Origin: Bacteroidales bacterium
GTDB taxonomy: Bacteria > Bacteroidota > Bacteroidia > Bacteroidales > WCHB1-69
NCBI GenBank assembly: GCA_017649855.1
Contig: JAGCGA010000029.1
Coordinates: 18,508 to 82,507, forward strand
Reading direction: 5' to 3'
DNA: 64,000 bases
This document shows positions 1-64,000 of the stretch, one piece after another. Position numbers and translations under genes: made by a program. Every line of letters begins with the position of its first letter. Within the stretch, counting starts at the first letter, position 1. The notes under the pieces are model-generated. The model ran no database searches. It saw nothing but the letters and a program-made list of their open reading frames with translations, and was not told the origin of the DNA.

Positions 1-523
1 TCTCTTCCACCATCTCCTTCAGGTACTCGATGATCTCCGGAGAGTTGATGGACATGCCGTCCAAGGCCTCATAGATCTCGTTGGTGTCGAGGAGGTAGTC
101 CACTTCGTCATCGCGCTTGTAATGGAAGAGGAAGCGGATGTCGGGATAGGCGGAGATGGTCAGCACGAGGGTGCCGGCGAGGTCGCCCATCGGGGGACGG
201 TCGATGTGGGTGAGGCCGAAGATGGCGGTGACGACCGTGCCCACGCCTACCGTGGATTGGATGTCGAGGGAGCCGCCGGTCATCTCGGTGTTCTGCTTGA
301 GCAGCGGGAGCCCCAAGCCTACCTTGCGTGTGGTCCGCGTGGTGAAGAAGGGATTGATGACCTTCTCGACCATCTCGGGCGACATGCCGCAGCCGTTGTC
401 CTTGAAGATCAGCGTCAGCGTGTCGGCGGCATGGTCCTCCAGCACCTCCAGGGTGATCTCCGTGGCCTTGGCACGCGTGGAGTTCTGGAGGATGTCCATA
501 ATGTGCATGGAGAGGTCTTTCAT
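1..523 (-). CDS. GHKL-type ATP-binding protein (3' end beyond window)
   Basis: Reads from an ATG at 523 leftward and stays open to base 1, so only about 174 codons are visible. The start MKDLSMHIMDILQNSTRA looks like the N box of histidine-kinase/anti-sigma ATPases; DNGCGMSP (about residues 42-49) is the G1 box, and GLGLPLLKQ (about 70-78) with a following TGGSL is the G2 region. There is no membrane segment or phospho-acceptor domain in the part seen. It starts 3 nt after the DRTGG gene, so the two are co-transcribed. In Clostridia, Thermotogae and Bacteroidota, small ATPases of this kind accompany DRTGG and PHP genes in electron-bifurcating [FeFe]-hydrogenase operons; the hydrogenase genes would lie beyond the left edge. 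The exact role of the ATPase is not established. Confidence 0.8.
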   Translation of the reverse strand, partial: MKDLSMHIMDILQNSTRAKATEITLEVLEDHAADTLTLIFKDNGCGMSPEMVEKVINPFFTTRTTRKVGLGLPLLKQNTEMTGGSLDIQSTVGVGTVVTAIFGLTHIDRPPMGDLAGTLVLTISAYPDIRFLFHYKRDDEVDYLLDTNEIYEALDGMSINSPEIIEYLKEMVEE

Positions 524-526
524 GAC

Positions 527-862
527 TTACGCATTTAGCATCATGTACAACTGTCCTGCCACCTCGAAGGTCTGCTCGGTGGTGCCCAATACGGGAATCT
601 CCTCCTCTTTGGCCTGCTCCAGCATGTCCTCGTCGGGCTCGTTGCCCTTGACCAGGATGACGCAGGCGAGCTCTTTCAGGGAGGCGATGGCGATGACGTT
701 CTTGTGCGTCTGCAGGGTGACCCATGCGTGGCCTTCCTGGGCGAAGCCCATCACGTCGCTCAAAAGGTCGGACACATATCCGCCCTTGATTTCATTGCCT
801 AAATTATTTTCTCCAGAATAAACCTTCAGGTTCATTTTCTCGATAATGTCTTTTACGGTCAT
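527..862 (-). CDS. DRTGG-domain protein, hydrogenase-cluster type
   Basis: 111 residues from the ATG at 862 (MTVKDIIEKMNLKVYSG). I rejected an upstream start at 922 because it would translate an AT-rich spacer containing a TTGTTGAAT tandem repeat. The small alpha/beta protein has the pattern of the DRTGG domain: a GGYVSDLLSDVMG stretch, then a hydrophobic strand (NVIAIASL), then ACVILVKGNEPDEDM, then IPVLGTTEQTFEVAGQLY. The domain is known from HPr kinase N-termini and as a stand-alone protein near hydrogenase genes. It lies between the PHP gene (64 nt upstream) and the GHKL ATPase (3 nt downstream). No catalytic motif is visible; a regulatory or nucleotide-sensing role is inferred. Confidence 0.72.
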   Translation of the reverse strand: MTVKDIIEKMNLKVYSGENNLGNEIKGGYVSDLLSDVMGFAQEGHAWVTLQTHKNVIAIASLKELACVILVKGNEPDEDMLEQAKEEEIPVLGTTEQTFEVAGQLYMMLNA

Positions 863-925
863 ATTTGTTGAATTGTTGAATTGTTGAATATGTTTGTCGA
901 AAAAAAAACTGATAACTGACAACTT

Positions 926-1681
926 CTAACTTGTAACTCCTAACTCGAGCAGCACTTCCCTCCCGTTCTCATGGTGCAGGGCCATACGGAACTCGTCGAA
1001 GCTGCGGGTCTCCATGCGGAGCCAGCAGGGCGAGAAGGCGATGCGGTCGGGGAAGTGGGCGTCGGAACTGCGGGTGAAGGTTTTGTTTTTCAGATATTTG
1101 TGAACTTTCAAAATCTCCTCTTTGTTGCCTTTGTCGGAGAGCTCCACGGCATCATATTCCAGATCGAAGGGGATGAAGCCGAGCTGGCCGATGAGACTGT
1201 TTTTCTGTTTGTCGATGTGCGCGGGCACGAACAAGCCGCCCAGGGAGTGCACCTTGTCGGCGATCTGGTTGACGGTCTGGTCGATGGCGGAGGTGAGCAG
1301 GCGGGGCTCCTCATAGACGATGTTCATCTCCTCGTCGATCTGCACTTGATCGCCGAAGAAGTCAGGGTCGTTGGGGATGTCGGGGAGGTGCTCGTCCAGG
1401 TAGGCTTGGAAGGCATCAAGCGATTCGTAGTCGGGGAAGTAGCCCAAGCAGTGGGCCTCTTCCTTGGTGGTGACCTCTGCGCCGAAGAGGACGAAGATGT
1501 CGCGGTTGTGGGAGTAGTGCTCCGCCAGCCGACAGTGCCGGGTGGCATTGTGGTCGGTGATGGCGATGACGTCCAAGCCGCGTTGCTTGGCAATATCAAT
1601 GATATTGTCAGGCGTCATCTCTAAATCACCGCAGGGGGAGAAGAGAGTGTGCGTATGTAGATCTGCCTTGAAGAGGTTCAC
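926..1681 (-). CDS. PHP-domain phosphoesterase-like protein
   Basis: 251 residues from a GTG at 1681 (VNLFKADLHTHT). The frame stays open upstream to 1753, but that part runs through a promoter -7 box (1706-1713) and into REP-like DNA, so the GTG is the sensible start. PHP metal-binding motifs are in order: DLHTHTLFSPCGD near the N-terminus, ITDHNA, GAEVTTKEEAHCLGY, FVPAHIDK, and SSDAHFPDR near the end. These match the polymerase-and-histidinol-phosphatase fold that binds two or three metal ions. First gene of a PHP-DRTGG-GHKL operon reading left. Members of this subfamily sit beside [FeFe]-hydrogenase genes; substrate unknown. Confidence 0.85.
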   Translation of the reverse strand: MNLFKADLHTHTLFSPCGDLEMTPDNIIDIAKQRGLDVIAITDHNATRHCRLAEHYSHNRDIFVLFGAEVTTKEEAHCLGYFPDYESLDAFQAYLDEHLPDIPNDPDFFGDQVQIDEEMNIVYEEPRLLTSAIDQTVNQIADKVHSLGGLFVPAHIDKQKNSLIGQLGFIPFDLEYDAVELSDKGNKEEILKVHKYLKNKTFTRSSDAHFPDRIAFSPCWLRMETRSFDEFRMALHHENGREVLLELGVTS

Positions 1682-1705
1682 CGTGTTGTGTGTTTTATCG
1701 GGCGG

Positions 1706-1713
1706 CAAAGATA
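1706..1713 (-). promoter_or_regulatory. Promoter -7 box for the PHP operon
   Basis: Reads TATCTTTG on the minus strand, a match to the Bacteroidota -7 consensus TAnnTTTG. It ends 25 nt before the GTG start at 1681. No clear -33 TTTG is seen; the upstream side is the REP-like unit at 1729-1806. Confidence 0.65.
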
Positions 1714-1728
1714 CATTTTTTTGTTTTA

Positions 1729-1806
1729 TATTACTACCCCGGCCTGCGGCCACCCCTTCTACAATAGAAGGGGAATTTTTGGGGTCCGCACGGCTGTGCG
1801 AACAAG
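1729..1806 (+). repeat. REP-like palindromic unit A
   Basis: Contains three stem-loops in a row: GGCC-TGC-GGCC (1741-1751), CCCCTTCTA...TAGAAGGGG (1753-1773) and CGCAC-GGCT-GTGCG (about 1787-1800). It begins with TTACTACCCC. The same order recurs inverted at 2010-2088 and direct at 2550-2701, and in diverged form at 45341-45447, so it is a dispersed repeat. Confidence 0.75.
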
Positions 1807-2009
1807 GGAAATAATGGGCGTCAGCCCGTTAGCGGAGAATGAAAAGCATAGATTTCTGGCTGAGATAAGTGTTGATCCGCATCAACCGCATAATAAACAG
1901 CAGGTCAAACTCTGTGCCATTGACAAAGAAAATGCAGGCAAACCTCTTTAACATTACCAAAATAAATGTTGTGGGAAATGTGCATGATGGGACTAACTTT
2001 TATTATTTC
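1807..2009. other. Non-coding spacer between inverted REP-like units
   Basis: About 200 bases between units A and B. Short open frames cross it, but none has a start context, codon pattern or recognisable protein, and I see no RNA gene. Confidence 0.5.
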
Positions 2010-2088
2010 CGTGGCACTTTCGTGCCACGAGGAGTCAATTCCCCTTCTATTTTAGAAGGGGTGCCCAAAGGGCGGGGTAGTAATATGG
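2010..2088 (-). repeat. REP-like palindromic unit B (inverted)
   Basis: Inverted copy of unit A. It holds the hairpin CGTGGCAC-TTTC-GTGCCACG (2010-2029), then CCCCTTCTA...TAGAAGGGG, then GCCCAAAGGGC, ending in GGGGTAGTAAT. It abuts the stop codon of the DUF559 gene at 2100. Confidence 0.75.
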
Positions 2089-2099
2089 ATTTTTATACC

Positions 2100-2520
2100 T
2101 TATAGCCCCTCTTCTTCGTGTTCACAGTACTTGACTATAAATCTTCTTAAGTCATCTAACACCAAATCCACATGTTGCAGGACGTCGTAATCTGTTGTGT
2201 GGAACACCTTTAGCCCAAGTCCTTCAAAAAAAACTATCCCGTTGTTCGTCGTAGTCAAACTTTTCGTTGTGCGAACCGCCATCTATTTCCACGACAAGTC
2301 CAAGTTTCCTGACGTAAAAATCCACAATATAATTTCCGATGACTCTTTGTCTGTCAAAATCGAGTCCGTGGAACAATTTGTTGTGCACCTGAAGCCAAAA
2401 AGCAACTTCTGCCAAATTCCTTGCCTTTCGGTTTTTACGGGCAAATCCCAATAGATCTTTGTTTTTGGGGAGATCATAGACGAAGTGGTCTTTGATTTTG
2501 ATTCCGTTGATGATGGTCAT
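2100..2520 (-). pseudogene. DUF559 endonuclease-like protein, frameshifted
   Basis: Starts at ATG 2520 (MTIINGIKIKDHFVYDLPK). The first frame carries a core like that of DUF559, the Vsr/restriction-type nuclease fold: RNLAEVAFWLQVHNKLFHG, NYIVDFYV, LVVEIDGGSH, DYDEQRD. It stops after about 98 codons at a run of eight A (2226-2233 on the plus strand). The expected C-terminal part (EGLGLKVFHTTDYDVLQHVD, then DLRRFIV) continues in another frame to 2102. Removing one base of the run restores a single protein of about 139 residues. So this is a recent inactivation, a sequencing slip in a homopolymer, or slippage-dependent expression. It sits tightly between REP-like units B and C. Confidence 0.78.
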
Positions 2521-2549
2521 TTTTGCATAAAGTATTAGATGTTTTTATC

Positions 2550-2701
2550 TTACTACCCCGGCCTGCGGCCACCCGTTGAAGGTTTTACCTTCTTTTCCTC
2601 CTCACTCGGCATAGTCAAAGCACACTTTGTCTATGCACTCGTTCCTTCGTCAAATCTTTAAAAGAAGGGGAATTGGCGCCTCGTGACACGGAAGTGCCAC
2701 G
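2550..2701 (+). repeat. REP-like palindromic unit C (expanded)
   Basis: Starts TTACTACCCC-GGCCTGCGGCC like unit A and ends with GAAGGGGAATT and the hairpin CGTGACAC-GGAA-GTGCCACG (2682-2701), which mirrors 2010-2029. Between the arms is an extra stretch of about 90 bases with its own GCATAG...CTATGC stem. With unit B it forms inverted flanks around the DUF559 gene. Confidence 0.72.
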
Positions 2702-2818
2702 GTGTGAATATTAGGAAGTGTCGTTTCCAACGTGCCTGTCTTTTGGGGTCGTCATCTGGATTGTTGCTTTTGTTGTTACTATGGCACATCGTTCAGCGCT
2801 ATGCTTTGCCTCGAACAG

Positions 2819-3508
2819 TTAGAACTCCACATAGTGTCGCAGCCGTTCCATCAACTCGGGGTAGGCGTGTGTGATCTCCTGTAGTTCGGCGAAAGAGTGT
2901 ATGGCTCCGTGCTTCTCGCGGTAGGCGAGGATGGTCTTGGTCAGGTAGGCGTCGAAGTAGGGGTGCTGGATCAACTCCTTGTAGGTGGCCGTGTTGATGT
3001 TGATCTTGCGGACATCTCCGGGGCGGAGAAAAAAGTACTTCCGCAGGAGGGCCGTGTCGATGCTCTGCAGTACATAGACCTCCCGCAACTGCTCAAAGCT
3101 GTAGAAGCCGCCCAGCTTGTCGCGATACTCCACCAGCTTGGCGGCCCGCTTGCTGCCGAACTGGGGCACGGTCTTGATGGCATCGGTGTCGCAATGGTTG
3201 AGGTCGAGGCGGACGACCTCGTACATGGGCTTCCGCTCATACTTGCCGTTGCGCGGGTTGGTGTCTCCCCAAGCATAGCGCCGCCTCTCGTAGGTGCGCC
3301 CCCGCGCCCGTGCCGCCGCGAGGGAGTCTGCCAGGCGCGCCTGCTCCTCCTCAAATGCCTCCACCTGCACCTCGAAAGCGGTGAAGTCGTAGGGCTCTTT
3401 CTGCTTTCCATCATACAGATAGTAAATCAGATAGCTGATTAAGGTCAGGGCCGCCAATGCCATGGCCCCCGCCCATTCGCCTTTCGTGAAGTTGAAGTTC
3501 GTTTTCAT
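2819..3508 (-). CDS. ComEA-like helix-hairpin-helix protein, membrane-anchored
   Basis: 229 residues. An N-terminal membrane anchor (about residues 14-33, AMALAALTLISYLIYYLY) is followed by a charged, helix-prone Ala/Glu/Arg region and then by two helix-hairpin-helix units. These begin at RLDLNHCDTDAIKTVPQFG and at KININTATYKELIQHPYF, the latter being the typical IN(T)A start of ComEA/SLBB HhH repeats. The protein probably binds DNA non-specifically outside the inner membrane, as ComEA does in DNA uptake, but no other competence gene is adjacent. A -7 box at 3513-3520 lies so close that the mRNA would have almost no leader. Confidence 0.8.
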   Translation of the reverse strand: MKTNFNFTKGEWAGAMALAALTLISYLIYYLYDGKQKEPYDFTAFEVQVEAFEEEQARLADSLAAARARGRTYERRRYAWGDTNPRNGKYERKPMYEVVRLDLNHCDTDAIKTVPQFGSKRAAKLVEYRDKLGGFYSFEQLREVYVLQSIDTALLRKYFFLRPGDVRKININTATYKELIQHPYFDAYLTKTILAYREKHGAIHSFAELQEITHAYPELMERLRHYVEF

Positions 3509-3512
3509 GCCG

Positions 3513-3520
3513 CAAAAATA
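3513..3520 (-). promoter_or_regulatory. Promoter -7 box for the HhH gene
   Basis: TATTTTTG on the minus strand, only 4 nt before the ATG at 3508. Transcription would start at or within a few bases of the start codon, implying a leaderless or nearly leaderless mRNA. Confidence 0.55.
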
Positions 3521-3719
3521 AAAATAATTTTAATAAATAGCAATTAATTATAAATAATTACAATCGTTTGTAAAAATACAAATATTGGTGGAGCGTTAAA
3601 GATGGATACGTTATAGTCTCCCACGATGTTTGAACCTCGTCCGTTGTCTGCAACTCCTCTTTGCTTTTTCTCACGCAGATTTTTTTTTCTTTGTGTGGAT
3701 GACACAATTTGTCTCCAAA

Positions 3720-3870
3720 CTATTAACTATGAACTTTGGCTATTGGCCATTAGCCGTTAGCCATTAGCCATTATCCTTGAACTACCCATAACTATAATCT
3801 ATTATCTATAATCTATTACTCTTCTCCTAACTTTTAACTCTTAACTTTTAATTATTAACTTTCAACTCCT
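3720..3870. repeat. Degenerate 7-bp tandem repeats in the 3509-3928 spacer
   Basis: The 420-base spacer between the HhH gene and the TonB receptor holds no gene. Its right half is built of period-7 units: AGCCATT-type (GGCCATT, AGCCGTT, AGCCATT), then CTATTAT/CTATAAT units, then TTAACTT/TTAACTC units. The same families recur in other spacers of the window. Confidence 0.75.
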
Positions 3871-3893
3871 TTCCCCCATTCCCCAAAAAAATG

Positions 3894-3901
3894 TATCTTC
3901 G
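3894..3901 (+). promoter_or_regulatory. Candidate promoter -7 box for the TonB receptor operon
   Basis: TATCTTCG, one base away from TAnnTTTG, 27 nt before the ATG at 3929. Position and context (an A-run just upstream) are right for a Bacteroidota promoter. Confidence 0.5.
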
Positions 3902-3928
3902 CCGCCTGTTTCTTGAAATGGTTATCCT

Positions 3929-6373
3929 ATGATACAGGACTCGTTATTTTTGAAATCTCATCTGAAAGTCGTCTGGCTCTTGGCTTTTATGCTCTTCTGC
4001 GGCGGGCTTTCCGCACAAAACATTACCGTGAGTGGCCACATGTACGAGAAGGGAAGCCGTGAATCGTTACCCGGCGGACTCGTCTATGACCCCGTGTCGC
4101 AGAAGTTCACCAATACCAACAGCTACGGTTTCTATTCTCTCACCTTGCCATACCATGATGGCCTCTTCTTGGTCTTTAACAACTTCGGGTATGTGAACGA
4201 CACGCTTCGAATCACCGCTGCCGAAGACCGCGAGTACGACGCTTATCTGTCGAAGGTGCAACTGTTGGAGACGGTGGACATCACCGCCGAGAAGACGAGC
4301 ACCGAGCAGGTGCAGATGAGTGCCATTAAGCTCTCCACCAAGGAGATCAAGTCTGTCCCGATGCTGTTTGGCGAGAAGGACGTCTTCAAGACGCTGCTGC
4401 TTATGCCTGGTGTGCAGTCGGCCTCCGAGGGCACCTCCGGCATCTACGTGCGCGGCGGCGGCCCCGACCAGAACTTGATCATCCTGGACGAGGCTACCAT
4501 CTACAACGCCAGCCATCTGCTGGGCTTTTTCTCCATCTTCAACGGCGATGCCATTAAATCCGTGGAGCTTATAAAAGGCGGATTCCCGGCTCGTTACGGA
4601 GGGCGTCTCTCTTCCGTCATCGACATCAACATGAAAGACGGCAACAAAGAAAGTTACCATTGCGAAGGGGGCGTCGGAATCATCTCCTCCAATGTGATGG
4701 CGGAAGGGCCGATCATCAAAGACAAAGCCTCTTTTATGATTTCCGGGCGCACCACCTATATGGATCTATTCATCGTTCCGATCATGAAAATCATGAGCAA
4801 AGGCTCGACTGCCGGCTACTATTTTTTCGATTTGAACGGCAAATTCAACTTTAATCTCGGCAAGAAAGACAAACTTTATCTCAGCGCCTACTTCGGCCGC
4901 GACAAGTTCCACATGGCCCAAAGCGATGGCTACGTTGGAAATTCTGACAAATACCGGGTGGGTCTGTTCTGGCAGAACGCCACTGCCACTGCCCGATGGA
5001 ACCACTTGTTTACCAATAAGATATTCTCTAATCTGTCGTTCGTCTTCAGCGATTACAAGATGAACACCTACATGAGGTACAAATATTATTATGGCCCGAA
5101 CGACCCTGACAATGAGTCGTTCAGTTCCGACTTCAACTCCGGCATCCGCGACTACACGTTGAAATATGACATTGCCTACCATCCCAATGCCTCGCATCAT
5201 CTTCTTGCGGGTGCGGCGGTCACCTATCATGAGGCCCGCCCCAACGCCATGACCGTGAAGGCAGATACTCTCACGCTGCGGCAGGCGGAGAAGGAGCGCG
5301 GACTGGAATATGCTGTCTATGTGGAAGATGAGATCAATATTCACAATCGTTTCCGCATCAACCCGGGTGTCCGGCTGGTGGCATTCTCGGTGCCGCACAA
5401 GACCTGGTTCTCGCCTGAGCCACGACTCTCCATGAGCTACAATTTCCTGCCGAATCTGGCCCTTAAAGCTTCCTATGCGATGATGAGTCAGAATATGATT
5501 CTGCTGAGTACCAGTACGATAGGATTGCCAACGGACTTGTGGGTGCCCGTCACGGACAGAGTTCGCCCGCAACGCTCGCAGCAGGTGGCCCTCGGCCTCC
5601 ATTACGACTTGAAGAAGCCGAAACTCTCTTTTTCCTTGGAGGGCTATTACAAGCGGATGAACAACATCTTGGCCTACAAGGAAGGCACTTCCTATTTTAC
5701 CGATCTGATCGAACAGGTCTTGGAAGAGAGCCTCGGGGAGCAGTCCCAGGGTCAGTGGGAGAACAATGTGACCGCCGGCAAGGGTTGGTCATATGGCGTG
5801 GAATTTCTCGTGCGCAAGGAGGTTGGAAAGTTCACCGGCTGGATCGGCTACACGCTGTCGTGGACCAAGCAACAGTTCGACGAGCTGAACTTCGGCGAAC
5901 CTTTCTTTGCCCGCTACGACCGCCGACACGACGTCTCCATCGTGCTGATGTACAGCCCGACCAAGAAGATCAACCTCTCGCTGTCGTGGGTCTTCGCGAC
6001 TGGCAATGCCGTCACGTTGCCTACTTCGGTTTACGAAGCCCAAACCCTGGAAGGCAGCCTCAACCAGATACTGCCGTCGCAAGAGGATTTCATTTTTAAC
6101 TCCATCGGATTTGTCGAGAACTACGGCAAGAAAAATGATTTCCGCATGAAGCCGTTCCATCATCTGGACATCGGAGTGCAGTTCATCAAGCCGCATAAGA
6201 AAAACAACGGACAAAGCATTTTTGAAATCAGCGTTTACAACCTGTATAACCACCATAATCCCTTCTTCTACTATACCGAGCAGGTCTTCGTTAACGGAAA
6301 GGCTGAATATCGGCTCAAGCAGATCAGCATTTTCCCGATCATACCCACGTTCACTTATCATTTCAAATTCTAA
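3929..6373 (+). CDS. TonB-dependent receptor with CarboxypepD-regulatory-like domain
   Basis: 814 residues. A signal peptide ends near residue 29 (CGGLSAQ). Next comes a CarboxypepD-reg-like beta-sandwich (ITVSGHMYEKGSRESLPGG to about residue 115), typical of Bacteroidota receptors. The plug follows (TEQVQMSAIKLSTKEI, GIYVRGGGPDQNLIILDEA, FPARYGGRLSSVIDI), then a long beta-barrel ending in an aromatic F-K-F. It is shorter than SusC proteins (about 1,000) and its partner is a DUF4249 lipoprotein rather than SusD. It should import a ligand across the outer membrane using TonB energy. The DUF4249 gene follows after 12 nt. Substrate cannot be read from the sequence. Confidence 0.92.
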   Translation: MIQDSLFLKSHLKVVWLLAFMLFCGGLSAQNITVSGHMYEKGSRESLPGGLVYDPVSQKFTNTNSYGFYSLTLPYHDGLFLVFNNFGYVNDTLRITAAEDREYDAYLSKVQLLETVDITAEKTSTEQVQMSAIKLSTKEIKSVPMLFGEKDVFKTLLLMPGVQSASEGTSGIYVRGGGPDQNLIILDEATIYNASHLLGFFSIFNGDAIKSVELIKGGFPARYGGRLSSVIDINMKDGNKESYHCEGGVGIISSNVMAEGPIIKDKASFMISGRTTYMDLFIVPIMKIMSKGSTAGYYFFDLNGKFNFNLGKKDKLYLSAYFGRDKFHMAQSDGYVGNSDKYRVGLFWQNATATARWNHLFTNKIFSNLSFVFSDYKMNTYMRYKYYYGPNDPDNESFSSDFNSGIRDYTLKYDIAYHPNASHHLLAGAAVTYHEARPNAMTVKADTLTLRQAEKERGLEYAVYVEDEINIHNRFRINPGVRLVAFSVPHKTWFSPEPRLSMSYNFLPNLALKASYAMMSQNMILLSTSTIGLPTDLWVPVTDRVRPQRSQQVALGLHYDLKKPKLSFSLEGYYKRMNNILAYKEGTSYFTDLIEQVLEESLGEQSQGQWENNVTAGKGWSYGVEFLVRKEVGKFTGWIGYTLSWTKQQFDELNFGEPFFARYDRRHDVSIVLMYSPTKKINLSLSWVFATGNAVTLPTSVYEAQTLEGSLNQILPSQEDFIFNSIGFVENYGKKNDFRMKPFHHLDIGVQFIKPHKKNNGQSIFEISVYNLYNHHNPFFYYTEQVFVNGKAEYRLKQISIFPIIPTFTYHFKF

Positions 6374-6385
6374 ATCGTCGTTGCA

Positions 6386-7348
6386 ATGAATACCAAAACA
6401 ATATCTCGAATGCTTGTGATGATCGTTGCGATCACACTCTCTTTGCTCTTCACCGCTTGTGTTGACGAAGTGCAGATTGACCGGGAATTTGACGAGGCGC
6501 AGAAGCTGGTGCTTTACAGCCGCCTCTGTCCACAGCTGGACACTACCTACATTTTGCTGACCAATACCACGTTGCTATATACCAGTGCCACTCAGGAGAC
6601 CTTGCATCCTGAAAACGGAGTGGTGGAGCTCTCTGCCGACGGAACCCACTGGGTGCGAGCAAGCTATCTGCCTGACAAGCAGCGCTTTTTCCTTACGAAG
6701 CAGGAGTTTCCCATTGAGGAGGGCGGTACCTACTACATCCGTGCGTCCTATCCGGGTTACGAGGATGTGTCCGCATCCTGCACGGTACCGTACTCACACG
6801 ATGTCGGTTTCCGTTTTGACACGGTGTCGGCCAACGGAGATGTACATCTGGGCGAGATCTACAACTGGCCGCACCGGGATGTCTATGCCGAGTGGCGAGA
6901 CGTGCCTGGCGAGGCAAATTATTATGCGCTGATGCAAAAAACGTTGTTCACCCATCATGATTTTGGGGATGGGGACGATCCTGTGATCATCTCCTATTAC
7001 TGGGATTATTATACGGTCTGGATGTATCGTAACAACAAGGACTACCGCTATGTCTCCGACGAAGGCTATGACGGTGCGCTCATGCGGTTCATGGTGGAGG
7101 AAAACCTCTCCGAAGAGGGTGACGACTACTGGGACGAGGACGAGGGGGAAGACGAGGACGAGGGTAATACCTATTATTTGATTTTCCTGGACCGTAACTG
7201 TTATCTGTATGAGAAGACGTTAAACGACAATGATCTGGGCTCGGATATGAGCTTCCTTCTATTGGAGCCTGTACATCCCTACACCAATATCGAGCATGGT
7301 TTCGGGCTGTTCGGGGCGTTCTGCATGATACCTGTTCCGACGCGATAA
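6386..7348 (+). CDS. DUF4249-family outer-membrane lipoprotein
   Basis: 320 residues with a lipoprotein signal whose lipobox LFTAC puts the lipid-bearing Cys at residue 25. The rest follows the DUF4249 plan: an early strand (KLVLYSRLCPQLDTTYILLT), a carboxypeptidase-like middle (NGVVELSADG, GGTYYIRASYPGYEDVSASC) and an end with NIEHGFGLFGAFC. DUF4249 proteins are encoded next to TonB receptors of the type just upstream and probably act as surface lids or ligand-capture partners. An unusually acidic stretch (EDEGEDEDEG and neighbours, about residues 240-268) could bind Ca2+ or simply be a loop. Ends before a new promoter at 7358. Confidence 0.85.
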   Translation: MNTKTISRMLVMIVAITLSLLFTACVDEVQIDREFDEAQKLVLYSRLCPQLDTTYILLTNTTLLYTSATQETLHPENGVVELSADGTHWVRASYLPDKQRFFLTKQEFPIEEGGTYYIRASYPGYEDVSASCTVPYSHDVGFRFDTVSANGDVHLGEIYNWPHRDVYAEWRDVPGEANYYALMQKTLFTHHDFGDGDDPVIISYYWDYYTVWMYRNNKDYRYVSDEGYDGALMRFMVEENLSEEGDDYWDEDEGEDEDEGNTYYLIFLDRNCYLYEKTLNDNDLGSDMSFLLLEPVHPYTNIEHGFGLFGAFCMIPVPTR

Positions 7349-7357
7349 ACATTTTTT

Positions 7358-7365
7358 TATTTTTG
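7358..7365 (+). promoter_or_regulatory. Promoter -7 box for the SDR gene
   Basis: TATTTTTG, an exact TAnnTTTG match, 9 nt after the DUF4249 stop and 35 nt before the ATG at 7401. Confidence 0.65.
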
Positions 7366-7400
7366 CCGATCTTTTTTAGGAATCATAAACATTGAAGATA

Positions 7401-8879
7401 ATGAAGAAAACCGTATTCCTGACGGGTGCCACCGGTGTGATGGGGTGGGCCGGTCTGCAAGAACTGCTCAAGAAGAGCGACCATTATAATATAGTAGTGC
7501 TGGCACGCAAAAGTGAGAAGAACGTCCAGAAGCTTTCCCCTCTGATGGACCGCATCAAGGTGGTATGGGGCGACCTGACCCGCTACGAGGATGTCCTCGC
7601 GGGCGTCACCGGAGCCGACTATGTGCTCCACGTGGGCGGCATGGTCTCCCCGTCGGCCGACTACTATCCCAAGAAGACCCTGCATGTCAATGTGACGGCT
7701 GCCAAAAATGTTGTCAAAGCTGTTCTGGCGCAACCCAACGCCGATGACATCAAGACGGTCTATATCGGCTCTGTGGCGCAGACCTCCGATCGCAATGCGC
7801 CGATGCACTGGGGCCGCATTGGCGATCCTGTCTGCTCCAGCGTTTATGACCATTACGGCATCAGCAAGATCACCGCAGAACGTATCTTCGCCGACTCCGG
7901 CCTCAAGCACTGGGTCTCCCTCCGCCAGTCGGGCATCCTCTATCCCGGCATCCTCAAGAACTTTGACCCCATCATGTTCCACGTGCCCATCAGGGGCGTC
8001 TTGGAGTGGGCCACCGTGGAGGACTCCGGCCGCCTGCTGGCCAACGTCTGCGGCGACGATGTGCCCGAGGAGTTCTGGAACCGCTTCTACAACATCAGCA
8101 GCGGTCCCGACTACCGCATGACCAATTACGAGTTCGAGTGCAAGATCCTGAAGACCTGCTATTGTCCCAAACCCGAGAAGATCTTCAATCCCCAATGGTT
8201 TGTGCTCCGTAATTTCCACGGCCAGTACTATCTGGATGCCGATGTGCTGGAGCACTATCTGCATTTCCGGGAGAACCTGCCGGTAGATGAATACTTTGCC
8301 AAGATGCAGAAGTCGCTGCCGGGCTTCTTCAAGCTGGCCAAGCTGGCGCCGGCCTTCCTCATCAAGGGGGCCATGCTGCCGATTGCCTACAAGAAGCGCT
8401 GGGGCACGCAGTGGTGGATCAAGCACCATGACATGAACCGCATCCATGCCTACTACGGCACGGAGGAGGCCTGGCGCAATATCCCCGCCTGGAAAGACCA
8501 AGACCTGCAGGTCTCCGACAACCCTGCCGACGCTGTCCATATCGACCATGGCTATGACGAAAGCAAGCCGTTGTCGGCCTTGACGCTGGAGGAGATCCAG
8601 GCTGCGGCCCGTTTCCGGGGTGGCGAGTTGCTCTCCGCGACCTATTCCGGTGACCCCGCCGAGAAGCTGCAGTGGCGCTGTCATAAGGGCCACACCTTCG
8701 AGGCCTCCCCGAAGCTGATCCTGGAGGGTGGCCACTGGTGTCCCGACTGCCTGCCCCCGGCATGGGACTACGATGACCTCAGCGCCCACAGCCCCTTCTT
8801 CGCACAGGTGTGGGAGTATCAGCACCATGGAGAACACCATGTCTATGGCCCCGAAATCTTTGATGGATGGGAAGACTAA
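7401..8879 (+). CDS. NAD(P)-dependent epimerase/dehydratase with Cys-rich C-terminal domain
   Basis: 492 residues from ATG 7401 (MKKTVFLTGATG); the frame opens at a TTG 9 nt earlier, which I rejected. The N-terminal 300 residues form an extended short-chain dehydrogenase: TGATGVMG is the dinucleotide-binding loop, GDLTRYEDV and VLHVGGMVS follow, then a catalytic-like YGISK (Y-x3-K). Downstream comes a helical region, and at about residues 425-450 a likely zinc-binding motif CHKGH...CPDC with a conserved-looking Trp-rich tail. The fusion is unusual: SDRs of this class normally end without a zinc-like module. Substrate unknown; a sugar or steroid-like oxidoreduction is possible. Transcribed from its own promoter. 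Confidence 0.82.
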   Translation: MKKTVFLTGATGVMGWAGLQELLKKSDHYNIVVLARKSEKNVQKLSPLMDRIKVVWGDLTRYEDVLAGVTGADYVLHVGGMVSPSADYYPKKTLHVNVTAAKNVVKAVLAQPNADDIKTVYIGSVAQTSDRNAPMHWGRIGDPVCSSVYDHYGISKITAERIFADSGLKHWVSLRQSGILYPGILKNFDPIMFHVPIRGVLEWATVEDSGRLLANVCGDDVPEEFWNRFYNISSGPDYRMTNYEFECKILKTCYCPKPEKIFNPQWFVLRNFHGQYYLDADVLEHYLHFRENLPVDEYFAKMQKSLPGFFKLAKLAPAFLIKGAMLPIAYKKRWGTQWWIKHHDMNRIHAYYGTEEAWRNIPAWKDQDLQVSDNPADAVHIDHGYDESKPLSALTLEEIQAAARFRGGELLSATYSGDPAEKLQWRCHKGHTFEASPKLILEGGHWCPDCLPPAWDYDDLSAHSPFFAQVWEYQHHGEHHVYGPEIFDGWED

Positions 8880-8938
8880 AATAAATCGGCTGTTATTTGC
8901 GTTATCTTCCTGTTGCTTTATTTCCAGGTCTTATTCCT

Positions 8939-9526
8939 ATGCCGAAGAACCGTTCTGTTGCAATGACCCTGCTGCTGGCATCCCTGCTGACCTTCGCTGT
9001 CACCGAGCGGGCGGATGCGCAGCTCTCTTTGGGCATTAAGGTGGCCGGCAATGCGGTCTCGCTGGATGATTTTCAAGATTTCTCCGGCGGCTTTGACCTG
9101 GGTGTCTTCCTTCGGGTGGGCAAAGCCTTATATTTCCAGCCTGAGGTGAGCTACTCTTTCCGGAACACCGACTTTCTGAATATCATCGGCGAGTTCCGGG
9201 AGAACTATGCCATGCGCCAGCACTTTCTGGATATTCCCCTGCTCTTTGGCTTCCATTTTGTCAATATGAAGAACTTCAAGATGCACTTCGTCATAGGCCC
9301 GCGCGTCGGGGTCCTGATCAACAACCACCTGACACAGGCCGCCACAGTCGGGGAGATGGCCTCCCACCTGCAATGGGGCGGCCAGTTCGGACTGGGCTTC
9401 GATATCTGGAGGTTTACCCTCGACGGCCGTTACGACATCTCCGCTGACGGCACTAGCACCAGCGGCTCCGGGTCGCGACTGCAGAACATGTTCGTGATCT
9501 CATTGGGCATCAAATTCCTCAAGTAG
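8939..9526 (+). CDS. PorT-family outer-membrane beta-barrel protein
   Basis: 195 residues from ATG 8939 (MPKNRSVAMTLLLASL); an upstream TTG in frame at 8897 has no signal-peptide logic. The signal peptide ends near ADAQ. The mature part is made of alternating amphipathic strands (QLSLGIKVAGNAVSL, LYFQPEVSYSF, HFLDIPLLFGFHFV, MHFVIGPRVGVLI, WRFTLDGRYDIS, MFVISLGIKFLK), which is the outer-membrane beta-barrel pattern of the PorT/OMP_b-brl_2 group. These proteins have no enzymatic motif. It sits between the SDR gene (59 nt upstream) and the sigma factor gene (52 nt downstream). Confidence 0.8.
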   Translation: MPKNRSVAMTLLLASLLTFAVTERADAQLSLGIKVAGNAVSLDDFQDFSGGFDLGVFLRVGKALYFQPEVSYSFRNTDFLNIIGEFRENYAMRQHFLDIPLLFGFHFVNMKNFKMHFVIGPRVGVLINNHLTQAATVGEMASHLQWGGQFGLGFDIWRFTLDGRYDISADGTSTSGSGSRLQNMFVISLGIKFLK

Positions 9527-9578
9527 TCATTTTTTTTGTGTACCAACCCCAAGATTTCAAATTTCAGTTTCGTTATAT

Positions 9579-10151
9579 ATGATGAGTGAACGTGAAAATG
9601 CCAAGATAGCCCGATGGGTGGAGGAGTGCCGGCAGGGACGGACCAGGGCGCAGCATAAGCTGTTCCGGCATTTCTACGCTCCGATGTTCTCCGTCTGCAT
9701 GCGCTATGCCGGTAGTCCCGAGGAGGCAGAGGATATGCTCAACGAGGGGTTCTTGAAGGTGTTTTCTAACCTCGACAAATATGAAGACACGGGTTCTTTC
9801 ATAGCTTGGATGCGGAAGGTGGTGACGAATGCGGCCTTGGACTACCGTCGCAAATATGCGATGAAGTTTGAGACCACCGAGTTGGAGCAGCTGGCCAACA
9901 CCCCCATCGCCGGGGTCGAGTACAACCAGGCCGTCGCGCAGATGTCTGCCGACGAGCTGGTGGCCTTGATTCAGCAGCTGCCACCCATGATGCGGACGGT
10001 CTTCAACCTCTTTATCTTTGAAGGCTACTCGCATGCGGAAATCGCCGCGCAACTGGATATCACGGAGAGCACCTCCGCCTGGCATCTCAACACCGCCCGC
10101 AACCGCTTGAAGAAGGAGATAGTAAAGATGAATGGTGAATTAACAAAGTGA
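9579..10151 (+). CDS. ECF-type RNA polymerase sigma factor
   Basis: 190 residues. Region 2 is seen in QHKLFRHFYAPMFSVCMRYA, SPEEAEDMLNEGFLKVFSNL and SFIAWMRKVVTNAALDYRR; region 4 in LIQQLPPMMRTVFNLFIFEG, YSHAEIAAQLDITESTSAWH and LNTARNRLKKEI. The sizes and the lack of regions 1 and 3 identify a group 4 (ECF) sigma factor. ATG 9579 is followed by a second in-frame ATG at 9582. The gene ends 2 nt before a membrane protein that probably acts as its partner. Targets may include cell-surface genes nearby, but this is inference. Confidence 0.93.
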   Translation: MMSERENAKIARWVEECRQGRTRAQHKLFRHFYAPMFSVCMRYAGSPEEAEDMLNEGFLKVFSNLDKYEDTGSFIAWMRKVVTNAALDYRRKYAMKFETTELEQLANTPIAGVEYNQAVAQMSADELVALIQQLPPMMRTVFNLFIFEGYSHAEIAAQLDITESTSAWHLNTARNRLKKEIVKMNGELTK

Positions 10152-10153
10152 CT

Positions 10154-10672
10154 ATGAGTGATTTTGACCAATTGATAAGAGAAAAGGCCGAGCAGGCCAA
10201 CTACCACTATAAGGCTTCTGCGTGGCGCAGTTTCAAGCGTTATGCGGGTTTGAAGACCGGTGTGGCGGCCCTCTACACCGTCGTGACCGTAGCCCTGCTG
10301 TCAGTGGCCACCTTCTTGGTTGTCAAGATGACCCGTCATGCGGAACCCGCCCCGGAGCCCCCAGTGGAGAATATAGCTGTGGCGATGAATGACACGGTAG
10401 TCCCTACAGAGGCACCGGCCGAACCGGAAGCCGCCACCCCGGACATGCCGGAGACGATCTATTGCGATTTTGGCGGTGCCCCCAAAGCCCCCGAATCGGA
10501 TGTGCCCGCCGTCGAGACTCCGGCACCTACAACGCCTGCCGCTCCCGCTCGGAAGACCGAATCCAGGCAAGCTCCTGTCTATGGTATTCCTGTTGTGATC
10601 GAGGTGGACACCATCACTCAGATGTGGCCCACGGATGAGGAACTGAAAGAGGGAAATAGCAGACTGTACTAA
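10154..10672 (+). CDS. Predicted membrane protein, likely anti-sigma or sigma-linked partner
   Basis: 172 residues from ATG 10154. The cytoplasmic N-terminus (MSDFDQLIREKAEQANY, then SAWRSFKRYAG) resembles the short helical head of Bacteroidota anti-sigma-like proteins, which often begin with D-x-x-I/F-R-x-K. One membrane segment follows (about residues 36-57, VAALYTVVTVALLSVATFLV). The outside part is rich in Pro, Ala and Glu (about 65-140) and ends VIEVDTITQMWPTDEELKEG. It overlaps nothing but is nearly contiguous with the sigma gene. A role in holding the sigma factor is inferred from order and topology; no FecR domain is present. Confidence 0.6.
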   Translation: MSDFDQLIREKAEQANYHYKASAWRSFKRYAGLKTGVAALYTVVTVALLSVATFLVVKMTRHAEPAPEPPVENIAVAMNDTVVPTEAPAEPEAATPDMPETIYCDFGGAPKAPESDVPAVETPAPTTPAAPARKTESRQAPVYGIPVVIEVDTITQMWPTDEELKEGNSRLY

Positions 10673-10693
10673 CACTTTGACAGATAAATAAGA

Positions 10694-10728
10694 AAAAATA
10701 GAAACGAGATCTCGTTTCTATTTTTTTT
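10694..10728 (+). terminator. Rho-independent terminator after the sigma operon
   Basis: A perfect palindrome AGAAACGAGATCTCGTTTCT (10700-10719) flanked by A-rich and T8 runs (10721-10728), 20 nt after the stop. The symmetry lets it work in both directions. Confidence 0.85.
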
Positions 10729-10735
10729 ATTTTTG
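10728..10735 (+). promoter_or_regulatory. Promoter -7 box for the first FISUMP gene
   Basis: TATTTTTG directly at the end of the terminator T-run, about 95 nt before the ATG at 10830, leaving an 85-90 nt leader. Confidence 0.55.
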
Positions 10736-10829
10736 CCATTGTGGAGTGATGCGAACATGAGGTGGAGTAAGAAACTAAGAAGTTGATGAGGGCATAGTTT
10801 CATAATTTAATAACTTAAACTTAATAGAG

Positions 10830-12182
10830 ATGAAGAAACTACTCGTAGTAATGGTGTCGGTCTTGATGCAAGTCCTGGCTTTCGGGCAGGGCGGTGCGGT
10901 GGTGACCTTCACGGGTCGCGACGCCGACGGGCATTATGTGCGTCCCGACAGCGTTGTGGTGGAGAACCTGACGCGCCAGTGGACGGAGACGATGTACTGG
11001 CCCGACACGGTCTTGACGCTGACCGTGGGCACGGGCATCGATAACCCGACCATGACTAATGGCATCCGCGTGTCGCCCAATCCTTTTGAGGGCACCGCGC
11101 AGGTGGAGGTGCCTGTGGAGAAGGCGGGCGAGGTGCAGGTGCAGGTGGCGGACATGCTGGGCCGTGTGTGCGCGCAGTATGTCAACAGGCTGCCGTCGGG
11201 GAGCCATACCTTCCTCGTCACGCTCAGCCGCCCGCAGGTGTGTGTGCTGACGGTAAAGACCGCCGCGGGGCAAAGGAGCGCGAAGCTGGAGAACGCGGGT
11301 TGGGGCGGCACGGACCGCATCGCCTACATGGGCATGACGGACAACAGGCCGGTGTTGAAGCTGACGCCGGCGCAGCCTTTCCAGTTGGGCGACGAGATGC
11401 GCTACTCGGGCTACGCCTCCGGGCAGCGGAGCCAGACGGTGACGCACGGCCAGGGCGCGGACGAGACGGTGCAGCTGGTGTTCATCGCGGACGGCAGTCC
11501 CTGTCCGGGCGCGGCCACCGTGACGGACATCGACGGCAACGTCTATCACACGGTGCACATTGGCGACCAGTGCTGGATGCGGGAGAACCTGCGCGTGACA
11601 CGCTATGAGGACGGGGACAGCATACCGTTAGTGCCTCATTCCGCATCAAGTGCCAGTGTGCCTTACCGCTATGCGCCCAACCAAGACACCCTCAATGTCC
11701 CTATATTTGGTTATCTGTATAACTGGCCCGCCGTCATGCATGATGCGGCCCCTAACAACCTTATCCCCAGCGGAGTGCAGGGGATATGTCCAAATGGTTG
11801 GCACCTGCCCAGCCAGATGGAGTTTGTACTGCTGGTGGAATATGTGAGTTCGCAAAACAGATATTGGTGTGGTGGCAATGGTGATGTTGTTGCCAAGGCT
11901 TTAAGTGATACATTGGGATGGGATACTACTTCCTACAATATCCCTCCTTGTAGTCCTGCTTATGACTTAAGTACCAACAATGCTACAGGTTTTTCACTGG
12001 TGGGAGCTGGAAGCAGGTATAGTTTTTCCTGTTTTTTTGGAGGAATAGCTGCATTCTGGACCACCACAAGGTACAACGATATTGTAAGTGTCCTCTATCT
12101 TGAAAGTAATGATCCGTATGTGTCTCCAATGACAGCTACAGGTGGTACTAGAGGTTGTTCTGTTCGTTGTTTGAAGAATTAA
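10830..12182 (+). CDS. Secreted FISUMP-domain protein
   Basis: 450 residues. Signal peptide (MKKLLVVMVSVLMQVLAFGQ), a short beta domain, then an internal sorting-domain-like fold (IRVSPNPFEGTAQVEVPV to VCVLTVKTAAGQ, about 77-150) of the kind usually found at T9SS C-termini. The second half is the Fibrobacter succinogenes major paralogous domain: DIDGNVYHTVHIGDQCWM, RENLRVTRYEDG, YGYLYNW, CPNGWHLPS, a middle with NATGFS, and the end GCSVRCLKN. FISUMP domains are repeated in surface proteins of Bacteroidota and Fibrobacteres; the function is unknown. The segment 11349-11614 is nearly identical to 16054-16319. The latter half of the gene (from about 11620) is visibly less GC-rich than the first. 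Confidence 0.85.
   Translation: MKKLLVVMVSVLMQVLAFGQGGAVVTFTGRDADGHYVRPDSVVVENLTRQWTETMYWPDTVLTLTVGTGIDNPTMTNGIRVSPNPFEGTAQVEVPVEKAGEVQVQVADMLGRVCAQYVNRLPSGSHTFLVTLSRPQVCVLTVKTAAGQRSAKLENAGWGGTDRIAYMGMTDNRPVLKLTPAQPFQLGDEMRYSGYASGQRSQTVTHGQGADETVQLVFIADGSPCPGAATVTDIDGNVYHTVHIGDQCWMRENLRVTRYEDGDSIPLVPHSASSASVPYRYAPNQDTLNVPIFGYLYNWPAVMHDAAPNNLIPSGVQGICPNGWHLPSQMEFVLLVEYVSSQNRYWCGGNGDVVAKALSDTLGWDTTSYNIPPCSPAYDLSTNNATGFSLVGAGSRYSFSCFFGGIAAFWTTTRYNDIVSVLYLESNDPYVSPMTATGGTRGCSVRCLKN
11349..11614 (+). repeat. FISUMP cassette copy 1 (266 bp)
   Basis: Matches 16054-16319 with three differences seen by eye (GCAC/GCGC at the CACGGCC site, and CACATT/CATATC). It codes for the linker KLTPAQPFQLGDEMRYSGYA and the start of the FISUMP domain. 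Confidence 0.92.
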
Positions 12183-12207
12183 AGATTATTTGTAAAATTG
12201 AAATACT

Positions 12208-12747
12208 ATGAAGCGTGGTCTTATTCTGCTATTCTTGTTAGTGAGTTGTTTGGCCCTTTCCGCCTAACAACCTTCGGGACTTTCCTACTACTACAAAGGA
12301 GATGTCAGAACTCTTTCTATAAACAGCCAACATTTCTTTGTTTATGTAGATACAAGCGAAATATCTATGCTAGTATTACAAAAAATATATGAGGTGACAG
12401 AAATGGTGCAAACCATAGTGCCGAATGTGGTGGGCTTGCAGATATATGTTGCAAATCAAAACTACGATAGTGTTGTGTCATCGTTTAAACAACTAGATTA
12501 TGTGCTGGATGTGGAGCCTGTTATTGGGGACAGTGTAACTACCAATGTGTCTTGGCTTTTTTATGCCCAGCTTCATAGCCACGAAGACTATCCATTTTTG
12601 GAGTCCATGGCTAATAGAAGCGGCACAACAATCGTGGAACAGATTTCATATTCAAACAAATGGTATGAGTTGCGTGTCGACAAGAATTCCAATGGGAACA
12701 GCGTGGAGGTTGCCAGCCAATTTTGGGAGACAGGACAGTATATGTAA
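12208..12747 (+). pseudogene. S8-peptidase-type prodomain remnant with stop in the signal peptide
   Basis: ATG 12208 starts a clean signal peptide (MKRGLILLFLLVSCLALSA) that is cut by TAA at 12265-12267. The same frame then continues without a stop for 160 codons: QPSGLSYYYKGDVRTLSIN, FFVYVDTSEISM, LQIYVANQNYDSV, WLFYAQLHSHEDYPFLESMA, TTIVEQISYSNKWYELRVDK, ending GQYM at 12747. The YYYKGD start and N-S-VEVASQFWETG end resemble the N-terminal prodomain of Bacteroidales S8-family secreted peptidases, whose catalytic domain should follow but does not. So the locus is both truncated and interrupted. The family call is from memory of the motif and is moderate. Confidence 0.65.
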
Positions 12748-12862
12748 CTAAGGAACTAAATAGTTGAGAGGATAAGGGAGGCAATGTTCAAATTCAAGGT
12801 TCAAGATCCAATGTTACAAGTCAAAGTTGTTGAGCTGAATCTCCTAACCAAATAAAAATTGC

Positions 12863-12870
12863 TATCTTTG
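12863..12870 (+). promoter_or_regulatory. Promoter -7 box for the T9SS protein/metalloprotease pair
   Basis: TATCTTTG in the 222-base spacer, with an A-rich stretch upstream; the ATG at 12970 is about 100 nt downstream. The spacer's left half holds degenerate GTTCAAG/GTCAAAG repeats and no gene. Confidence 0.6.
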
Positions 12871-12969
12871 CAACGTCATATCTTCGGATTTTGTTTGACG
12901 GACCTCACAGGATCTGGAGATGTGACGCGATAATAAAAAATAAAAATTGAACGGTCCTTATACGCTAAG

Positions 12970-13884
12970 ATGAAAAGAATATCATTACTCGCTTCTCTTT
13001 TAGTTGGCTCATTTTGTTTGCACGCACAATATGAGTCGTTTTTTTGCAATAACAGCTGGACATATCATATTGCATATTATGAAACTTGCTATACTGATGA
13101 GTATGACCCTGAAAATTTAGGCCAATGCACTGCAACTGAAGCTTTTGAATTTTCTAAAACAGATACGGCATGGTTGGATTCTGTGCTGTTTTTCAAAAGC
13201 CAATATGTCTTTCTTCGCGAGGACACATCCTTGGGACAATTGTTCGCCAGATATCAATATTTAGACAAGGAGTATTTATTGTGCGATTTGTCGTTGGAAG
13301 AAGGGGACACTTTCCACTTTGTCTGGCCTTGGAACATGTTCGAAGTATATTATCACGGTGATATGCTGGTGGATAGCGTTCGTTATTATTCCGGGAAAAA
13401 GACCATATACTTGTCATGCGCAAGCGAGTACGATGCATGCCCAAGCGACTATGGCATTCCATATTATAATATTTCTTTGCGTTTTATGGAAGGAATAGGT
13501 CCCATGTATGGTTTTTATCCGCCCACTTCGGAAACGAGTCTTGGAATTCTGCTCTGCCTTTACAAGGATGGTTCGTTGTGTTATATGACGCATGAGGACT
13601 TGGGCTGTTACCAAAGTTGCTCTGGTGTTGAGGATTATCCACCATCCCTTCTAGAGATTTGGCCAAACCCCACGAAAGAGAGTATAACGTTAGACTTTTC
13701 TACAAACACGACCTTGGAAGGACAAGTTATAATACGGGATTTGTCGGGGCGCATCTGCCTACACCAGACAATCTCAGGCAATCATTCGACCATCTCTTTA
13801 GAATCACTGTCTTCTGGCATGTATCTGCTCACTTATATGGACAAAGAGAGTCGAAAAATCACTAAAAAGTTCGTAAAAGAATGA
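12970..13884 (+). CDS. Secreted protein with T9SS type A sorting domain
   Basis: 304 residues. The signal peptide ends at CLHAQ. The body (about 20-215) is rich in aromatics, acidic residues and Cys, with no family I recognise. The C-terminal domain (LLEIWPNPTKESITLDFS, VIIRDLSGRICLHQ, LSSGMYLLTYMDKESRKI, KKFVKE) is a standard T9SS type A signal, so the protein is exported by the type IX system and attached to or released at the surface. Its stop overlaps the start of the metalloprotease gene (ATGA at 13881-13884), so the two are translationally coupled and may act together. Confidence 0.82.
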   Translation: MKRISLLASLLVGSFCLHAQYESFFCNNSWTYHIAYYETCYTDEYDPENLGQCTATEAFEFSKTDTAWLDSVLFFKSQYVFLREDTSLGQLFARYQYLDKEYLLCDLSLEEGDTFHFVWPWNMFEVYYHGDMLVDSVRYYSGKKTIYLSCASEYDACPSDYGIPYYNISLRFMEGIGPMYGFYPPTSETSLGILLCLYKDGSLCYMTHEDLGCYQSCSGVEDYPPSLLEIWPNPTKESITLDFSTNTTLEGQVIIRDLSGRICLHQTISGNHSTISLESLSSGMYLLTYMDKESRKITKKFVKE

Positions 13885-16313
13885 AAAAGTCTCTTCTGTC
13901 AATACTTTTTGCAACACCTCTCTGCTTGTTGGCCCAATTCCATAGTTGGGATGGAGCAGGAATTGCAAACAATGACAGGATACGTTGTCTTAACATCTTC
14001 GTGAACATCATATACGATATTCATCCCGACACTAACTTATATAGCAATAATGAGTATTGGCCTCAATTATCCGTATCCGACACATTACTGGAGGGCGTCA
14101 ATAATGCCGCCATACCCGCATATCTGTTGGATTGGATGGACACAGTTTATGTTTCAGGACAAACACATGGCACTTGTACAAGAATATACGGAGAATCATC
14201 TTTTGATTCTTTGCAGATCGTTGGGGATTTCATCGTTGTTAATATTCGGGAAAGCACGATACTGAAAGAAGATGCTTTTGACAGATATGGGATTCCAAAA
14301 GCTGTATTCAGTTTTTTAAACAGATTTTCTTTTAACACTCTTTTTTCCAATAGAAATCTGGATACTTATGATGCTAATCATGATTCTTTTATAGACTTCA
14401 CAAACATTTTCATTCGGAATATCACAAAAGCCTATGGGGATTTAGGCCCTGGAAGCGGTTATAACCGGCAAAGACACGATGGTATCTACCTATACGACAA
14501 AGAATTGTTTTTAAGATCCGTACAGTGTGTGGGAGATGGGGATTTTTTTCATAATCCAACAAGCATACCCACGCATGAAATCTCACATAGTCTGTTCGGG
14601 AGCAACGATTTTCACACTTCAGGCGGAAATCATAGGGGCGACGGTTGCTCTATGCCCTTCCTGCCTCTCCAAGGCGGTTATGGTCTGATGGGCGCGGCAG
14701 GATCCTCTTTAGTATGCTGCAACGGCTATGAACGATGGCGCATGCACTGGAAACATCCTCAAGCAGTGGATTACATTTCCGCCAAAGACTCTTCCAATAC
14801 ATTGTCTGTACCCTCAGACATCTGCAAGGATGATGGTTATCACACATTCCTACTGCGTGACTTTATCACATACGGAGATGTTGTGCGTATACGGTTACCC
14901 TACAAAGACAGCATCACATCCTCCAACCAGTACATCTGGCTGGAGAACCACCAAATAGGCCAGAATGGCAAGCTGGATTTTTTGCAATATTCCAATCAAT
15001 ACGATTGTCGTCCTTCAGGAACGGCCGGTATTTATGCTTATTATCAGATAGGAAGGGATGTGCTGGAGGGGACGAGCAGTGAGGTGTGGGACAGCCATGG
15101 CCGCGACAACCTTAAGATCATCCCAGCGGAAGGTTATTTTGACTACGTGATGGAACCGGACACATACCAGCTGCAGTGCGTCAACTACGATAGTCATGCC
15201 TATACGTTTCAAAGGGGTGTGGACAATCCGTTTTGTGGAGCTCAAGACCAACAGTGGCACTTGTTTCCCGCGGCTGGAGACACTGTATTGTACCTTTCAG
15301 CCGAATTGCCCATGTGGCGCAAGAGGATAGACACGACAAATATAGACATGGACCCCACCATAGGCGATACACTGGATGCCTTTGCAGGACCTGCAAGGTT
15401 GAACATGGGCACCAATCCAAGCACCTGCAACACCCCGACATGCCAGAATCATGTTGTGAAATGGCATAGCCAGTACGAGTATTTCAAACCGAATTTTGTG
15501 CAATACAACACTGCGAAAGTATATCTTTCCGGTCTTGGAATCGAGTTGGTTCCTCAAGGGGAGAACTTCCTGGTGCGCGTGCGCTGGGACGATTATGACA
15601 TTACCAACGACTGCCGCTGGACGGGCGACATCGTGTTGAAGGATACGGCCATCCTGACATCAGGCAAGACTATCACCCTGGCGCAGAACCGCACGGTGGC
15701 GCAGACCACCCGCGACCACGAGACGGGCCTCTTCGCCAAGCGCACGCGGTGGACCTGCGAGGGAGGTTCCTACTTTCGTCAGGATAGTACAAGCACCGTG
15801 CTTCTAACCGAAAAGAGTTCTTTGGTCTTCTTGAAAAACAGCAAATATGAAATGCTGCCGACTGCCGGCCTGCAAATCATGGCCGGATGTACCCTTGATT
15901 TGCGTCCAGGAGCCGATGTCAGGATTGGCGGCACCTTGACCGTTGACAGCGGCGGGGTCGCGCTTGTCAGCGACACAGCCTGTTTCACCCCCACCGCCCG
16001 CGTCATCGTGCGTCCCGGGGGCAAGCTCATCGTGGACGGGGGCACGCTGACATCCGGTGTTGAAGCTGACGCCGGCGCAGCCTTTCCAGTTGGGCGACGA
16101 GATGCGCTACTCGGGCTACGCCTCCGGGCAGCGGAGCCAGACGGTGACGCGCGGCCAGGGCGCGGACGAGACGGTGCAGCTGGTGTTCATCGCGGACGGC
16201 AGTCCCTGTCCGGGCGCGGCCACCGTGACGGACATCGACGGCAACGTCTATCACACGGTGCATATCGGCGACCAGTGCTGGATGCGGGAGAACCTGCGCG
16301 TGACACGCTATGA
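13881..16313 (+). CDS. M6-like secreted metalloprotease, 3' end replaced by an out-of-frame FISUMP cassette
   Basis: 810 codons, of which about 725 are native. Signal peptide MKKSLLSILFATPLCLLA, then an M6/immune-inhibitor-A-like peptidase domain: DANHDSFIDFTNIFIRN and the zinc site HEISH in PTHEISHSLFGSNDFH, with a downstream GGYGLMGAAG likely giving the Met-turn. From about residue 560 comes an adhesin-like beta region (FLVRVRWDDYDITNDCRW, LRPGADVRIGGTLTVDS, VRPGGKLIVDGGTLTS). At 16054 the sequence switches abruptly to the FISUMP cassette in the wrong frame, so the last 86 residues (GVEADAGAAFP...) are nonsense and no T9SS signal remains. Base composition also shifts from AT-rich to GC-rich near 15550. 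Export and surface retention of the product are therefore doubtful. Confidence 0.75.
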   Translation: MKKSLLSILFATPLCLLAQFHSWDGAGIANNDRIRCLNIFVNIIYDIHPDTNLYSNNEYWPQLSVSDTLLEGVNNAAIPAYLLDWMDTVYVSGQTHGTCTRIYGESSFDSLQIVGDFIVVNIRESTILKEDAFDRYGIPKAVFSFLNRFSFNTLFSNRNLDTYDANHDSFIDFTNIFIRNITKAYGDLGPGSGYNRQRHDGIYLYDKELFLRSVQCVGDGDFFHNPTSIPTHEISHSLFGSNDFHTSGGNHRGDGCSMPFLPLQGGYGLMGAAGSSLVCCNGYERWRMHWKHPQAVDYISAKDSSNTLSVPSDICKDDGYHTFLLRDFITYGDVVRIRLPYKDSITSSNQYIWLENHQIGQNGKLDFLQYSNQYDCRPSGTAGIYAYYQIGRDVLEGTSSEVWDSHGRDNLKIIPAEGYFDYVMEPDTYQLQCVNYDSHAYTFQRGVDNPFCGAQDQQWHLFPAAGDTVLYLSAELPMWRKRIDTTNIDMDPTIGDTLDAFAGPARLNMGTNPSTCNTPTCQNHVVKWHSQYEYFKPNFVQYNTAKVYLSGLGIELVPQGENFLVRVRWDDYDITNDCRWTGDIVLKDTAILTSGKTITLAQNRTVAQTTRDHETGLFAKRTRWTCEGGSYFRQDSTSTVLLTEKSSLVFLKNSKYEMLPTAGLQIMAGCTLDLRPGADVRIGGTLTVDSGGVALVSDTACFTPTARVIVRPGGKLIVDGGTLTSGVEADAGAAFPVGRRDALLGLRLRAAEPDGDARPGRGRDGAAGVHRGRQSLSGRGHRDGHRRQRLSHGAYRRPVLDAGEPARDTL

Positions 16314-16319
16314 GGACGG
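16054..16319 (+). repeat. FISUMP cassette copy 2 (266 bp)
   Basis: Second copy of 11349-11614, at a constant offset of 4,705. Similarity starts sharply at CCGGTGTTGAAG and ends at GAGGACGG, inside coding sequence at both ends. Confidence 0.92.
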
Positions 16320-16863
16320 AAATATGATTCCCAATTACGGAGTGAGCTGGTCTTTTCCCTGCCGCTATGCCCCAAACAATGATGAAAGTCAAGTCCCGGT
16401 ATATGGGTATCTCTACAACTGGGCGGCCGCGATGGGAGGCGCTTCTTCGTCAGATGCCGTACCCTCCGGAGTGCAAGGTGCTTGTCCTAATGGCTGGCAT
16501 TTGCCGAGCGAAGACGAGTGGGCAACGTTATGGTATTATATGAATGGACAAACTCGCTATGCTTGTTACACTGGAGGGGACAACTATTTTTCCAAGGCCT
16601 TGTCTTCTACTGGTGGATGGGATGTCACCACTTATCCCTGCTCTCCAGGTAACGACCAGAGTTCTAACAATGCCAGCGGGTTCTCCGCCTATCCGGCAGG
16701 ATACTGCTATGAGGGTACCATCTTCGCCTTTGGCTATAACACTCTTTTCTGGTGTGCTACGGATAACGCCATCTTTGGATGGGTCTGTGGAAAACCATAT
16801 ACCTACTGGACCTATTATGAGAATGATTCAGCCGGTTTATCCGTCCGATGCGTGAAGAATTAG
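16057..16863 (+). CDS. FISUMP domain, 5'-truncated and lacking a signal peptide
   Basis: 268 codons open from a GTG at 16057, which corresponds to an internal Val of the first FISUMP gene and is not a natural start. The domain is complete: DIDGNVYHTVHIGDQCWM, RENLRVTRYEDG, YGYLYNWAAAMGG, CPNGWHLPSEDEWATLWYYM, NNASGFSAYPAGYCYEG, AGLSVRCVKN. Past 16320 it differs fully from copy 1 in DNA while keeping the family pattern. It lies one frame (+1) from the metalloprotease reading frame, so without frameshifting it would not be exported. Best read as the 3' end of another FISUMP gene joined here by recombination. Confidence 0.6.
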   Translation: MLKLTPAQPFQLGDEMRYSGYASGQRSQTVTRGQGADETVQLVFIADGSPCPGAATVTDIDGNVYHTVHIGDQCWMRENLRVTRYEDGNMIPNYGVSWSFPCRYAPNNDESQVPVYGYLYNWAAAMGGASSSDAVPSGVQGACPNGWHLPSEDEWATLWYYMNGQTRYACYTGGDNYFSKALSSTGGWDVTTYPCSPGNDQSSNNASGFSAYPAGYCYEGTIFAFGYNTLFWCATDNAIFGWVCGKPYTYWTYYENDSAGLSVRCVKN

Positions 16864-16917
16864 ACTCGTCTGGTGCATTATTTTTCTCCAGAGTGTGTCT
16901 ATTCCAAAATTTTGATG

Positions 16918-16925
16918 TACTTTTG
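16918..16925 (+). promoter_or_regulatory. Promoter -7 box for dut
   Basis: TACTTTTG, an exact consensus match, 22 nt before the ATG at 16948. It argues against starts further upstream in the open frame (from 16873). Confidence 0.65.
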
Positions 16926-16947
16926 CAGCCTGATTACCAATAGGCTT

Positions 16948-17394
16948 ATGCAAACATGTAAGATATACAATGCGTCGGACAATGCGTTGCCGGCGTATGA
17001 GAGCGCGACGGCCGCCGGCATGGACCTGCGCGCCAACCTGACGGAGCCGGTGACCTTGGCCCCCGGCGAGCGCAAGTTGATCCCGACAGGCCTTTTCATG
17101 GAACTGCCCGAAGGCTATGAGGCCCAGGTGCGCCCGCGCAGCGGACTCGCCATCAAACACGGCATCACCGTGCTCAACAGCCCCGGCACCATCGACCCCG
17201 ACTACCGTGGCGAGGTCAAGGTCATCCTGATTAACCACTCCGACGTGCCCTTCCAGATTCAGCATGGCGACCGCATCGCACAAATGGTCATCGCCCAATA
17301 CCAACAAGTCCAATGGCAGCCCGTCGCCAGCGTGGAGGAGCTCTCCGATACGGAACGCGGCGCCGGCGGATTCGGCCATAGCGGAAAAAAATAG
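16948..17394 (+). CDS. dut: Deoxyuridine 5'-triphosphate nucleotidohydrolase
   Basis: 148 residues from ATG 16948 ([10 protein letters not shown]). Hydrolyses dUTP to dUMP and pyrophosphate, keeping uracil out of DNA and feeding dTMP synthesis; homotrimer. All five motifs are present: [44 protein letters not shown], and the C-terminal [10 protein letters not shown] that closes the active site. Length is normal for bacterial dUTPases. First gene of a run with the TPR gene (3 nt downstream), a linkage also seen in other Bacteroidales. Confidence 0.97.
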
Positions 17395-17397
17395 CGT

Positions 17398-18768
17398 ATG
17401 AAGAAGATTCTCTTATATCTGTTGCTTTCAACAGTCCTGTTCTTGCCTGCCCTCGACGGCCAGACCAAGAAACAGCGCAATGTGGCTGCTACCGACAAGG
17501 CCTCGGTGAGCGCCCGCAAGATCGCTGTCGCCTTTACCGACGGCCTGAAAGCTTATTATACCGGCAATACCAATGAGGCTCTCAAGGTCTTCAACGGCAT
17601 CCTGCTCGACAATCCCAAACACGATGCCTCCCATTTCATGCTCGCGAAGATAGATGCCGACAAGAAAGACTACCGTTCCGCCATCGCCCATCTTCAGTCT
17701 GCCGCCAAGATCGATAAGAACAATGTGTGGTATAAGGTCGATATGGCCCAGTATTATCAGGAGATACAGGAGTATGCCGCTGCAGCCAAACTGTGGGAAC
17801 AGATCTGCAAGAGCAAAAACAACAATGAATATTACCTGATGTCTCTGGCTGGCTGCTACTATGAGATGGAGAAATACGACAAGATGCTTCAGGTGTATGA
17901 CCGCCTGGAGGAACTCATCGGCTATCAAGACGAGATCGTCCAGTACAAAGTTCAGCTCTATCTTGCCATGGACAAGGTGAAAGAGGCGGTTGGCCAGTAC
18001 GACAAGCTCATCAAACAATATCCCAATAACGCGGACTATTATATCAAGGCTGCCACCATCTATGCCACCAATGATATGATAGACCTGGCCATGCCCTATT
18101 TTGCCAGAGCCGCTGAACTGGACCCTTCCAATTCCGAACTGCAGGTCAACCTTTTCAGTTATTGGTTTTATGCCAAAGACCAACCCAAAACCACGCATTT
18201 CCTGACGCTCGCTTTCCAGTCTCCCCAGACTCCCTGGAGCACCAAGCGCTCTCTGGTGTCGCAATATCTGGCTGCATTCAATAACATGGAAGCCACGGAG
18301 AATGCGCAACGGCTGCTGGAAGAGGAACTGAAGAACGACCGCGACAATGCGGAGGTCTATGCCTACCTGGCCGGGGTCTATCTCGCAGAAAAGAAAATGC
18401 AGAAGAGCGCCGACACTTTCGAGCAAGCTTTCAAGCTGGACCCCTCCCTGTTGGCCGACTTCTTCAAACCCTATCTCTCGGCTGTCGACAACCTGAACGA
18501 ATGGACCCGTCTGCTCTCCTTCGAGGAGGACCTGCTGGAACTCTATCCTCAGAATGCGAATATCTATATCCTGCTTGGGGGCGCCCACGTGGAGGCGAAA
18601 AACTATGACAAGGCCATCTCCCTGCTGACCAAAGCCATGACCTTCGCCTACGAGAAGGAGGAACTATATAATATATGTAAGGCCTTAAGCGATGCCTATC
18701 ATCAAAAAGGAGATTACGACAAAGCTTCTGAGTATGATCAGAAGGCACATCAATATAAATTCCAATAA
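17398..18768 (+). CDS. Tetratricopeptide-repeat protein with signal peptide
   Basis: 456 residues. The signal peptide (MKKILLYLLLSTVLFLPALDG) is followed by a nearly all-helical chain with about ten TPR units from residue 45 on (for example AYYTGNTNEALKVFNGILLD, YRSAIAHLQSAAKIDKNNVW, MIDLAMPYFARAAELDPSNS, KMQKSADTFEQAFKLDPSLL, NYDKAISLLTKAMTFAYEKE). TPR proteins of this kind serve as periplasmic scaffolds; the partner is not apparent. Placed directly between dut and hpt with 3-nt gaps, so co-transcribed. No lipobox is seen. Confidence 0.88.
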   Translation: MKKILLYLLLSTVLFLPALDGQTKKQRNVAATDKASVSARKIAVAFTDGLKAYYTGNTNEALKVFNGILLDNPKHDASHFMLAKIDADKKDYRSAIAHLQSAAKIDKNNVWYKVDMAQYYQEIQEYAAAAKLWEQICKSKNNNEYYLMSLAGCYYEMEKYDKMLQVYDRLEELIGYQDEIVQYKVQLYLAMDKVKEAVGQYDKLIKQYPNNADYYIKAATIYATNDMIDLAMPYFARAAELDPSNSELQVNLFSYWFYAKDQPKTTHFLTLAFQSPQTPWSTKRSLVSQYLAAFNNMEATENAQRLLEEELKNDRDNAEVYAYLAGVYLAEKKMQKSADTFEQAFKLDPSLLADFFKPYLSAVDNLNEWTRLLSFEEDLLELYPQNANIYILLGGAHVEAKNYDKAISLLTKAMTFAYEKEELYNICKALSDAYHQKGDYDKASEYDQKAHQYKFQ

Positions 18769-18771
18769 CCT

Positions 18772-19320
18772 ATGAGTGAAGAAGTCACCATTCTGGACAA
18801 GACATTTGTCAAATATATCCGCGATGAGGAGATCAATGCCGCCGTGGCTCATGTGGCTGCTCAAATCAACCACGACTACCAGGAGGAACCCCCTTTGATT
18901 CTGATTACCCTCAACGGGGCTATCGTCTTCGCTGTGGATCTGCTGAAACAGCTGACCATCAATGCCCGGATTACCTGCGTGAAGCTCTCTTCCTACGAAG
19001 GGACGGAGTCCACCAACAAGATCAATCAGCTGATCGGACTCTCCGATGATGTCAACGGCAAGCGTGTCCTCATCGTGGAGGATATCGTGGACACCGGCCG
19101 TACCTACCAGCATCTCTGGAACATGTTGCACGAGGCCGGGGTCAAGGAGGTGCGCATCGCCACCATGACGATGAAACCGGAGGCTTACAAGCTGGACCTG
19201 CCCGTCCATTACGTGGGCTTCTCCATCCCCAATAAGTTCGTCGTCGGCCGTGGCCTCGACTACGACGGCTACGGGCGCCAGCTGCCCGATATCTATCAGC
19301 TGAAGACGGAGGGGAAGTGA
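18772..19320 (+). CDS. hpt: Hypoxanthine phosphoribosyltransferase
   Basis: 182 residues. Transfers phosphoribose from PRPP to hypoxanthine or guanine in purine salvage. The PRPP loop VLIVEDIVDTGRTY (about 102-115) is intact; the substrate-side strand PPLILITLNGAIVFAVDLL and the base-recognition region near KFVVGRGLDYDGYGRQLPDI are as in the family. It is the last gene before a 222-base spacer filled with tandem repeats, and is followed by adk as in many Bacteroidota. Confidence 0.96.
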   Translation: MSEEVTILDKTFVKYIRDEEINAAVAHVAAQINHDYQEEPPLILITLNGAIVFAVDLLKQLTINARITCVKLSSYEGTESTNKINQLIGLSDDVNGKRVLIVEDIVDTGRTYQHLWNMLHEAGVKEVRIATMTMKPEAYKLDLPVHYVGFSIPNKFVVGRGLDYDGYGRQLPDIYQLKTEGK

Positions 19321-19323
19321 GCC

Positions 19324-19510
19324 GATGGCTGTTGGCTATTGGCTGTTGGCCTTTAGCTTTTTCCCGTTAACCCTTTGACTTTGAACCTTGACTTTGAACT
19401 TTGAACTTTGACTTTAACATTAACCCTCTAACCCTCTAACCCGTTAACCTCCTAACCTCCTAACCTTGACTTTAAACTCTTAACTTTTAACTCTTAACTC
19501 TTAACTGATC
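19324..19510. repeat. Stacked degenerate 7-8 bp repeats between hpt and adk
   Basis: Four families in succession: GGCTGTT/GGCTATT; TTTGAAC/TTTGACT; TAACCCTC/TAACCTCC (period 8); TTAACTC/TTAACTT. No gene or clear promoter is seen in the spacer. Confidence 0.8.
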
Positions 19511-19542
19511 ATTAATCACTGTTCACTATAAAAAATAACACA

Positions 19543-20115
19543 ATGAATATCATCCTTTTCGGTGCCCCCGGCAGTGGCAAAGGCACACAAGCAAAACTGT
19601 TGACAGAAAAATATGGTTTCGACCACGTCTCTACGGGCGACTTGTTTCGCTATGAGATGTCTCATAACACCCCGCTGGGCCTGAAGGCCAAGGAGATCAT
19701 CAACCGCGGAGATCTCTGTCCTGACGATATCACCCTCGGCATGCTGAAGAACCACATCCAGAGTCATCCTGACAGCAAGGGCTTCATCTTTGACGGTGTT
19801 CCGCGCACGATTCCGCAGGCGAAGATGATGGACGACAAGTCTTTCTTCGACACCATGGATATCGACATGGTCCTCTATCTCTACGTCGAGATGGCGGAGG
19901 TGGAGCGTCGTATTCTCAAGCGTGCTCAACTGGAGAACCGTGCCGACGACACCCCGGAGGCTATCAAGGTGCGTGTGCAGAACTTCTTCGACCAGACCAT
20001 GCCGCTGGTGGACTATTACAAAGCACAGGGCAAGTTGGTGCAGGTGGACGGCATGCAGACTATTGAGCAGGTGTTTGAAAGTCTCTGTGCAGAAATTGAC
20101 AAACGTTTAGCCTAA
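19543..20115 (+). CDS. adk: Adenylate kinase
   Basis: 190 residues, short-LID type. Interconverts AMP + ATP and 2 ADP. P-loop GAPGSGKGTQ (about 7-16), AMP-binding STGDLFRYEM, the strand FDGVPRT (variant of the usual DGFPRT), and RRILKRAQLENRADDTPEAI covering the short lid, which lacks zinc-binding Cys residues. The stop overlaps the start of dxr (TAATG), so dxr is translationally coupled. Confidence 0.97.
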   Translation: MNIILFGAPGSGKGTQAKLLTEKYGFDHVSTGDLFRYEMSHNTPLGLKAKEIINRGDLCPDDITLGMLKNHIQSHPDSKGFIFDGVPRTIPQAKMMDDKSFFDTMDIDMVLYLYVEMAEVERRILKRAQLENRADDTPEAIKVRVQNFFDQTMPLVDYYKAQGKLVQVDGMQTIEQVFESLCAEIDKRLA

Positions 20116-21281
20116 TGGATGCGCCTGAGCACAAAAGACGTATAGCCCTGCTGGGCTCCACGGGCTCTATGGGCAAACAGTCCTTGGAGGTCATCGCCCA
20201 GTATCCCGACCTTTTGCAGCTGGAGGTCATCGCGGCCAACAGCAGCGCCGACCTGCTGATCGAGCAGGCGCGGACCTACAAGCCCAACATGGTGGTGGTG
20301 GTCCAGGAGGAGGCCTGGCGCAAGGTGAAGGATGCTTTGCAAGACGAGGATGTCAAGGTCTTCTGCGGGGAGCAGTCGCTGTGCGATGTCTGCGAGATGG
20401 AGTGCGTCGATATGGTGCTCTCCTGTATCGTGGGGGTTGCGGGGCTGCGTCCCGTATGGCACGCCATCGAGGCGGGCAAGCAGATCGCGTTGGCCAACAA
20501 GGAGACCCTCGTGGTGGCCGGCGAGCTGATGACCCGCAAGGCGGCTGAAAACAGAGTGCCGCTGCTGCCCGTCGATTCCGAGCACTCCGCCATCTTCCAG
20601 TGCCTGGCCGGTGAGCAGTTCAACGAGATCGAGAAACTCCTTATCACCGCTTCCGGTGGTCCCTTCCGCGGACGCCGGAGAGAAGAACTGGCGGAGGTCA
20701 CCGTGCAGCAGGCCCTCAAGCACCCCAACTGGAGCATGGGCCCCAAGATCACCGTCGATAGCGCCACCCTGATGAACAAAGGCCTGGAGGTCATTGAGGC
20801 CAAGTGGCTCTTCAACGTGCCCCTGGACAAGATTGAGGTGGTGGTTCATCCCCAGTCGATCGTGCACTCCATGGTGCAGTTCGCGGACGGCTCGGTGAAG
20901 GCGCAGCTGGGACTGCCCTCCATGAAGCTGCCCATCCAGTACGCCCTGACCTATCCCTTCCGGCTCGCCAACAGCCAGCCGCGACTCTCGTTTGCCGACT
21001 ATCCCAGCCTGACTTTCGAACAACCCGACCGGGAGGTGTTTCCTTGTTTGGGTATTGCTTACGAATGTTCCAAGAAGGGTGGCAACATGCCCTGTGTGAT
21101 GAATGCCGCCAACGAGGTCGCCGTCGCCTGGTTCCTACAAGGGCGCATCAAGTTCCTGGATATTGCCGAGATCATCCGCAAGACGGTGGCGTCGGCCGAA
21201 TATTGCGTCCCGCAAAGCGTGGACGAGTACCTGGCTATTGACCGGGCGGTTCGCGACAGACTGCAAAAAGACTATCGCTAA
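20115..21281 (+). CDS. dxr: 1-deoxy-D-xylulose-5-phosphate reductoisomerase
   Basis: 388 residues. Converts DXP to 2-C-methyl-D-erythritol 4-phosphate with NADPH, the second step of the MEP isoprenoid pathway. Seen are the NADPH loop LLGSTGSMGKQSLEVI, LANKETLVVAG, the metal-site VDSEHSAIFQCL, SGGPFRG, PNWSMGPKITVDSATLMNKG and the helix EVIEAKWLF. Near the C-terminus MPCVMNAANEVAVAWFLQG is typical. Start and stop both overlap neighbours by one base (TAATG), forming a tight adk-dxr-rsgA operon. In many Bacteroidales the gene following dxr is rseP, so rsgA here is a less usual partner. Confidence 0.97.
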   Translation: MDAPEHKRRIALLGSTGSMGKQSLEVIAQYPDLLQLEVIAANSSADLLIEQARTYKPNMVVVVQEEAWRKVKDALQDEDVKVFCGEQSLCDVCEMECVDMVLSCIVGVAGLRPVWHAIEAGKQIALANKETLVVAGELMTRKAAENRVPLLPVDSEHSAIFQCLAGEQFNEIEKLLITASGGPFRGRRREELAEVTVQQALKHPNWSMGPKITVDSATLMNKGLEVIEAKWLFNVPLDKIEVVVHPQSIVHSMVQFADGSVKAQLGLPSMKLPIQYALTYPFRLANSQPRLSFADYPSLTFEQPDREVFPCLGIAYECSKKGGNMPCVMNAANEVAVAWFLQGRIKFLDIAEIIRKTVASAEYCVPQSVDEYLAIDRAVRDRLQKDYR

Positions 21282-22213
21282 TGGAAGGCTTGGTGGTGAA
21301 ATCGACGGGCAGCTGGTACGAAGTGCGCTGCGAAGACGGACAGGTGGTGACCTGCCGCATCCGGGGCAAGTTCCGCACCCACGGCATCAAATACACCAAC
21401 CCGGTGGTGGTGGGCGACCAGGTGACCTTCGAGATGGAAAACGACGGCGCCGGGACGATCACCCAGATAGCCCCGCGCCGCAACTACATCGAACGCAAGG
21501 CAACGAACCTCTCCAAGGTCAGTCACCTGATAGCCTCTAATATAGATATGGTATTCCTCGTGGTCACCCTCAAAGAGCCCCGCACCTCGCAGGGCTTCAT
21601 CGACCGCTTTCTGGTGGCCGCGGAGAGCTTCCGGATTCCGGCGTGCTTGGTCTTCAACAAGATGGACCTGTACGACGAGGATGAACGCGCCGATGTGGAG
21701 GCACTGGCCGATCTGTACCGGCAGATTGGTTACGAGACCCTGTTTACCTCCGTCGTCACGGGACAGGGCATTGAAGCACTGAGGAAGATGCTGGAAGACC
21801 GGGTGTCGCTGTTCAGCGGTCACTCCGGCACGGGTAAGTCGGCCCTGGTCAATGCGGTGGAACCCTCCCTGCAGTTGAGGGTAGGGGAGATCTCCCAACA
21901 ACATCACAAGGGGAAGCACACGACCACCTTCGCCGAGATGTTCCCCTTTGCCGGCGGCTACCTGATGGACACGCCCGGCATCAAAGAGTTCGGACTGATC
22001 CGCTATGGCAAAGAAGAGGTGCGCGACTATTTCCCGGAGATCCGGGCCATGCAGCACCAGTGCCGCTTCAGCAACTGCCTGCACCTGCAGGAGCCCGGAT
22101 GCGCGGTGCTGCAGGCGGTGGAAGAAGGCACCATCTCCGCCAGCCGTTATCTGAACTACGTCTCCATCGTGGAAGATGAGGATATGTCGCTCGCCGAGTG
22201 GCAGTTGCGGTAG
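21281..22213 (+). CDS. rsgA: Small ribosomal subunit biogenesis GTPase RsgA
   Basis: 310 residues. Circularly permuted GTPase that checks late 30S maturation. An N-terminal OB fold (GLVVKSTGSWYEVRCEDGQ, VTCRIRGKFR) is followed by G motifs in permuted order: NKMD (about 126), then the P-loop GHSGTGKSALVNAV (about 183) and DTPGIKEFGL (about 230). A C-terminal zinc-binding region has CRFSNCLHLQEPGC. It precedes a ribosomal protein block but with its own promoter in between. Confidence 0.96.
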   Translation: MEGLVVKSTGSWYEVRCEDGQVVTCRIRGKFRTHGIKYTNPVVVGDQVTFEMENDGAGTITQIAPRRNYIERKATNLSKVSHLIASNIDMVFLVVTLKEPRTSQGFIDRFLVAAESFRIPACLVFNKMDLYDEDERADVEALADLYRQIGYETLFTSVVTGQGIEALRKMLEDRVSLFSGHSGTGKSALVNAVEPSLQLRVGEISQQHHKGKHTTTFAEMFPFAGGYLMDTPGIKEFGLIRYGKEEVRDYFPEIRAMQHQCRFSNCLHLQEPGCAVLQAVEEGTISASRYLNYVSIVEDEDMSLAEWQLR

Positions 22214-22322
22214 ATGTCGGCCATTAGCTGTTAGCCATTGGCTGTTGGCTGTTGGCCGCCCGTGGTAACTTACAATCGTCATTTTTTCTAAATAGCTAAT
22301 AGCCAATGGCTAAAGGCCAATG
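22214..22322. repeat. RGCYNTT heptamers forming a long inverted repeat after rsgA
   Basis: Heptamers GGCCATT/AGCTGTT/AGCCATT/GGCTGTT on the left and their complements on the right. TTAGCCATTGGCT at 22231-22243 is perfectly complementary to 22301-22313, so the transcript could fold into a 13-bp stem with a 57-base loop, possibly ending the adk-dxr-rsgA message. Confidence 0.7.
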
Positions 22323-22411
22323 TGGAGTGTGCGGTGGGGAAGAGCGGGTTGTCCACATAACGGCCTCAAAAAAAAATATTTATAAACAGTAGGTTGTATA
22401 AAAAAAAATGT

Positions 22412-22419
22412 TACTTTTG
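22412..22419 (+). promoter_or_regulatory. Promoter -7 box for the ribosomal protein operon
   Basis: TACTTTTG, with a TTG at 22394-22396 as a candidate -33, followed by a leader of about 90 bases to the ATG at 22516. The leader (TTTGATAATG...GGGGTAACGG) may carry regulation; no known r-protein binding site was recognised. Confidence 0.65.
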
Positions 22420-22515
22420 CCGCCAATTTGATAATGTATGGATTATCAAAGGGGTAACGGTATATAACCCGTTGATTTTTAAGTAAATAAAAATAAAATT
22501 AAGACTAATAAAACA

Positions 22516-22950
22516 ATGAGTGCGAACAAGAAATTAGCCGCAAATGCGCGTAAAGAAGCAAGAAAAACGGTGTACATGGCTCGATTAGTTGATAATCCGA
22601 CCTCACCGCGCAAGACCAGAATCATGGCAAATGTGATTCGTGGAAAGAATGTGGACTATGCAATGAGTGTATTGAAATACAGTCGCAGAGAGTCTGCAGA
22701 GAAACTTTTGAAATTATTGAAGTCTGCAGTTGCCAACTGGCAGGTGAAGAATGAAGGTTCCCGATTGGAGGACGCCGATTTGTACGTAAAGACCATCATG
22801 GTAGATGGCGGTCGTATGTTGAAGCGTATCCGCACTGCCCCTCAGGGTCGTGCCAACCGTATCAGAAAGCGTTCCAACCATGTCACGCTCGTGATTGCCG
22901 ACAGAAATACGGAAAATAATAATAATAATATAGAAGAATCACAAAATTAA
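22516..22950 (+). CDS. rplV: 50S ribosomal protein L22
   Basis: 144 residues, about 30 longer than the E. coli protein because of an N-terminal extension and an Asn-rich tail ([14 protein letters not shown]). The core is clear: [40 protein letters not shown], and the tunnel-lining hairpin [20 protein letters not shown]. In other genomes this gene follows rpsJ-rplC-rplD-rplW-rplB-rpsS; here it opens the operon. Confidence 0.97.
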
Positions 22951-22957
22951 AATCAGT

Positions 22958-23707
22958 ATGGGTCAGAAAGTAAATCCGGTAGGCATTCGCCTGGGTATTG
23001 TCAGAGGTTGGGATTCTAATTGGTATGGCGGCAAAAATTTCGCCAGTAAGATTGTCGAGGACGACAAAATTAGAAGATATCTCAACGCCAAGTTTTCCAA
23101 AGCCGGTATCTCCAAAATTTACATTGAAAGAACACTGAAGGTAGTCACCGTGACTATCAGCACCGCCCGTCCGGGCCTTATCATTGGTCAAAAAGGTTCC
23201 GAGGTGGACAAATTGAGAGAAGAGTTGAAAGTCCTCACGGGCAAAGAGATTCAGATCAACATTGTGGAAGTGAAGCGTCCGGACCTGGATGCTCAGTTAG
23301 TGGCGCAGAACATTGCCCGTCAGATCGAGGGTCGTGTAGCCTACAAGAAGGCCATCAAGACTGCCATTTCCTCCACGATGCGTGCGCAGGCACAGGGCAT
23401 CAAGATCACGGCTTCCGGTCGTTTGGGCGGAGCTGAAATGGCCCGTGTCGAGCATTTCAAAGAGGGTCGTATTCCGTTGCACACCTTGAGAGCGGACATC
23501 GACTACGCTTTGGTAGAGGCACACACCACCTATGGTTGCATTGGCGTGAAGGTATGGATCTGCCGCGAGATCGTGTATGGCAAGAGAGATCTCTTCGCCA
23601 TCCAGGAAGCTGGCAAGGACACCAAGGCTCCTCAAAGACGTATGTTCAGAGGTGGCAACCGCAAAGGCGGCAATGCTCCCCGTAACAACAACAGAAACAA
23701 TAATTAA
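22958..23707 (+). CDS. rpsC: 30S ribosomal protein S3
   Basis: 249 residues. Binds 16S rRNA at the mRNA entry. [20 protein letters not shown] start, KH domain with [18 protein letters not shown], and the C-terminal domain [20 protein letters not shown]. An extra tail rich in Gly, Arg and Asn follows ([18 protein letters not shown]). Starts 7 nt after rplV. Confidence 0.98.
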
Positions 23708-23766
23708 TACCGACGCCAAGATGCCGGTTATAAAATAATAAGTACAAATACTAAATAGTAAAAGCA

Positions 23767-24192
23767 ATGTTACAACCGAAAAAAACCAAATACAGAAGGC
23801 CGCAGAAGGGCAGAATGAAATCCATCACCAAGCGTGGTGCGGAGATTTCATTCGGCTCATTCGCCATCAAGACGCTGGATCAATGCTGGATCAGCGCCCG
23901 CCAAATAGAAGCAGCCCGTCAGGCCATCACTCGTGAGATGAAGCGTGAGGGTCAGCTTTGGATTCGCATATTCCCCGATCGTCCCGTGACCGCCAAGGGT
24001 TTGGGTGTTCGTATGGGTAAAGGTAAAGGTACTCCCGAGTCTTGGGCCGCACGCGTCAGCCCAGGCCGTATCCTATTTGAAGCCGACGGCATTCCATTGG
24101 AAGTCGCCCGTGAAGCTATGCGCCTCGGTGCACAGAAACTGCCCGTGCACACCAAGTTTATTGTCAGAAGAGATTATTCAGCAGAAATTTAA
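23767..24192 (+). CDS. rplP: 50S ribosomal protein L16
   Basis: 141 residues; organises the A-site region of the 50S subunit. [20 protein letters not shown] start, [20 protein letters not shown], and [16 protein letters not shown] with the conserved Arg of the hydroxylation site region. A 59-nt AT-rich gap precedes it. Confidence 0.98.
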
Positions 24193-24197
24193 GCGTT

Positions 24198-24398
24198 ATG
24201 AAACAGTCAGTTATTAGAGAACTTACCACGGCCGAAGTGAAAGAGAGACTGGCCGTCGAAAAAGATAACTTGGTGAAGATGAGACTCAATCACGCCATTT
24301 CTCCCCTGGAGAACCCCCATGTGATCAGAGACCAACGCAGAACAATCGCCAGATTGCACACCGAGTTGCGTCAACGTGAATTAAATGAAAATAAATAA
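24198..24398 (+). CDS. rpmC: 50S ribosomal protein L29
   Basis: 66 residues, two-helix protein near the tunnel exit: IRELTTAEVKERLAVEKDNL, then KMRLNHAISPLENPHVIRDQ and the RRTIARLHTELRQRE end. Starts 5 nt after rplP. Confidence 0.96.
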   Translation: MKQSVIRELTTAEVKERLAVEKDNLVKMRLNHAISPLENPHVIRDQRRTIARLHTELRQRELNENK

Positions 24399-24410
24399 CA
24401 TCACCGAATT

Positions 24411-24665
24411 ATGGAAAGAAATACTAGAAAAGTGAGAGAAGGTGTCGTTGTAAGCGACAAAATGGATAAGTCTATCGTAATCAAGGTGGAGCGTAAGATG
24501 AAGCACCCGATCTACGGCAAGTTTCTGAAACGTTCTACCAAGTTTATGGCTCACGATGAGAAGAATGAGTGCCATATTGGTGATAGAGTTAGAATTATGG
24601 AAACCAGACCTTTGTCCAAGAACAAATGCTGGCGTTTAGTAGAAATCTTAGAAAGAGCTAAATAA
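24411..24665 (+). CDS. rpsQ: 30S ribosomal protein S17
   Basis: 84 residues, OB-fold protein binding 16S helices 7 and 11. [40 protein letters not shown] and [20 protein letters not shown] are all standard. Confidence 0.97.
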
Positions 24666-24667
24666 TT

Positions 24668-25036
24668 ATGATACAACAAGAATCAAGATTAGCAGTTGCA
24701 GATAATAGCGGTGCAAAGGAAGTCCTCTGTATCCGCGTTTTGGGTGGCACCAAGAAACGCTATGCCAGCGTGGGCGACAAGATCGTCGTTGCCATTAAGA
24801 GCGCCATCCCCTCCGGTCAGGTCAAGGCCGGTACCGTCTCCAAGGCCGTTGTGGTCCGCACCAAAAGACACGTCCGCAGAAGCGATGGTTCCTATATCCG
24901 CTTCGATGACAACGCAGTCGTGCTGCTGACCGCCAACGACGAGTTGCGCGGCACCCGTATCTTCGGACCTGTGGCTCGTGAATTGCGTGAAAAACAATTT
25001 ATGAAGATCGTGTCTTTGGCACCGGAAGTATTGTAA
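24668..25036 (+). CDS. rplN: 50S ribosomal protein L14
   Basis: 122 residues, the canonical length. [56 protein letters not shown] and [20 protein letters not shown] identify it. Separated from rpsQ by 2 nt. Confidence 0.98.
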
Positions 25037-25103
25037 TGGTTATTCATCAATAAAGATACAATTGACAAAGACCAATTGGTAAACATTAAAAAAAATTAGA
25101 ACA

Positions 25104-25424
25104 ATGAAGTTGAAAATTAAGAAAGGCGACATCGTCAGAATCATTGCCGGAGATGACAAGGGTAAAGATCATCAGGGCAAGGTCCTCGAGGTGTATCCGA
25201 AAGAGAACAAAGCCATCGTGGAAGGTTTCAATTTGATTTCAAAGGCTACGAAACCCAATGCCAAGAACCCCAACGGCGGCATCATCAAGAAAGAAGCTCC
25301 CATCCACATTTCAAATCTGATGCTCGTGGACGCTAAAGGAAACGCTACCCGCGTGGGAAGACGTTTGAACGACAAAGGTAAATTAGTTAGATATTCTAAA
25401 AAATCTGGAGAGGAGATCAAATAA
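25104..25424 (+). CDS. rplX: 50S ribosomal protein L24
   Basis: 106 residues; assembly initiator of the large subunit. KOW motif [20 protein letters not shown], then [20 protein letters not shown] and [20 protein letters not shown]. The last base of its stop is the first base of rplE's ATG. Confidence 0.97.
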
Positions 25425-25978
25425 TGTACACACCTAGATACAAAGAGAAATATTTTAATGAGGTGCTTCCCGCCCTCAAGGAACAGTTCGGTTTCAAATC
25501 CGTTATGCGTGTTCCCCGCATCACCAAGATTTGCCTCAACCAAGGTCTGGGCAAATTCGGTATTGCTGACAAGAAAATCATTGACGCCGGTGTGCAGGAA
25601 ATGACCATGATCGCTGGTCAGAAGGCTGTTCCCACCAAGTCCAAGAAGGATATCTCCAACTTCAAGTTGAGAAAAGGTATGCAGATTGGCGTGCGCGTGA
25701 CCCTTCACGGCGACCGTATGTATGAATTCCTCGACCGTCTCGTGTCCGTCTCCATCCCCCGTATCCGCGACTTCCGTGGTATCAGCGACAAGGGTTTCGA
25801 CGGCAGAGGTAACTACACCCTCGGTATTCCCGAGCAGATTATTTTCCCCGAAATCGATATCGACAAGGTTGCCAAAATAAACGGTATGGACATCACCTTC
25901 GTGACGACCGCCCAAAATGATAAGGAGTGTTTAGCCTTGTTAAAAGAATTTGGTTTACCCTTTAAAAATCAGAAATAG
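25424..25978 (+). CDS. rplE: 50S ribosomal protein L5
   Basis: 184 residues; binds 5S r[39 protein letters not shown] (usual N-x-G-x-G), [40 protein letters not shown]. Coupled to rplX by TAATG. Confidence 0.98.
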
Positions 25979-25984
25979 TTTATT

Positions 25985-26284
25985 ATGGCAAAAGAATCTT
26001 TAAAAGCTAGAGAAGTTAAAAGAGCAAAACTGGTTGCTAAATATAGCGCAAAACGCGCAGAACTGAAGAAGATCATGAACGGCTCCGATTATGATGCTAA
26101 AAGAGCTGCCGATATCGCCCTTCAGAAATTACCTCCCAACTCCAATCCTATCCGTTTGCACAACCGCTGCAAGCTGACCGGCCGTCCGAAAGGCTATATC
26201 CGCCAATTCGGTCTCTCCCGTATCAACTTCCGCGAGATGGCAATGAAGGGCCTCATCCCCGGTGTAAAGAAAGCTAGTTGGTAA
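25985..26284 (+). CDS. rpsN: 30S ribosomal protein S14, zinc-free type
   Basis: 99 residues, the long C-minus form without the CxxC...CxxC zinc ribbon; only one Cys in [20 protein letters not shown] is left. [20 protein letters not shown] start and [20 protein letters not shown] end are typical. Lies 6 nt after rplE. Confidence 0.97.
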
Positions 26285-26311
26285 TTATTCACTTAAAGAG
26301 AAAATAAGATT

Positions 26312-26710
26312 ATGAATACCGATCCAATATCAGATTATTTGACTCGTTTGAGAAACGCTATCCGCGCTAATCATAAGGTGGTGGAGATTCCCGCCTCCAA
26401 CGAGAAGAGAGCTATCACCAAGATACTCTTCGAAAAAGGTTATATTTTGAACTATAAATTTGAGGATGACGTACACCCGAAGATGATCAAGATCGCTTTG
26501 AAGTACCATCCGACCACCAAACAATCCGCTATCAGCACCTTGGAGCGCGCCAGCCGTCCCGGTCTGCGTAAGTATGTCGGCGTGAAGGAAATGCCCTCCG
26601 TGCTCAACGGCCTCGGCATCGCCATCATCTCCACATCCCACGGCATGATGACCGACAAGGAAGCTAAAGCCCAGAACGTAGGTGGTGAAGTTATTTGTTA
26701 CATCAGCTAA
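26312..26710 (+). CDS. rpsH: 30S ribosomal protein S8
   Basis: 132 residues. DPISDYLTRLRNAIRANHKV start and the C-terminal LNGLGIAIISTSHGMMTDKE, AKAQNVGGEVICYIS. Binds the central domain of 16S rRNA and in E. coli represses the spc operon. Confidence 0.98.
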   Translation: MNTDPISDYLTRLRNAIRANHKVVEIPASNEKRAITKILFEKGYILNYKFEDDVHPKMIKIALKYHPTTKQSAISTLERASRPGLRKYVGVKEMPSVLNGLGIAIISTSHGMMTDKEAKAQNVGGEVICYIS

Positions 26711-26724
26711 TAGGAGGAACCGTT

Positions 26725-27285
26725 ATGTCAAGAATAGGAAAATTGCAAATCGCTATCCCCTCTGGGGTTGAAATCAAAAGAGACGAGAAGTCTAACATCG
26801 TCACGGTGAAGGGTCCCAAGGGCGAACTGACCCAATATGTGGATCCCCGCATCTCCATGAACATTGAAGACGGTCACCTCCATCTTACCCGTCCTTCCGA
26901 CAACAAGCGCGACAAGGCTATGCACGGTCTCTACCGCGCCCTGCTGAACAACATGGTGACGGGCGTTTCCCAAGGTTTCCAGAAGAAGCTGGAAGTCATC
27001 GGCGTCGGCTACAAGGCTGAAGCCAAAGGCGACCACCAACTGGATCTCGGCCTCGGTTACTCCCACAACATCCTGTTCGATTTCCCGAAGGAGATCACGG
27101 TTCAAACCATCAACGAGAAAGGTAAGAACCCGATCATCATCCTGAGCTGCATCGACAAACAGTTGCTCGGCCAGGTGGCCACCAAGGTACGCTCTTACAG
27201 AAAACCGGAACCCTACAAAGGCAAAGGTATCCGCTTCGAAGGAGAGTATGTTAGAAAGAAAGCTGGTAAATCAGCAGAAAAATAA
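26725..27285 (+). CDS. rplF: 50S ribosomal protein L6
   Basis: 186 residues from ATG 26725 (MSRIGKLQIAIPSGVE). An open frame begins 30 nt earlier inside rpsH but lacks family sequence. A rare strong Shine-Dalgarno-like AGGAGG (26712-26717) sits 8 nt before the start. NNMVTGVSQGFQKKLEVIGV, GYKAEAKGDHQLDLGLGYSH and PEPYKGKGIRFEGEYVRKKA are diagnostic. Confidence 0.98.
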   Translation: MSRIGKLQIAIPSGVEIKRDEKSNIVTVKGPKGELTQYVDPRISMNIEDGHLHLTRPSDNKRDKAMHGLYRALLNNMVTGVSQGFQKKLEVIGVGYKAEAKGDHQLDLGLGYSHNILFDFPKEITVQTINEKGKNPIIILSCIDKQLLGQVATKVRSYRKPEPYKGKGIRFEGEYVRKKAGKSAEK

Positions 27286-27303
27286 CCTTTTAAAATTGTT
27301 ACT

Positions 27304-27660
27304 ATGGCTTACAAAAAAGAATATAGAAGAAAACGGATTAAGAATCGCATTCGTCGTATCGTCAGCGGTACGGCTGCGCGTCCGAGATTGTCAGTCTTCA
27401 GAAGCAACCGCGACATCTATGTGCAGTTGATTGATGATGTGGCAGGTGTGACGTTGGCTTCCGCCTCCTCCAAAATCGCCGGCATTGCCGACCAGAAAGT
27501 GACCAAATGCGAAAAGTCAGCCCTCGTTGGCAAGGAGATCGCCCAACGCGCTCTCGCCGCCGGTATCAATGAGGTGGTGTTCGACCGCAACGGTTATCTG
27601 TATCACGGTAGAGTTAAATCATTGGCAGACGCTGCCCGCGAAGGTGGTCTTAAATTTTAA
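27304..27660 (+). CDS. rplR: 50S ribosomal protein L18
   Basis: 118 residues; 5S rRNA partner of L5. [60 protein letters not shown], and the end [19 protein letters not shown]. Confidence 0.98.
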
Positions 27661-27671
27661 ACATTAGAAGT

Positions 27672-28190
27672 ATGGCAAACAATAATATCAAGAAAGTTAA
27701 AGCTACTGACATCGAGCTCAAAGAGAGAATGGTGGCAGTCAACAGAGTTGTCAAAGTGACCAAGGGTGGTCGTATCTTCAGCTTCGCAGCCATTATGGTG
27801 GTGGGCAATGAGAACGGCATCGTGGGCTACGGCCTCGGTAAAGCTCGCGAAGTCTCCACGGCTATCGCCAAGGGTACCGAAGACGCCAAGAAGAACCTTA
27901 TCCAAGTGCCGATCCTCAAGGGTACGATTCCTCACGCTCAAGAGGGTAAGTACAGCGGCGCTACCGTATTCATGAAACCTGCTGCTCCTGGTACCGGTGT
28001 TATCGCCGGCGGTGCTATGCGTGCCGTCCTGGAGAGCGTGGGCGTGAAGAACGTGTTGGCCAAGTCCAAAGGCTCCTCCAACCCGCACAGCGTGGTGAAG
28101 GCTACCATCGACGCACTCTCCAAGATGCGCGATGCCTACACCGTGGCCCAAGTGCGTGGCGTCAGCCTCGACACCGTATTCAACGGTTAA
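27672..28190 (+). CDS. rpsE: 30S ribosomal protein S5
   Basis: 172 residues; accuracy protein. [40 protein letters not shown], and [20 protein letters not shown] then [19 protein letters not shown]. In the usual order rpmD, rplO and secY follow; here the operon ends with a terminator. Confidence 0.98.
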
Positions 28191-28215
28191 TCATTTTTAT
28201 TTCTTATAAATTTTG

Positions 28216-28250
28216 AACGGCTGTCCTGTCAGGGAGAGCCGTTTTTTTTT
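28216..28250 (+). terminator. Rho-independent terminator after rpsE
   Basis: Stem AACGGCT (28216-28222) / AGCCGTT (28237-28243) with partial inner pairing, then a run of T to 28250. It begins 26 nt after the rpsE stop and shows the operon really ends here. Confidence 0.85.
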
Positions 28251-28345
28251 AGTTGAGAGTTAAAAGTTAAGAGTTAAGAGTTGTTGGGGGGGGGATGGAC
28301 TGATTCCCCTCTTAGTTTCTTAATTTCTTAGTTTCTTAGTTTTTC
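28251..28345. repeat. TTAAGAG and TTTCTTAG tandem repeats between rpsE and the MATE gene
   Basis: AGTTAAAAGTTAAGAGTTAA-type heptamers, a G8 run, then TTTCTTAA/TTTCTTAG octamers. No gene in the 207-base spacer. Confidence 0.75.
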
Positions 28346-28397
28346 ATCGGGTTCATCATCCCATAGGGCACGGCGAGAACGAGCCCCCAGCAGCCAT

Positions 28398-29801
28398 TCA
28401 CCCCTTCAGCACCCCTTTTCGCAGATGATAGGCCAGCACTCCGCCCGTGACCAAGGCTGCCAGCAGGTCGGCGACCGCCTGGGAGAGCCAGACGCCGTCG
28501 GTGTGGAGCCAGCACGGCAGCAGCAACAGGCAGGGCACCAGGAACAAGATCTGCCGCGTGGTGGACAGCAAGATGCTCACGCCGGCCTTGTTCACCGACT
28601 GGAACAGGATGGAGGTCACCACCTGGAAGCCAGTGAAGATGAACATGGACACGTACAGCCGCAGTCCGCGGGCTGTGATCAGGGTGGTGCTCAGGTCATG
28701 GGTGAAGAACCCGGTGATGGTCTTGGGAAAGCACATGCAGAGGGCGAAGGTGATGACGGAGACGAAGGTGGCCCATTTGATGGCGAGGGTCAAGGCTTCC
28801 CGTACCCGGTCGATGCGGCCAGCTCCATAGTTGTAACCTGCGATGGGCTGCAAGCCGTTGGCCAGGCCGAAGATGACCATCACCATGAAGCCGACGATGC
28901 TGTTGATGATGCCAAACGCGCCAATGGCCAAGTCGCCGCCCGCCACGGGCTTGCCATTGATGAGGATGCCCGTGAAGTCGAGGTCTCCGTGTGTCTTCAG
29001 CTGCATGTTGATGAGCATGATGACCACACAGGAGCAGAGGTGTATGAGGAAGGGAGAGAGTCCGATGGCGCATACCTCCTTGGTGATTTTCCAGTCGAAA
29101 TGCAGGCATTCCCGGGTGAAGCGCACCTCCGTCTTGGGGTTGAGGAAGTGGGCCAGCACCCATATCAAGCCGCCCGTTTGGGCCAGTACGGTGGCCCAGG
29201 CCGCCCCCTTGATGCCCCAGTGGAATCCGAAGATGAACAGGAGGGCGAACAGGAGATTCAAGGCGACCGTCAGCAGGATGGAGAACATGGCTTTCCTGGG
29301 GTGCCCGGTGGCGCGCATCAGGTTGTTGAGCTCGTAGAAGAGGTTGGCGATGATGATGCCGTAGAGGATGATCTTCAGGAAGTTGCGGGCGTAGGGTAGG
29401 GTGTCCGGGCTGGCCTTGAAGAAGATGAGCAGAGGATCCAAGAATGTCAGGAAGAACACGGTGGACACAATGCTGATGATGAAAGTGAGTATCAGGCTGT
29501 TGCCCAATACGCGGCTGGCCTCCTGGGTGCGATGCTCCCCCAGACGGATGGAGGCGATGGAACTGCTGCCCGAGCCTATCAGGGAGCTGAAAGCGATGGA
29601 CAGGTTCATGATGGGGAAGGTCAATGCCAGTCCGGAGATGGCCAGCGGTCCGACTCCTTGTCCGATGATAATGCGGTCGATGATGTTGTACAGCGAGTTG
29701 GCGGCCGTTGCCAGGGTGGCCGGGACTGCGTAGTTGCGGAACAGACGTCTGACAGATTGCTGCTCCAGAGCTAATGATGAGGTGTCGCTGTTGCTCTTCA
29801 T
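28398..29801 (-). CDS. MATE-family efflux transporter
   Basis: 467 residues from ATG 29801 (MKSNSDTSSLALEQQSVRRL); a TTG 12 nt upstream overlaps the -7 box. About twelve membrane segments in two MatE halves: RNYAVPATLATAANSLYNII, DRIIIGQGVGPLAISGLALT, FPIMNLSIAFSSLIGSGSSS in the first; LANGLQPIAGYNYGAGRIDR, VREALTLAIKWATF in the second. Exports organic cations or drugs, driven by Na+ or H+. Specificity cannot be read. Divergent from recQ with overlapping promoter regions. Confidence 0.93.
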   Translation of the reverse strand: MKSNSDTSSLALEQQSVRRLFRNYAVPATLATAANSLYNIIDRIIIGQGVGPLAISGLALTFPIMNLSIAFSSLIGSGSSSIASIRLGEHRTQEASRVLGNSLILTFIISIVSTVFFLTFLDPLLIFFKASPDTLPYARNFLKIILYGIIIANLFYELNNLMRATGHPRKAMFSILLTVALNLLFALLFIFGFHWGIKGAAWATVLAQTGGLIWVLAHFLNPKTEVRFTRECLHFDWKITKEVCAIGLSPFLIHLCSCVVIMLINMQLKTHGDLDFTGILINGKPVAGGDLAIGAFGIINSIVGFMVMVIFGLANGLQPIAGYNYGAGRIDRVREALTLAIKWATFVSVITFALCMCFPKTITGFFTHDLSTTLITARGLRLYVSMFIFTGFQVVTSILFQSVNKAGVSILLSTTRQILFLVPCLLLLPCWLHTDGVWLSQAVADLLAALVTGGVLAYHLRKGVLKG

Positions 29802-29810
29802 AAGGGAGCG

Positions 29811-29818
29811 CAAAAATA
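29811..29818 (-). promoter_or_regulatory. Promoter -7 box for the MATE gene
   Basis: TATTTTTG on the minus strand; ends 9 nt before the ATG at 29801, so the leader is only a few bases. Confidence 0.6.
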
Positions 29819-29830
29819 ATAAAAAACCTG

Positions 29831-29861
29831 TTTGGCTCTCCTCCCTTTTTTGCTATCTTTG
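29831..29861 (+). promoter_or_regulatory. Promoter of recQ (-33 and -7 boxes)
   Basis: TTTG at 29831-29834, 19 bases, then TATCTTTG at 29854-29861: a complete consensus Bacteroidota promoter. The ATG at 29870 is 8 nt beyond the -7 box, so the mRNA leader is minimal. Confidence 0.8.
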
Positions 29862-29869
29862 CCGTCGGA

Positions 29870-31762
29870 ATGAAGACAGAGAAATCCATATTGGTGCACG
29901 ATATCCTGAAGCGGTACTGGGGATATCCCGAGTTCCGGCCGTTGCAGGAGGAGATCATCCTCTCGGTGTTGGACGGTCGCGACACGCTGGCCCTCTTGCC
30001 CACGGGTGGTGGCAAGTCGGTCTGTTTTCAGGTGCCGGCGCTCGCCCTCGGCGGGGTCTGTATTGTGGTCACCCCGCTGGTGTCGCTGATGAAAGACCAA
30101 GTGGCCCATCTGAAGGCCAACGGCATCAAGGCGGCCGCCATCTACTCGGGCCTGAGCCGCGAGGAGATCCTCTCTGTGATGAGCAACGCACTCTATGACC
30201 CCGATTTCCGCTTCCTGTACGTCTCCCCGGAGCGTCTGCGCACGGAGACCTTCCTGCTCAACCTGCCCAAGATCCCGGTCCGGATGATCGCGGTGGACGA
30301 GGCGCACTGCATCTCCCAGTGGGGTTACGACTTCCGGCCGCCCTATCTGCAGATCGCCGAGATCCGGCCTCTCTTCCCCGAGGTGCCCGTGCTCGCCCTC
30401 ACGGCTACGGCCACCCCCGAGGTGGTCCGCGACATCCAGCAGAAACTCCGCTTCAAGGAGGAGAATGTCTTCCAGAAGAGTTTCAAGCGCGACAACCTGA
30501 CCTATTTTGTCGTCAAGGAGTCGGACAAGAACGGGCGCATGTTGCGCATCATGCAGCGCTATCCCGGCACGGGGGTCGTCTATGTGCGCAACCGTCGCAA
30601 GACCCAGGAGGTGGCCGAGTTCCTGCAGCAGAATGGCATCTCGGCTGACTATTATCATGCCGGTCTGGAGGCCCGTGAGCGCGATCGCAAGCAGGATGCC
30701 TGGATGACGGGCAAGACGCGCGTGATCGTGGCCACGAACGCCTTTGGCATGGGCATTGACAAGCCCGATGTGCGTTTTGTGGTCCACCTTGACATCCCCG
30801 ACACGCTCGAAGCCTATTTCCAGGAGGCCGGTCGCGGCGGCCGAGACCTCAAGCCCTCTGTCGCGATCCTGCTCTATGACGAGTATGACCTCCGGCAGCT
30901 CCGGCGCAACTTCACCCTCTCCTTCCCCACGCTCGAGAAGGTGCGGGAGGTCTATGAGCACCTCTGTCAGCATTATAAGATCCCTATGGGGGAGGGCCAG
31001 AATCTGACCTATCCCTTCTCGCTCTCCCAGCATGCCCGGGAGCTGAAGATGGATGCTGCCCAGTACTACAATGCCCTGAAGTTTCTGGAGAAGACGGGCT
31101 CGCTGGTGGTGTCGGAGCATCTGCGCGAGAGCTCCAAGATACACTTCAAGATGGATGGGGAGGAGCTGATGCGCTATTATCCGTTGCACCCGCAACTGGA
31201 GGAGTTCGTGAAGTTGCTGTTGCGATCCTACGCCGGTGTCTTCACCCAGTTTGTGAACATCCAGGAGGAGGTGCTGGCCCAGCGCTCGGGACTCACGGTC
31301 GCGCAGGTGGAGGAAATGCTGAAGACCCTTCACGCCGACAAGGTGCTCACCTATGAGCCGCAGAGCGAGATCCCTCTGATCATGTTCCTGGAAAACCGGG
31401 TCGAGGCCAAGCATCTCTTTTTCGACCCGAAAGACTACGACGACCGCAAGCAGCGGGCGCAGGAGCGTCTGGAAGCCGTCATCCAATATGTTACCACCGA
31501 CCATATCTGCCGTAGCCGTCAGCTGTTGAGCTACTTCGGGGAGACCAAGAGCACTCCCTGCGGCTCCTGCGATGTGTGCCTGGCGCGTAAGAAACGGATG
31601 CGGCAGGAGCAGGAGGATGAGATCCGGAAGGAGATCATGGACCTCTACCAACAGGATGTAACCCTGCGCGAGATCCTGGACCGGCTGGCAGGGCGCTATG
31701 CCGAAGACGATCTGCTGGAGACCATGCGCCAGATGGTAGAGGATGGTGACCTGCTGCATTAA
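29870..31762 (+). CDS. recQ: ATP-dependent DNA helicase RecQ
   Basis: 630 residues. 3'-5' helicase for recombination and fork repair. Helicase motifs in order: FRPLQEEII (motif 0), LLPTGGGKS (I), TPLVSLMKDQV (Ia), VDEAHCISQWG (II with the RecQ aromatic loop), LTATATPEV (III), VYVRNRRKTQEVAEFL (IV), ATNAFGMGIDKPDVRFVVH (V), and QEAGRGGRD (VI). The zinc site is in CRSRQLLSYFGE...CGSCDVC. A winged helix precedes it. The C-terminal 80 residues are charged helices and do not look like a complete HRDC domain. Confidence 0.96.
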   Translation: MKTEKSILVHDILKRYWGYPEFRPLQEEIILSVLDGRDTLALLPTGGGKSVCFQVPALALGGVCIVVTPLVSLMKDQVAHLKANGIKAAAIYSGLSREEILSVMSNALYDPDFRFLYVSPERLRTETFLLNLPKIPVRMIAVDEAHCISQWGYDFRPPYLQIAEIRPLFPEVPVLALTATATPEVVRDIQQKLRFKEENVFQKSFKRDNLTYFVVKESDKNGRMLRIMQRYPGTGVVYVRNRRKTQEVAEFLQQNGISADYYHAGLEARERDRKQDAWMTGKTRVIVATNAFGMGIDKPDVRFVVHLDIPDTLEAYFQEAGRGGRDLKPSVAILLYDEYDLRQLRRNFTLSFPTLEKVREVYEHLCQHYKIPMGEGQNLTYPFSLSQHARELKMDAAQYYNALKFLEKTGSLVVSEHLRESSKIHFKMDGEELMRYYPLHPQLEEFVKLLLRSYAGVFTQFVNIQEEVLAQRSGLTVAQVEEMLKTLHADKVLTYEPQSEIPLIMFLENRVEAKHLFFDPKDYDDRKQRAQERLEAVIQYVTTDHICRSRQLLSYFGETKSTPCGSCDVCLARKKRMRQEQEDEIRKEIMDLYQQDVTLREILDRLAGRYAEDDLLETMRQMVEDGDLLH

Positions 31763-31772
31763 CACGCCCCCC

Positions 31773-31812
31773 CCCTTAGCCAACAGCTAATAGCCAATGG
31801 CCAATGGCCAAC
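31773..31812. repeat. Heptamer repeats after recQ
   Basis: AACAGCT-AATAGCC-AATGGCC-AATGGCC, the complement of the RGCYNTT family, beginning about 10 nt after the recQ stop behind a C-run. Confidence 0.75.
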
Positions 31813-31887
31813 TTTTTTTCTTCCCCCCTGAAATATTCTCATGAAATTATGCGTCTATAGGGGTGTAAAATTAATCTCAATTAAGGG

Positions 31888-31917
31888 TTGCATTTTTCAT
31901 CGAAATGATTATTTTTG
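31888..31917 (+). promoter_or_regulatory. Promoter of the small secreted protein and first CHU_C gene
   Basis: TTG (31888-31890), 19 bases, TATTTTTG (31910-31917); ATG at 31940 is 22 nt downstream. Confidence 0.75.
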
Positions 31918-31939
31918 CACTTTCTAAAAATATTGTACT

Positions 31940-32392
31940 ATGAAAAGAGTTTTTATTTTGATTTGTGTGTTAAGCCTTTGTGTGGTAGGGTTTGGTCAGG
32001 CAAGAATGCAAAAGTCTGAGTTTGTGCTGAATCCGCGCATGCTGGAGACCTACACACAGGCCGAGATTGACCAACTGTATGCCAATGACTTTGCCCAGTT
32101 GTTCACCTTGAATTTCTATATGACCAACTATGCTTGTGTCGCCGCCAAACTGCCGGGCGACAATCACATAGAGATGCAGTCTCCTGACAAGTATGCGCAT
32201 CCGGGAGTGGTGACCAATGAGGAAGAGATCATCCGCACGGGCTTTATCAATCCGAACCTCTACGATTTCAAGCAGGATAATTTCAGACATACGGTGTATC
32301 CTTTGCGCACCAAAGGCTACTATGTCATCATCCCGCCGAAGAATCAGTATGATCGGGTGTTGCAGGCAAATCTGGAACAATATCTTTATTAA
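31940..32392 (+). CDS. Small secreted protein of unknown function
   Basis: 150 residues. Signal peptide MKRVFILICVLSLCVVGFGQ, no lipobox, no transmembrane segment afterwards. The mature chain (SEFVLNPRMLETYTQAEIDQ, FAQLFTLNFYMTNYACVAAK, EEEIIRTGFINPNLYDF, GYYVIIPPKNQYDRVLQANL) matches nothing I know. It lies 36 nt before the first CHU_C gene and shares its promoter, so it may help export or assemble that protein. Confidence 0.75.
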   Translation: MKRVFILICVLSLCVVGFGQARMQKSEFVLNPRMLETYTQAEIDQLYANDFAQLFTLNFYMTNYACVAAKLPGDNHIEMQSPDKYAHPGVVTNEEEIIRTGFINPNLYDFKQDNFRHTVYPLRTKGYYVIIPPKNQYDRVLQANLEQYLY

Positions 32393-32428
32393 TCAATCCT
32401 TAACCTAAAGAATTAATATTTTCCAAGT

Positions 32429-35299
32429 ATGAAAAAGATATTCACACTTTTGGCTCTTATTTGTTGTATGACCTGGTCCTACTCCCAAGTTATCACGATG
32501 GGACAGGGCACCACGACCGTCTATACGGGATGTGTCTTCACCATCTATGACGATGGAGGTTTGGCCAACAATTACAGCGCCAATCAGGACTACTTCGTGA
32601 CCATCTATTCCAACGACCCGTCCAATGCGGCTGTTTCTGTGGAGATCCAGCTTAACGGTTTTGATGTGGATTCCACGGATACACTCTACATCTATGATGG
32701 TCCGGTGATGGCCGACTCCTTGATTCTGGCCAAGTTGAATAACGACTTAGTGGCGGAGGTCAGTTCTCCTACCATCAAGTATGCCGCCACCATTGCCAAC
32801 ACGACGGGTGCTTTGACGCTGCGCTTCAAATCCGACGGAGCTGGTAGTGGAGAAGGCTGGGCTATCTTAAGTCTTTGTGAAGCTCCTTGTCAGCGTATCA
32901 ACGTGATGTTTGATACCTTGTTGTCCAATAAATATCCGAAGTTGGAGGATGATGGTTTCTACTATATCACGGTCTGCCCGGGCGAGGTGCTCCATCTGGT
33001 CTCTTATGGCGAGTATCCTGATAACAACTTCAGCTATAACCAAAACGACCAGACCTCTATCTTCCATTGGGATCTGGGCGTGGATGTGATCGACAGCGTG
33101 GGCTATAGCACCCTGGACTTTGAATTTCCTGGCGGAAGAGGCTATGATGTCGCATTGATGATTGAGGACAGCACGGGATGCTCCTCCCATATTCCTCAGG
33201 TCTTCAGAGTACGTACCTCTGCGAACCCTATCTCCAGCTTGATACCCTTGCCACCAGCTTGTACCGGCGACTCGCTGAACTTAATTGCGGGTTACGACCA
33301 AGTCTCCAACCTGCAGCTGGATACCGTGCAGAGTTTGCAGGCAACCACCTTGGCGGTGACGGACACCATCTTCCTGCCGGACGGCGTGGACTGTGGTAGC
33401 GGCTGCTCCTATTCTTCCCCGGTGACCTTTACCGCTTTTTCCCCGTCTGCAACGATTCAGAGCGCTAACGACATCCTGTATGTCCGCCTAGCCATCGAGC
33501 ACTCTTACATCGGCGACGTTTGGATCCGCCTCTCCTGCCCGAATGGCCAATATGTCTCCTTGATGAAGAAATACGGCTCGTCGGGTTCCTCCAGTTGCTC
33601 TAGCGCCATCCCCGCCTCTGAATATGGCTGGGTTGGAAGTACTACCTCCTATGCATTCTTCGGACGTTACTATGAGCCGGATGCCACCGCTTCTACGAGC
33701 GACAAGTGTAATCCAGCCCTTAACCCGATGGGTGAGTGTTGGAACTATTGCTGGTCTAATGCTACCAACCAAGGTTATCAGTATGCTTGTGGAAACTCAA
33801 AAGTATATGAGGATTGTAACCATATCTCCACCGTCAACCCCAACGGTGTGTCTAACCCGTATGTGGACTCTACGAACACGGCGAACATGACCAACGTTTA
33901 CCACCCGGATGGTAACTTCTCGAACCTGATCGGATGCCCCATGAATGGTATGTGGAGTATTGAGGTGGTAGATGCCTGGGGATCTGATAATGGCTATGTG
34001 TGCGGTTGGGAGATCGCCTTGGATCCTTCCTTGATGCCGGCCGACTGGGCATATCAGATTGTGGTGGACACCACCTATCTCTATGGCCCAGGCGCCAACG
34101 GTACCGAGATAGTGCCCGACACCGCCGGTACCTTGGATTACACCCTCTATGTTGTCGATGACGCCGGTTGCATTTTCGATACCATCATGCCCCTCGAAGT
34201 GCACCAGTCTCCGATGCCTAACCTCGGTGACGACCTCATGATCTGCCATGGCGACATGATCACCCTAGATGCCCACTATGATGACCCGAATGCCTCTTAT
34301 CAGTGGAGCACGGGCGACCAGACCCAGACGATTAACGTGGTGACGGATGGCAATTACGTCTTGAATGTCACATCTGACTATTCCCAGCCCGGAACGACCC
34401 TCTTCTGCACGGGTAACGATACCGTCCATGTGGGCGTCTATGAAAGTCCTCAGATCGACTACACCCACTCCGCTATCGAAGGATGCGCTCCTTTGACCAT
34501 CCATATCAACAACCAATCCACCCCTGCCAATGCCGACTTTGAATGGTATGTGCTCTATAACAACGGTGCGGTGGCCATGAGCTCGCACCAAGTGAGTCCG
34601 ACCTTCGAGATCGAAGAACCGGGCCACTATACGCTCTACCTCAAGGTGACGACCCAGGACGGCTGCGTGGACTCCCTGATCCGTTGGGACTATATCCGCG
34701 TCAACGCGCAGCCTATCGCGGAGTTCTCTGCCATGCCGGAGATCTCCCTGATGTCGGAGAACAACGGCGAGGTGGCCTTCACCAACTACTCCGATGAGAG
34801 CGTGATGACCCAAGCCGGTTCCTCCTTCTACTGGGATTTCGACGATGGAGAGAGAGACTCCACCAATGTGGCCCCCACGCACGTGTTTGCCCAATGGGGC
34901 GACTATAACGTGACTCTCCACATTGAAACCGAAGACGGCTGTGCCAGCGAGATCGCCCACACGGTGGTCATCGAACAAGACCTGATATTCCCCAACATCA
35001 TCACCCCGAACGGTGACGGTATCAATGACGTGTTCGCTATCGAGAACCTGAACACCAATGTCAATCTGGAGGACCCCGATGAGTATCGCACCAACAAGCT
35101 CTATATCTACGACCGCTGGGGCAAGAAGGTCTATTCCGCCAAGAACTACGACACCTTCTCCCGTAACGGTCAGGTTACACTGGGCCAACAGTTCTTCGAT
35201 GGCTCCAGCCTCAACGACGGCGTCTATTACTACAGCTTCTACTATAAGGGCAAGGCCAAGACGGTGAACTACAACGGTTCGCTGACCATCATGAGATAG
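32429..35299 (+). CDS. Gliding-motility-type (CHU_C) surface protein with CUB and P domains
   Basis: 956 residues. Signal peptide to about residue 20; a CUB-like domain (CVFTIYDDGGLANNYSANQD, DTLYIYDGP, TGALTLRFKSDG; about 30-150); a beta domain (about 155-270); a proprotein-convertase P-like domain (NDILYVRLAIEHSYIGDVWI to NGMWSIEVVDAWGSDNGYVC, about 345-530); Ig/PKD-like domains (STPANADFEWYV; FYWDFDDGERDSTNVAPTHV); and the type B T9SS/CHU_C end (FPNIITPNGDGINDVFAIEN, LYIYDRWGKKVYSAKNYDTF, GVYYYSFYYKGKAKTVNYNG). Exported by T9SS and probably anchored through SprB-like machinery. Its paralogue follows. No catalytic motif, so likely adhesive or structural. Confidence 0.88.
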   Translation: MKKIFTLLALICCMTWSYSQVITMGQGTTTVYTGCVFTIYDDGGLANNYSANQDYFVTIYSNDPSNAAVSVEIQLNGFDVDSTDTLYIYDGPVMADSLILAKLNNDLVAEVSSPTIKYAATIANTTGALTLRFKSDGAGSGEGWAILSLCEAPCQRINVMFDTLLSNKYPKLEDDGFYYITVCPGEVLHLVSYGEYPDNNFSYNQNDQTSIFHWDLGVDVIDSVGYSTLDFEFPGGRGYDVALMIEDSTGCSSHIPQVFRVRTSANPISSLIPLPPACTGDSLNLIAGYDQVSNLQLDTVQSLQATTLAVTDTIFLPDGVDCGSGCSYSSPVTFTAFSPSATIQSANDILYVRLAIEHSYIGDVWIRLSCPNGQYVSLMKKYGSSGSSSCSSAIPASEYGWVGSTTSYAFFGRYYEPDATASTSDKCNPALNPMGECWNYCWSNATNQGYQYACGNSKVYEDCNHISTVNPNGVSNPYVDSTNTANMTNVYHPDGNFSNLIGCPMNGMWSIEVVDAWGSDNGYVCGWEIALDPSLMPADWAYQIVVDTTYLYGPGANGTEIVPDTAGTLDYTLYVVDDAGCIFDTIMPLEVHQSPMPNLGDDLMICHGDMITLDAHYDDPNASYQWSTGDQTQTINVVTDGNYVLNVTSDYSQPGTTLFCTGNDTVHVGVYESPQIDYTHSAIEGCAPLTIHINNQSTPANADFEWYVLYNNGAVAMSSHQVSPTFEIEEPGHYTLYLKVTTQDGCVDSLIRWDYIRVNAQPIAEFSAMPEISLMSENNGEVAFTNYSDESVMTQAGSSFYWDFDDGERDSTNVAPTHVFAQWGDYNVTLHIETEDGCASEIAHTVVIEQDLIFPNIITPNGDGINDVFAIENLNTNVNLEDPDEYRTNKLYIYDRWGKKVYSAKNYDTFSRNGQVTLGQQFFDGSSLNDGVYYYSFYYKGKAKTVNYNGSLTIMR

Positions 35300-35318
35300 T
35301 TGAAGAAATTCTGACAAA

Positions 35319-35345
35319 AAAAACATCGGTTTTGCCGATGTTTTT
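35319..35345 (+). terminator. Terminator after the first CHU_C gene
   Basis: AAACATCGG / CCGATGTTT stem (35321-35329 with 35335-35343), five-base loop, T-run following and A-run preceding; could stop transcription from both sides. Confidence 0.85.
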
Positions 35346-35360
35346 TTTACATTATTTTTC

Positions 35361-35368
35361 TACATTTG
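35361..35368 (+). promoter_or_regulatory. Promoter -7 box for the second CHU_C gene
   Basis: TACATTTG, 18 nt before the ATG at 35387. It excludes an upstream start at 35366 that is in frame. Confidence 0.65.
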
Positions 35369-35386
35369 CGGTGTTGTTTTGTTACT

Positions 35387-38209
35387 ATGAAAAAGTTTGT
35401 ACTCTTTTTGTCGTTTTTGCTGCTGACTTCGTTGCTCACTGCGCAGAGCGAAGTGCTGATGGGCAGCCAGACGGTCGTCACGAACTGCTCTTTCCAGATT
35501 CATGACGACGGGGGTGCGACGGGTAACTATTCGGCCAACGCCCATCAGACGCTGACCATCTTCTCCAACGATCCCTCCAATGCGAGCGTGATGGTGGAGG
35601 TGCAGACCCTGGACATAGACCCGTCCGACACGCTGATCTTCTATGACGGCACTGACACCAACGCTGCAGTCTTGCACAAAATCAACAACAGCAACTACGA
35701 TCCTACCGGCACCTTCCGCTATGCGGCCACCATTCAGAACACGACGGGGGCGGTGACGGTATATTTCAAGTCGGACGCGACGGCGGGTGGGGGAGGCTTC
35801 ACCCTCTTCGCCTCCTGCATGGCGCCCTGCCAGCGCATCTTCCTGGAACTCGACAGCGCGCTCTGCTCCAAGCTGCCGCACATAGATACCGACGGCTATT
35901 ACTACCTGGATGTCTGTCCGTATGACACCGTCCACCTGGCGGTGAAAGGTATCTATCCCGACAACAACTTCAGCTATAATCAGAACGACGCCACCACCAC
36001 CTTCCACTGGGATTTCTTCCTGGACGACATCGATTCTGTCGGATGCAACCAGCTGGACTACTACTTTATCCCGGGCCGCGGCTATGACGTCTCGGTGACG
36101 GCGGAGGACCAGGCCCAGTGCGTGTCTTTGATTCCGATCGCCTTTCGGGTGCGCACCTCTCAGAACCCCATCAGTCATGTGGTCACGCCCTATCCGTTCT
36201 GCTCCGGCGATGAGCAGCTGCTGAGCTATGGCTATGACCAGGTCTCCAATGTGCAGCTCGACATTGTGGGAAGCGAACAGATCACCTCGCTGGGCGTCTC
36301 CGACACGGTCTTCCTGCCCGACGGCGTGAGCTGTCCTCCGTATGGCTACTACTACCGCTCCTATGTGAACTTCACCTCCTTTGCGCCCAATGCCACCATC
36401 ACCAGTCCCAACGACATCCTGTATGTTCGCATCAAGATGGAGCACTCCGCCATCGAGGATATCCGCATCACCTTCGTCTGCCCGACCGGCAATGTGTGCC
36501 GCATCGTGCCCGACTATCAGAACGACGGCTGGGGTGGCATCTCTCACTATTTCAGGACGAACCTGGGTGTTGCCAATCGTCAGCAGGAAGTGGCTACCTG
36601 CAACGCCAGCCAGAACCCGATGGGCATCCCGTGGAACTATGTGTGGTCCAACAACACCACCCTGGGCTATCAGTATGCCAATACCACCTATGGCTATTGC
36701 TATGAGCCCGGAAACGTGCAATATACTGCCAACCCCTACTGGGATGACGGCAATATGTCTTATAAGATTGACTCCACCGATGTGGCGAACATGACCCAGG
36801 TCTATCATCCCAACCAGTCGTTTGCCGGCATGGTGGGCTGTCCCCTCAACGGGGCTTGGTACATCCAGGTGCAGGACCTCTGGTCTAACGACAACGGCTA
36901 CATAGTGGAGTGGGAGATGGCCCTGGACCCGGCCCTGCTGCCGCAGAACTGGTCGTATGATGTGCAGGTGGACACCACCTACATCATCGGACCGGGCGCA
37001 TACGGGTCCAGCGTCAACCCGGACACCTCCGGCACGATCCAGTACACCTACCGCCTGATCGACGAGTACGGCTGCGTGTACGATACTCTCATCCCCTTGG
37101 AGGTATATCCCTCCCCGAACCCCGACCTGGGATCGGACATGGGCCTTTGCCATGGCGACCTGCTGGTGCTGGAGCCCAGCATGAACGTGACGGACTCCAA
37201 CACGGTCTATCACTGGAGCACGGGCGACGAGACAGCCTCCATTGCGGTGCTGACGGACGGGGACTATGCCCTGACGGTCACCTCCACGTTCTACGACACC
37301 ACCGGCGTGCTGGCCTGCACGGGGACAGACACGGTCCATGTGCAGGTCTTCGAGAGCCCGGCCCTGGAGTACGAGAACACCGTGGTGGAGGGGTGTGCGC
37401 CGCTGACCATCCACGTGACCAACCACTCCACGCCCGCCAACGCCGACTTTGAGTGGCTGGTGGTGGACCCCGACTTCCGTCTGGTCCAGAGCTCCCACCA
37501 GTACGAGCCGACCTTCGAGATCGAGGAGCCGGGCCATTATACGCTATGCTTGAGGGTGACGACTCAGGACGGCTGCGTGGACTCGATCATCCGCTGGGAC
37601 TATATCCGCGTCAACGTGCAGCCCATCGCGGAGTTCGCGGCCACGCCGGAGATCTCGCTGATGGCGGAGACCCAGGGCCAAGTGGCCTTCACCAACTACA
37701 CGGAAGAGTCCATCCTGACCGACCCCGCCAACAGCTTCTACTGGGACTTTGCCGACGGAGAACTTGACTCCTCCACTGTGTCGCCGGTGCACACCTTTGC
37801 CCAGTGGGGCGATTACAACGTGACCCTCCATATTGAGACGGAGGACGGCTGCAATAGCGAGATTGCCCACACGGTGGTCGTCGAGCAGGACCTGATCTTC
37901 CCCAACATCATCACGCCGAACGGGGACGGCATCAACGATGTGTTCGCGATCCAGAACCTGAACACGAACATCGACGAGGAGGATCCCGACGAGTACCGCA
38001 CCAACAAGCTCTACATCTACGACCGCTGGGGCAAGCAGGTGTATGCGGCCAAGAACTACGACACCTACGCGCGCGACGGGCAGATCATGCTGGGCGAGCA
38101 GTACTTCGACGGCGCCAACCTGAGCGACGGGGTCTATTACTACAGTTTCTACTACAAGGGCAAGGCCAAGACGGTGAACTACAACGGGTCGCTGACGATC
38201 GTGCGATAA
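35387..38209 (+). CDS. Second CHU_C surface protein, paralogue of the preceding one
   Basis: 940 residues. Same layout as 32429-35299: signal peptide (MKKFVLFLSFLLLTSLLTAQ), CUB-like (CSFQIHDDGGATGNYSANAH, DTLIFYDGTD), beta domain, P-like domain (NDILYVRIKMEHSAIEDIRI to NGAWYIQVQDLWSNDNGYIV), PKD, CHU_C. It is clearly more GC-rich than its neighbour, so the two are old duplicates or came from different backgrounds. The last 350 bases resemble the end of the gene at 45708 more closely than that of its neighbour, suggesting gene conversion at the 3' end. Function likely adhesive. Confidence 0.88.
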   Translation: MKKFVLFLSFLLLTSLLTAQSEVLMGSQTVVTNCSFQIHDDGGATGNYSANAHQTLTIFSNDPSNASVMVEVQTLDIDPSDTLIFYDGTDTNAAVLHKINNSNYDPTGTFRYAATIQNTTGAVTVYFKSDATAGGGGFTLFASCMAPCQRIFLELDSALCSKLPHIDTDGYYYLDVCPYDTVHLAVKGIYPDNNFSYNQNDATTTFHWDFFLDDIDSVGCNQLDYYFIPGRGYDVSVTAEDQAQCVSLIPIAFRVRTSQNPISHVVTPYPFCSGDEQLLSYGYDQVSNVQLDIVGSEQITSLGVSDTVFLPDGVSCPPYGYYYRSYVNFTSFAPNATITSPNDILYVRIKMEHSAIEDIRITFVCPTGNVCRIVPDYQNDGWGGISHYFRTNLGVANRQQEVATCNASQNPMGIPWNYVWSNNTTLGYQYANTTYGYCYEPGNVQYTANPYWDDGNMSYKIDSTDVANMTQVYHPNQSFAGMVGCPLNGAWYIQVQDLWSNDNGYIVEWEMALDPALLPQNWSYDVQVDTTYIIGPGAYGSSVNPDTSGTIQYTYRLIDEYGCVYDTLIPLEVYPSPNPDLGSDMGLCHGDLLVLEPSMNVTDSNTVYHWSTGDETASIAVLTDGDYALTVTSTFYDTTGVLACTGTDTVHVQVFESPALEYENTVVEGCAPLTIHVTNHSTPANADFEWLVVDPDFRLVQSSHQYEPTFEIEEPGHYTLCLRVTTQDGCVDSIIRWDYIRVNVQPIAEFAATPEISLMAETQGQVAFTNYTEESILTDPANSFYWDFADGELDSSTVSPVHTFAQWGDYNVTLHIETEDGCNSEIAHTVVVEQDLIFPNIITPNGDGINDVFAIQNLNTNIDEEDPDEYRTNKLYIYDRWGKQVYAAKNYDTYARDGQIMLGEQYFDGANLSDGVYYYSFYYKGKAKTVNYNGSLTIVR

Positions 38210-38325
38210 GAGTTGTCAGTTAGAACCTTGAACTTTGACCATGAACTATGACTATGAACTTTGCCCCCGTTATTTCTTAGTTTCTTAATTTCTTAGTTTC
38301 TTAGTTCTTCTTTTCTTTCTCCCTC
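38210..38325. repeat. Repeat-rich spacer after the second CHU_C gene
   Basis: CTTGAAC/TTTGACC/ATGAACT units then TTTCTTAG/TTTCTTAA octamers. Nearly the same order is found after the gene ending at 48161. The remaining 150 bases up to the riboswitch promoter hold nothing recognisable. Confidence 0.8.
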
Positions 38326-38453
38326 TCTCTTGAATATTGCCATCCAAAAAAATGTTGGCAATTTCTCTGAAATCATACGCCAAAACTCTCCTTGCTTGAT
38401 ATAAGTTAGTGATTGTCAATAATTTTACCCCCCCCTACGGGGAATGCTCTTTG

Positions 38454-38483
38454 TTTGGCAAGTTCAATATTTTTGTACTTTTG
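38454..38483 (+). promoter_or_regulatory. Promoter of the riboswitch-controlled gene
   Basis: TTTG (38454-38457), 18 bases, TACTTTTG (38476-38483); an alternative -7 box TATTTTTG overlaps just upstream (38468-38475). RNA would start near 38490, right at the riboswitch. Confidence 0.75.
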
Positions 38484-38487
38484 TTGC

Positions 38488-38660
38488 GGATTATTGGTGA
38501 GGGACGAATGGTCCCGAGAGGGAATCAGGTGAGAATCCTGAACAGTACCCGCTGCTGTGATTTCCAACCAAGTCTTTGCGCAAGATGCCACTGTGTTTGT
38601 TTATGGGAAGGCGCGCAAAGATGGAATAAGTCAGAAAACCTGCCAGAGTTCTTTTAGGAG
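38488..38660 (+). promoter_or_regulatory. Cobalamin (B12) riboswitch
   Basis: Conserved aptamer pieces in the right order and spacing: GGGAATCAGGTGAGAATCC (about 38520-38538), GAACAGTACCCGCTGCTGTG (just after), ATGCCACTGTG (38585-38595), GGGAAGGCGCGCAAAGATGG (about 38605-38624) and the B12 box AGTCAGAAAACCTGCC (38629-38644). Together these are the core of the cobalamin riboswitch family, which binds adenosyl- or hydroxo-cobalamin and lowers expression. A leader of about 110 bases follows to the ATG at 38771. I see an AGCTT...AAGCT stem after the aptamer (about 38663-38680) but no clear terminator, so control may be at translation. Confidence 0.9.
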
Positions 38661-38770
38661 AAAGCTTCGGGAGGTAAGCTGACACTGCCACATACATCAT
38701 CGTGTACGGTTTTGTTGACATTTTTCCCGGGCATGACGACGGGAATTATTGTCAAACTAAAAAATATACG

Positions 38771-41700
38771 ATGATGAAAAAGCTACTTTTTGTTTTAGGT
38801 TTGTTGAGCCTTATCTGCTTGTCTATGGAGGTGCGGGCTCAGAATGTCTGGAACGGCACGGCCGACATTACGTGGTACGATGCCAGCCAGACCAGTTTTA
38901 ACATCACCACGGCGGAGCAGTTGGCGGGCGTGGCGCAGTTGGTGAACAACGGCACCACGACCTTCAACGGTGTGACGTTGAACCTGATGAACAACCTCTG
39001 GCTCAACGCCACGGGCGACTCCACGAACAACTGGGTGCCCATTGGCGGCGGTTCGCCCACGGGCGAGTCGCCAGAGACGGGCTATTCTTTCCAAGGCCAG
39101 TTTAATGGTCACGGGCACACCATTTATAATTTGTATTGCGACAAGGGCAACACCTATCATGCGGGTCTTTTCTGCTCTGTCAAAAACCCCTCGACCATTG
39201 ATTCCCTGGTATTAGTCAACCCTGTGTTGAAATCCAAAGGTATGATGGGTGCCATTGTCGGGTTTACCCGTGCTGGCGGGCAAGTGTACATCCGGAACTG
39301 TATGGTGATTAATGCACGTATAGAAGGATCAAACGGCAATAATATCGGTGGTATTATTGGCGCATCCTACAACAATTCAAGTGGCAACTATGTGCAGAAT
39401 TGTGGCGTCACGGGTTATGTGTCCGGCAATTATATTGGTGGTTTGGGTGGCAACGCGGATTATGAGCATTTCACCAACTGCTACTTTGCAGGTACGCTTT
39501 GCAGAGTCGGGAGCAATGCGGGTAGCCTATACGCTTGGTCCAGTTTTGGTAGTTGCAGCAATTGTTATGCATCCTATACCTTTGTTTGCGGAAGTGGCAG
39601 CAGCAACGGCACCGCGGTTTCACAGGATATTATGCAATCTGACAGCATGATTACCCTTCTGGGCGGCGCCTTTATAAGAGACTGTGGCTTGAATGACGGC
39701 TATCCTATCTTGTCGTTTATGGCGGGCCTCTCTCCGACCACCGCAGAGCTCTGCGTCGGGGAGAACGTGACCTTGTCGGCCTATGGCTATTCTTCCTATC
39801 TCTGGAGTACGGGTGACACGACAGCGGAGATCACCGTGGCTCCTACCACTACCACTACTTATACTGTCTTGTGCTTCTCCATTACAGGCGATACGGATAC
39901 CCTTTCCTCCACCGTTACCGTCTATCCCCAGGCAGTCATCACGGCTGAAGTCATGCCAACTTCCGATGGTGTGACGCACGCCACGCTAAACCAGAGCAGC
40001 TTCACAGTGCCGTGTGGCGGCTCTGATGCCATTACGCTGGTGGTCACGCCCGATGTCAACTATCGTGTGGTCAAGGTGACGCTGAATGGCACCCCTGTCT
40101 ATGGCGATGAGTTTGGGGAAGGTGTGGCCAATATCATGCTGTTTCCCGGTGGAACCTTGGGAGAAGCGAAAGTTTATGTGGACAACAACTATACGGTTAC
40201 AACTACCGCTGTGGATGTGAATGGAGATACGATTGATGCTTCCGCTTTGGTGGTTCCTTACGGCGCTAATGGAGTCTATTCAGTGTTTGCCAGCGACTCC
40301 CTCGTGATGAGCTTCAACAACACGGCACGTTGGAAGTTGACGGATGTGGAGGTAGACAACATTTCCGTCGGTTTAGTGCCCACTTACACTATATATAATG
40401 TACACGAGAACCATACAGTCTTGATTACATATGTAGATAGTTGCGGCATCTATTCCATTCCATTTTTTGAGGATTTCGAGTCTGTTTCCAGTGGTCTGCC
40501 GGATTGCTATGAGAAAAACAATGCAAACAGCAATTATCCGAGAGTCAGTACCTCTTCTGCTTATCAAGGTCGCTCTTTGTACACCTCTAACTATCAATAT
40601 GATGATAATGCCACCAATGTACCTTGTCTGATTCTGCCTAAATTAAGCGACCAATTAGATTTGTCAGCTCTAATGCTCCAATTCTACGGAAGGATTTCTT
40701 CAACAAACGGATACTTTGTGGTAGGTGTCATGACCGATCCTACGGATATGTCCACATTCACTGCATTGCAAACCGTCACTCCTGCCGCTGCTTCCTCCTA
40801 TGAGTTGTGTACAGCTTATTTTTCCAACTATCAAGATACCGGACGTTACATTGCCATCAAGATCGCAGCGACCAGCTATTGTACCATGAATATTGACAAC
40901 TTGACTATCGATTATGCCCCGCAATGCTCTCCGATTTCCAACCTGCAGGTTGACTATATTTATGGCACCAATGCCACTTTGACGTGGAGTCCTACCATCG
41001 TTGGAACGCCTGATCAGTATCATCTGATTGTCACAGACTTGTCGCAATCCACAATTACCACGTTCACTACCACAGACACTACCTATTTGTTGACGGGCTT
41101 GTCGGAACAGACCCCCTACCAGGTCAGCATCTACACAGCTTGTACCAATGGACAGACTAGTGATACTGTATCAGTCTCTTTTACAACCATCTGTAATTCC
41201 ATGTCCAGTGTTACGGTGGCTGCTCCGATTAGCAGCAGTTACAACAACAGCCTTCCTGCTGACGATTGTTATCAATATGGTTATAGCCAACAGATAATAC
41301 TGGCATCTGAGTTGGGCAGCGATTCTGCTTCATTTACCTCTCTTTCTTTCCAATGTGCCTCCGGCTCTGGGGTGCGCCACTGGGATATCTATGCTGCCCA
41401 AGTGACCAATTCCTATATTATGGATTGGATTCTTCCCTCTGAGACCGTGATTTTCCATCATATTTTCTCTGGTAATGTGACTATAAGCGGCACAGGCCCT
41501 GACCATTGGTTTGATATCCAACTGGATTCTGCACTCCAGTACAATGGCACTGACAATATTCTTCTCTCCATTGCTGTTGACAATCTCAACACTGATTGCA
41601 GTATTTCGTATTATTGTCATGCGGATGCTAACTGGAACTATATCAGTCTTTCCGATATGAATGATAGCTACCCATATTCTTACACCAATCCTATGGCCTC

Positions 41701-44700
41701 TTCAGAAGGTTATGCAGGTGTGTTGCCTATTGCCAACAACATACGCTTCAGCTCTTGTCTTCAAGAGAGTTGTGTCCGTCCCAACACGCTTGTCGCTTCC
41801 AATGTGACCTCCAATTCTGCAGACGTCAGTTGGGTGTCCGCAGGTGCGGAGACATCTTGGGAGTTGCAATACAAAGCCTCTACGGATACTGGTTGGACGT
41901 CTCTAGACAACCTTACCTCTAACCAGTACTCTTTAACAGGACTGCAATCCAACAAAGAATACAGCATACGGGTAAGAGCTTTATGCTCCGCCACAGATGT
42001 CAGCATGTGGAGTGATATAACCATTTTCCACACCGAATGCGGCACCATTGCTATTTTGCCGTACACGGAAGACTTTGAGGATGCCAACAATTTGTATAAC
42101 AGCAGCCAACAGAACTACATCTATTGCTGGTACCGCTATGCTTCTGATCCTTCCCACTATGTATATATCCCAAGTAACAACCATGCTCACAGCGGTTCGC
42201 GCTTCCTGGATTTCCACCATACCAACAACTGTTTCAATATTGCCATTATGCCGGCAATTGATCCATCGTTGAATATCAATGATCTCCAAGTACACTTCTA
42301 TGCCTGCAAATCTGGTAATACGGGCACTCTGGAAGTGGGTATGATGAGCGACTATGACGATCCTACCACCTTCGCCCCCATTGACACCATCGACTTGTCT
42401 TCTTATGCTACCTATGCATACGCATCCTTGTATGTCTCTTTGGCAAACTATACAGGTGATGGCTATCATGTCGCCTTCCGCGTGTCTAATGCCATCAGTT
42501 GTGGTTATTATATTGATGACATCACGGTGGAGGAGATCCCCGAATGTAACTTCCCCACCAACCTGCATGCCTCCAACATCGGCCCGGATGAGGTGACCTT
42601 GACTTGGGATGCCAGCAGTAGTGCCAATGAGTATGGCTTATATCTGATTGGCAATAACGAAACCGTCTATTATGTTGTATATGACACGACCATTACGATC
42701 AACAACCTTCTTCCTGCCACTTCATACAGTGCCTCAGTTCGTTCTCTTTGTGGCAACGACTCATCCATATTGTCCACCGAGTGTCCCTTCATGACGGGTT
42801 GTGATGCCATTACCATCTCAGCAGGCAATCCCTGGACGGAAGGTTTCGAATCCTACACGAATGTGGGCGGTAGCCAGATCCAGCCGTTCCTTTGCTGGGC
42901 CCGCCCTGTGGTAGATAATGCTTACCAAGGCTCTCCATTTGTGTATGTGAATTACTCCTATGCCGCTCATACAGGTTCTAATACGGCCCAATTCAAGGGC
43001 ACCACATCTATGCTGGCCCTCCCGGAATTCACCAATGACATCCATGACTTGCGACTCTCCTTCTGGGCTACTGCTACGATTCCTTCAGTCAGCCATATTG
43101 AGGTGGGTGTCATCACCGATCTGGATGATCCGACCACCTTCGTGCCCTTGGCTGATGCCGGAACCCCTGGCCCCAGAGGCCACGGTGGTAACTTTATGGG
43201 ACCGTTTGACTTTGACACCATCAGTGTGACGAGTGGTCGAATCGCCTTGCGCTATACCAGCTCCAATGCACCCGAGTCCTGTAACTTGGATGACTTTACG
43301 GTGGAGCTGATCCCCGATTGTCCTTCTCCGGAGAAAGACAGTGTGACAGTTTCCAACATTGGAAACCATACGGCAACCATCAGTTTTGTGGATCATGATG
43401 CCACGCACACCGAGTGGGTGGTCTATTACAGAGCCTCAGCTGACACGGTTTGGAATACCATGACCACAACCACCACGACGGTTGACCTGACCAACCTGGA
43501 TGCCCAGACCACCTATTATGTGTATGTGGAGACAGCTTGTGCACCTGGAATGGTTGCAGATGCCACCTTCACGATCCATTTCACTACCTTGGTGGCCTGC
43601 CCAGCACCTGTCGGCGTGACCGTTAACAATATCAATACTACCTCTGCAACTGTCAACTGGAGTGGCAACGCCTTGTCCTATGTCCTTGAATACGGTCCTT
43701 CCGGCTTCACTCCCGGAACCGGCGAAGGAACCGTTGTGACTACCGACAGCAATGCCTATGACATTTCAGGGCTGACTCCGACAACCGGATACACGGTATA
43801 CATATATGCCGATTGCGGGGACGAAGGATACTCCTCCATGATCTCTCGCACCTTCACCACCCTGGATGCCTGTCCGGCACCCACTGGCGTGACCATTTAC
43901 GGTATCACCAGCTCCTCTGCCTCTGTCACATGGAATGGCAACGCCACGAATTATATCATTGAATACGGTCCTACCGGCTTCACCCCTGGCGACAGTACAA
44001 GCACTATGGTGACCACAAGTGCCAATATTTACGATTTCACGGGTCTGATCCCGGCCACTGGATACACGGTGTATATCAAGGCGGATTGTGGAACTGACGG
44101 ATACTCCTCCAGCACCTCCACCACGTTTACCACCGAATTGTGCGATCCTGCTGACAAGTGTTCCTACACCTTTACCCTGACCTCTAGTCATAACGCTTGG
44201 CTAGGCCACACACTCAGAGTGACGCAGGGTGATGTTGTTGTGGCAGTTCTCTCTTTTGCTCCTCCTGCCAACACTTACACCACCACTGTTGACTTGTGTG
44301 ATAACATCCCTGTTTCCTTAGAGCACATTGTTGGAGGTGGCGTGCCTTTCCACATGATGGGTCACCCGTCTGGAATCACGGTTGCGAAACCGGACGGCAC
44401 GGTAGAGTACTCGACTACTGACATGGATAACTACACGACCTACACCTTTACACCTAATTGTAATGCTTCAATTCCTGACACTTGCGAAGTGCCGACGGCT
44501 TTGGCTGTGAACAACCCGGGTCAGACGACGGCCACGGCCACGTGGACCGCTGGTGGTGCCGAGACCTCCTGGAACGTGGAGTATAAGGCTGTATCCGCCA
44601 CTGTATGGCAGAGTGCCACCACCAATGCCACCTCCTTCGCCATGACGGGTCTCACCCCCAACACCCAATATGAAGTGCGCGTGCAGGCCGTGTGCGACAC

Positions 44701-45298
44701 CGACAACACCAGCGACTGGACTGCTTCGGTCACCTTCACGACAGAAGAAGAGCAGCAGACCTGTCCCGCCCCGACCAACCTGACGGCCGCCTTGGATGAG
44801 GACAACCACACGACGGTCATCCTGACCTGGCAGCAGGAGCCCAACACGGCTACCGAATGGCAAGTCAACTACCGTCAGACCACGGAGAGTGAATGGACGT
44901 CCACAACTGCCAATGCTACAACCCACACGCTGACCGACCTCGTGCCTAATGTGACCTACGAGTTCAACGTGGTGGCCCACTGCACCAACGGCCTGACGAG
45001 CGATGAGTCCAACACTGTGACCATCCAGACCGACAATGTGGGTGTCCAGAACTGGCTGGAGAAGAGCGTGACGCTCTATCCGAACCCGGCGACGGAGATG
45101 GTGAGCGTCGAGATCAGCGACGCCAACATCATGATCACGGGTGTGGAGGTTTATAATGTCTATGGTCAATTGATCAACACGATCGTGAGCACGGAGAACC
45201 CGTTGCGCATCAACGTCAGCGGCCTGGCCGACGGCATGTACTATGTGCGTGTCACGACGGACGGCGGCGTGGTGACGAAGAACTTCGTGAAGAGATAG
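38771..45298 (+). CDS. Giant T9SS surface protein with GLUG, Fn3 and MAM-like domains, B12-riboswitch controlled
   Basis: 2,175 residues from ATG 38771 (a second ATG follows at 38774). The open frame starts at 38702, but that part is riboswitch leader. Order: signal peptide (LICLSMEVRAQ); GLUG-like repeats (GAIVGFTRAGGQVYIRNCMV, GGIIGASYNN, GGLGGNADYEHFTNCYFAG; about 130-245); Ig-like (about 320-390); three jelly-roll MAM/cleaved-adhesin-like domains each opening with FFEDFES, YTEDFED or WTEGFES and closing with a (I/L)D(N/D)(L/I/F)T strand (about 560-710, 1095-1260, 1350-1515); about eight Fn3 domains, two of them internal duplicates (about 1610-1790); and a T9SS type A end (LYPNPATEMVSVEISDANIM, GMYYVRVTTDGGVVTKNFVK). 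A surface binder or adhesin. The B12 riboswitch suggests a link to corrinoid capture or to a corrinoid-dependent lifestyle; not provable here. Confidence 0.88.
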   Translation: MMKKLLFVLGLLSLICLSMEVRAQNVWNGTADITWYDASQTSFNITTAEQLAGVAQLVNNGTTTFNGVTLNLMNNLWLNATGDSTNNWVPIGGGSPTGESPETGYSFQGQFNGHGHTIYNLYCDKGNTYHAGLFCSVKNPSTIDSLVLVNPVLKSKGMMGAIVGFTRAGGQVYIRNCMVINARIEGSNGNNIGGIIGASYNNSSGNYVQNCGVTGYVSGNYIGGLGGNADYEHFTNCYFAGTLCRVGSNAGSLYAWSSFGSCSNCYASYTFVCGSGSSNGTAVSQDIMQSDSMITLLGGAFIRDCGLNDGYPILSFMAGLSPTTAELCVGENVTLSAYGYSSYLWSTGDTTAEITVAPTTTTTYTVLCFSITGDTDTLSSTVTVYPQAVITAEVMPTSDGVTHATLNQSSFTVPCGGSDAITLVVTPDVNYRVVKVTLNGTPVYGDEFGEGVANIMLFPGGTLGEAKVYVDNNYTVTTTAVDVNGDTIDASALVVPYGANGVYSVFASDSLVMSFNNTARWKLTDVEVDNISVGLVPTYTIYNVHENHTVLITYVDSCGIYSIPFFEDFESVSSGLPDCYEKNNANSNYPRVSTSSAYQGRSLYTSNYQYDDNATNVPCLILPKLSDQLDLSALMLQFYGRISSTNGYFVVGVMTDPTDMSTFTALQTVTPAAASSYELCTAYFSNYQDTGRYIAIKIAATSYCTMNIDNLTIDYAPQCSPISNLQVDYIYGTNATLTWSPTIVGTPDQYHLIVTDLSQSTITTFTTTDTTYLLTGLSEQTPYQVSIYTACTNGQTSDTVSVSFTTICNSMSSVTVAAPISSSYNNSLPADDCYQYGYSQQIILASELGSDSASFTSLSFQCASGSGVRHWDIYAAQVTNSYIMDWILPSETVIFHHIFSGNVTISGTGPDHWFDIQLDSALQYNGTDNILLSIAVDNLNTDCSISYYCHADANWNYISLSDMNDSYPYSYTNPMASSEGYAGVLPIANNIRFSSCLQESCVRPNTLVASNVTSNSADVSWVSAGAETSWELQYKASTDTGWTSLDNLTSNQYSLTGLQSNKEYSIRVRALCSATDVSMWSDITIFHTECGTIAILPYTEDFEDANNLYNSSQQNYIYCWYRYASDPSHYVYIPSNNHAHSGSRFLDFHHTNNCFNIAIMPAIDPSLNINDLQVHFYACKSGNTGTLEVGMMSDYDDPTTFAPIDTIDLSSYATYAYASLYVSLANYTGDGYHVAFRVSNAISCGYYIDDITVEEIPECNFPTNLHASNIGPDEVTLTWDASSSANEYGLYLIGNNETVYYVVYDTTITINNLLPATSYSASVRSLCGNDSSILSTECPFMTGCDAITISAGNPWTEGFESYTNVGGSQIQPFLCWARPVVDNAYQGSPFVYVNYSYAAHTGSNTAQFKGTTSMLALPEFTNDIHDLRLSFWATATIPSVSHIEVGVITDLDDPTTFVPLADAGTPGPRGHGGNFMGPFDFDTISVTSGRIALRYTSSNAPESCNLDDFTVELIPDCPSPEKDSVTVSNIGNHTATISFVDHDATHTEWVVYYRASADTVWNTMTTTTTTVDLTNLDAQTTYYVYVETACAPGMVADATFTIHFTTLVACPAPVGVTVNNINTTSATVNWSGNALSYVLEYGPSGFTPGTGEGTVVTTDSNAYDISGLTPTTGYTVYIYADCGDEGYSSMISRTFTTLDACPAPTGVTIYGITSSSASVTWNGNATNYIIEYGPTGFTPGDSTSTMVTTSANIYDFTGLIPATGYTVYIKADCGTDGYSSSTSTTFTTELCDPADKCSYTFTLTSSHNAWLGHTLRVTQGDVVVAVLSFAPPANTYTTTVDLCDNIPVSLEHIVGGGVPFHMMGHPSGITVAKPDGTVEYSTTDMDNYTTYTFTPNCNASIPDTCEVPTALAVNNPGQTTATATWTAGGAETSWNVEYKAVSATVWQSATTNATSFAMTGLTPNTQYEVRVQAVCDTDNTSDWTASVTFTTEEEQQTCPAPTNLTAALDEDNHTTVILTWQQEPNTATEWQVNYRQTTESEWTSTTANATTHTLTDLVPNVTYEFNVVAHCTNGLTSDESNTVTIQTDNVGVQNWLEKSVTLYPNPATEMVSVEISDANIMITGVEVYNVYGQLINTIVSTENPLRINVSGLADGMYYVRVTTDGGVVTKNFVKR

Positions 45299-45299
45299 G

Positions 45300-45337
45300 C
45301 TGGCTGTTAGCCATTAGCTATTAGCCATTGGCTGTTT
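45300..45337. repeat. AGCYATT heptamers after the giant gene
   Basis: GGCTGTT-AGCCATT-AGCTATT-AGCCATT-GGCTGTT directly after the stop. Confidence 0.8.
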
Positions 45338-45340
45338 CTA

Positions 45341-45447
45341 CTCCCCGGCCTGCGAACATTCCTTTTGCCAGAAAGGGAATTGAGTCATCGCAGGGATGCC
45401 AGTTCCCTTTCCTGGGTGGAAGGGTGCCCGTAGGGCGGGGATTTTTA
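45341..45447. repeat. REP-like unit D (inverted pair)
   Basis: Left arm CTCCCCGGCCTGCG with AAAGGGAATTGAGTC, right arm TTCCCTTT...GAAGGGTGCCC and GGGCGGGGA: two units of the 1729/2010/2550 family facing each other with no gene between. Confidence 0.65.
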
Positions 45448-45532
45448 TGCTATAGTGTAACAAAATGGCTGCTTGATCGTCTATAAGATGTGAATGCGGG
45501 CATGAACGAGGCGGAGGTTTTCATTTTTTTTC

Positions 45533-45540
45533 TATCTTTG
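45533..45540 (+). promoter_or_regulatory. Promoter -7 box for the third CHU_C gene
   Basis: TATCTTTG. RNA would begin near 45547, giving a leader of about 160 nt to ATG 45708, or about 53 nt to the earlier ATG 45600. Confidence 0.65.
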
Positions 45541-45707
45541 CAGGCACATTGTCCATAGTTACCTGTTAGCTCTTTGATATCTCGTTTGTAATCGTTGAAA
45601 TGGAACATTTTTGCCCGCTATCGGATAATGGAATTGTAAGAAAAACATTGTTTATTTGCAAAAATAATCATAGTTCTAAATTGATAACTGGAAGTCCTTA
45701 TATTAAA

Positions 45708-48161
45708 ATGTCGAAAGACTCACCCTTTTATACTTTTTCCGTTGTTTTGCGTGGGGGAATATTCTCTCGTTGTGCTCATCTGCTATGGATAGCGATGCTG
45801 CTCATCGGGTGGTTTCCCGCTGCCCGCGCTGCCAGCCATCCAGTGCTCCCGCTCACGGATGTGCACCGCACCTTGGGCGATACCACCTACGTCCAGACGG
45901 GCATCTGCACAGACCAGCTTCCTTATACTTGGAACGGCATCGTCTTCAACCAGCCCGGCACGCAGTCGGTGACGCTCACCGCCTCCGATGGTAGCGATAG
46001 CCTGGTGGTCATGACGCTACTGGTGGGCGAACCCGTTTACCTGACGGTCTATGGCTCCGGCTGTCAAGGGCATCCCTATACCGAACATGGTTTCAACTTG
46101 CCACCCGATAGTCTGGCGAGCGGCACCAATCTGACCTTCGTCCGCACAGCGCCCACCCCTACGGGTTGCGACAGCATCATCACGCTCCACCTGAGCCTGA
46201 CGCCACAGCCTACCATCGTCTCCTCTCCCGACGTGATCCTTGACCCTGGACAAAGTGTGACGCTCACCTGTACGGGTGCCGACTATTATGTATGGTCGCC
46301 TGCCGCTAACCTCTCCAATACCACCTCCTCCCAGACGGTCTGTTCGCCCGACCAGTCGATGTACGTCTTTGTCTCCGGCTACAACACGGGTATCAACCTC
46401 ATCGGCAATGGCGACTTTGAACAGGGCTCCGTGGGCTTCACCAGCAGCTATACCCTCAACAACAACCTCTGGGGCGAGGCGACCTACTACGTGGGGAGCA
46501 ACGCCCAGAACTACCACTCCGATTTTCGGGGAGCCACCGACCACACGACTGGCAACGGCAACTATATGATCATCAATGGGGCCACCTCGCCCGGCACCGT
46601 GGTATGGTCGCAAACCATCCCAGTGACACCTTACACCGACTATGCCTTCTCCACGTGGGTGACCTCTGTGTGTCTGAGCCCGTGGGCACAGCTGCAGTTC
46701 AGCATCAACGGCCAGCAGCTTGGCAATGTCTTCACCGCCCCCTCCCAATATGGTGTCACCAACACCTGGGAACTGTTCTACATCGTCTGGAACAGCGGAA
46801 CCAACACCCAGGCCACCATCTCCATCATCAACCAAAACACGGCTGGTGGCGGTAACGACTTCGGCTTGGATGACATCTCCTTCTTTAAGCTGACCAATTG
46901 TGGCATTACCGATACCATACAGGTACTCGTGCGCCATTTCGAGGATACCGCCATCTGTTCCTATAACCTGCCATTTTCTTGGTATGGCGTCAACTTCACC
47001 GAATCTGACTCCCTGGAGCATATCGTCGTCAACCCCTATGGGGTGGACGATGCGGTGGTGATGAATGTGGAAATCGTGGAGAGCATGAACCCCGACCTGG
47101 GCGAAGACATCTACCTGTGCCAAGGCGACATGACAGTGCTGTCGCTGGACAGTGTGCCGCAAGATGTCTCTATCCTCTGGAATACGGGCGATACTACCAG
47201 TAGCATCTATGTGCTTGCGGACGGTGTTTACGATGTGAGCATCATCGGCACCTCTTCCAATGGCCGATACCAGTGCGCCGGGCACGATACAGTACGGGTC
47301 ACCTCGGTGCCACAACCCCAGATAGATTTCGAGTCAGGACCTCTGCAGGGTTGCGTGCCCCTCTCGGTGCACATCACCGACCATAGTACTCCCGACTCTT
47401 GCTACTATGAGTGGTATCTCTATGATGCGAACGGCCAGGTGGCCTATGCATCCATCGATGCGAGCCCGACCTTCGACTTTACCGAGCCGGGTGTCTTTTC
47501 GTTGTTCCTCCGTTTATCCACGCCCTACGGTTGTGTCGATTCCCTGTATGTGCCTCACTTCATAGAGGCTAACTTCCAGCCCACAGCGGATTTCGAGGCC
47601 TCTCCCGAGATCTCCCTGATGGCTGAGACCAATGGCGAGGTCGTTTTCACCAATTATGCCGATTCGGTCATGTCGTCAGGCGCAGGTGTCATCTGGGACT
47701 TTGGCGATGGGACGATGGACAGCACCACTTTCTCGCCTGTGCATACCTACACGCAATGGGGCGACTATGTCGTGACCCTCAGCATCGTGACCTCCTCGGG
47801 CTGCAACAGCGAGATCGCCCACACCGTGGTCGTCGAGCAGGACTTGGTGTTCCCCAACATCATCACCCCGAACGGGGACGGCATCAACGACGTGTTCGCG
47901 ATCCAGAACCTGAACACGAACATCAACGAGGAGGACCCCGACGAGTACCGCACCAACAAGCTGTACATCTACGACCGCTGGGGCAAGCAGGTGTATGCGG
48001 CCAAGAACTACGACACCTACGCCCGCGACGGGCAGATCATGCTGGGCGAACAGTTCTTCGACGGCTCCAACCTGAGTGACGGGGTCTATTACTACAGCTT
48101 CTACTACAAGGGCAAAGTCAAGACGGTGAACTACAATGGATCGCTGACGATCGTGAGATAA
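45708..48161 (+). CDS. Third CHU_C surface protein with carbohydrate-binding-like jelly roll
   Basis: 817 residues from ATG 45708 (MSKDSPFYTFSVVLRGGIFS), chosen because a signal peptide follows directly (LLWIAMLLIGWFPAARAA). The frame is open from ATG 45600, which would add 36 residues without signal character. Domains: two short Cys-containing repeats (ICTDQLPYTWNGIVFNQPG; ICSYNLPFSWYGVNFTES), a jelly roll like CBM4/9 (NLIGNGDFEQGSVGFTSSYT to GNDFGLDDISFFKL, about 227-395), PKD-like domains (VIWDFGDGTMDSTTFSPVHT) and the CHU_C end (FPNIITPNGDGINDVFAIQN). A surface protein that may bind glycans. Confidence 0.85.
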   Translation: MSKDSPFYTFSVVLRGGIFSRCAHLLWIAMLLIGWFPAARAASHPVLPLTDVHRTLGDTTYVQTGICTDQLPYTWNGIVFNQPGTQSVTLTASDGSDSLVVMTLLVGEPVYLTVYGSGCQGHPYTEHGFNLPPDSLASGTNLTFVRTAPTPTGCDSIITLHLSLTPQPTIVSSPDVILDPGQSVTLTCTGADYYVWSPAANLSNTTSSQTVCSPDQSMYVFVSGYNTGINLIGNGDFEQGSVGFTSSYTLNNNLWGEATYYVGSNAQNYHSDFRGATDHTTGNGNYMIINGATSPGTVVWSQTIPVTPYTDYAFSTWVTSVCLSPWAQLQFSINGQQLGNVFTAPSQYGVTNTWELFYIVWNSGTNTQATISIINQNTAGGGNDFGLDDISFFKLTNCGITDTIQVLVRHFEDTAICSYNLPFSWYGVNFTESDSLEHIVVNPYGVDDAVVMNVEIVESMNPDLGEDIYLCQGDMTVLSLDSVPQDVSILWNTGDTTSSIYVLADGVYDVSIIGTSSNGRYQCAGHDTVRVTSVPQPQIDFESGPLQGCVPLSVHITDHSTPDSCYYEWYLYDANGQVAYASIDASPTFDFTEPGVFSLFLRLSTPYGCVDSLYVPHFIEANFQPTADFEASPEISLMAETNGEVVFTNYADSVMSSGAGVIWDFGDGTMDSTTFSPVHTYTQWGDYVVTLSIVTSSGCNSEIAHTVVVEQDLVFPNIITPNGDGINDVFAIQNLNTNINEEDPDEYRTNKLYIYDRWGKQVYAAKNYDTYARDGQIMLGEQFFDGSNLSDGVYYYSFYYKGKVKTVNYNGSLTIVR

Positions 48162-48165
48162 GAGT

Positions 48166-48290
48166 GATCAGTGATCGGTTGGAACCTTGAACTTTGACTA
48201 TGACTATGAACTTTGCCCTCCCCCTTAGTTTCTTAGTTTCTTAATTTCTTAGTTCTTCTTTGTGTCCTTTGTGCCTTTGTGGTTATCTTT
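48166..48290. repeat. Repeat-rich spacer before tolC
   Basis: AACCTTGAACTTTGACTATG units, then TTTCTTAG octamers, then TTTGTGTCCTTTGTGCCTTT (period about 9). The first two families copy the 38210-38325 spacer. Confidence 0.8.
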
Positions 48291-48335
48291 TCATCAGTAT
48301 CGTATTTTTTTTGTCGGAGATAAGGCTAAAAATGT

Positions 48336-48343
48336 TACTTTTG
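48336..48343 (+). promoter_or_regulatory. Promoter -7 box for the TolC-family gene
   Basis: TACTTTTG, 20 nt before the ATG at 48364; it excludes the upstream in-frame start at 48262. Confidence 0.65.
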
Positions 48344-48363
48344 CCACTTCTTTATACTTTACT

Positions 48364-49635
48364 ATGGTGAAGAGTTTTTTTAAGAAATCTATATGGATTT
48401 GGGGCTTGTTGTGCATGTCCCTAACACTGTCATCACAAGAGTATGTGACGTTGGAACAATGTCAGCAATGGGCTATCTCTCAGACCTCTGCCAATGTGCA
48501 GAAGGATTTGAATGAGCAGATTCTGAAGACCAAGCTGAATAACGAGTCCTCCTATCTTTTCCCGAAACTATCCATCAACGGCCGTTTCTCGTACGGCAAT
48601 GTGGATGTCACCTATCCGCATCCTTGGACGGAAGATGTCAACGTGGCACGGATGCAATACCATATCGGTCTTGATTTTGAGCAGGTGATCTTTGAAGGTT
48701 TCCGCATGCACTACGGACGTCAGTTCGCCCGCTTGCAGAACGAGGCTGAGATCGCTAAGATAGATTTGTCGCTCAACGAGATGAAGGACAAGATCGTCTC
48801 CATTTATCTCAACTTGTTGATTGTGGACAAGCAGATGGGCATCATCCAGTCGGTGCAGAACACCTACGCCGAGCAGATCAAACGGCTGAAGGTGATGCTT
48901 CAGGAGGGTGTGATTCCGCAGAATACCTTGTCACAGCTGGAGGTGGAGGCGCTCAAGATGCAGCAGACCCACGACGAGTTGCAGGCCAACAAGGAGTCGT
49001 TGGTGTCCACCCTCGAGATTCTGACGGGCAAAGACTTCTCGAACGCGGAGTTCCTGATGCCCGAGTTGCCGGATGTCGCCAATGTGGATACGAATGCCCG
49101 TCTGGAATACAAGTTATTTGACAACCAGATGAAACAGATGGATTTCCAGCGCAAGATATATCTCTCCAACAGTCTTCCCAAGGTCGCCCTCTTCGCCACG
49201 GGCGGATATGGCCGTCCCGACTACCAATTCTATCTGAGCCGTCCCGACTGGTACTACCTGACGGGCGTCACCTTGAAGGTGCCCTTGATCGACTGGGCCC
49301 GCAGTTCCGGATTCGGCAAGGTGATTGACATCCAGAAAGAGGTGCTGGCCAGCCAGGAAGCCGACTTCCGGAAGTCCAACATGATCTCCATCCAGGAGAA
49401 GCAGAATGAGATTGTGCGTATTGAGAAGCTGTTGCAGCTGGACTCTTCCATCACGGCCAAGTATGCGGAGTTGACCGACACCTATTCCGGCCAGTTGGCC
49501 AATGGAACGGTCACGGTGTTCGACTACATCAAGCAGCATAATGACGAGTTGCAGTCGCGCATGAACCAGGAGCTGCATCACATCCAATTGCTGAAGGCCA
49601 AGTATGAGCTGATGGCGTTAAAAGGCATTTTGTAG
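48364..49635 (+). CDS. TolC-family outer-membrane efflux protein
   Basis: 423 residues, typical length. Signal peptide (SIWIWGLLCMSLTLSSQ), then the OEP pattern: TLEQCQQWAISQTSANVQKD, long helices (LSLNEMKDKIVSIYLNLLIV, QIKRLKVMLQEGVIPQNTLS, LEVEALKMQQTHDELQANKE) and a second repeat (KVALFATGGYGRP, TGVTLKVPLIDWARSSGFGK, TYSGQLANGTVTVFDYIKQH). It should form a trimeric outer-membrane tunnel. No membrane-fusion or inner-membrane pump gene is adjacent, so it is an orphan, and rnfD follows after 29 nt. Confidence 0.9.
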   Translation: MVKSFFKKSIWIWGLLCMSLTLSSQEYVTLEQCQQWAISQTSANVQKDLNEQILKTKLNNESSYLFPKLSINGRFSYGNVDVTYPHPWTEDVNVARMQYHIGLDFEQVIFEGFRMHYGRQFARLQNEAEIAKIDLSLNEMKDKIVSIYLNLLIVDKQMGIIQSVQNTYAEQIKRLKVMLQEGVIPQNTLSQLEVEALKMQQTHDELQANKESLVSTLEILTGKDFSNAEFLMPELPDVANVDTNARLEYKLFDNQMKQMDFQRKIYLSNSLPKVALFATGGYGRPDYQFYLSRPDWYYLTGVTLKVPLIDWARSSGFGKVIDIQKEVLASQEADFRKSNMISIQEKQNEIVRIEKLLQLDSSITAKYAELTDTYSGQLANGTVTVFDYIKQHNDELQSRMNQELHHIQLLKAKYELMALKGIL

Positions 49636-49664
49636 AATATAATCAATAATCAAAATAAAGAAAG

Positions 49665-50630
49665 ATGAACAAACTGTTAAATGTTTCCGGTTCCCCACAC
49701 GTCCATAGTGGCGAGTCCGTGCAGAAGATCATGGTGTCAGTGATTGTCGCGCTGATGCCGGCTCTTGTGGTGTCGATCTTCTATTTCGGGCTCCCGGTGA
49801 TTGTCCTGACCTTGGTGTCTGTGGGCTGTTGTGTGCTTTTCGAGTATTTGATCCAGCGCTTTATCATGAAGGTTCCGACGACGATCAGCGATGGCTCCGC
49901 CGTCGTGACGGGTCTGCTGTTGGCCTTCAATGTGCCGGCCAACCTTCCGATCTGGATGATGGTGGTAGGTGCCCTGGTCGCGATAGGCATTGCCAAGATG
50001 CCCTTCGGCGGACTGGGCCACAACCTCTTCAACCCAGCGTTGGTGGCGCGTGTCTTCATGCTGATCTCCTTCCCGGTGGCGATGACCACCTGGCCGGTGC
50101 CGACCCCCATCTGGGGCTTCGCGGATGCCGTCACAGGACCGACCCCGCTGGGCATCCTCAAGGAGAGTGCCGCGGTCAACATGGGTGAGATGCCCCGCTA
50201 TCTAGACCTGCTGGTGGGCCAGATGGGTGGCAGTTTCGGTGAGATATCCGCCATCGCCCTGCTGCTCGGTGCCGCCTACCTCCTCTGGAAGCGCGTCATC
50301 ACCTGGCACATCCCCGTTGCCTTCATCCTCACGGTATTCATCTTCTCCGGCATCTTCTATCTCATCGATCCGACCCAATATGCCAACCCGTTCTTCCATC
50401 TGCTGACGGGTGGTCTGATGCTGGGCGCTTTCTTCATGGCTACCGACATGGTGACCTCCCCAACTACCCCCTCGGCGATGCTCGTCTTCGGCGCTGGCTG
50501 CGGTCTCATCACCATCATCATCCGCCTCTTCGGCGCCTACCCGGAGGGAGTCTCCTTCTCCATCCTGCTGATGAACGCCATGGTGCCCCTGCTGAACCGC
50601 TGGTTCAAACCCAAAACGTATGCCAAATAA
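49665..50630 (+). CDS. rnfD: Ion-translocating oxidoreductase complex subunit D
   Basis: 321 residues with about nine membrane helices. Membrane flavoprotein of the Rnf complex, which couples ferredoxin-NAD+ electron transfer to Na+ or H+ export. PHVHSGESVQKIMVSVIVAL start, ISDGSAVVTGLLLAFNVP, IAKMPFGGLGHNLFNPALVA, and DAVTGPTPLG where Thr160 is the likely FMN attachment (consensus usually SGAT/TGAT, here TGPT). FFMATDMVTSPTTPSAMLVF matches RnfD/NqrB. Follows the TolC gene, not rnfC. Confidence 0.93.
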   Translation: MNKLLNVSGSPHVHSGESVQKIMVSVIVALMPALVVSIFYFGLPVIVLTLVSVGCCVLFEYLIQRFIMKVPTTISDGSAVVTGLLLAFNVPANLPIWMMVVGALVAIGIAKMPFGGLGHNLFNPALVARVFMLISFPVAMTTWPVPTPIWGFADAVTGPTPLGILKESAAVNMGEMPRYLDLLVGQMGGSFGEISAIALLLGAAYLLWKRVITWHIPVAFILTVFIFSGIFYLIDPTQYANPFFHLLTGGLMLGAFFMATDMVTSPTTPSAMLVFGAGCGLITIIIRLFGAYPEGVSFSILLMNAMVPLLNRWFKPKTYAK

Positions 50631-50649
50631 CCCTTAAAACCATTTCAAT

Positions 50650-51240
50650 ATGTCACAGAAAAAAGAACCGTCATTATTACGCCTGGTCTTGGTGCTGACC
50701 CTTATTGCCTTGGTTGCGGGGTTGGCGCTGACGGGTGTCTATGCCCTGACCAAAGAGCCTATTGAACAGGCTCAGCTCCAAAAGAAACAGCGCGCCCTCA
50801 TGCTGGTGATCCCAGACTTCAAGGGCGAGATGATTGACACGGTCATCAAGGACGACACCGACACCGAGTTGCCCGTCCATATCGCACTCGACGACAACGG
50901 CTCCATCTATGGCGTTGCCGTGGAGACCTACACCAAGAAGGCCTTCGCCGGCCGCTTCGACCTGATGGTCGGCTTCAATGCCAACGGCACCATCACCAAT
51001 ACCGAAGTCATCAAGGCCAGCGAAACCCCTGGCTTGGGTGACAAGATCAACAAAGACAAGAGCAACTTCGCCGAGCAGTTCAACCACAAGAACCCCGCCG
51101 ACTTCAAGATCTCCGTCACGAAGGACGGCGGCGATGTGGATGCCATCACGGCGGCCACCATCTCTTCTAGAGCCTATTGCGATGCCGTGAACCGCGCCGT
51201 TGCCATCTATAATCAAGTAAAGGAGGTCTATCATGAGTAA
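50650..51240 (+). CDS. rnfG: Ion-translocating oxidoreductase complex subunit G
   Basis: 196 residues. One N-terminal membrane helix (LRLVLVLTLIALVAGLALTG) and a periplasmic FMN-binding domain: VYALTKEPIEQAQLQKKQ, GFNANGTITNTEVIKASETP, GLGDKI, and DAITAATISSRAYCDAVN, where Thr at about residue 170 is the expected covalent FMN site (family motif SGATxT; here AAT replaces GAT). Overlaps rnfE by 8 nt. Confidence 0.93.
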   Translation: MSQKKEPSLLRLVLVLTLIALVAGLALTGVYALTKEPIEQAQLQKKQRALMLVIPDFKGEMIDTVIKDDTDTELPVHIALDDNGSIYGVAVETYTKKAFAGRFDLMVGFNANGTITNTEVIKASETPGLGDKINKDKSNFAEQFNHKNPADFKISVTKDGGDVDAITAATISSRAYCDAVNRAVAIYNQVKEVYHE

Positions 51241-51853
51241 GCTGAACATATTAACCAAAGGTTTCTTCAAGGAGAACCCCAGTTTGATCTTGGTGCTCGG
51301 CACCTGTCCGACCCTGGCCGTCACCACGTCTGTCAACAACGCCCTCGGCATGGGCGCAGCCACCACCTTCGTGCTGCTGATGTCCAACATCTTGATCTCC
51401 ATGCTGAAGAATGTGATTCCCGACAAGATCCGTATCCCCTGCTTCATCGTCATCATCGCCACCTTCGTGAGTATGATCGACCTTATCATCCAAGGCTTCT
51501 TGCCGGCATTGTCCGCCAGCCTGGGTGTGTTCATCCCGTTGATTGTGGTCAACTGTATCGTGCTGGGTCGTGCGGAGGCCTTCGCCAGCAAGAACCTGGT
51601 CTTTGACTCCCTGCTGGATGGTCTGGGCATGGGTATCGGCTTCACCATCTCGCTGGTGCTCATCGCCGCCGTGCGCGAGGTGCTCGGTGCCGGTTCCTTC
51701 ATGGGCTTCACCTTCATCCCCTCCCATTACAATATGCTGCTGTTCGTGCTCGCCCCCGGCGCCTTCATTGTCTATGGCTTTGTGATGGCCGCCGTGCGCC
51801 AGATCCTGAACAATGTGGAGGCCAAGCGAAAAGCTAGACAAGCTAACGCATAA
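51233..51853 (+). CDS. rnfE: Ion-translocating oxidoreductase complex subunit E
   Basis: 206 residues, six membrane helices. KGFFKENPSLILVLGTCPTL, AVTTSVNNALGMGAATTFVL, FIPLIVVNCIVLGRAEAFAS and GIGFTISLVLIAAVREVLGA are the RnfE/NqrD pattern, including the half-helix Cys that helps bind the membrane [2Fe-2S] cluster with RnfA. A good Shine-Dalgarno AAGGAGG sits just before the start inside rnfG. Confidence 0.95.
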   Translation: MSKLNILTKGFFKENPSLILVLGTCPTLAVTTSVNNALGMGAATTFVLLMSNILISMLKNVIPDKIRIPCFIVIIATFVSMIDLIIQGFLPALSASLGVFIPLIVVNCIVLGRAEAFASKNLVFDSLLDGLGMGIGFTISLVLIAAVREVLGAGSFMGFTFIPSHYNMLLFVLAPGAFIVYGFVMAAVRQILNNVEAKRKARQANA

Positions 51854-51896
51854 GTTTTTCAAAAACCAAGGTATTAATATTGAAAAATAGAAAGTT

Positions 51897-52487
51897 ATGG
51901 AATATATCTTAATGATTATCGGAGCTGTCTTGGTGAATAACATCATCCTGGTACAGTTCCTGGGTATTTGTCCTTTCCTGGGCGTTTCCAGCAAGGTGAA
52001 CACCGCCCTCGGCATGGGCGTGGCCGTCTTGTTCGTGATGACGCTGGCCACCCTGGTGACCTCCACCTTGCAGATGTATGTGCTGGTGCCCTTGAATATC
52101 ACCTATCTGCAGACCATCCTCTTCATCTTGGTCATCGCCTCCCTGGTGCAGATGGTGGAGATTGTGCTGAAGAAGATGAGCCCTTCGCTTTATAAGGCCC
52201 TGGGCGTCTTCCTCCCGCTGATCACCACGAACTGTGCCGTGCTCGGTATCGCCATCAAGGTGACGGAGCAGCCGGTCATCGCCAGTCATGGTTTCTCGAT
52301 CCTCGACAGCACGCTCTATGCGGTGGCCATCTCCATCGGCTTCATCGTGGCTATCGTCCTCTTCGCGGGTCTGCGCGAGCAGCTCGAGTTGGTAGAGGTG
52401 CCCAAAGGGATGAAAGGTGTGCCCATCGCACTCCTGACCGCCGGCATCCTCGCCATGGCCTTCATGGGCTTCTCTAACCTCGTATAA
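51897..52487 (+). CDS. rnfA: Ion-translocating oxidoreductase complex subunit A
   Basis: 196 residues, six membrane helices, inverted-topology relative of RnfE. MEYILMIIGAVLVNNIILVQ, FLGICPFLGVSSKVNTALGM, FLPLITTNCAVLGIAIKVTE, and the end IALLTAGILAMAFMGFSNLV. Cys in LGICPFLG and TTNCAVLG fit the [2Fe-2S] site. No rnfB or rnfC follows; a porin gene does. Confidence 0.95.
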   Translation: MEYILMIIGAVLVNNIILVQFLGICPFLGVSSKVNTALGMGVAVLFVMTLATLVTSTLQMYVLVPLNITYLQTILFILVIASLVQMVEIVLKKMSPSLYKALGVFLPLITTNCAVLGIAIKVTEQPVIASHGFSILDSTLYAVAISIGFIVAIVLFAGLREQLELVEVPKGMKGVPIALLTAGILAMAFMGFSNLV

Positions 52488-52521
52488 TCTCAAAATCGCT
52501 GTCCGTAACTCGTAATCCCGT

Positions 52522-53631
52522 ATGCAACAAAAGATATGCTCTCTGCTTGGCGCCCTCTGCCTGACCTGTTTACTGATGACGGCGCCTGCACAGTCGGAAA
52601 CTCCCTTTAAACTGACCAAGTTCTCACTGGAGGCCCGTGCCGACTTCGACTATTTCTACCACCAGAACGAGCCTGTCCCCTTCGGCACGCCTGCTGACCA
52701 TCAGTTCGGCTTCAATGGCAAGTATTTCAACCTGCTGCTGGGCGGGGACCTGGGGCATGACTTCTCCTTCTTCTTCCGGCAGCGTATCATCGCCCATCCG
52801 GGAAGTGTCAGCCTGTTCGACAACACCGACTTCCTCTACCTGCAGTACAAGTTCCACCCGCGCTGGCATGTGCGTCTCGGCAAAGAGGCCCTGCCCGTGG
52901 GCGGCTTTGAGTACGACGCCCCGCCTATCGATGTCTATTACTACACCCAGTACTGGGGCGACTTCTACTGCTTCCAGCTGGGCGCCTCCCTCTCCTATAC
53001 CGACAAGAAAGAGCAGAACACCCTCACCTTTGGCTTTGGGAACTCACCCTACGTGCGCACCGCCGCGGATTGGAAGGACGGTCTCATCGGCTTTAACTTC
53101 CTCTGGAATGGTAACTATAAGCACTTCAAGACTTTGTACTCTGCCAACCTCTATCGCCGAACCACCGACAACCAGTGGGTCAGCTTCATCGTGCTGGGCA
53201 ACAAGCTCTCGTTTGACAAGGTGGGTTGGTATGTGGATTTCGTACATAAGACCTACGACTTCCATGAGTGGTTCCAGTATTATCTGATTGTCAGCCGGTT
53301 GGATGTGCAGTTGTACAAGGGACTCAACCTCTTTGCCAAGGGTGGCTATGAGTACAACCACGGCGATGACCCTTGGACGATGACCTTCATGGACGAATCG
53401 TTCCCCTCCTTCGGAACCCATTATTTCTATGGTTTGGGACTGGAGTACAGTCCGCTGAAGGCCCCCAACGTGCGTTTGCATGGCTATGTGGCCATGGCGC
53501 ACATGACCGACACGCAGTCATATCCCCAAATGAAAACCCGTACGCTCAATGCTAATCTGGGTGTTACCTGGAAGATAGATTTTCTCAAGTTTTTCAAGAA
53601 ACAATATTCGACTCAAAGTGAGAAAGATTAA
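52522..53631 (+). CDS. Outer-membrane porin-like protein
   Basis: 369 residues. Signal peptide MQQKICSLLGALCLTCLLMT...APAQ. The mature part is strand-rich with aromatic girdles: FSLEARADFDYFYHQNEPVP, GFNGKYFNLLLGGDLGHDFS, FLYLQYKFHPRWHVRLGKEA, LPVGGFEYD, and a last strand LNANLGVTWKIDF. It resembles phosphate-selective/OprP-like porins of Bacteroidota. It lies 34 nt after rnfA and overlaps the next gene's start, so it may belong to the rnf transcript. Confidence 0.78.
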   Translation: MQQKICSLLGALCLTCLLMTAPAQSETPFKLTKFSLEARADFDYFYHQNEPVPFGTPADHQFGFNGKYFNLLLGGDLGHDFSFFFRQRIIAHPGSVSLFDNTDFLYLQYKFHPRWHVRLGKEALPVGGFEYDAPPIDVYYYTQYWGDFYCFQLGASLSYTDKKEQNTLTFGFGNSPYVRTAADWKDGLIGFNFLWNGNYKHFKTLYSANLYRRTTDNQWVSFIVLGNKLSFDKVGWYVDFVHKTYDFHEWFQYYLIVSRLDVQLYKGLNLFAKGGYEYNHGDDPWTMTFMDESFPSFGTHYFYGLGLEYSPLKAPNVRLHGYVAMAHMTDTQSYPQMKTRTLNANLGVTWKIDFLKFFKKQYSTQSEKD

Positions 53632-54859
53632 TTTTAGCAAGTTGAAGAAGATAGACCTCGACAAGGTGAAGGAGATCGATCTGAAGAAGGATCTGAAGAG
53701 AGTGAAAGACGATCTCAAGATGACGCCCTATCGAAGGAAGCTGTTGAGGGAGATGATTATCTTCTCAGTCATCTTTTTTGGTTTCTTTGGCATTTTGGCC
53801 ACCCGGATGACCTTGCCGAAGATGCTGAACTCTTTCTTGCAGACGGCCTATCATCTGTTGATGGAGACGGTGTTGTATATCATGGCCATCACGGTGATGA
53901 TGGGGGCTATCAGCAAGCTCTTCATGGAGTATGGCATTGTGAAGCTGATGGAGAAGTTGCTCCGTCCGTTGATGAAACCTTTGTTTAACCTGCCCGGTGT
54001 GGCCTCTTTGGGTGCGGTGATGACCTTCCTGAGCGACAATCCCGCCATCATCACGCTGTCCAAGGACCGTAACTTCAGTCAGTATTTCAAGAAATACCAG
54101 TTGGTGTCGCTGACCAACTTCGGCACCTCGTTCGGAATGGGTCTGGTGGTCTTGGCCTTTATGATCGGTCAGGGCTTCAGTGCCGGTGCCGGCGTGGGCT
54201 TGCTGGGAGCCTTCATCGGCTGTATTGTCTCCACCCGTTTGATGCAGCATTTTACCTTGAAGAGTTTCCCTGAGCTGGACACCCCTGTGTTTGACAAGAT
54301 GGAGGAGAAAGAGAAGGTGCAGGAAGAAAAAGTGGAGAAGCAGGGAGTCTTCATCCGTACCTTGAATGCCATCCTGGACGGTGGTATGAGCGGTGTGGAG
54401 ATTGGTATCTCCATCATTCCCGGTGTGCTGGTCATCTCCACCATCGTGATGATGCTGACCTTCGGGCCCAGCGCGGATGGCACCTATACCGGTGCTGCCT
54501 TCGAGGGCGTGCCGGTCATCACCTACCTGGTGGGCAAGATCAACTTTATCTTCAAATGGCTCTTCGGCTTCACCCATGCCGAGTTGATCGCGTTCCCGAT
54601 CACCGCCTTGGGAGCGGTGGGCGCTGCCCTGGGTTTGATTCCCAAGTTCGTCACCTCCGGCATCATCGACAACAATGCCATTGCTGTCTGTACCGCCATG
54701 GGCATGTGCTGGAGCGGCTTCCTGAGCACGCACGCTGCCATGCTGGACTCGCTGGGCTACCGCAAGCTCATCTCCAAAGCTATCACGGCGCACACCATCG
54801 GAGGCCTTTGCGCTGGCATCGCCGCCCACTGGCTCTATGTGCTTTTCACCCTCTTCTAA
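53618..54859 (+). CDS. Gate-domain (nucleoside-recognition-type) membrane protein
   Basis: 413 residues from GTG 53618, overlapping the porin end by 14 nt; ATG 53720 (MTPYRRKLLREMIIF) is the alternative. The N-terminus is a charged repeat (KKIDLDKVKEIDLKKDLKRV). About eight membrane helices follow with two Gate-like parts: PLFNLPGVASLGAVMTFLSD, NPAIITLSKDRNFSQYFKKY, GTSFGMGLVVLAFMIGQGFS, then GMSGVEIGISIIPGVLVIST and FVTSGIIDNNAIAVCTAMGM. Similar proteins are annotated as nucleoside-recognition or spore-maturation-like; the substrate is unknown. It is the last gene before a new promoter. Confidence 0.75.
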   Translation: MRKINFSKLKKIDLDKVKEIDLKKDLKRVKDDLKMTPYRRKLLREMIIFSVIFFGFFGILATRMTLPKMLNSFLQTAYHLLMETVLYIMAITVMMGAISKLFMEYGIVKLMEKLLRPLMKPLFNLPGVASLGAVMTFLSDNPAIITLSKDRNFSQYFKKYQLVSLTNFGTSFGMGLVVLAFMIGQGFSAGAGVGLLGAFIGCIVSTRLMQHFTLKSFPELDTPVFDKMEEKEKVQEEKVEKQGVFIRTLNAILDGGMSGVEIGISIIPGVLVISTIVMMLTFGPSADGTYTGAAFEGVPVITYLVGKINFIFKWLFGFTHAELIAFPITALGAVGAALGLIPKFVTSGIIDNNAIAVCTAMGMCWSGFLSTHAAMLDSLGYRKLISKAITAHTIGGLCAGIAAHWLYVLFTLF

Positions 54860-54893
54860 AATTTAGGATATACTTACCATATATTATATTTTA

Positions 54894-54901
54894 TATCTTT
54901 G
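54894..54901 (+). promoter_or_regulatory. Promoter -7 box for the DHH phosphoesterase operon
   Basis: TATCTTTG, 21 nt before the GTG start at 54923. The in-frame TTG at 54899 overlaps the box itself and cannot be the start. Confidence 0.7.
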
Positions 54902-54922
54902 CACTTTCTTAATCCGATAGAC

Positions 54923-55927
54923 GTGAACGAACAGGACATACATCTGGTTAAACAGGCCTTGCAAAAAACCAAGAAGATCTGTGTGGTCTTTCACTTCAAC
55001 CCCGACGGGGATGCGTTAGGCTCTGCATTGGCCTTGTACCATTATTTCAAAGAGGATGGCTATGAGGTGACGGTGGTCTCCCCGAATGCTTTTCCGGATT
55101 TTCTGAACTGGATGGATGGCAGCGACCAGATTATCGTGGCCCAGGAGCATCTCGTCAAGGCCCGCAAGGCCATCAAGGAGGCGGATATGCTCTTTGTGGT
55201 GGATATGAACGCACCCCACCGCGCAGGCCAGGACCTGCAGAACAGCATTGCCAAGTTCGTGGGTTTCAAGGTGCTCATTGACCATCACGTGCAACCCGAA
55301 ATCAACTGCGACGTGATGTACACCACGCACCTCACCAGTTCCGCCAGCGAGTTGGTTTACAATTTCCTATACCGCTGCATGACGCCAGAAAGGCCGATCA
55401 GCAAGGCCATTGCCGAGGCGCTCTATGTGGGCATCATCACCGACACTGGCTCTATGGCCTATGCCTGTGACCATCCAGGCACCTATGAGGTGCTGGGTCG
55501 CCTCATCGCTTCCGGCATCAATGGTGAAGCCATCCACCAGAAGGTGTATAGCAACTATACAGAGAGCCGCCTCCGCCTGATGGGGGTTGCCCTGACCCAC
55601 CTCAAGATCATGCCCGAATATGGCGCCTCCTATATGTACCTTACCAAACAAGAACTGGTGGACAATAACTTCCAGATCGGGGACACGGAGGGCTTTGTCA
55701 ACTATGGCATGACCATCAAAGGAGTGGAGTTCACGGCATTCTTCGTGGAGCGTGACAACCGCATACGGGTCTCCTTCCGCTCCAAGGGCAAGGTGGATGT
55801 CAACCTTTTCGCCCGCGACCACTACAATGGCGGTGGTCACCACAATGCGGCGGGTGCCTTCTATCATGGCACCATCGAAGAGGCCATCGCTCATTTTGAA
55901 AAGACCGTCCGCGAGGGCAAATACTGA
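54923..55927 (+). CDS. DHH-family phosphoesterase, NrnA type
   Basis: 334 residues from GTG 54923. DHH/DHHA1 enzyme; relatives degrade short oligoribonucleotides or pAp. The first metal motif is HFNPDGDALGSALALYHY, then VVDMNAP, the DHH motif LIDHHVQPE, GIITDTGSMAYA, and the C-terminal DHHA1 GGGHHNAAGAF that binds the nucleic-acid end. All metal ligands are there. Five bases before the FKBP gene. Which of the two activities it has is not clear. Confidence 0.92.
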   Translation: MNEQDIHLVKQALQKTKKICVVFHFNPDGDALGSALALYHYFKEDGYEVTVVSPNAFPDFLNWMDGSDQIIVAQEHLVKARKAIKEADMLFVVDMNAPHRAGQDLQNSIAKFVGFKVLIDHHVQPEINCDVMYTTHLTSSASELVYNFLYRCMTPERPISKAIAEALYVGIITDTGSMAYACDHPGTYEVLGRLIASGINGEAIHQKVYSNYTESRLRLMGVALTHLKIMPEYGASYMYLTKQELVDNNFQIGDTEGFVNYGMTIKGVEFTAFFVERDNRIRVSFRSKGKVDVNLFARDHYNGGGHHNAAGAFYHGTIEEAIAHFEKTVREGKY

Positions 55928-55932
55928 TACTG

Positions 55933-56472
55933 ATGATGAGATTTCCCCTGTCATGCTGCCTTTTGTTTGTGCTGCTGGCTTTGGCCGGCTGCCGAAAGCC
56001 CGCTGCCACCGGCACGGTGGTGACGAGTTCCAAAGAGCCTCAGGAGGATGTGGAAGCTCCCTATGTGGAGGGCAACAAGCGCATCATCCATCTTGAAAAT
56101 GAGGAGATTGAGCTCTTCATCCAGCGTTACGGGTGGAAGATGGAGAAGACAGGCACGGGCCTCTATGTGCAAATCCTCGATGAGGGTAGGGGAGAGATGA
56201 TCAAGGAGGATGACATGGTGCATCTGAAATACCAGACATTCCTGCTGTCGGGAGAGAAGATCTATGACTCTGAAGAAGATGGCGAGAAGGTCTTCAAGGT
56301 GGCCAAGTCTGAAGAGATCAACGGCCTGCACGAGGCGGTGCGCCTGCTGCGGCCGGGAGGCAAAGCGCGACTGGTGATCCCCTCCTATATGGCCTACGGC
56401 GTGGCCGGCGACGGCGACAAGGTGGATGGCCGCGAGCCCGTGGTGATGATGATAGAGGTGGTGAAGCGTTGA
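55933..56472 (+). CDS. FKBP-type peptidyl-prolyl isomerase lipoprotein, GldI-like
   Basis: 179 residues. Lipobox LALAGC with Cys about residue 20 followed by RKPA. The C-terminal FKBP domain: VQILDEGRGEMIKEDDMVHL, KYQTFLLSGEKIYDSEEDGE, GLHEAVRLLRPGGKARLVIP, SYMAYGVAGDGDK. In Flavobacterium GldI has this layout and is needed for gliding/T9SS; in Bacteroidales a similar protein helps fold exported proteins. The link to the DHH gene is seen in other Bacteroidota as far as I recall. Confidence 0.85.
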   Translation: MMRFPLSCCLLFVLLALAGCRKPAATGTVVTSSKEPQEDVEAPYVEGNKRIIHLENEEIELFIQRYGWKMEKTGTGLYVQILDEGRGEMIKEDDMVHLKYQTFLLSGEKIYDSEEDGEKVFKVAKSEEINGLHEAVRLLRPGGKARLVIPSYMAYGVAGDGDKVDGREPVVMMIEVVKR

Positions 56473-56519
56473 AGTGTTGGGGGCTCGTTCGTGACGTGCC
56501 TTATGGGGGGGGATGAATC

Positions 56520-56960
56520 CGATGAAAGACTAAGAAATTAAGAAGTTAAGAAACTAAGGGGTACCTCCGTAGTTCAATGTTCATAGTCAAAGTTCAAGGT
56601 GGAGAACCACCAAGGCACAAAGGACACAAAGAAAAACTAAGAAGTTAAGAAACTAAGAAATTAAGGGGGCAAAACTCAAAGTTCATAGTCATAGTCAAAG
56701 TTCAAAGTGGGAGACCACAAAGGCACAAAGGACACAAAGAGAAAGACCGCAAAGGCGCAAAGGGCGCAAAGAAGAACGAAGATACTAAGGGAGGATGTAG
56801 TTCAACGTCATCGTTCCCAATCTGCCCATCCCAACTATTATCTATGAATTTTGGCCGTTAGCCATTGGCCGTTAGCCATTAGCCGTAGCCATTAGCTATT
56901 GGCCCCGACCTACCAACTATTAACTACCAACTATTATCTATTAACTATTATCTATTATTC
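56520..56960. repeat. Large repeat-filled spacer (56473-57106)
   Basis: 634 bases without a gene. Successive families: AAGAAATTAAGAAGTTAAG units; GTTCATAGTCAAAGTTCAAG; CACAAAGGCACAAAGGACAC (period about 9, twice, then CGCAAAGGCGCAAAGGGCGC); GTTAGCCATTGGCC heptamers; and CTATTAACTATTATCTATTA. The order mirrors the other spacers. No RNA gene recognised. Confidence 0.8.
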
Positions 56961-57016
56961 AATCCGCACGGTTGATAACTATTTTTCAAAGACACCAATT
57001 GTCTCCCAGCATTCCT

Positions 57017-57024
57017 TATTTTTG
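57017..57024 (+). promoter_or_regulatory. Promoter -7 box for the vWA-barrel gene
   Basis: TATTTTTG, 82 nt before the ATG at 57107. Confidence 0.6.
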
Positions 57025-57106
57025 CATTTCTTGTAGAAGTCTCTTTCTCCAAGGATATACTAAATTGTAAGTTTTGCAGTTATTATAAGTTGTAAATTAT
57101 ATCAGT

Positions 57107-58774
57107 ATGAAAAAGTTAATGCTTCTTTTGGCTTGTTTCTGCTTCGTCGGCGCCGCCTTTGCGCAGGTTGACAAGGCGAAGTATTATATTGAGGGCGACT
57201 ACTCCATCACGAAGGACAACCGTGGGCAGTTCGTCTATCAACTGACCAACATCACCTCCAAAGGCATCACCTTCACGCCCAAGGATGTCATCTATGGCAA
57301 GGTGGAACAAGACGAGTCCATATCGTTCACCTTCGACAAGGCTCAAACCGAATGTCCGGAAGGCTTCGAGGGTGGTCTTAAATTCTGGAAATGGCAGTAT
57401 GACGGCAAAGAGTACAGCTGGCAACGCGATAGCGAGGTGAAAGATGCCCAACAGAACTTCGAGACCGACAAGGTTATGGTTGTCATGCTGGTCCTCGACT
57501 GCAGCAACTCCTTGGGAGAAGCCAACTTCGAGAAGCTGAAAAACAGTGCCACCAAGTTCATCAACATCCTCTACAACGCCTCTCCCGATGGCGGTATCCG
57601 TCTGGGTGTGGTGGGCTTCAACACCATGGGCAACGCCGACAAGATGGTCTATGACATCGAGCCGCTCACCATGGCTACCCGCGACGACATGATCAAGTTC
57701 ATCCAAGGGCTGACCCTCTACAATAACACCGCCCTCTACTATGCCATGCGCAAGGGTGCGGATATGATCTCTAACTATGTGAACCGCCTGCCCAACAAGG
57801 ACAAGGAGAAGTTCGACTATGCCTGCATGGTCTCCTTTACCGATGGCTACGACAACCACTCCACCGATCCGGCTCTCGGCTTGCCTGAGAAGGGTCTGGA
57901 GAACCCCTACTTCAAGTATGTGCGCGACGAGGTGGTGAACCGTCCCATCCAAGGTGCGCCGCTGAAGAGCTATGTAATCGCTATCAAGGGCAATGATGTG
58001 GCAGAGGATAACCAACTCTATAAGTCTGTGTTTGAGGGCATCTCCTCTGAGGAGCCGTTTCTGCTCAACGACTTCAACCAGGTGGAGGCGCAGTTCGAGA
58101 CCATGGCCCAGGAGCTCATCAAGCGTTGGCAGAACCTGACCTGCTACGTGCCCAGTGCCCACCAGGGCAAGGTGCGCTGGACTATTGGCGACTATACCGA
58201 CAACGGTGCCTCCAAAGTCACGGAGGTGAAAGAGAAGATCGTGACGGCCCATCGGACGAATTTTATCGGTATCAATGCAGGTCTGGATTTGGAGTTCACC
58301 CATCGCAACTACTTCGGCTTGGGCGTGGGCTTCGACTTTGCAGTGCCGCTCAAGAGCGCCAATCTGGCCATCGGCGGTCTGGCAGCCTTGAAGTATGACT
58401 TTGCCGGTCCGTTGCACCTCGACCTCGGCGCCTTGATGGTGGCTGGCGACTACATCCACAAATGTGCCTTTATGGGCGGTCTTGGCTTTGACTTGCGCTT
58501 TGCCACGGCCACGAAAGGGAATCCCTATGACTATATGAATACGACCTATTATTGGGTTCGAGGCGAGAGCGACAAGTTCGCCTTCGGCGGCTTGCTTCGT
58601 TTGGGTGTGACCACCCCGATGAAGAATCTCTACTTCTTCACAGACATTGCCTTTGGTAGATACAAGGCCTTCTACTATGTGAATGAGAATCCGACTCCGG
58701 ACACACCGACCCAACAGGTACACCATCCGTATTGGAATGTGTCCTTGAATGTGGGCTATCGGTTCGGCAATTAG
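57107..58774 (+). CDS. Exported von Willebrand factor A domain fused to an outer-membrane barrel-like region
   Basis: 555 residues. Signal peptide MKKLMLLLACFCFVGAAFAQ. A small beta domain (about 21-115) precedes a vWA domain (about 120-345) with the metal site DCSNS (D-x-S-x-S), the NNTALYYAM Thr and FTDGYDN Asp. From about residue 385 the chain changes to alternating strands: FIGINAGLDLEFTHRNYFGL, GVGFDFAVPLKSANLAIGGL, LHLDLGALMVAGDYIHKC, LGFDLRFATATKG, YFFTDIAFGRYKAFYYV, NVSLNVGYRFGN, much like an outer-membrane barrel. No protease or sortase motif. I know of no named family with this pairing. It sits alone between repeat-rich spacers. Confidence 0.75.
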   Translation: MKKLMLLLACFCFVGAAFAQVDKAKYYIEGDYSITKDNRGQFVYQLTNITSKGITFTPKDVIYGKVEQDESISFTFDKAQTECPEGFEGGLKFWKWQYDGKEYSWQRDSEVKDAQQNFETDKVMVVMLVLDCSNSLGEANFEKLKNSATKFINILYNASPDGGIRLGVVGFNTMGNADKMVYDIEPLTMATRDDMIKFIQGLTLYNNTALYYAMRKGADMISNYVNRLPNKDKEKFDYACMVSFTDGYDNHSTDPALGLPEKGLENPYFKYVRDEVVNRPIQGAPLKSYVIAIKGNDVAEDNQLYKSVFEGISSEEPFLLNDFNQVEAQFETMAQELIKRWQNLTCYVPSAHQGKVRWTIGDYTDNGASKVTEVKEKIVTAHRTNFIGINAGLDLEFTHRNYFGLGVGFDFAVPLKSANLAIGGLAALKYDFAGPLHLDLGALMVAGDYIHKCAFMGGLGFDLRFATATKGNPYDYMNTTYYWVRGESDKFAFGGLLRLGVTTPMKNLYFFTDIAFGRYKAFYYVNENPTPDTPTQQVHHPYWNVSLNVGYRFGN

Positions 58775-58805
58775 GAATTCGGCTGTTAGCTATTGGCCAT
58801 TAGCT

Positions 58806-58914
58806 TTTCTACCGAGCTCTTGTCCCTGGCGGGACTGCTCAAGGAAACTGATAAATTGATAACCATTTTCTACCGAGCTCTTGTCCCTAGCGGGACTGCT
58901 TAAGGAAACTGATA
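58806..58914. repeat. Tandem pair of a 61-bp repeat
   Basis: A segment starting TTTCTACCGAGCTCTTGTCC and ending GGAAACTGATA occurs at 58807-58853 and 58868-58914, differing at two positions (CTGGCG/CTAGCG, CTCAAG/CTTAAG). Each contains GTCCCTGGCGGGAC, a near palindrome. Preceded by GGCTGTT-AGCTATT heptamers (58780-58806). Confidence 0.85.
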
Positions 58915-58918
58915 ACTG

Positions 58919-60049
58919 CTAACATTCCACGAATCCGCCTCCGGCGATGCCGTCGGCAAACCATAGACCGGCTTCTGTCAGACAGAGCCGGTTTTTTATC
59001 AGGGTGTAGTGCTCGTGGGGGACCTCTTTTTCAAAATAGGCGAGTAGCTCCTGGCGTCTTTGTTCTCCGAACTCCCTTGCCAGTGCTTGCAGGTCGAGGC
59101 CGTCGCGGGTGCGCAGGCGCAGGAGGAGGGTCTCGTTGTACTGGTCGGTGGGGGCGAGCGTTTCCCGCTCGGCGCAGTCCTGGCCCTCGGCGATGTCGTG
59201 GAGGTATTGGCTCAGGTTGCTGGCGTTCCACTGTCGGCTCTTTCCGTCGAAGGAGTGGGCTGCGGCGCCCAGACCGAGGTAGGGCGTGCCGTCCCAGTAG
59301 GCGCTGTTATGGCGCGAGTGGAAGCCGGGGCGGGCGAAGTTGGAGACCTCGTAGTGCTCGAAGCCAAGCTCGCGGGCGTAGTCGGTGAGCTGTCGGTACT
59401 GGCGGGTGGCCATCTCCTCATCGACGGGGGCGTGGCGCCCGTGCTGGATCTGTTTGTAGAGGAGGGAGTTCTCCTCGGGCGTGAGCGCGTAGGCCGAGAA
59501 GTGCTGGATGGGCAGCGTGGCGAGATGTTGAAGCTCGTCGGCCCACTGCTTGTCGTCGCGCTCGGAGACGCCATAGATCAGGTCGATGGAGAGGTTTGTG
59601 ATGCCGGCGGCGGCAGCGTTGTGCACAGCCCCGATGGCCTCGTGTGCGGTGTGCCGCCGCCTCATGAACTGTAAGACGGGGTCGTGGAACGACTGCACCC
59701 CGATGCTCAGCCGGTTGACGCCCAGCGCATGGAGTGCTTGGCAGTAGTCAGGGGTGAGCTGCTCCGGGTTGCCCTCCATGGTGATCTCCGCGTCAGGGGC
59801 AACGGGAAAGTGCCGACGGAGGTCGGCCAGCAGCGCGGCCACCTCATCGGGAGTGAGTAGGGTGGGGGTGCCGCCACCGAAGTAGATCGTGCGGATGTCA
59901 GCACCCCTGAGATAGTCTTGTCGCAGTGCCATCTCCCGTGTCAGCGCCGTGAGGTACTCCTCACGGCGGGCCGTGGAGACCACTGAGTAGAAACCGCAAT
60001 AGACACACTTGCTTGCGCAGAAGGGGATATGAAGGTAGATGCCTGCCAT
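58919..60049 (-). CDS. hemW: Radical SAM heme chaperone HemW
   Basis: 376 residues from ATG 60049. Radical-SAM motif CASKCVYC (C-x3-C-x2-C), with the GGGTPTLL strand, EGNPEQLTPDY, VNRLSIGVQSFHDPVLQFMR and RHTAHEAIGAV; HemW has the downstream SRHNSAYWDGTPYLGLGAAA and the C-terminal winged helix (TRDGLDLQALAREFGEQR). It carries heme to target proteins and is not a true HemN. Follows the MBL gene by 22 nt on the same strand, so it may share that promoter. Confidence 0.94.
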   Translation of the reverse strand: MAGIYLHIPFCASKCVYCGFYSVVSTARREEYLTALTREMALRQDYLRGADIRTIYFGGGTPTLLTPDEVAALLADLRRHFPVAPDAEITMEGNPEQLTPDYCQALHALGVNRLSIGVQSFHDPVLQFMRRRHTAHEAIGAVHNAAAAGITNLSIDLIYGVSERDDKQWADELQHLATLPIQHFSAYALTPEENSLLYKQIQHGRHAPVDEEMATRQYRQLTDYARELGFEHYEVSNFARPGFHSRHNSAYWDGTPYLGLGAAAHSFDGKSRQWNASNLSQYLHDIAEGQDCAERETLAPTDQYNETLLLRLRTRDGLDLQALAREFGEQRRQELLAYFEKEVPHEHYTLIKNRLCLTEAGLWFADGIAGGGFVEC

Positions 60050-60071
60050 GCGGGATGCCGGAGAAGCCGTA

Positions 60072-61568
60072 CTATTCGTATTTCAAGTATTGGTTGTATT
60101 CAAAAGCGCCCTTCTCGGGGTTCCATTCCAGCTTGTGGATGTCCCAGCTGCGGCCTGCAGCCGGCTTTTCCAGTTTCTGGGCGATGATGACCTTCTCGCC
60201 GTCGGTGCGCACGTTGATCATGCCATAGACCGTCACGGTGCGCTCCCGCTTTTTGGTGGAGTTGGACTTCTGCAGCTCGACAAACTCTTTGCTCGAACGG
60301 GCGAGCTCGGTGGAGAAGATCAGGGAGCGCTCCCCACGGCTGAACTTGCCGATGGTGCCCAACGTGTCGGGACGCGGGTGCACGTGCGGCTCCTCGTCGC
60401 CACTGGAGATGACGGTGACAATGGGGTTCAGCACCCGCAGGAACTCGCTCGTGAAGTCGGCGCTGCCATGGTGGCACGACTTGGCAATGTCGGCGCCCAG
60501 GTTCTCCCTGGCTTTGAGGATGGCCTCCTCCAGTTGCGCCTCCAGCTCTTTCCGTTTGTCCTCTTTGAGCGATTTGCCCTTCAGCTTCTTCTTGATGTCG
60601 GCCACGTTGATGCCGGAGTAGTGGTGGATGAGGTGGTATTCCGATTCGGTGTTGAGGTCGCCGCCCAGGAAGAGTCTCAGATGGCCGATGGTCAGTTTGA
60701 TGATGACGGAATGGCCGTTCTTGGTCTTGCCCTTGTCACTGTCGATGACGGGCAGTGCGTCTTTGCCCTCGATGTTGACCGCCACAGGACCCATGATCTC
60801 CATCTTCATGTTGTTCTTTTCATAGATGGGCTTGGAGCCGAGGCGCAATGCCTCCTTGGGGGCTGACGTCTTTTCCAACAAGTTGATATAGTTGCCGGCT
60901 TTCTCGATCTTCTTGAGCCGGTTCTGATAATCCTTGTCGGTGTCGCACAGGTCGGTGATGTATTTGTGCTTGTTGTAGGTGATCACGGTGCCTAAGGAGT
61001 CGAGCTTGGACCCGCTGGCCTCCACCATGCCGTTGTGATACACCTTCTTGATGGAGAATTGCTGGGCGGTGCCATCCGTCTTGTTGAATATCTGGCCAAA
61101 CCCGTTGTAGTGGTCTGTGTCAGAATGCGATATGACTATAGAGAAGGGTGGCGGGGCGACCTTGGCCGTCTTGAGGTTGAATCTCCATTTGAGATACCGG
61201 TACATGTTGTCGGAGCCGCCGGCGTCGATGAGAAAGTGCTTGTCGTCGGGTGTCACGACGTGGCATCCGTCCCCTTGTCCCACATCGATGAAGTTGACCT
61301 CCAGGATCCGCTCTGCCTGCATCTCCGATTCTTTGATGTAGCCGTCGGCATTTCGGCAACGTACTTTGATGTACTCCACCTCCTGGTTCTTCTCGGTAAC
61401 CTTTATCCTCACGTAGTCGTTGTTCTCTATGTAAGGTTTGATGTAGTCGCCAAACAGGAGTTCTTTGATGAAGGCGAATTTTTTCTTCTTGGTTTTGGAA
61501 TCGATTTTGAAACCCATTAAGGAGACCGATGGATAGACAGCGTATCCGGTTTTCAATATGGCAGCCAT
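60072..61568 (-). CDS. Stand-alone ComEC-like metallo-beta-lactamase-fold protein
   Basis: 498 residues from ATG 61568 (MAAILKTGYAVYPSVSLMGF); the -7 box at 61611-61618 rules out the in-frame TTG at 61613. The N-terminal about 85 residues look like a small beta (SH3-like) domain. Then an MBL domain of the ComEC/Rec2 kind: LEVNFIDVGQGDGCHVVTPD, FLIDAGGS, VISHSDTDHYNGF (HxHxDH variant HSDTDH), LFLGGDLNTESE, AKSCHHGSADFTSEFLRV. Between comes a Lys-rich helical insert (IKKKLKGKSLKEDKRKELEA). No membrane segment or signal peptide, so it is likely a cytoplasmic nuclease or phosphodiesterase, not a DNA-uptake channel. Confidence 0.82.
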   Translation of the reverse strand: MAAILKTGYAVYPSVSLMGFKIDSKTKKKKFAFIKELLFGDYIKPYIENNDYVRIKVTEKNQEVEYIKVRCRNADGYIKESEMQAERILEVNFIDVGQGDGCHVVTPDDKHFLIDAGGSDNMYRYLKWRFNLKTAKVAPPPFSIVISHSDTDHYNGFGQIFNKTDGTAQQFSIKKVYHNGMVEASGSKLDSLGTVITYNKHKYITDLCDTDKDYQNRLKKIEKAGNYINLLEKTSAPKEALRLGSKPIYEKNNMKMEIMGPVAVNIEGKDALPVIDSDKGKTKNGHSVIIKLTIGHLRLFLGGDLNTESEYHLIHHYSGINVADIKKKLKGKSLKEDKRKELEAQLEEAILKARENLGADIAKSCHHGSADFTSEFLRVLNPIVTVISSGDEEPHVHPRPDTLGTIGKFSRGERSLIFSTELARSSKEFVELQKSNSTKKRERTVTVYGMINVRTDGEKVIIAQKLEKPAAGRSWDIHKLEWNPEKGAFEYNQYLKYE

Positions 61569-61610
61569 GATGTTTGAATTTTTATAAGGTGAATAAATAG
61601 GATTGATTGG

Positions 61611-61618
61611 CAAAACTA
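61611..61618 (-). promoter_or_regulatory. Promoter -7 box for the MBL-hemW pair
   Basis: TAGTTTTG on the minus strand, about 43 nt before the ATG at 61568. Confidence 0.6.
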
Positions 61619-61659
61619 CAATTAATTGTCATACAAAACGCAGGGAAAAGAATTTTTTA

Positions 61660-61780
61660 GGGCATCAACTTTGAACATTGAACTATGATATTGAACTTTG
61701 AACTTTGACTATGACATTGAACCATGACTACGGCATTGAGCTATCCCTCTCTTAGTTTCTTAACTTCTTAGTTTCTTAGT
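61660..61780. repeat. TTGAACT and TTTCTTAG repeats between MBL and hppA promoters
   Basis: TTTGAAC/ATTGAAC/TTGACTA units (about 61668-61745) followed by CTTAGTTTCTTAACTTCTTA octamers. Divergent spacer with no gene. Confidence 0.8.
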
Positions 61781-61793
61781 TTATAAAATTTAT

Positions 61794-61801
61794 TATTTTT
61801 G
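61794..61801 (+). promoter_or_regulatory. Promoter -7 box for the membrane pyrophosphatase
   Basis: TATTTTTG, 67 nt before the ATG at 61869. Confidence 0.65.
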
Positions 61802-61868
61802 CATGTTTTTTTGTAAAAGGATAGAATTGAATCATTATCATAATTAATCAATTAAAATTCAACTATTT

Positions 61869-64000
61869 ATGGAAAATCTTGTAAAGTATGTATGGATCGT
61901 GTTTTGTGCGTCCATCGTAGCATTGGGATTTGCCTTCTTCTTTTATCGCAGAATGTTGAAGGAAGATGAGGGTACTCCTACCATGCGTGAAATCGCGGCT
62001 CATGTGCGCAAAGGTGCCATGGCCTACCTGAAACAGCAGTACAAGGTGGTGACCATCGTGTTCGTCATCTTGGCCGTGTTGTTCTTGATCATGTCCATCT
62101 TCCACCTCCAGAACGGAGTGGTGTGGTTCGCCTTCCTGACCGGCGGTTTCTTCTCCGGCTTGGCTGGCTTCTTAGGCATGAAGACGGCTACCTACGCTTC
62201 CGCCCGTACCGCCAATGGTGCTCGCCAGAGCCTCAACAAAGGCTTGCAGGTGGCATTCCGCAGTGGCGCCGTCATGGGCCTTACCGTGGTGGGCCTTGCC
62301 CTGCTCGATGTCTCCGCTTGGTTCCTGATCCTCAACGGCACAGGTCTGTTGGAGCTGGTAGGTGAGCATGCCACGCTGACCACCATCACCACCACCATGC
62401 TGACCTTCGGTATGGGTGCTTCCACGCAGGCATTGTTTGCTCGTGTCGGTGGCGGTATCTACACGAAGGCTGCTGACGTGGGTGCTGACTTCGTGGGCAA
62501 GACCGAGTACAACATCCCTGAAGATGACCCGCGCAACCCCGCCACCATCGCCGATAATGTGGGCGACAATGTGGGTGACGTGGCCGGTATGGGTGCTGAC
62601 CTGTACGAGTCTTACGCTGGTTCTATCCTCTCCACGATGGCTTTGGGTGCTGCCGCTTTCGCTACCATCAGCGCTGAGATGCAGATGAAGTCCATCCTCG
62701 CTCCTATGATGATCGCCGCTGTCGGCGTGATCCTCTCCGTGATCGGTATCTTCATCGTTCGCACGAAAGAAGAGGCCAGCATGACTGAACTTCTGAAAGC
62801 TTTGAGCCGTGGTACCAACACTGCTGCTGTCCTCATCGCTGTGGCCACTTTCGGCATCATGTACGTACTTTTCAAAGACTCCGCCGATATCGTTTGGTGG
62901 CAGGTCTCCCTCTCTGTGGTTGTGGGTCTGCTCGCTGGTGTCATTATCGGTAAGTCAACGGAATACTATACTTCCCAATCCTTCAAGCCGACGCAGAAGG
63001 TGGCTGAGTCCTCCCAGACGGGTCCTGCTACGGTCATCATCTCCGGTATCGGTTTGGGTATGATCTCCACCGTCATCCCAGTGCTCACCATCGGTGTGGC
63101 TATCATCCTCGCTTTCCTGTGCGCCAACGGCTTCCAAATCGAATTCAACGCCGTCAACCTCTCCAAAGGTCTCTACGGTATCGGTATCGCTGCCGTGGGT
63201 ATGCTCTCCACGCTGGGTATCACCTTGGCTACCGACGCTTACGGTCCTATCGCCGACAATGCCGGTGGTAATGCTGAGATGAGCGGTTTGGATCCTGAGG
63301 TTCGTAAACGTACCGACGCTCTCGACGCTCTGGGCAACACTACCGCTGCTACCGGTAAGGGCTTTGCCATCGGCTCCGCCGCTCTGACCGCCCTCGCCCT
63401 GCTCGCCTCCTACGTGGAAGAGATCAAGATGGCCCTCGAGCGTATCGGCACCTCTGTCCTCGACCTTGGTGACGGACGTATGGTGGACACTGCCAATGCC
63501 AGCCTGATCGACTTCATGGAGTATTACAATGTCTCCCTGATGAACCCGAAGGTGCTCGTGGGTGTCTTCATCGGTTCCATGATGGCCTTCCTGTTCTGCG
63601 GTCTCACGATGAATGCCGTGGGTCGCGCCGCCCAGAAGATGGTGGAGGAGGTGCGTCGTCAGTTCCAAGAGATCAAGGGCATCCTCACCGGTGAGGGTAC
63701 TCCTGACTACGCCCGTTGTGTGGCTATCTCCACGAAGGGTGCTCAGCACGAGATGTTGCTGCCTTCTATCCTCGCTATCTTGGCTCCTATCTGTACGGGT
63801 CTGATCCTCGGCGTGGCCGGCGTGCTCGGTCTGCTCGTGGGTGGCCTCGGCGCCGGCTTCGTGTTGGCTATCTTCATGGCCAATGCCGGTGGTGCTTGGG
63901 ACAACGCCAAGAAGTATGTCGAGGAAGGCAACTTCGGCGGCAAGGGCTCTGACAACCACAAGGCTACCGTGGTGGGCGACACCGTGGGCGATCCCTTCAA
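61869..64000 (+). CDS. hppA: Membrane-bound ion-pumping pyrophosphatase (3' end beyond window)
   Basis: About 710 codons are visible and the frame is still open at the right edge. Hydrolyses cytoplasmic PPi and pumps Na+ or H+ out. Conserved loops: GGGIYTKAADVGADFVGK (about 193-210), EDDPRNPATIADNVGDN, DVAGMGADLYESYAGSI, KGLYGIGIAAVGMLS and DAYGPIADNAGG, and near the edge DNAKKYVEEG with GDTVGDPF. The subtype motif reads GNTTAATGKG (about 489), where the Ala of GNTTAA (instead of Lys) marks the K+-dependent class, often Na+-pumping. Long hydrophobic helices throughout. Length is near that of a whole enzyme, so only the last few tens of residues are missing. Confidence 0.97.
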   Translation, partial: MENLVKYVWIVFCASIVALGFAFFFYRRMLKEDEGTPTMREIAAHVRKGAMAYLKQQYKVVTIVFVILAVLFLIMSIFHLQNGVVWFAFLTGGFFSGLAGFLGMKTATYASARTANGARQSLNKGLQVAFRSGAVMGLTVVGLALLDVSAWFLILNGTGLLELVGEHATLTTITTTMLTFGMGASTQALFARVGGGIYTKAADVGADFVGKTEYNIPEDDPRNPATIADNVGDNVGDVAGMGADLYESYAGSILSTMALGAAAFATISAEMQMKSILAPMMIAAVGVILSVIGIFIVRTKEEASMTELLKALSRGTNTAAVLIAVATFGIMYVLFKDSADIVWWQVSLSVVVGLLAGVIIGKSTEYYTSQSFKPTQKVAESSQTGPATVIISGIGLGMISTVIPVLTIGVAIILAFLCANGFQIEFNAVNLSKGLYGIGIAAVGMLSTLGITLATDAYGPIADNAGGNAEMSGLDPEVRKRTDALDALGNTTAATGKGFAIGSAALTALALLASYVEEIKMALERIGTSVLDLGDGRMVDTANASLIDFMEYYNVSLMNPKVLVGVFIGSMMAFLFCGLTMNAVGRAAQKMVEEVRRQFQEIKGILTGEGTPDYARCVAISTKGAQHEMLLPSILAILAPICTGLILGVAGVLGLLVGGLGAGFVLAIFMANAGGAWDNAKKYVEEGNFGGKGSDNHKATVVGDTVGDPF

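Follow-up and report, generated by a model that had tools for sequence, protein, structure and literature searches.

A cobalamin riboswitch before a giant T9SS adhesin-like gene in a Bacteroidales genome: a probable OFF switch whose leader is related to the leaders of genes for transcobalamin-like secreted proteins

The locus described here raises the question of what a cobalamin riboswitch does in front of a gene for a giant, adhesin-like, predicted surface protein. Like other RF00174 riboswitches, the element has a complete aptamer and a leader able to mask the start codon; its target, however, is neither a transporter nor a biosynthesis gene nor a B12-free isoenzyme but an adhesin-like giant. 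From the analysis of the 64-kb stretch of DNA that carries it (hereafter the window), together with related genomes, we consider it probable that a working OFF switch confines the giant T9SS adhesin to corrinoid scarcity and that its leader is related to the leaders of genes for transcobalamin-like secreted proteins.

A cmscan search of the window at Rfam gathering thresholds returned RF00174 as the sole match. The match spans model positions 1-189 of 189 and scores 90.2 bits against a gathering value of 31.5 (E 5.3e-21, or 4.1e-23 when the scan covers 501 bases). The preliminary description had placed the aptamer at 38488-38660 and had made its case depend on the covariance score; its ends agree with ours to within 10 bases, and the score is well over threshold. 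Thirty-nine base pairs were then counted on six homologous aptamers, with the pairs written from the window's copy, such that its own 39 of 39 is uninformative and the double changes are informative. Standard pairs occupied 98.7% of the cells, and double-sided changes occurred in 4 of the 39 pairs: two private to the window's copy, one common to both riboswitched giants, and one in the copy of genome G060. No such pair was found in the slid control, at least four were found in 7 of 500 shuffles, and the covariation score of the six aptamers was equalled in 1 of 500. Both the full-length score and the compensatory pairs among homologues thus place the element in RF00174. The aptamer is predicted to bind a corrinoid and to reduce the output of the gene behind it.

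Table 1. Coordinates of the riboswitch leader and of the parts of the giant gene (window positions)
Feature	Position	Strand	Basis or remark
Bacteroidetes-type -7 promoter element TATTTTTG	38468..38475	+	aligned with homologous leaders
Cobalamin riboswitch aptamer (RF00174), complete	38478..38661	+	cmscan; pairs counted on six homologues
P13-like hairpin AGCTT-CGGGAGGT-AAGCT	38663..38680	+	segment conserved in six homologous leaders
Start-codon-masking stem, 5' arm CATCATCGTGTA	38695..38706	+	12 bp pairing; also in the single-strand fold, z -4.8
Start-codon-masking stem, 3' arm TATACGATGATG	38765..38776	+	spans ATG 38771 and ATG 38774
Giant protein, 2,174 residues: signal peptide (by eye), GLUG-like region, Fn3 repeats, cleaved-adhesin-like domains, T9SS tail	38774..45298	+	
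Cleaved-adhesin-like (MAM-like) domain 1, residues 562-716	40457..40921	+	hhalign
Cleaved-adhesin-like domain 2, residues 1093-1255	42050..42538	+	
Cleaved-adhesin-like domain 3, residues 1344-1515	42803..43318	+	33% identical to domain 2
T9SS type A C-terminal sorting domain, residues 2101-2174	45074..45295	+	PF18962 52.8 bits; TIGR04183 47.8 bits

Bacteroidetes-type promoters carry elements at -7 and -33. Among the five homologous leaders, the -7 element before the aptamer has TAATTTTG as its counterpart in three and TATTTTTT in a fourth, and TTTG was not found at the canonical -33 spacing from it. The full promoter claimed earlier for this position is thus borne out in its -7 half. The same account would have fallen with a second promoter between 38660 and 38771; no promoter signature was found there, as TAnnTTTG is absent from 38640-38776 even with one mismatch and no sigma-70-type match lies on the + strand between the aptamer and the start codon. 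The next gene begins at 45600, 301 bases past the stop of the giant, and has its own -7-like TATCTTTG at 45533; hence the riboswitch probably acts on the giant gene alone, as had been proposed. Terminator-like sites reported at ~45322-45439 are no more numerous than in shuffled sequence, and so nothing is drawn from them.

The start codon of the giant is likely ATG 38774, since the homologous leader of the C28 gene, a second riboswitched gene of the same genome, keeps only that ATG. The length of 2,175 residues given at the outset holds from ATG 38771. In all six homologous leaders the start codon can be paired with an arm that begins 77-87 bases upstream. The stems measure 12 bp in the window, 10 bp in the riboswitched giant of G024, and 10-16 bp in the others, with at most one mismatch, and the bases that are paired vary among the six. 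The stem in the window has zero mismatches and was matched by 2 of 200 shuffles, and the six stems were equalled by 0-7 of 200 shuffles each. When the leader segment was folded as a single strand with no aptamer tertiary contacts included, the z of the window (Table 1) was accompanied by a value of -3.4 for the G024 giant, and the G060 segment alone formed another stem in its minimum-energy fold. The pairable start in all six leaders and the low fold z suggest that the riboswitch controls the start of translation. The P13-like hairpin would be the kissing partner of L5, and P13/L5 the putative ligand-bound contact. Start masking as a rule for all riboswitches of the genus was rejected, with a mean z of -0.4 to 0.7 in other classes and 1.35 in a leader class of two; it should be noted that this comparison demanded the first codon within the stem and that other platforms could still exist.

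The protein itself has the GLUG-like, MAM-like, Fn3, and T9SS parts first read from its translation. The family of domain 1 aligned to domains 2 and 3 with 97.8% probability in hhalign. The giant also shows the K-type cleaved-adhesin fold. Pfam returned no cleaved-adhesin match: domains 1 and 3 had no match to any family, and the best model for domain 2 was an Ig model at 12.5 bits against a threshold of 26. The N-terminus is hydrophobic by eye. With a type A tail on the giant and a T9SS in the genome (judged by SprA alone), the protein is probably T9SS cargo and is predicted to reach the cell surface. Profile searches of the whole protein (Pfam, TIGRFAM-type) found no protease domain. A close comparison is with the cleaved-adhesin domains (K1-K3) of the Porphyromonas gingivalis gingipains, from which the giant differs in having no protease domain by these searches, in being too distant for Pfam, and in being preceded by a cobalamin riboswitch.

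It had also been suggested that the giant carries B12-binding domains, and for this no domain match was obtained. No corrinoid domain was found by Pfam in the whole protein or in seven pieces of it. The best domain score of a genus HMM of the transcobalamin-like domain, run at maximum sensitivity, was -1.5 bits; DUF4465 (BtuJ-type) gave no match in Pfam or hhalign, and neither DUF4430 nor the genus WVG-domain matched. The single DUF4430 match in the genome is the C28 gene. The giant has no Pfam family of the BtuG-type DUF5074/YncE-like propeller and has a T9SS tail instead. A PDB sequence search with two of the adhesin domains returned E 0.38 or worse. In a predicted-fold search with models of residues 400-1530, the matches listed were cleaved-adhesin chains, Fn3 chains, and the like; BtuH, BtuJ, and BtuG chains were not among the 50 listed, an absence that proves nothing since one domain type can fill such a list. 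A hidden corrinoid domain was set aside as a candidate, as nothing convincing emerged from Pfam, the local HMM, hhalign, or the PDB sequence search. Corrinoid binding by the giant is possible and gains no support from these searches.

The genome of the window (G000, 95.5% complete) holds three cobalamin riboswitches. One lies before the gene for an anaerobic ribonucleotide reductase (TIGR02827, 977 bits), an enzyme which, beside the B12-dependent NrdJ also encoded, is a classical B12-free alternative. Another precedes the 623-residue T9SS-tailed product of the C28 gene (DUF4430, 25.1 bits against 23.8), and the third is that of the giant. Across the genus, 105 riboswitch loci were read: 94 of the 95 listed for G001-G035 (one was left out at a contig end), plus the three G000 loci and another eight in G037 and G049, with matches in other members of the order outside this set; the G001-G035 listing used stricter filters, by which weak matches can be lost. 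By the rule used, two of the 105 had no first gene, and two leaders of the ten matches in G060-G063 were added for the 105-leader tree. Classed by motif, the first genes of these 105 leaders are NrdD (33), transcobalamin-like (33), BtuG-like (22), CoA-transferase-like (4), DUF4465 class (3), HpaB-like enzyme (2), GLUG giants (2), and other (6). A local HMM found T9SS tails on 34 of the 103 first-gene proteins examined; 28 of these carry a transcobalamin-like domain, four carry DUF4465 (L069, L122, L125, L134; 163-345 bits), and the two giants carry neither. Four further proteins of the transcobalamin-like class have the domain with no tail in view (three run off the contig and one is short). 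An ORF follows the BtuG-like gene at 21 loci, and in 12 of these it encodes a transcobalamin-like domain. The BtuG-like protein of L065 matches 8blw and 8ptf (named YncE family protein) with E 6e-82 and 9e-81, and BtuB1G1 is described as a cryo-EM complex in the available text of PMC10404256.

The C28 gene itself lies at L005 3734-5605 (-), with relatives at L044, L078, L093, L196, L198, and others. These T9SS proteins have transcobalamin-type beta domains, mostly in at least two copies, and their genes either come immediately after a cobalamin riboswitch or follow the gene of a BtuG-like lipoprotein. They likely form a secreted transcobalamin-like system of the genus. The T9SS-tailed DUF4465 first genes are at L069 2201-5407 (-), L122 5524-8733 (-), L125 547-4443 (-), and L134 7038-8732 (-); the last is followed by a 669-residue ORF that, judged by eye, resembles a TonB receptor.

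From aptamer to start codon, the leader of the giant is 75-78% identical in DNA to the C28-type leaders of G000, G024, G060, and G061, and likewise to the leader of the second riboswitched giant, in G024. In the 105-aptamer tree the six leaders form a clade (100/92) in which those of the two giants pair with each other (93/88), and the leaders adjoining the clade drive genes with transcobalamin-like domains. In the whole-leader tree the clade is firm (100/99), and the pairing of the giants has 81/90, moderate support as in the aptamer tree. By these comparisons the leader of the window's giant shares descent with those of T9SS-tailed transcobalamin-like proteins. A family-wide search of 104 genomes recovered the leader DNA six times, within four genomes of the genus, with giants behind two of these six copies, and partial aptamer and leader matches in four genomes of other genera. 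A giant adhesin gene that already existed may have acquired its leader as a copy of one from a transcobalamin-like gene; this direction we infer from the outgroups. Strict nesting of the giants within the four donor leaders, seen in the best aptamer tree, was not retained, as a tree that groups the four donor-type leaders to the exclusion of the giants is not rejected (p-AU 0.33). Within the clade, branches are longest for the giants (0.13-0.16 for aptamers, 0.19-0.20 for whole leaders).

DNA matches to the N-terminal part of the giants occur at 30 places in 40 genus genomes, with a riboswitch at two of the 30 (a hand count checked against the riboswitch lists of the genomes), and on this count the giants are otherwise ordinary for the genus. 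The syntenic locus of G024, which has the same CHU_C/PKD genes, TolC, and Rnf as neighbours, carries a giant of 1,365 residues without the GLUG part and the first adhesin domain. Its leader is 95.6% identical to the intact G024 copy over 252 bases, after which ~218 bases are missing; the promoter region is kept, as are ~42 bases at the beginning of the aptamer, and core and platform are lost. The alignment indicates that the switch is lost at this locus and, because core and platform are gone, that this shorter protein, at least, can do without the control. The remnant, fused to the 3' end of the leader, lies at L226 ~8180-8700 (G024 contig C7). A giant is absent from the same locus in G010, G001, and G061, and the G060 contig ends before it. 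The window's gene is 96-99% identical in DNA to a giant of G061 (L195, contig C35) over residues ~480-1200 and 60-71% identical over most of the rest. Such a sharp mosaic suggests that giant genes from different species have recombined recently, and by recombination the leader, too, could have moved without selection. The giant is flanked in the window by paralogous PKD/CHU_C T9SS genes (35366-38209 and 45600-48161) with ~82% identical 3' ends that run on into intergenic DNA.

A search of the open-licence literature, which is not proof of absence, returned no earlier report of a cobalamin riboswitch before a T9SS adhesin. A similar arrangement is in Cutibacterium acnes, where cobalamin riboswitches precede adhesin-fragment and thrombospondin type-3 repeat genes, with role unknown in the available portion of PMC9600381. 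There, too, the riboswitch is 5' of an adhesin-like surface gene, but the host is Gram-positive, the genes in front are small adhesin pseudogenes, and there is no T9SS; the likeness is one of arrangement. In Bacteroides, as far as the accessible texts go, the riboswitch-controlled surface proteins are the B12-binding lipoproteins BtuG, BtuH, and BtuJ (PMC6143338, PMC8941943, PMC12751083, PMC10404256, PMC13398666). Those of Bacteroides thetaiotaomicron resemble the giant as riboswitch-controlled surface proteins of corrinoid-scavenging Bacteroidota, and BtuG-like lipoproteins are also under riboswitches in the genus studied here; the giant, in contrast, is a predicted T9SS cargo with no recognised corrinoid domain. 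It also lacks the domain of the transcobalamin-like SLBB/DUF4430 proteins, and the C28-type companion differs from these, as the available account describes them, in its T9SS tail and tandem beta domains (PMC1796856). In Flavobacterium psychrophilum, a cobalamin riboswitch is described before a TonB-dependent transporter (part of PMC9723704).

In the preferred reading, a corrinoid bound by the aptamer would hide the start codon of the giant in the masking stem; under scarcity the start codon would be free and the adhesin displayed on the surface, where it may aid the attachment of a cell that depends on corrinoid to a site or partner offering it. The OFF direction is expected because cobalamin riboswitches are known to turn genes off with ligand, the action on translation and the attachment role are likewise putative, and display only under B12 scarcity is likely because the switch is closely related to those before transcobalamin-like proteins. 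The earlier interpretation is thus partly supported: the riboswitch before the giant stands, with OFF as the likely reading; for the scavenging part no domain match was obtained. More tentatively, and with odds that we would put below even, the copied leader would have made adhesion itself corrinoid-regulated: a shortage of B12, and nothing else, would turn on the adhesin, which would then tether the cell to neighbours that make corrinoids or to particles rich in them, or would capture corrinoids with its own gingipain-like domains.

Other explanations deserve weighing. The giant could itself be a corrinoid scavenger, with a beta-sandwich or cleaved-adhesin domain that binds corrinoid at the cell surface and hands it to a TonB receptor; this shares the working switch with the preferred reading, and the two are not exclusive. 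Corrinoid-associated domains on the other T9SS-tailed first genes speak for it, as do the jelly-roll-like fold of cleaved-adhesin domains and the binding of tetrapyrroles by gingipain adhesin domains. The beta-jelly-roll described for BtuJ (DUF4465) in part of PMC12751083 points the same way. We nevertheless regard a scavenging giant as unlikely, given the blank domain searches, the cleaved-adhesin and Fn3 character of the listed fold matches (where the absence of others proves nothing), and the G061 giant, which shares the near-identical segment and has no riboswitch.

Somewhat less unlikely, though still doubtful, is that recombination among T9SS genes put the leader on the giant, leaving a gene that is corrinoid-repressed without benefit and a switch heading for loss. 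The rarity of the riboswitch among related giants, the core-deleted G024 sibling, the mosaic gene, and the long branches all fit this reading. The compensatory changes private to the window's aptamer, however, argue for upkeep, as do the start-masking stem kept in both giants and the retention of the switch in two species. A non-functional relic seems very improbable to us: the score is slightly under the 96.6 bits of the C28 aptamer in the same genome, and the window departs from standard pairing at several outer and P6/P7 positions of the Rfam alignment, but the match is full-length and the double changes keep their pairs.

Should the preferred reading, an OFF switch on a surface adhesin, be correct, corrinoid control would extend from uptake and isoenzyme choice to cell-surface attachment. 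The lineage has named relatives from water-buffalo rumen and cecum, and CbiD was not found in the window's genome. The locus would also indicate how the leader of a riboswitch comes to stand before a gene that lacked one, for which intact copies and a naturally core-deleted sibling can be compared. The T9SS-tailed transcobalamin-like proteins under cobalamin riboswitches, found genus-wide, are likely the secreted counterpart of the Bacteroides lipoprotein system.

Two further kinds of target came to light among the riboswitches of the genus. HpaB-like and CoA-transferase-like genes are not known as usual targets of cobalamin riboswitches, and for this pair NCBIfam gave below-cut-off matches only. 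Riboswitches precede CoA-transferase-like genes at L041, L092, L110, and L132. At L039 and L054 the riboswitch precedes an HpaB-like enzyme gene followed by a CoA-transferase-like gene (by eye), and the aptamers of these two loci are divergent in the 105-aptamer tree.
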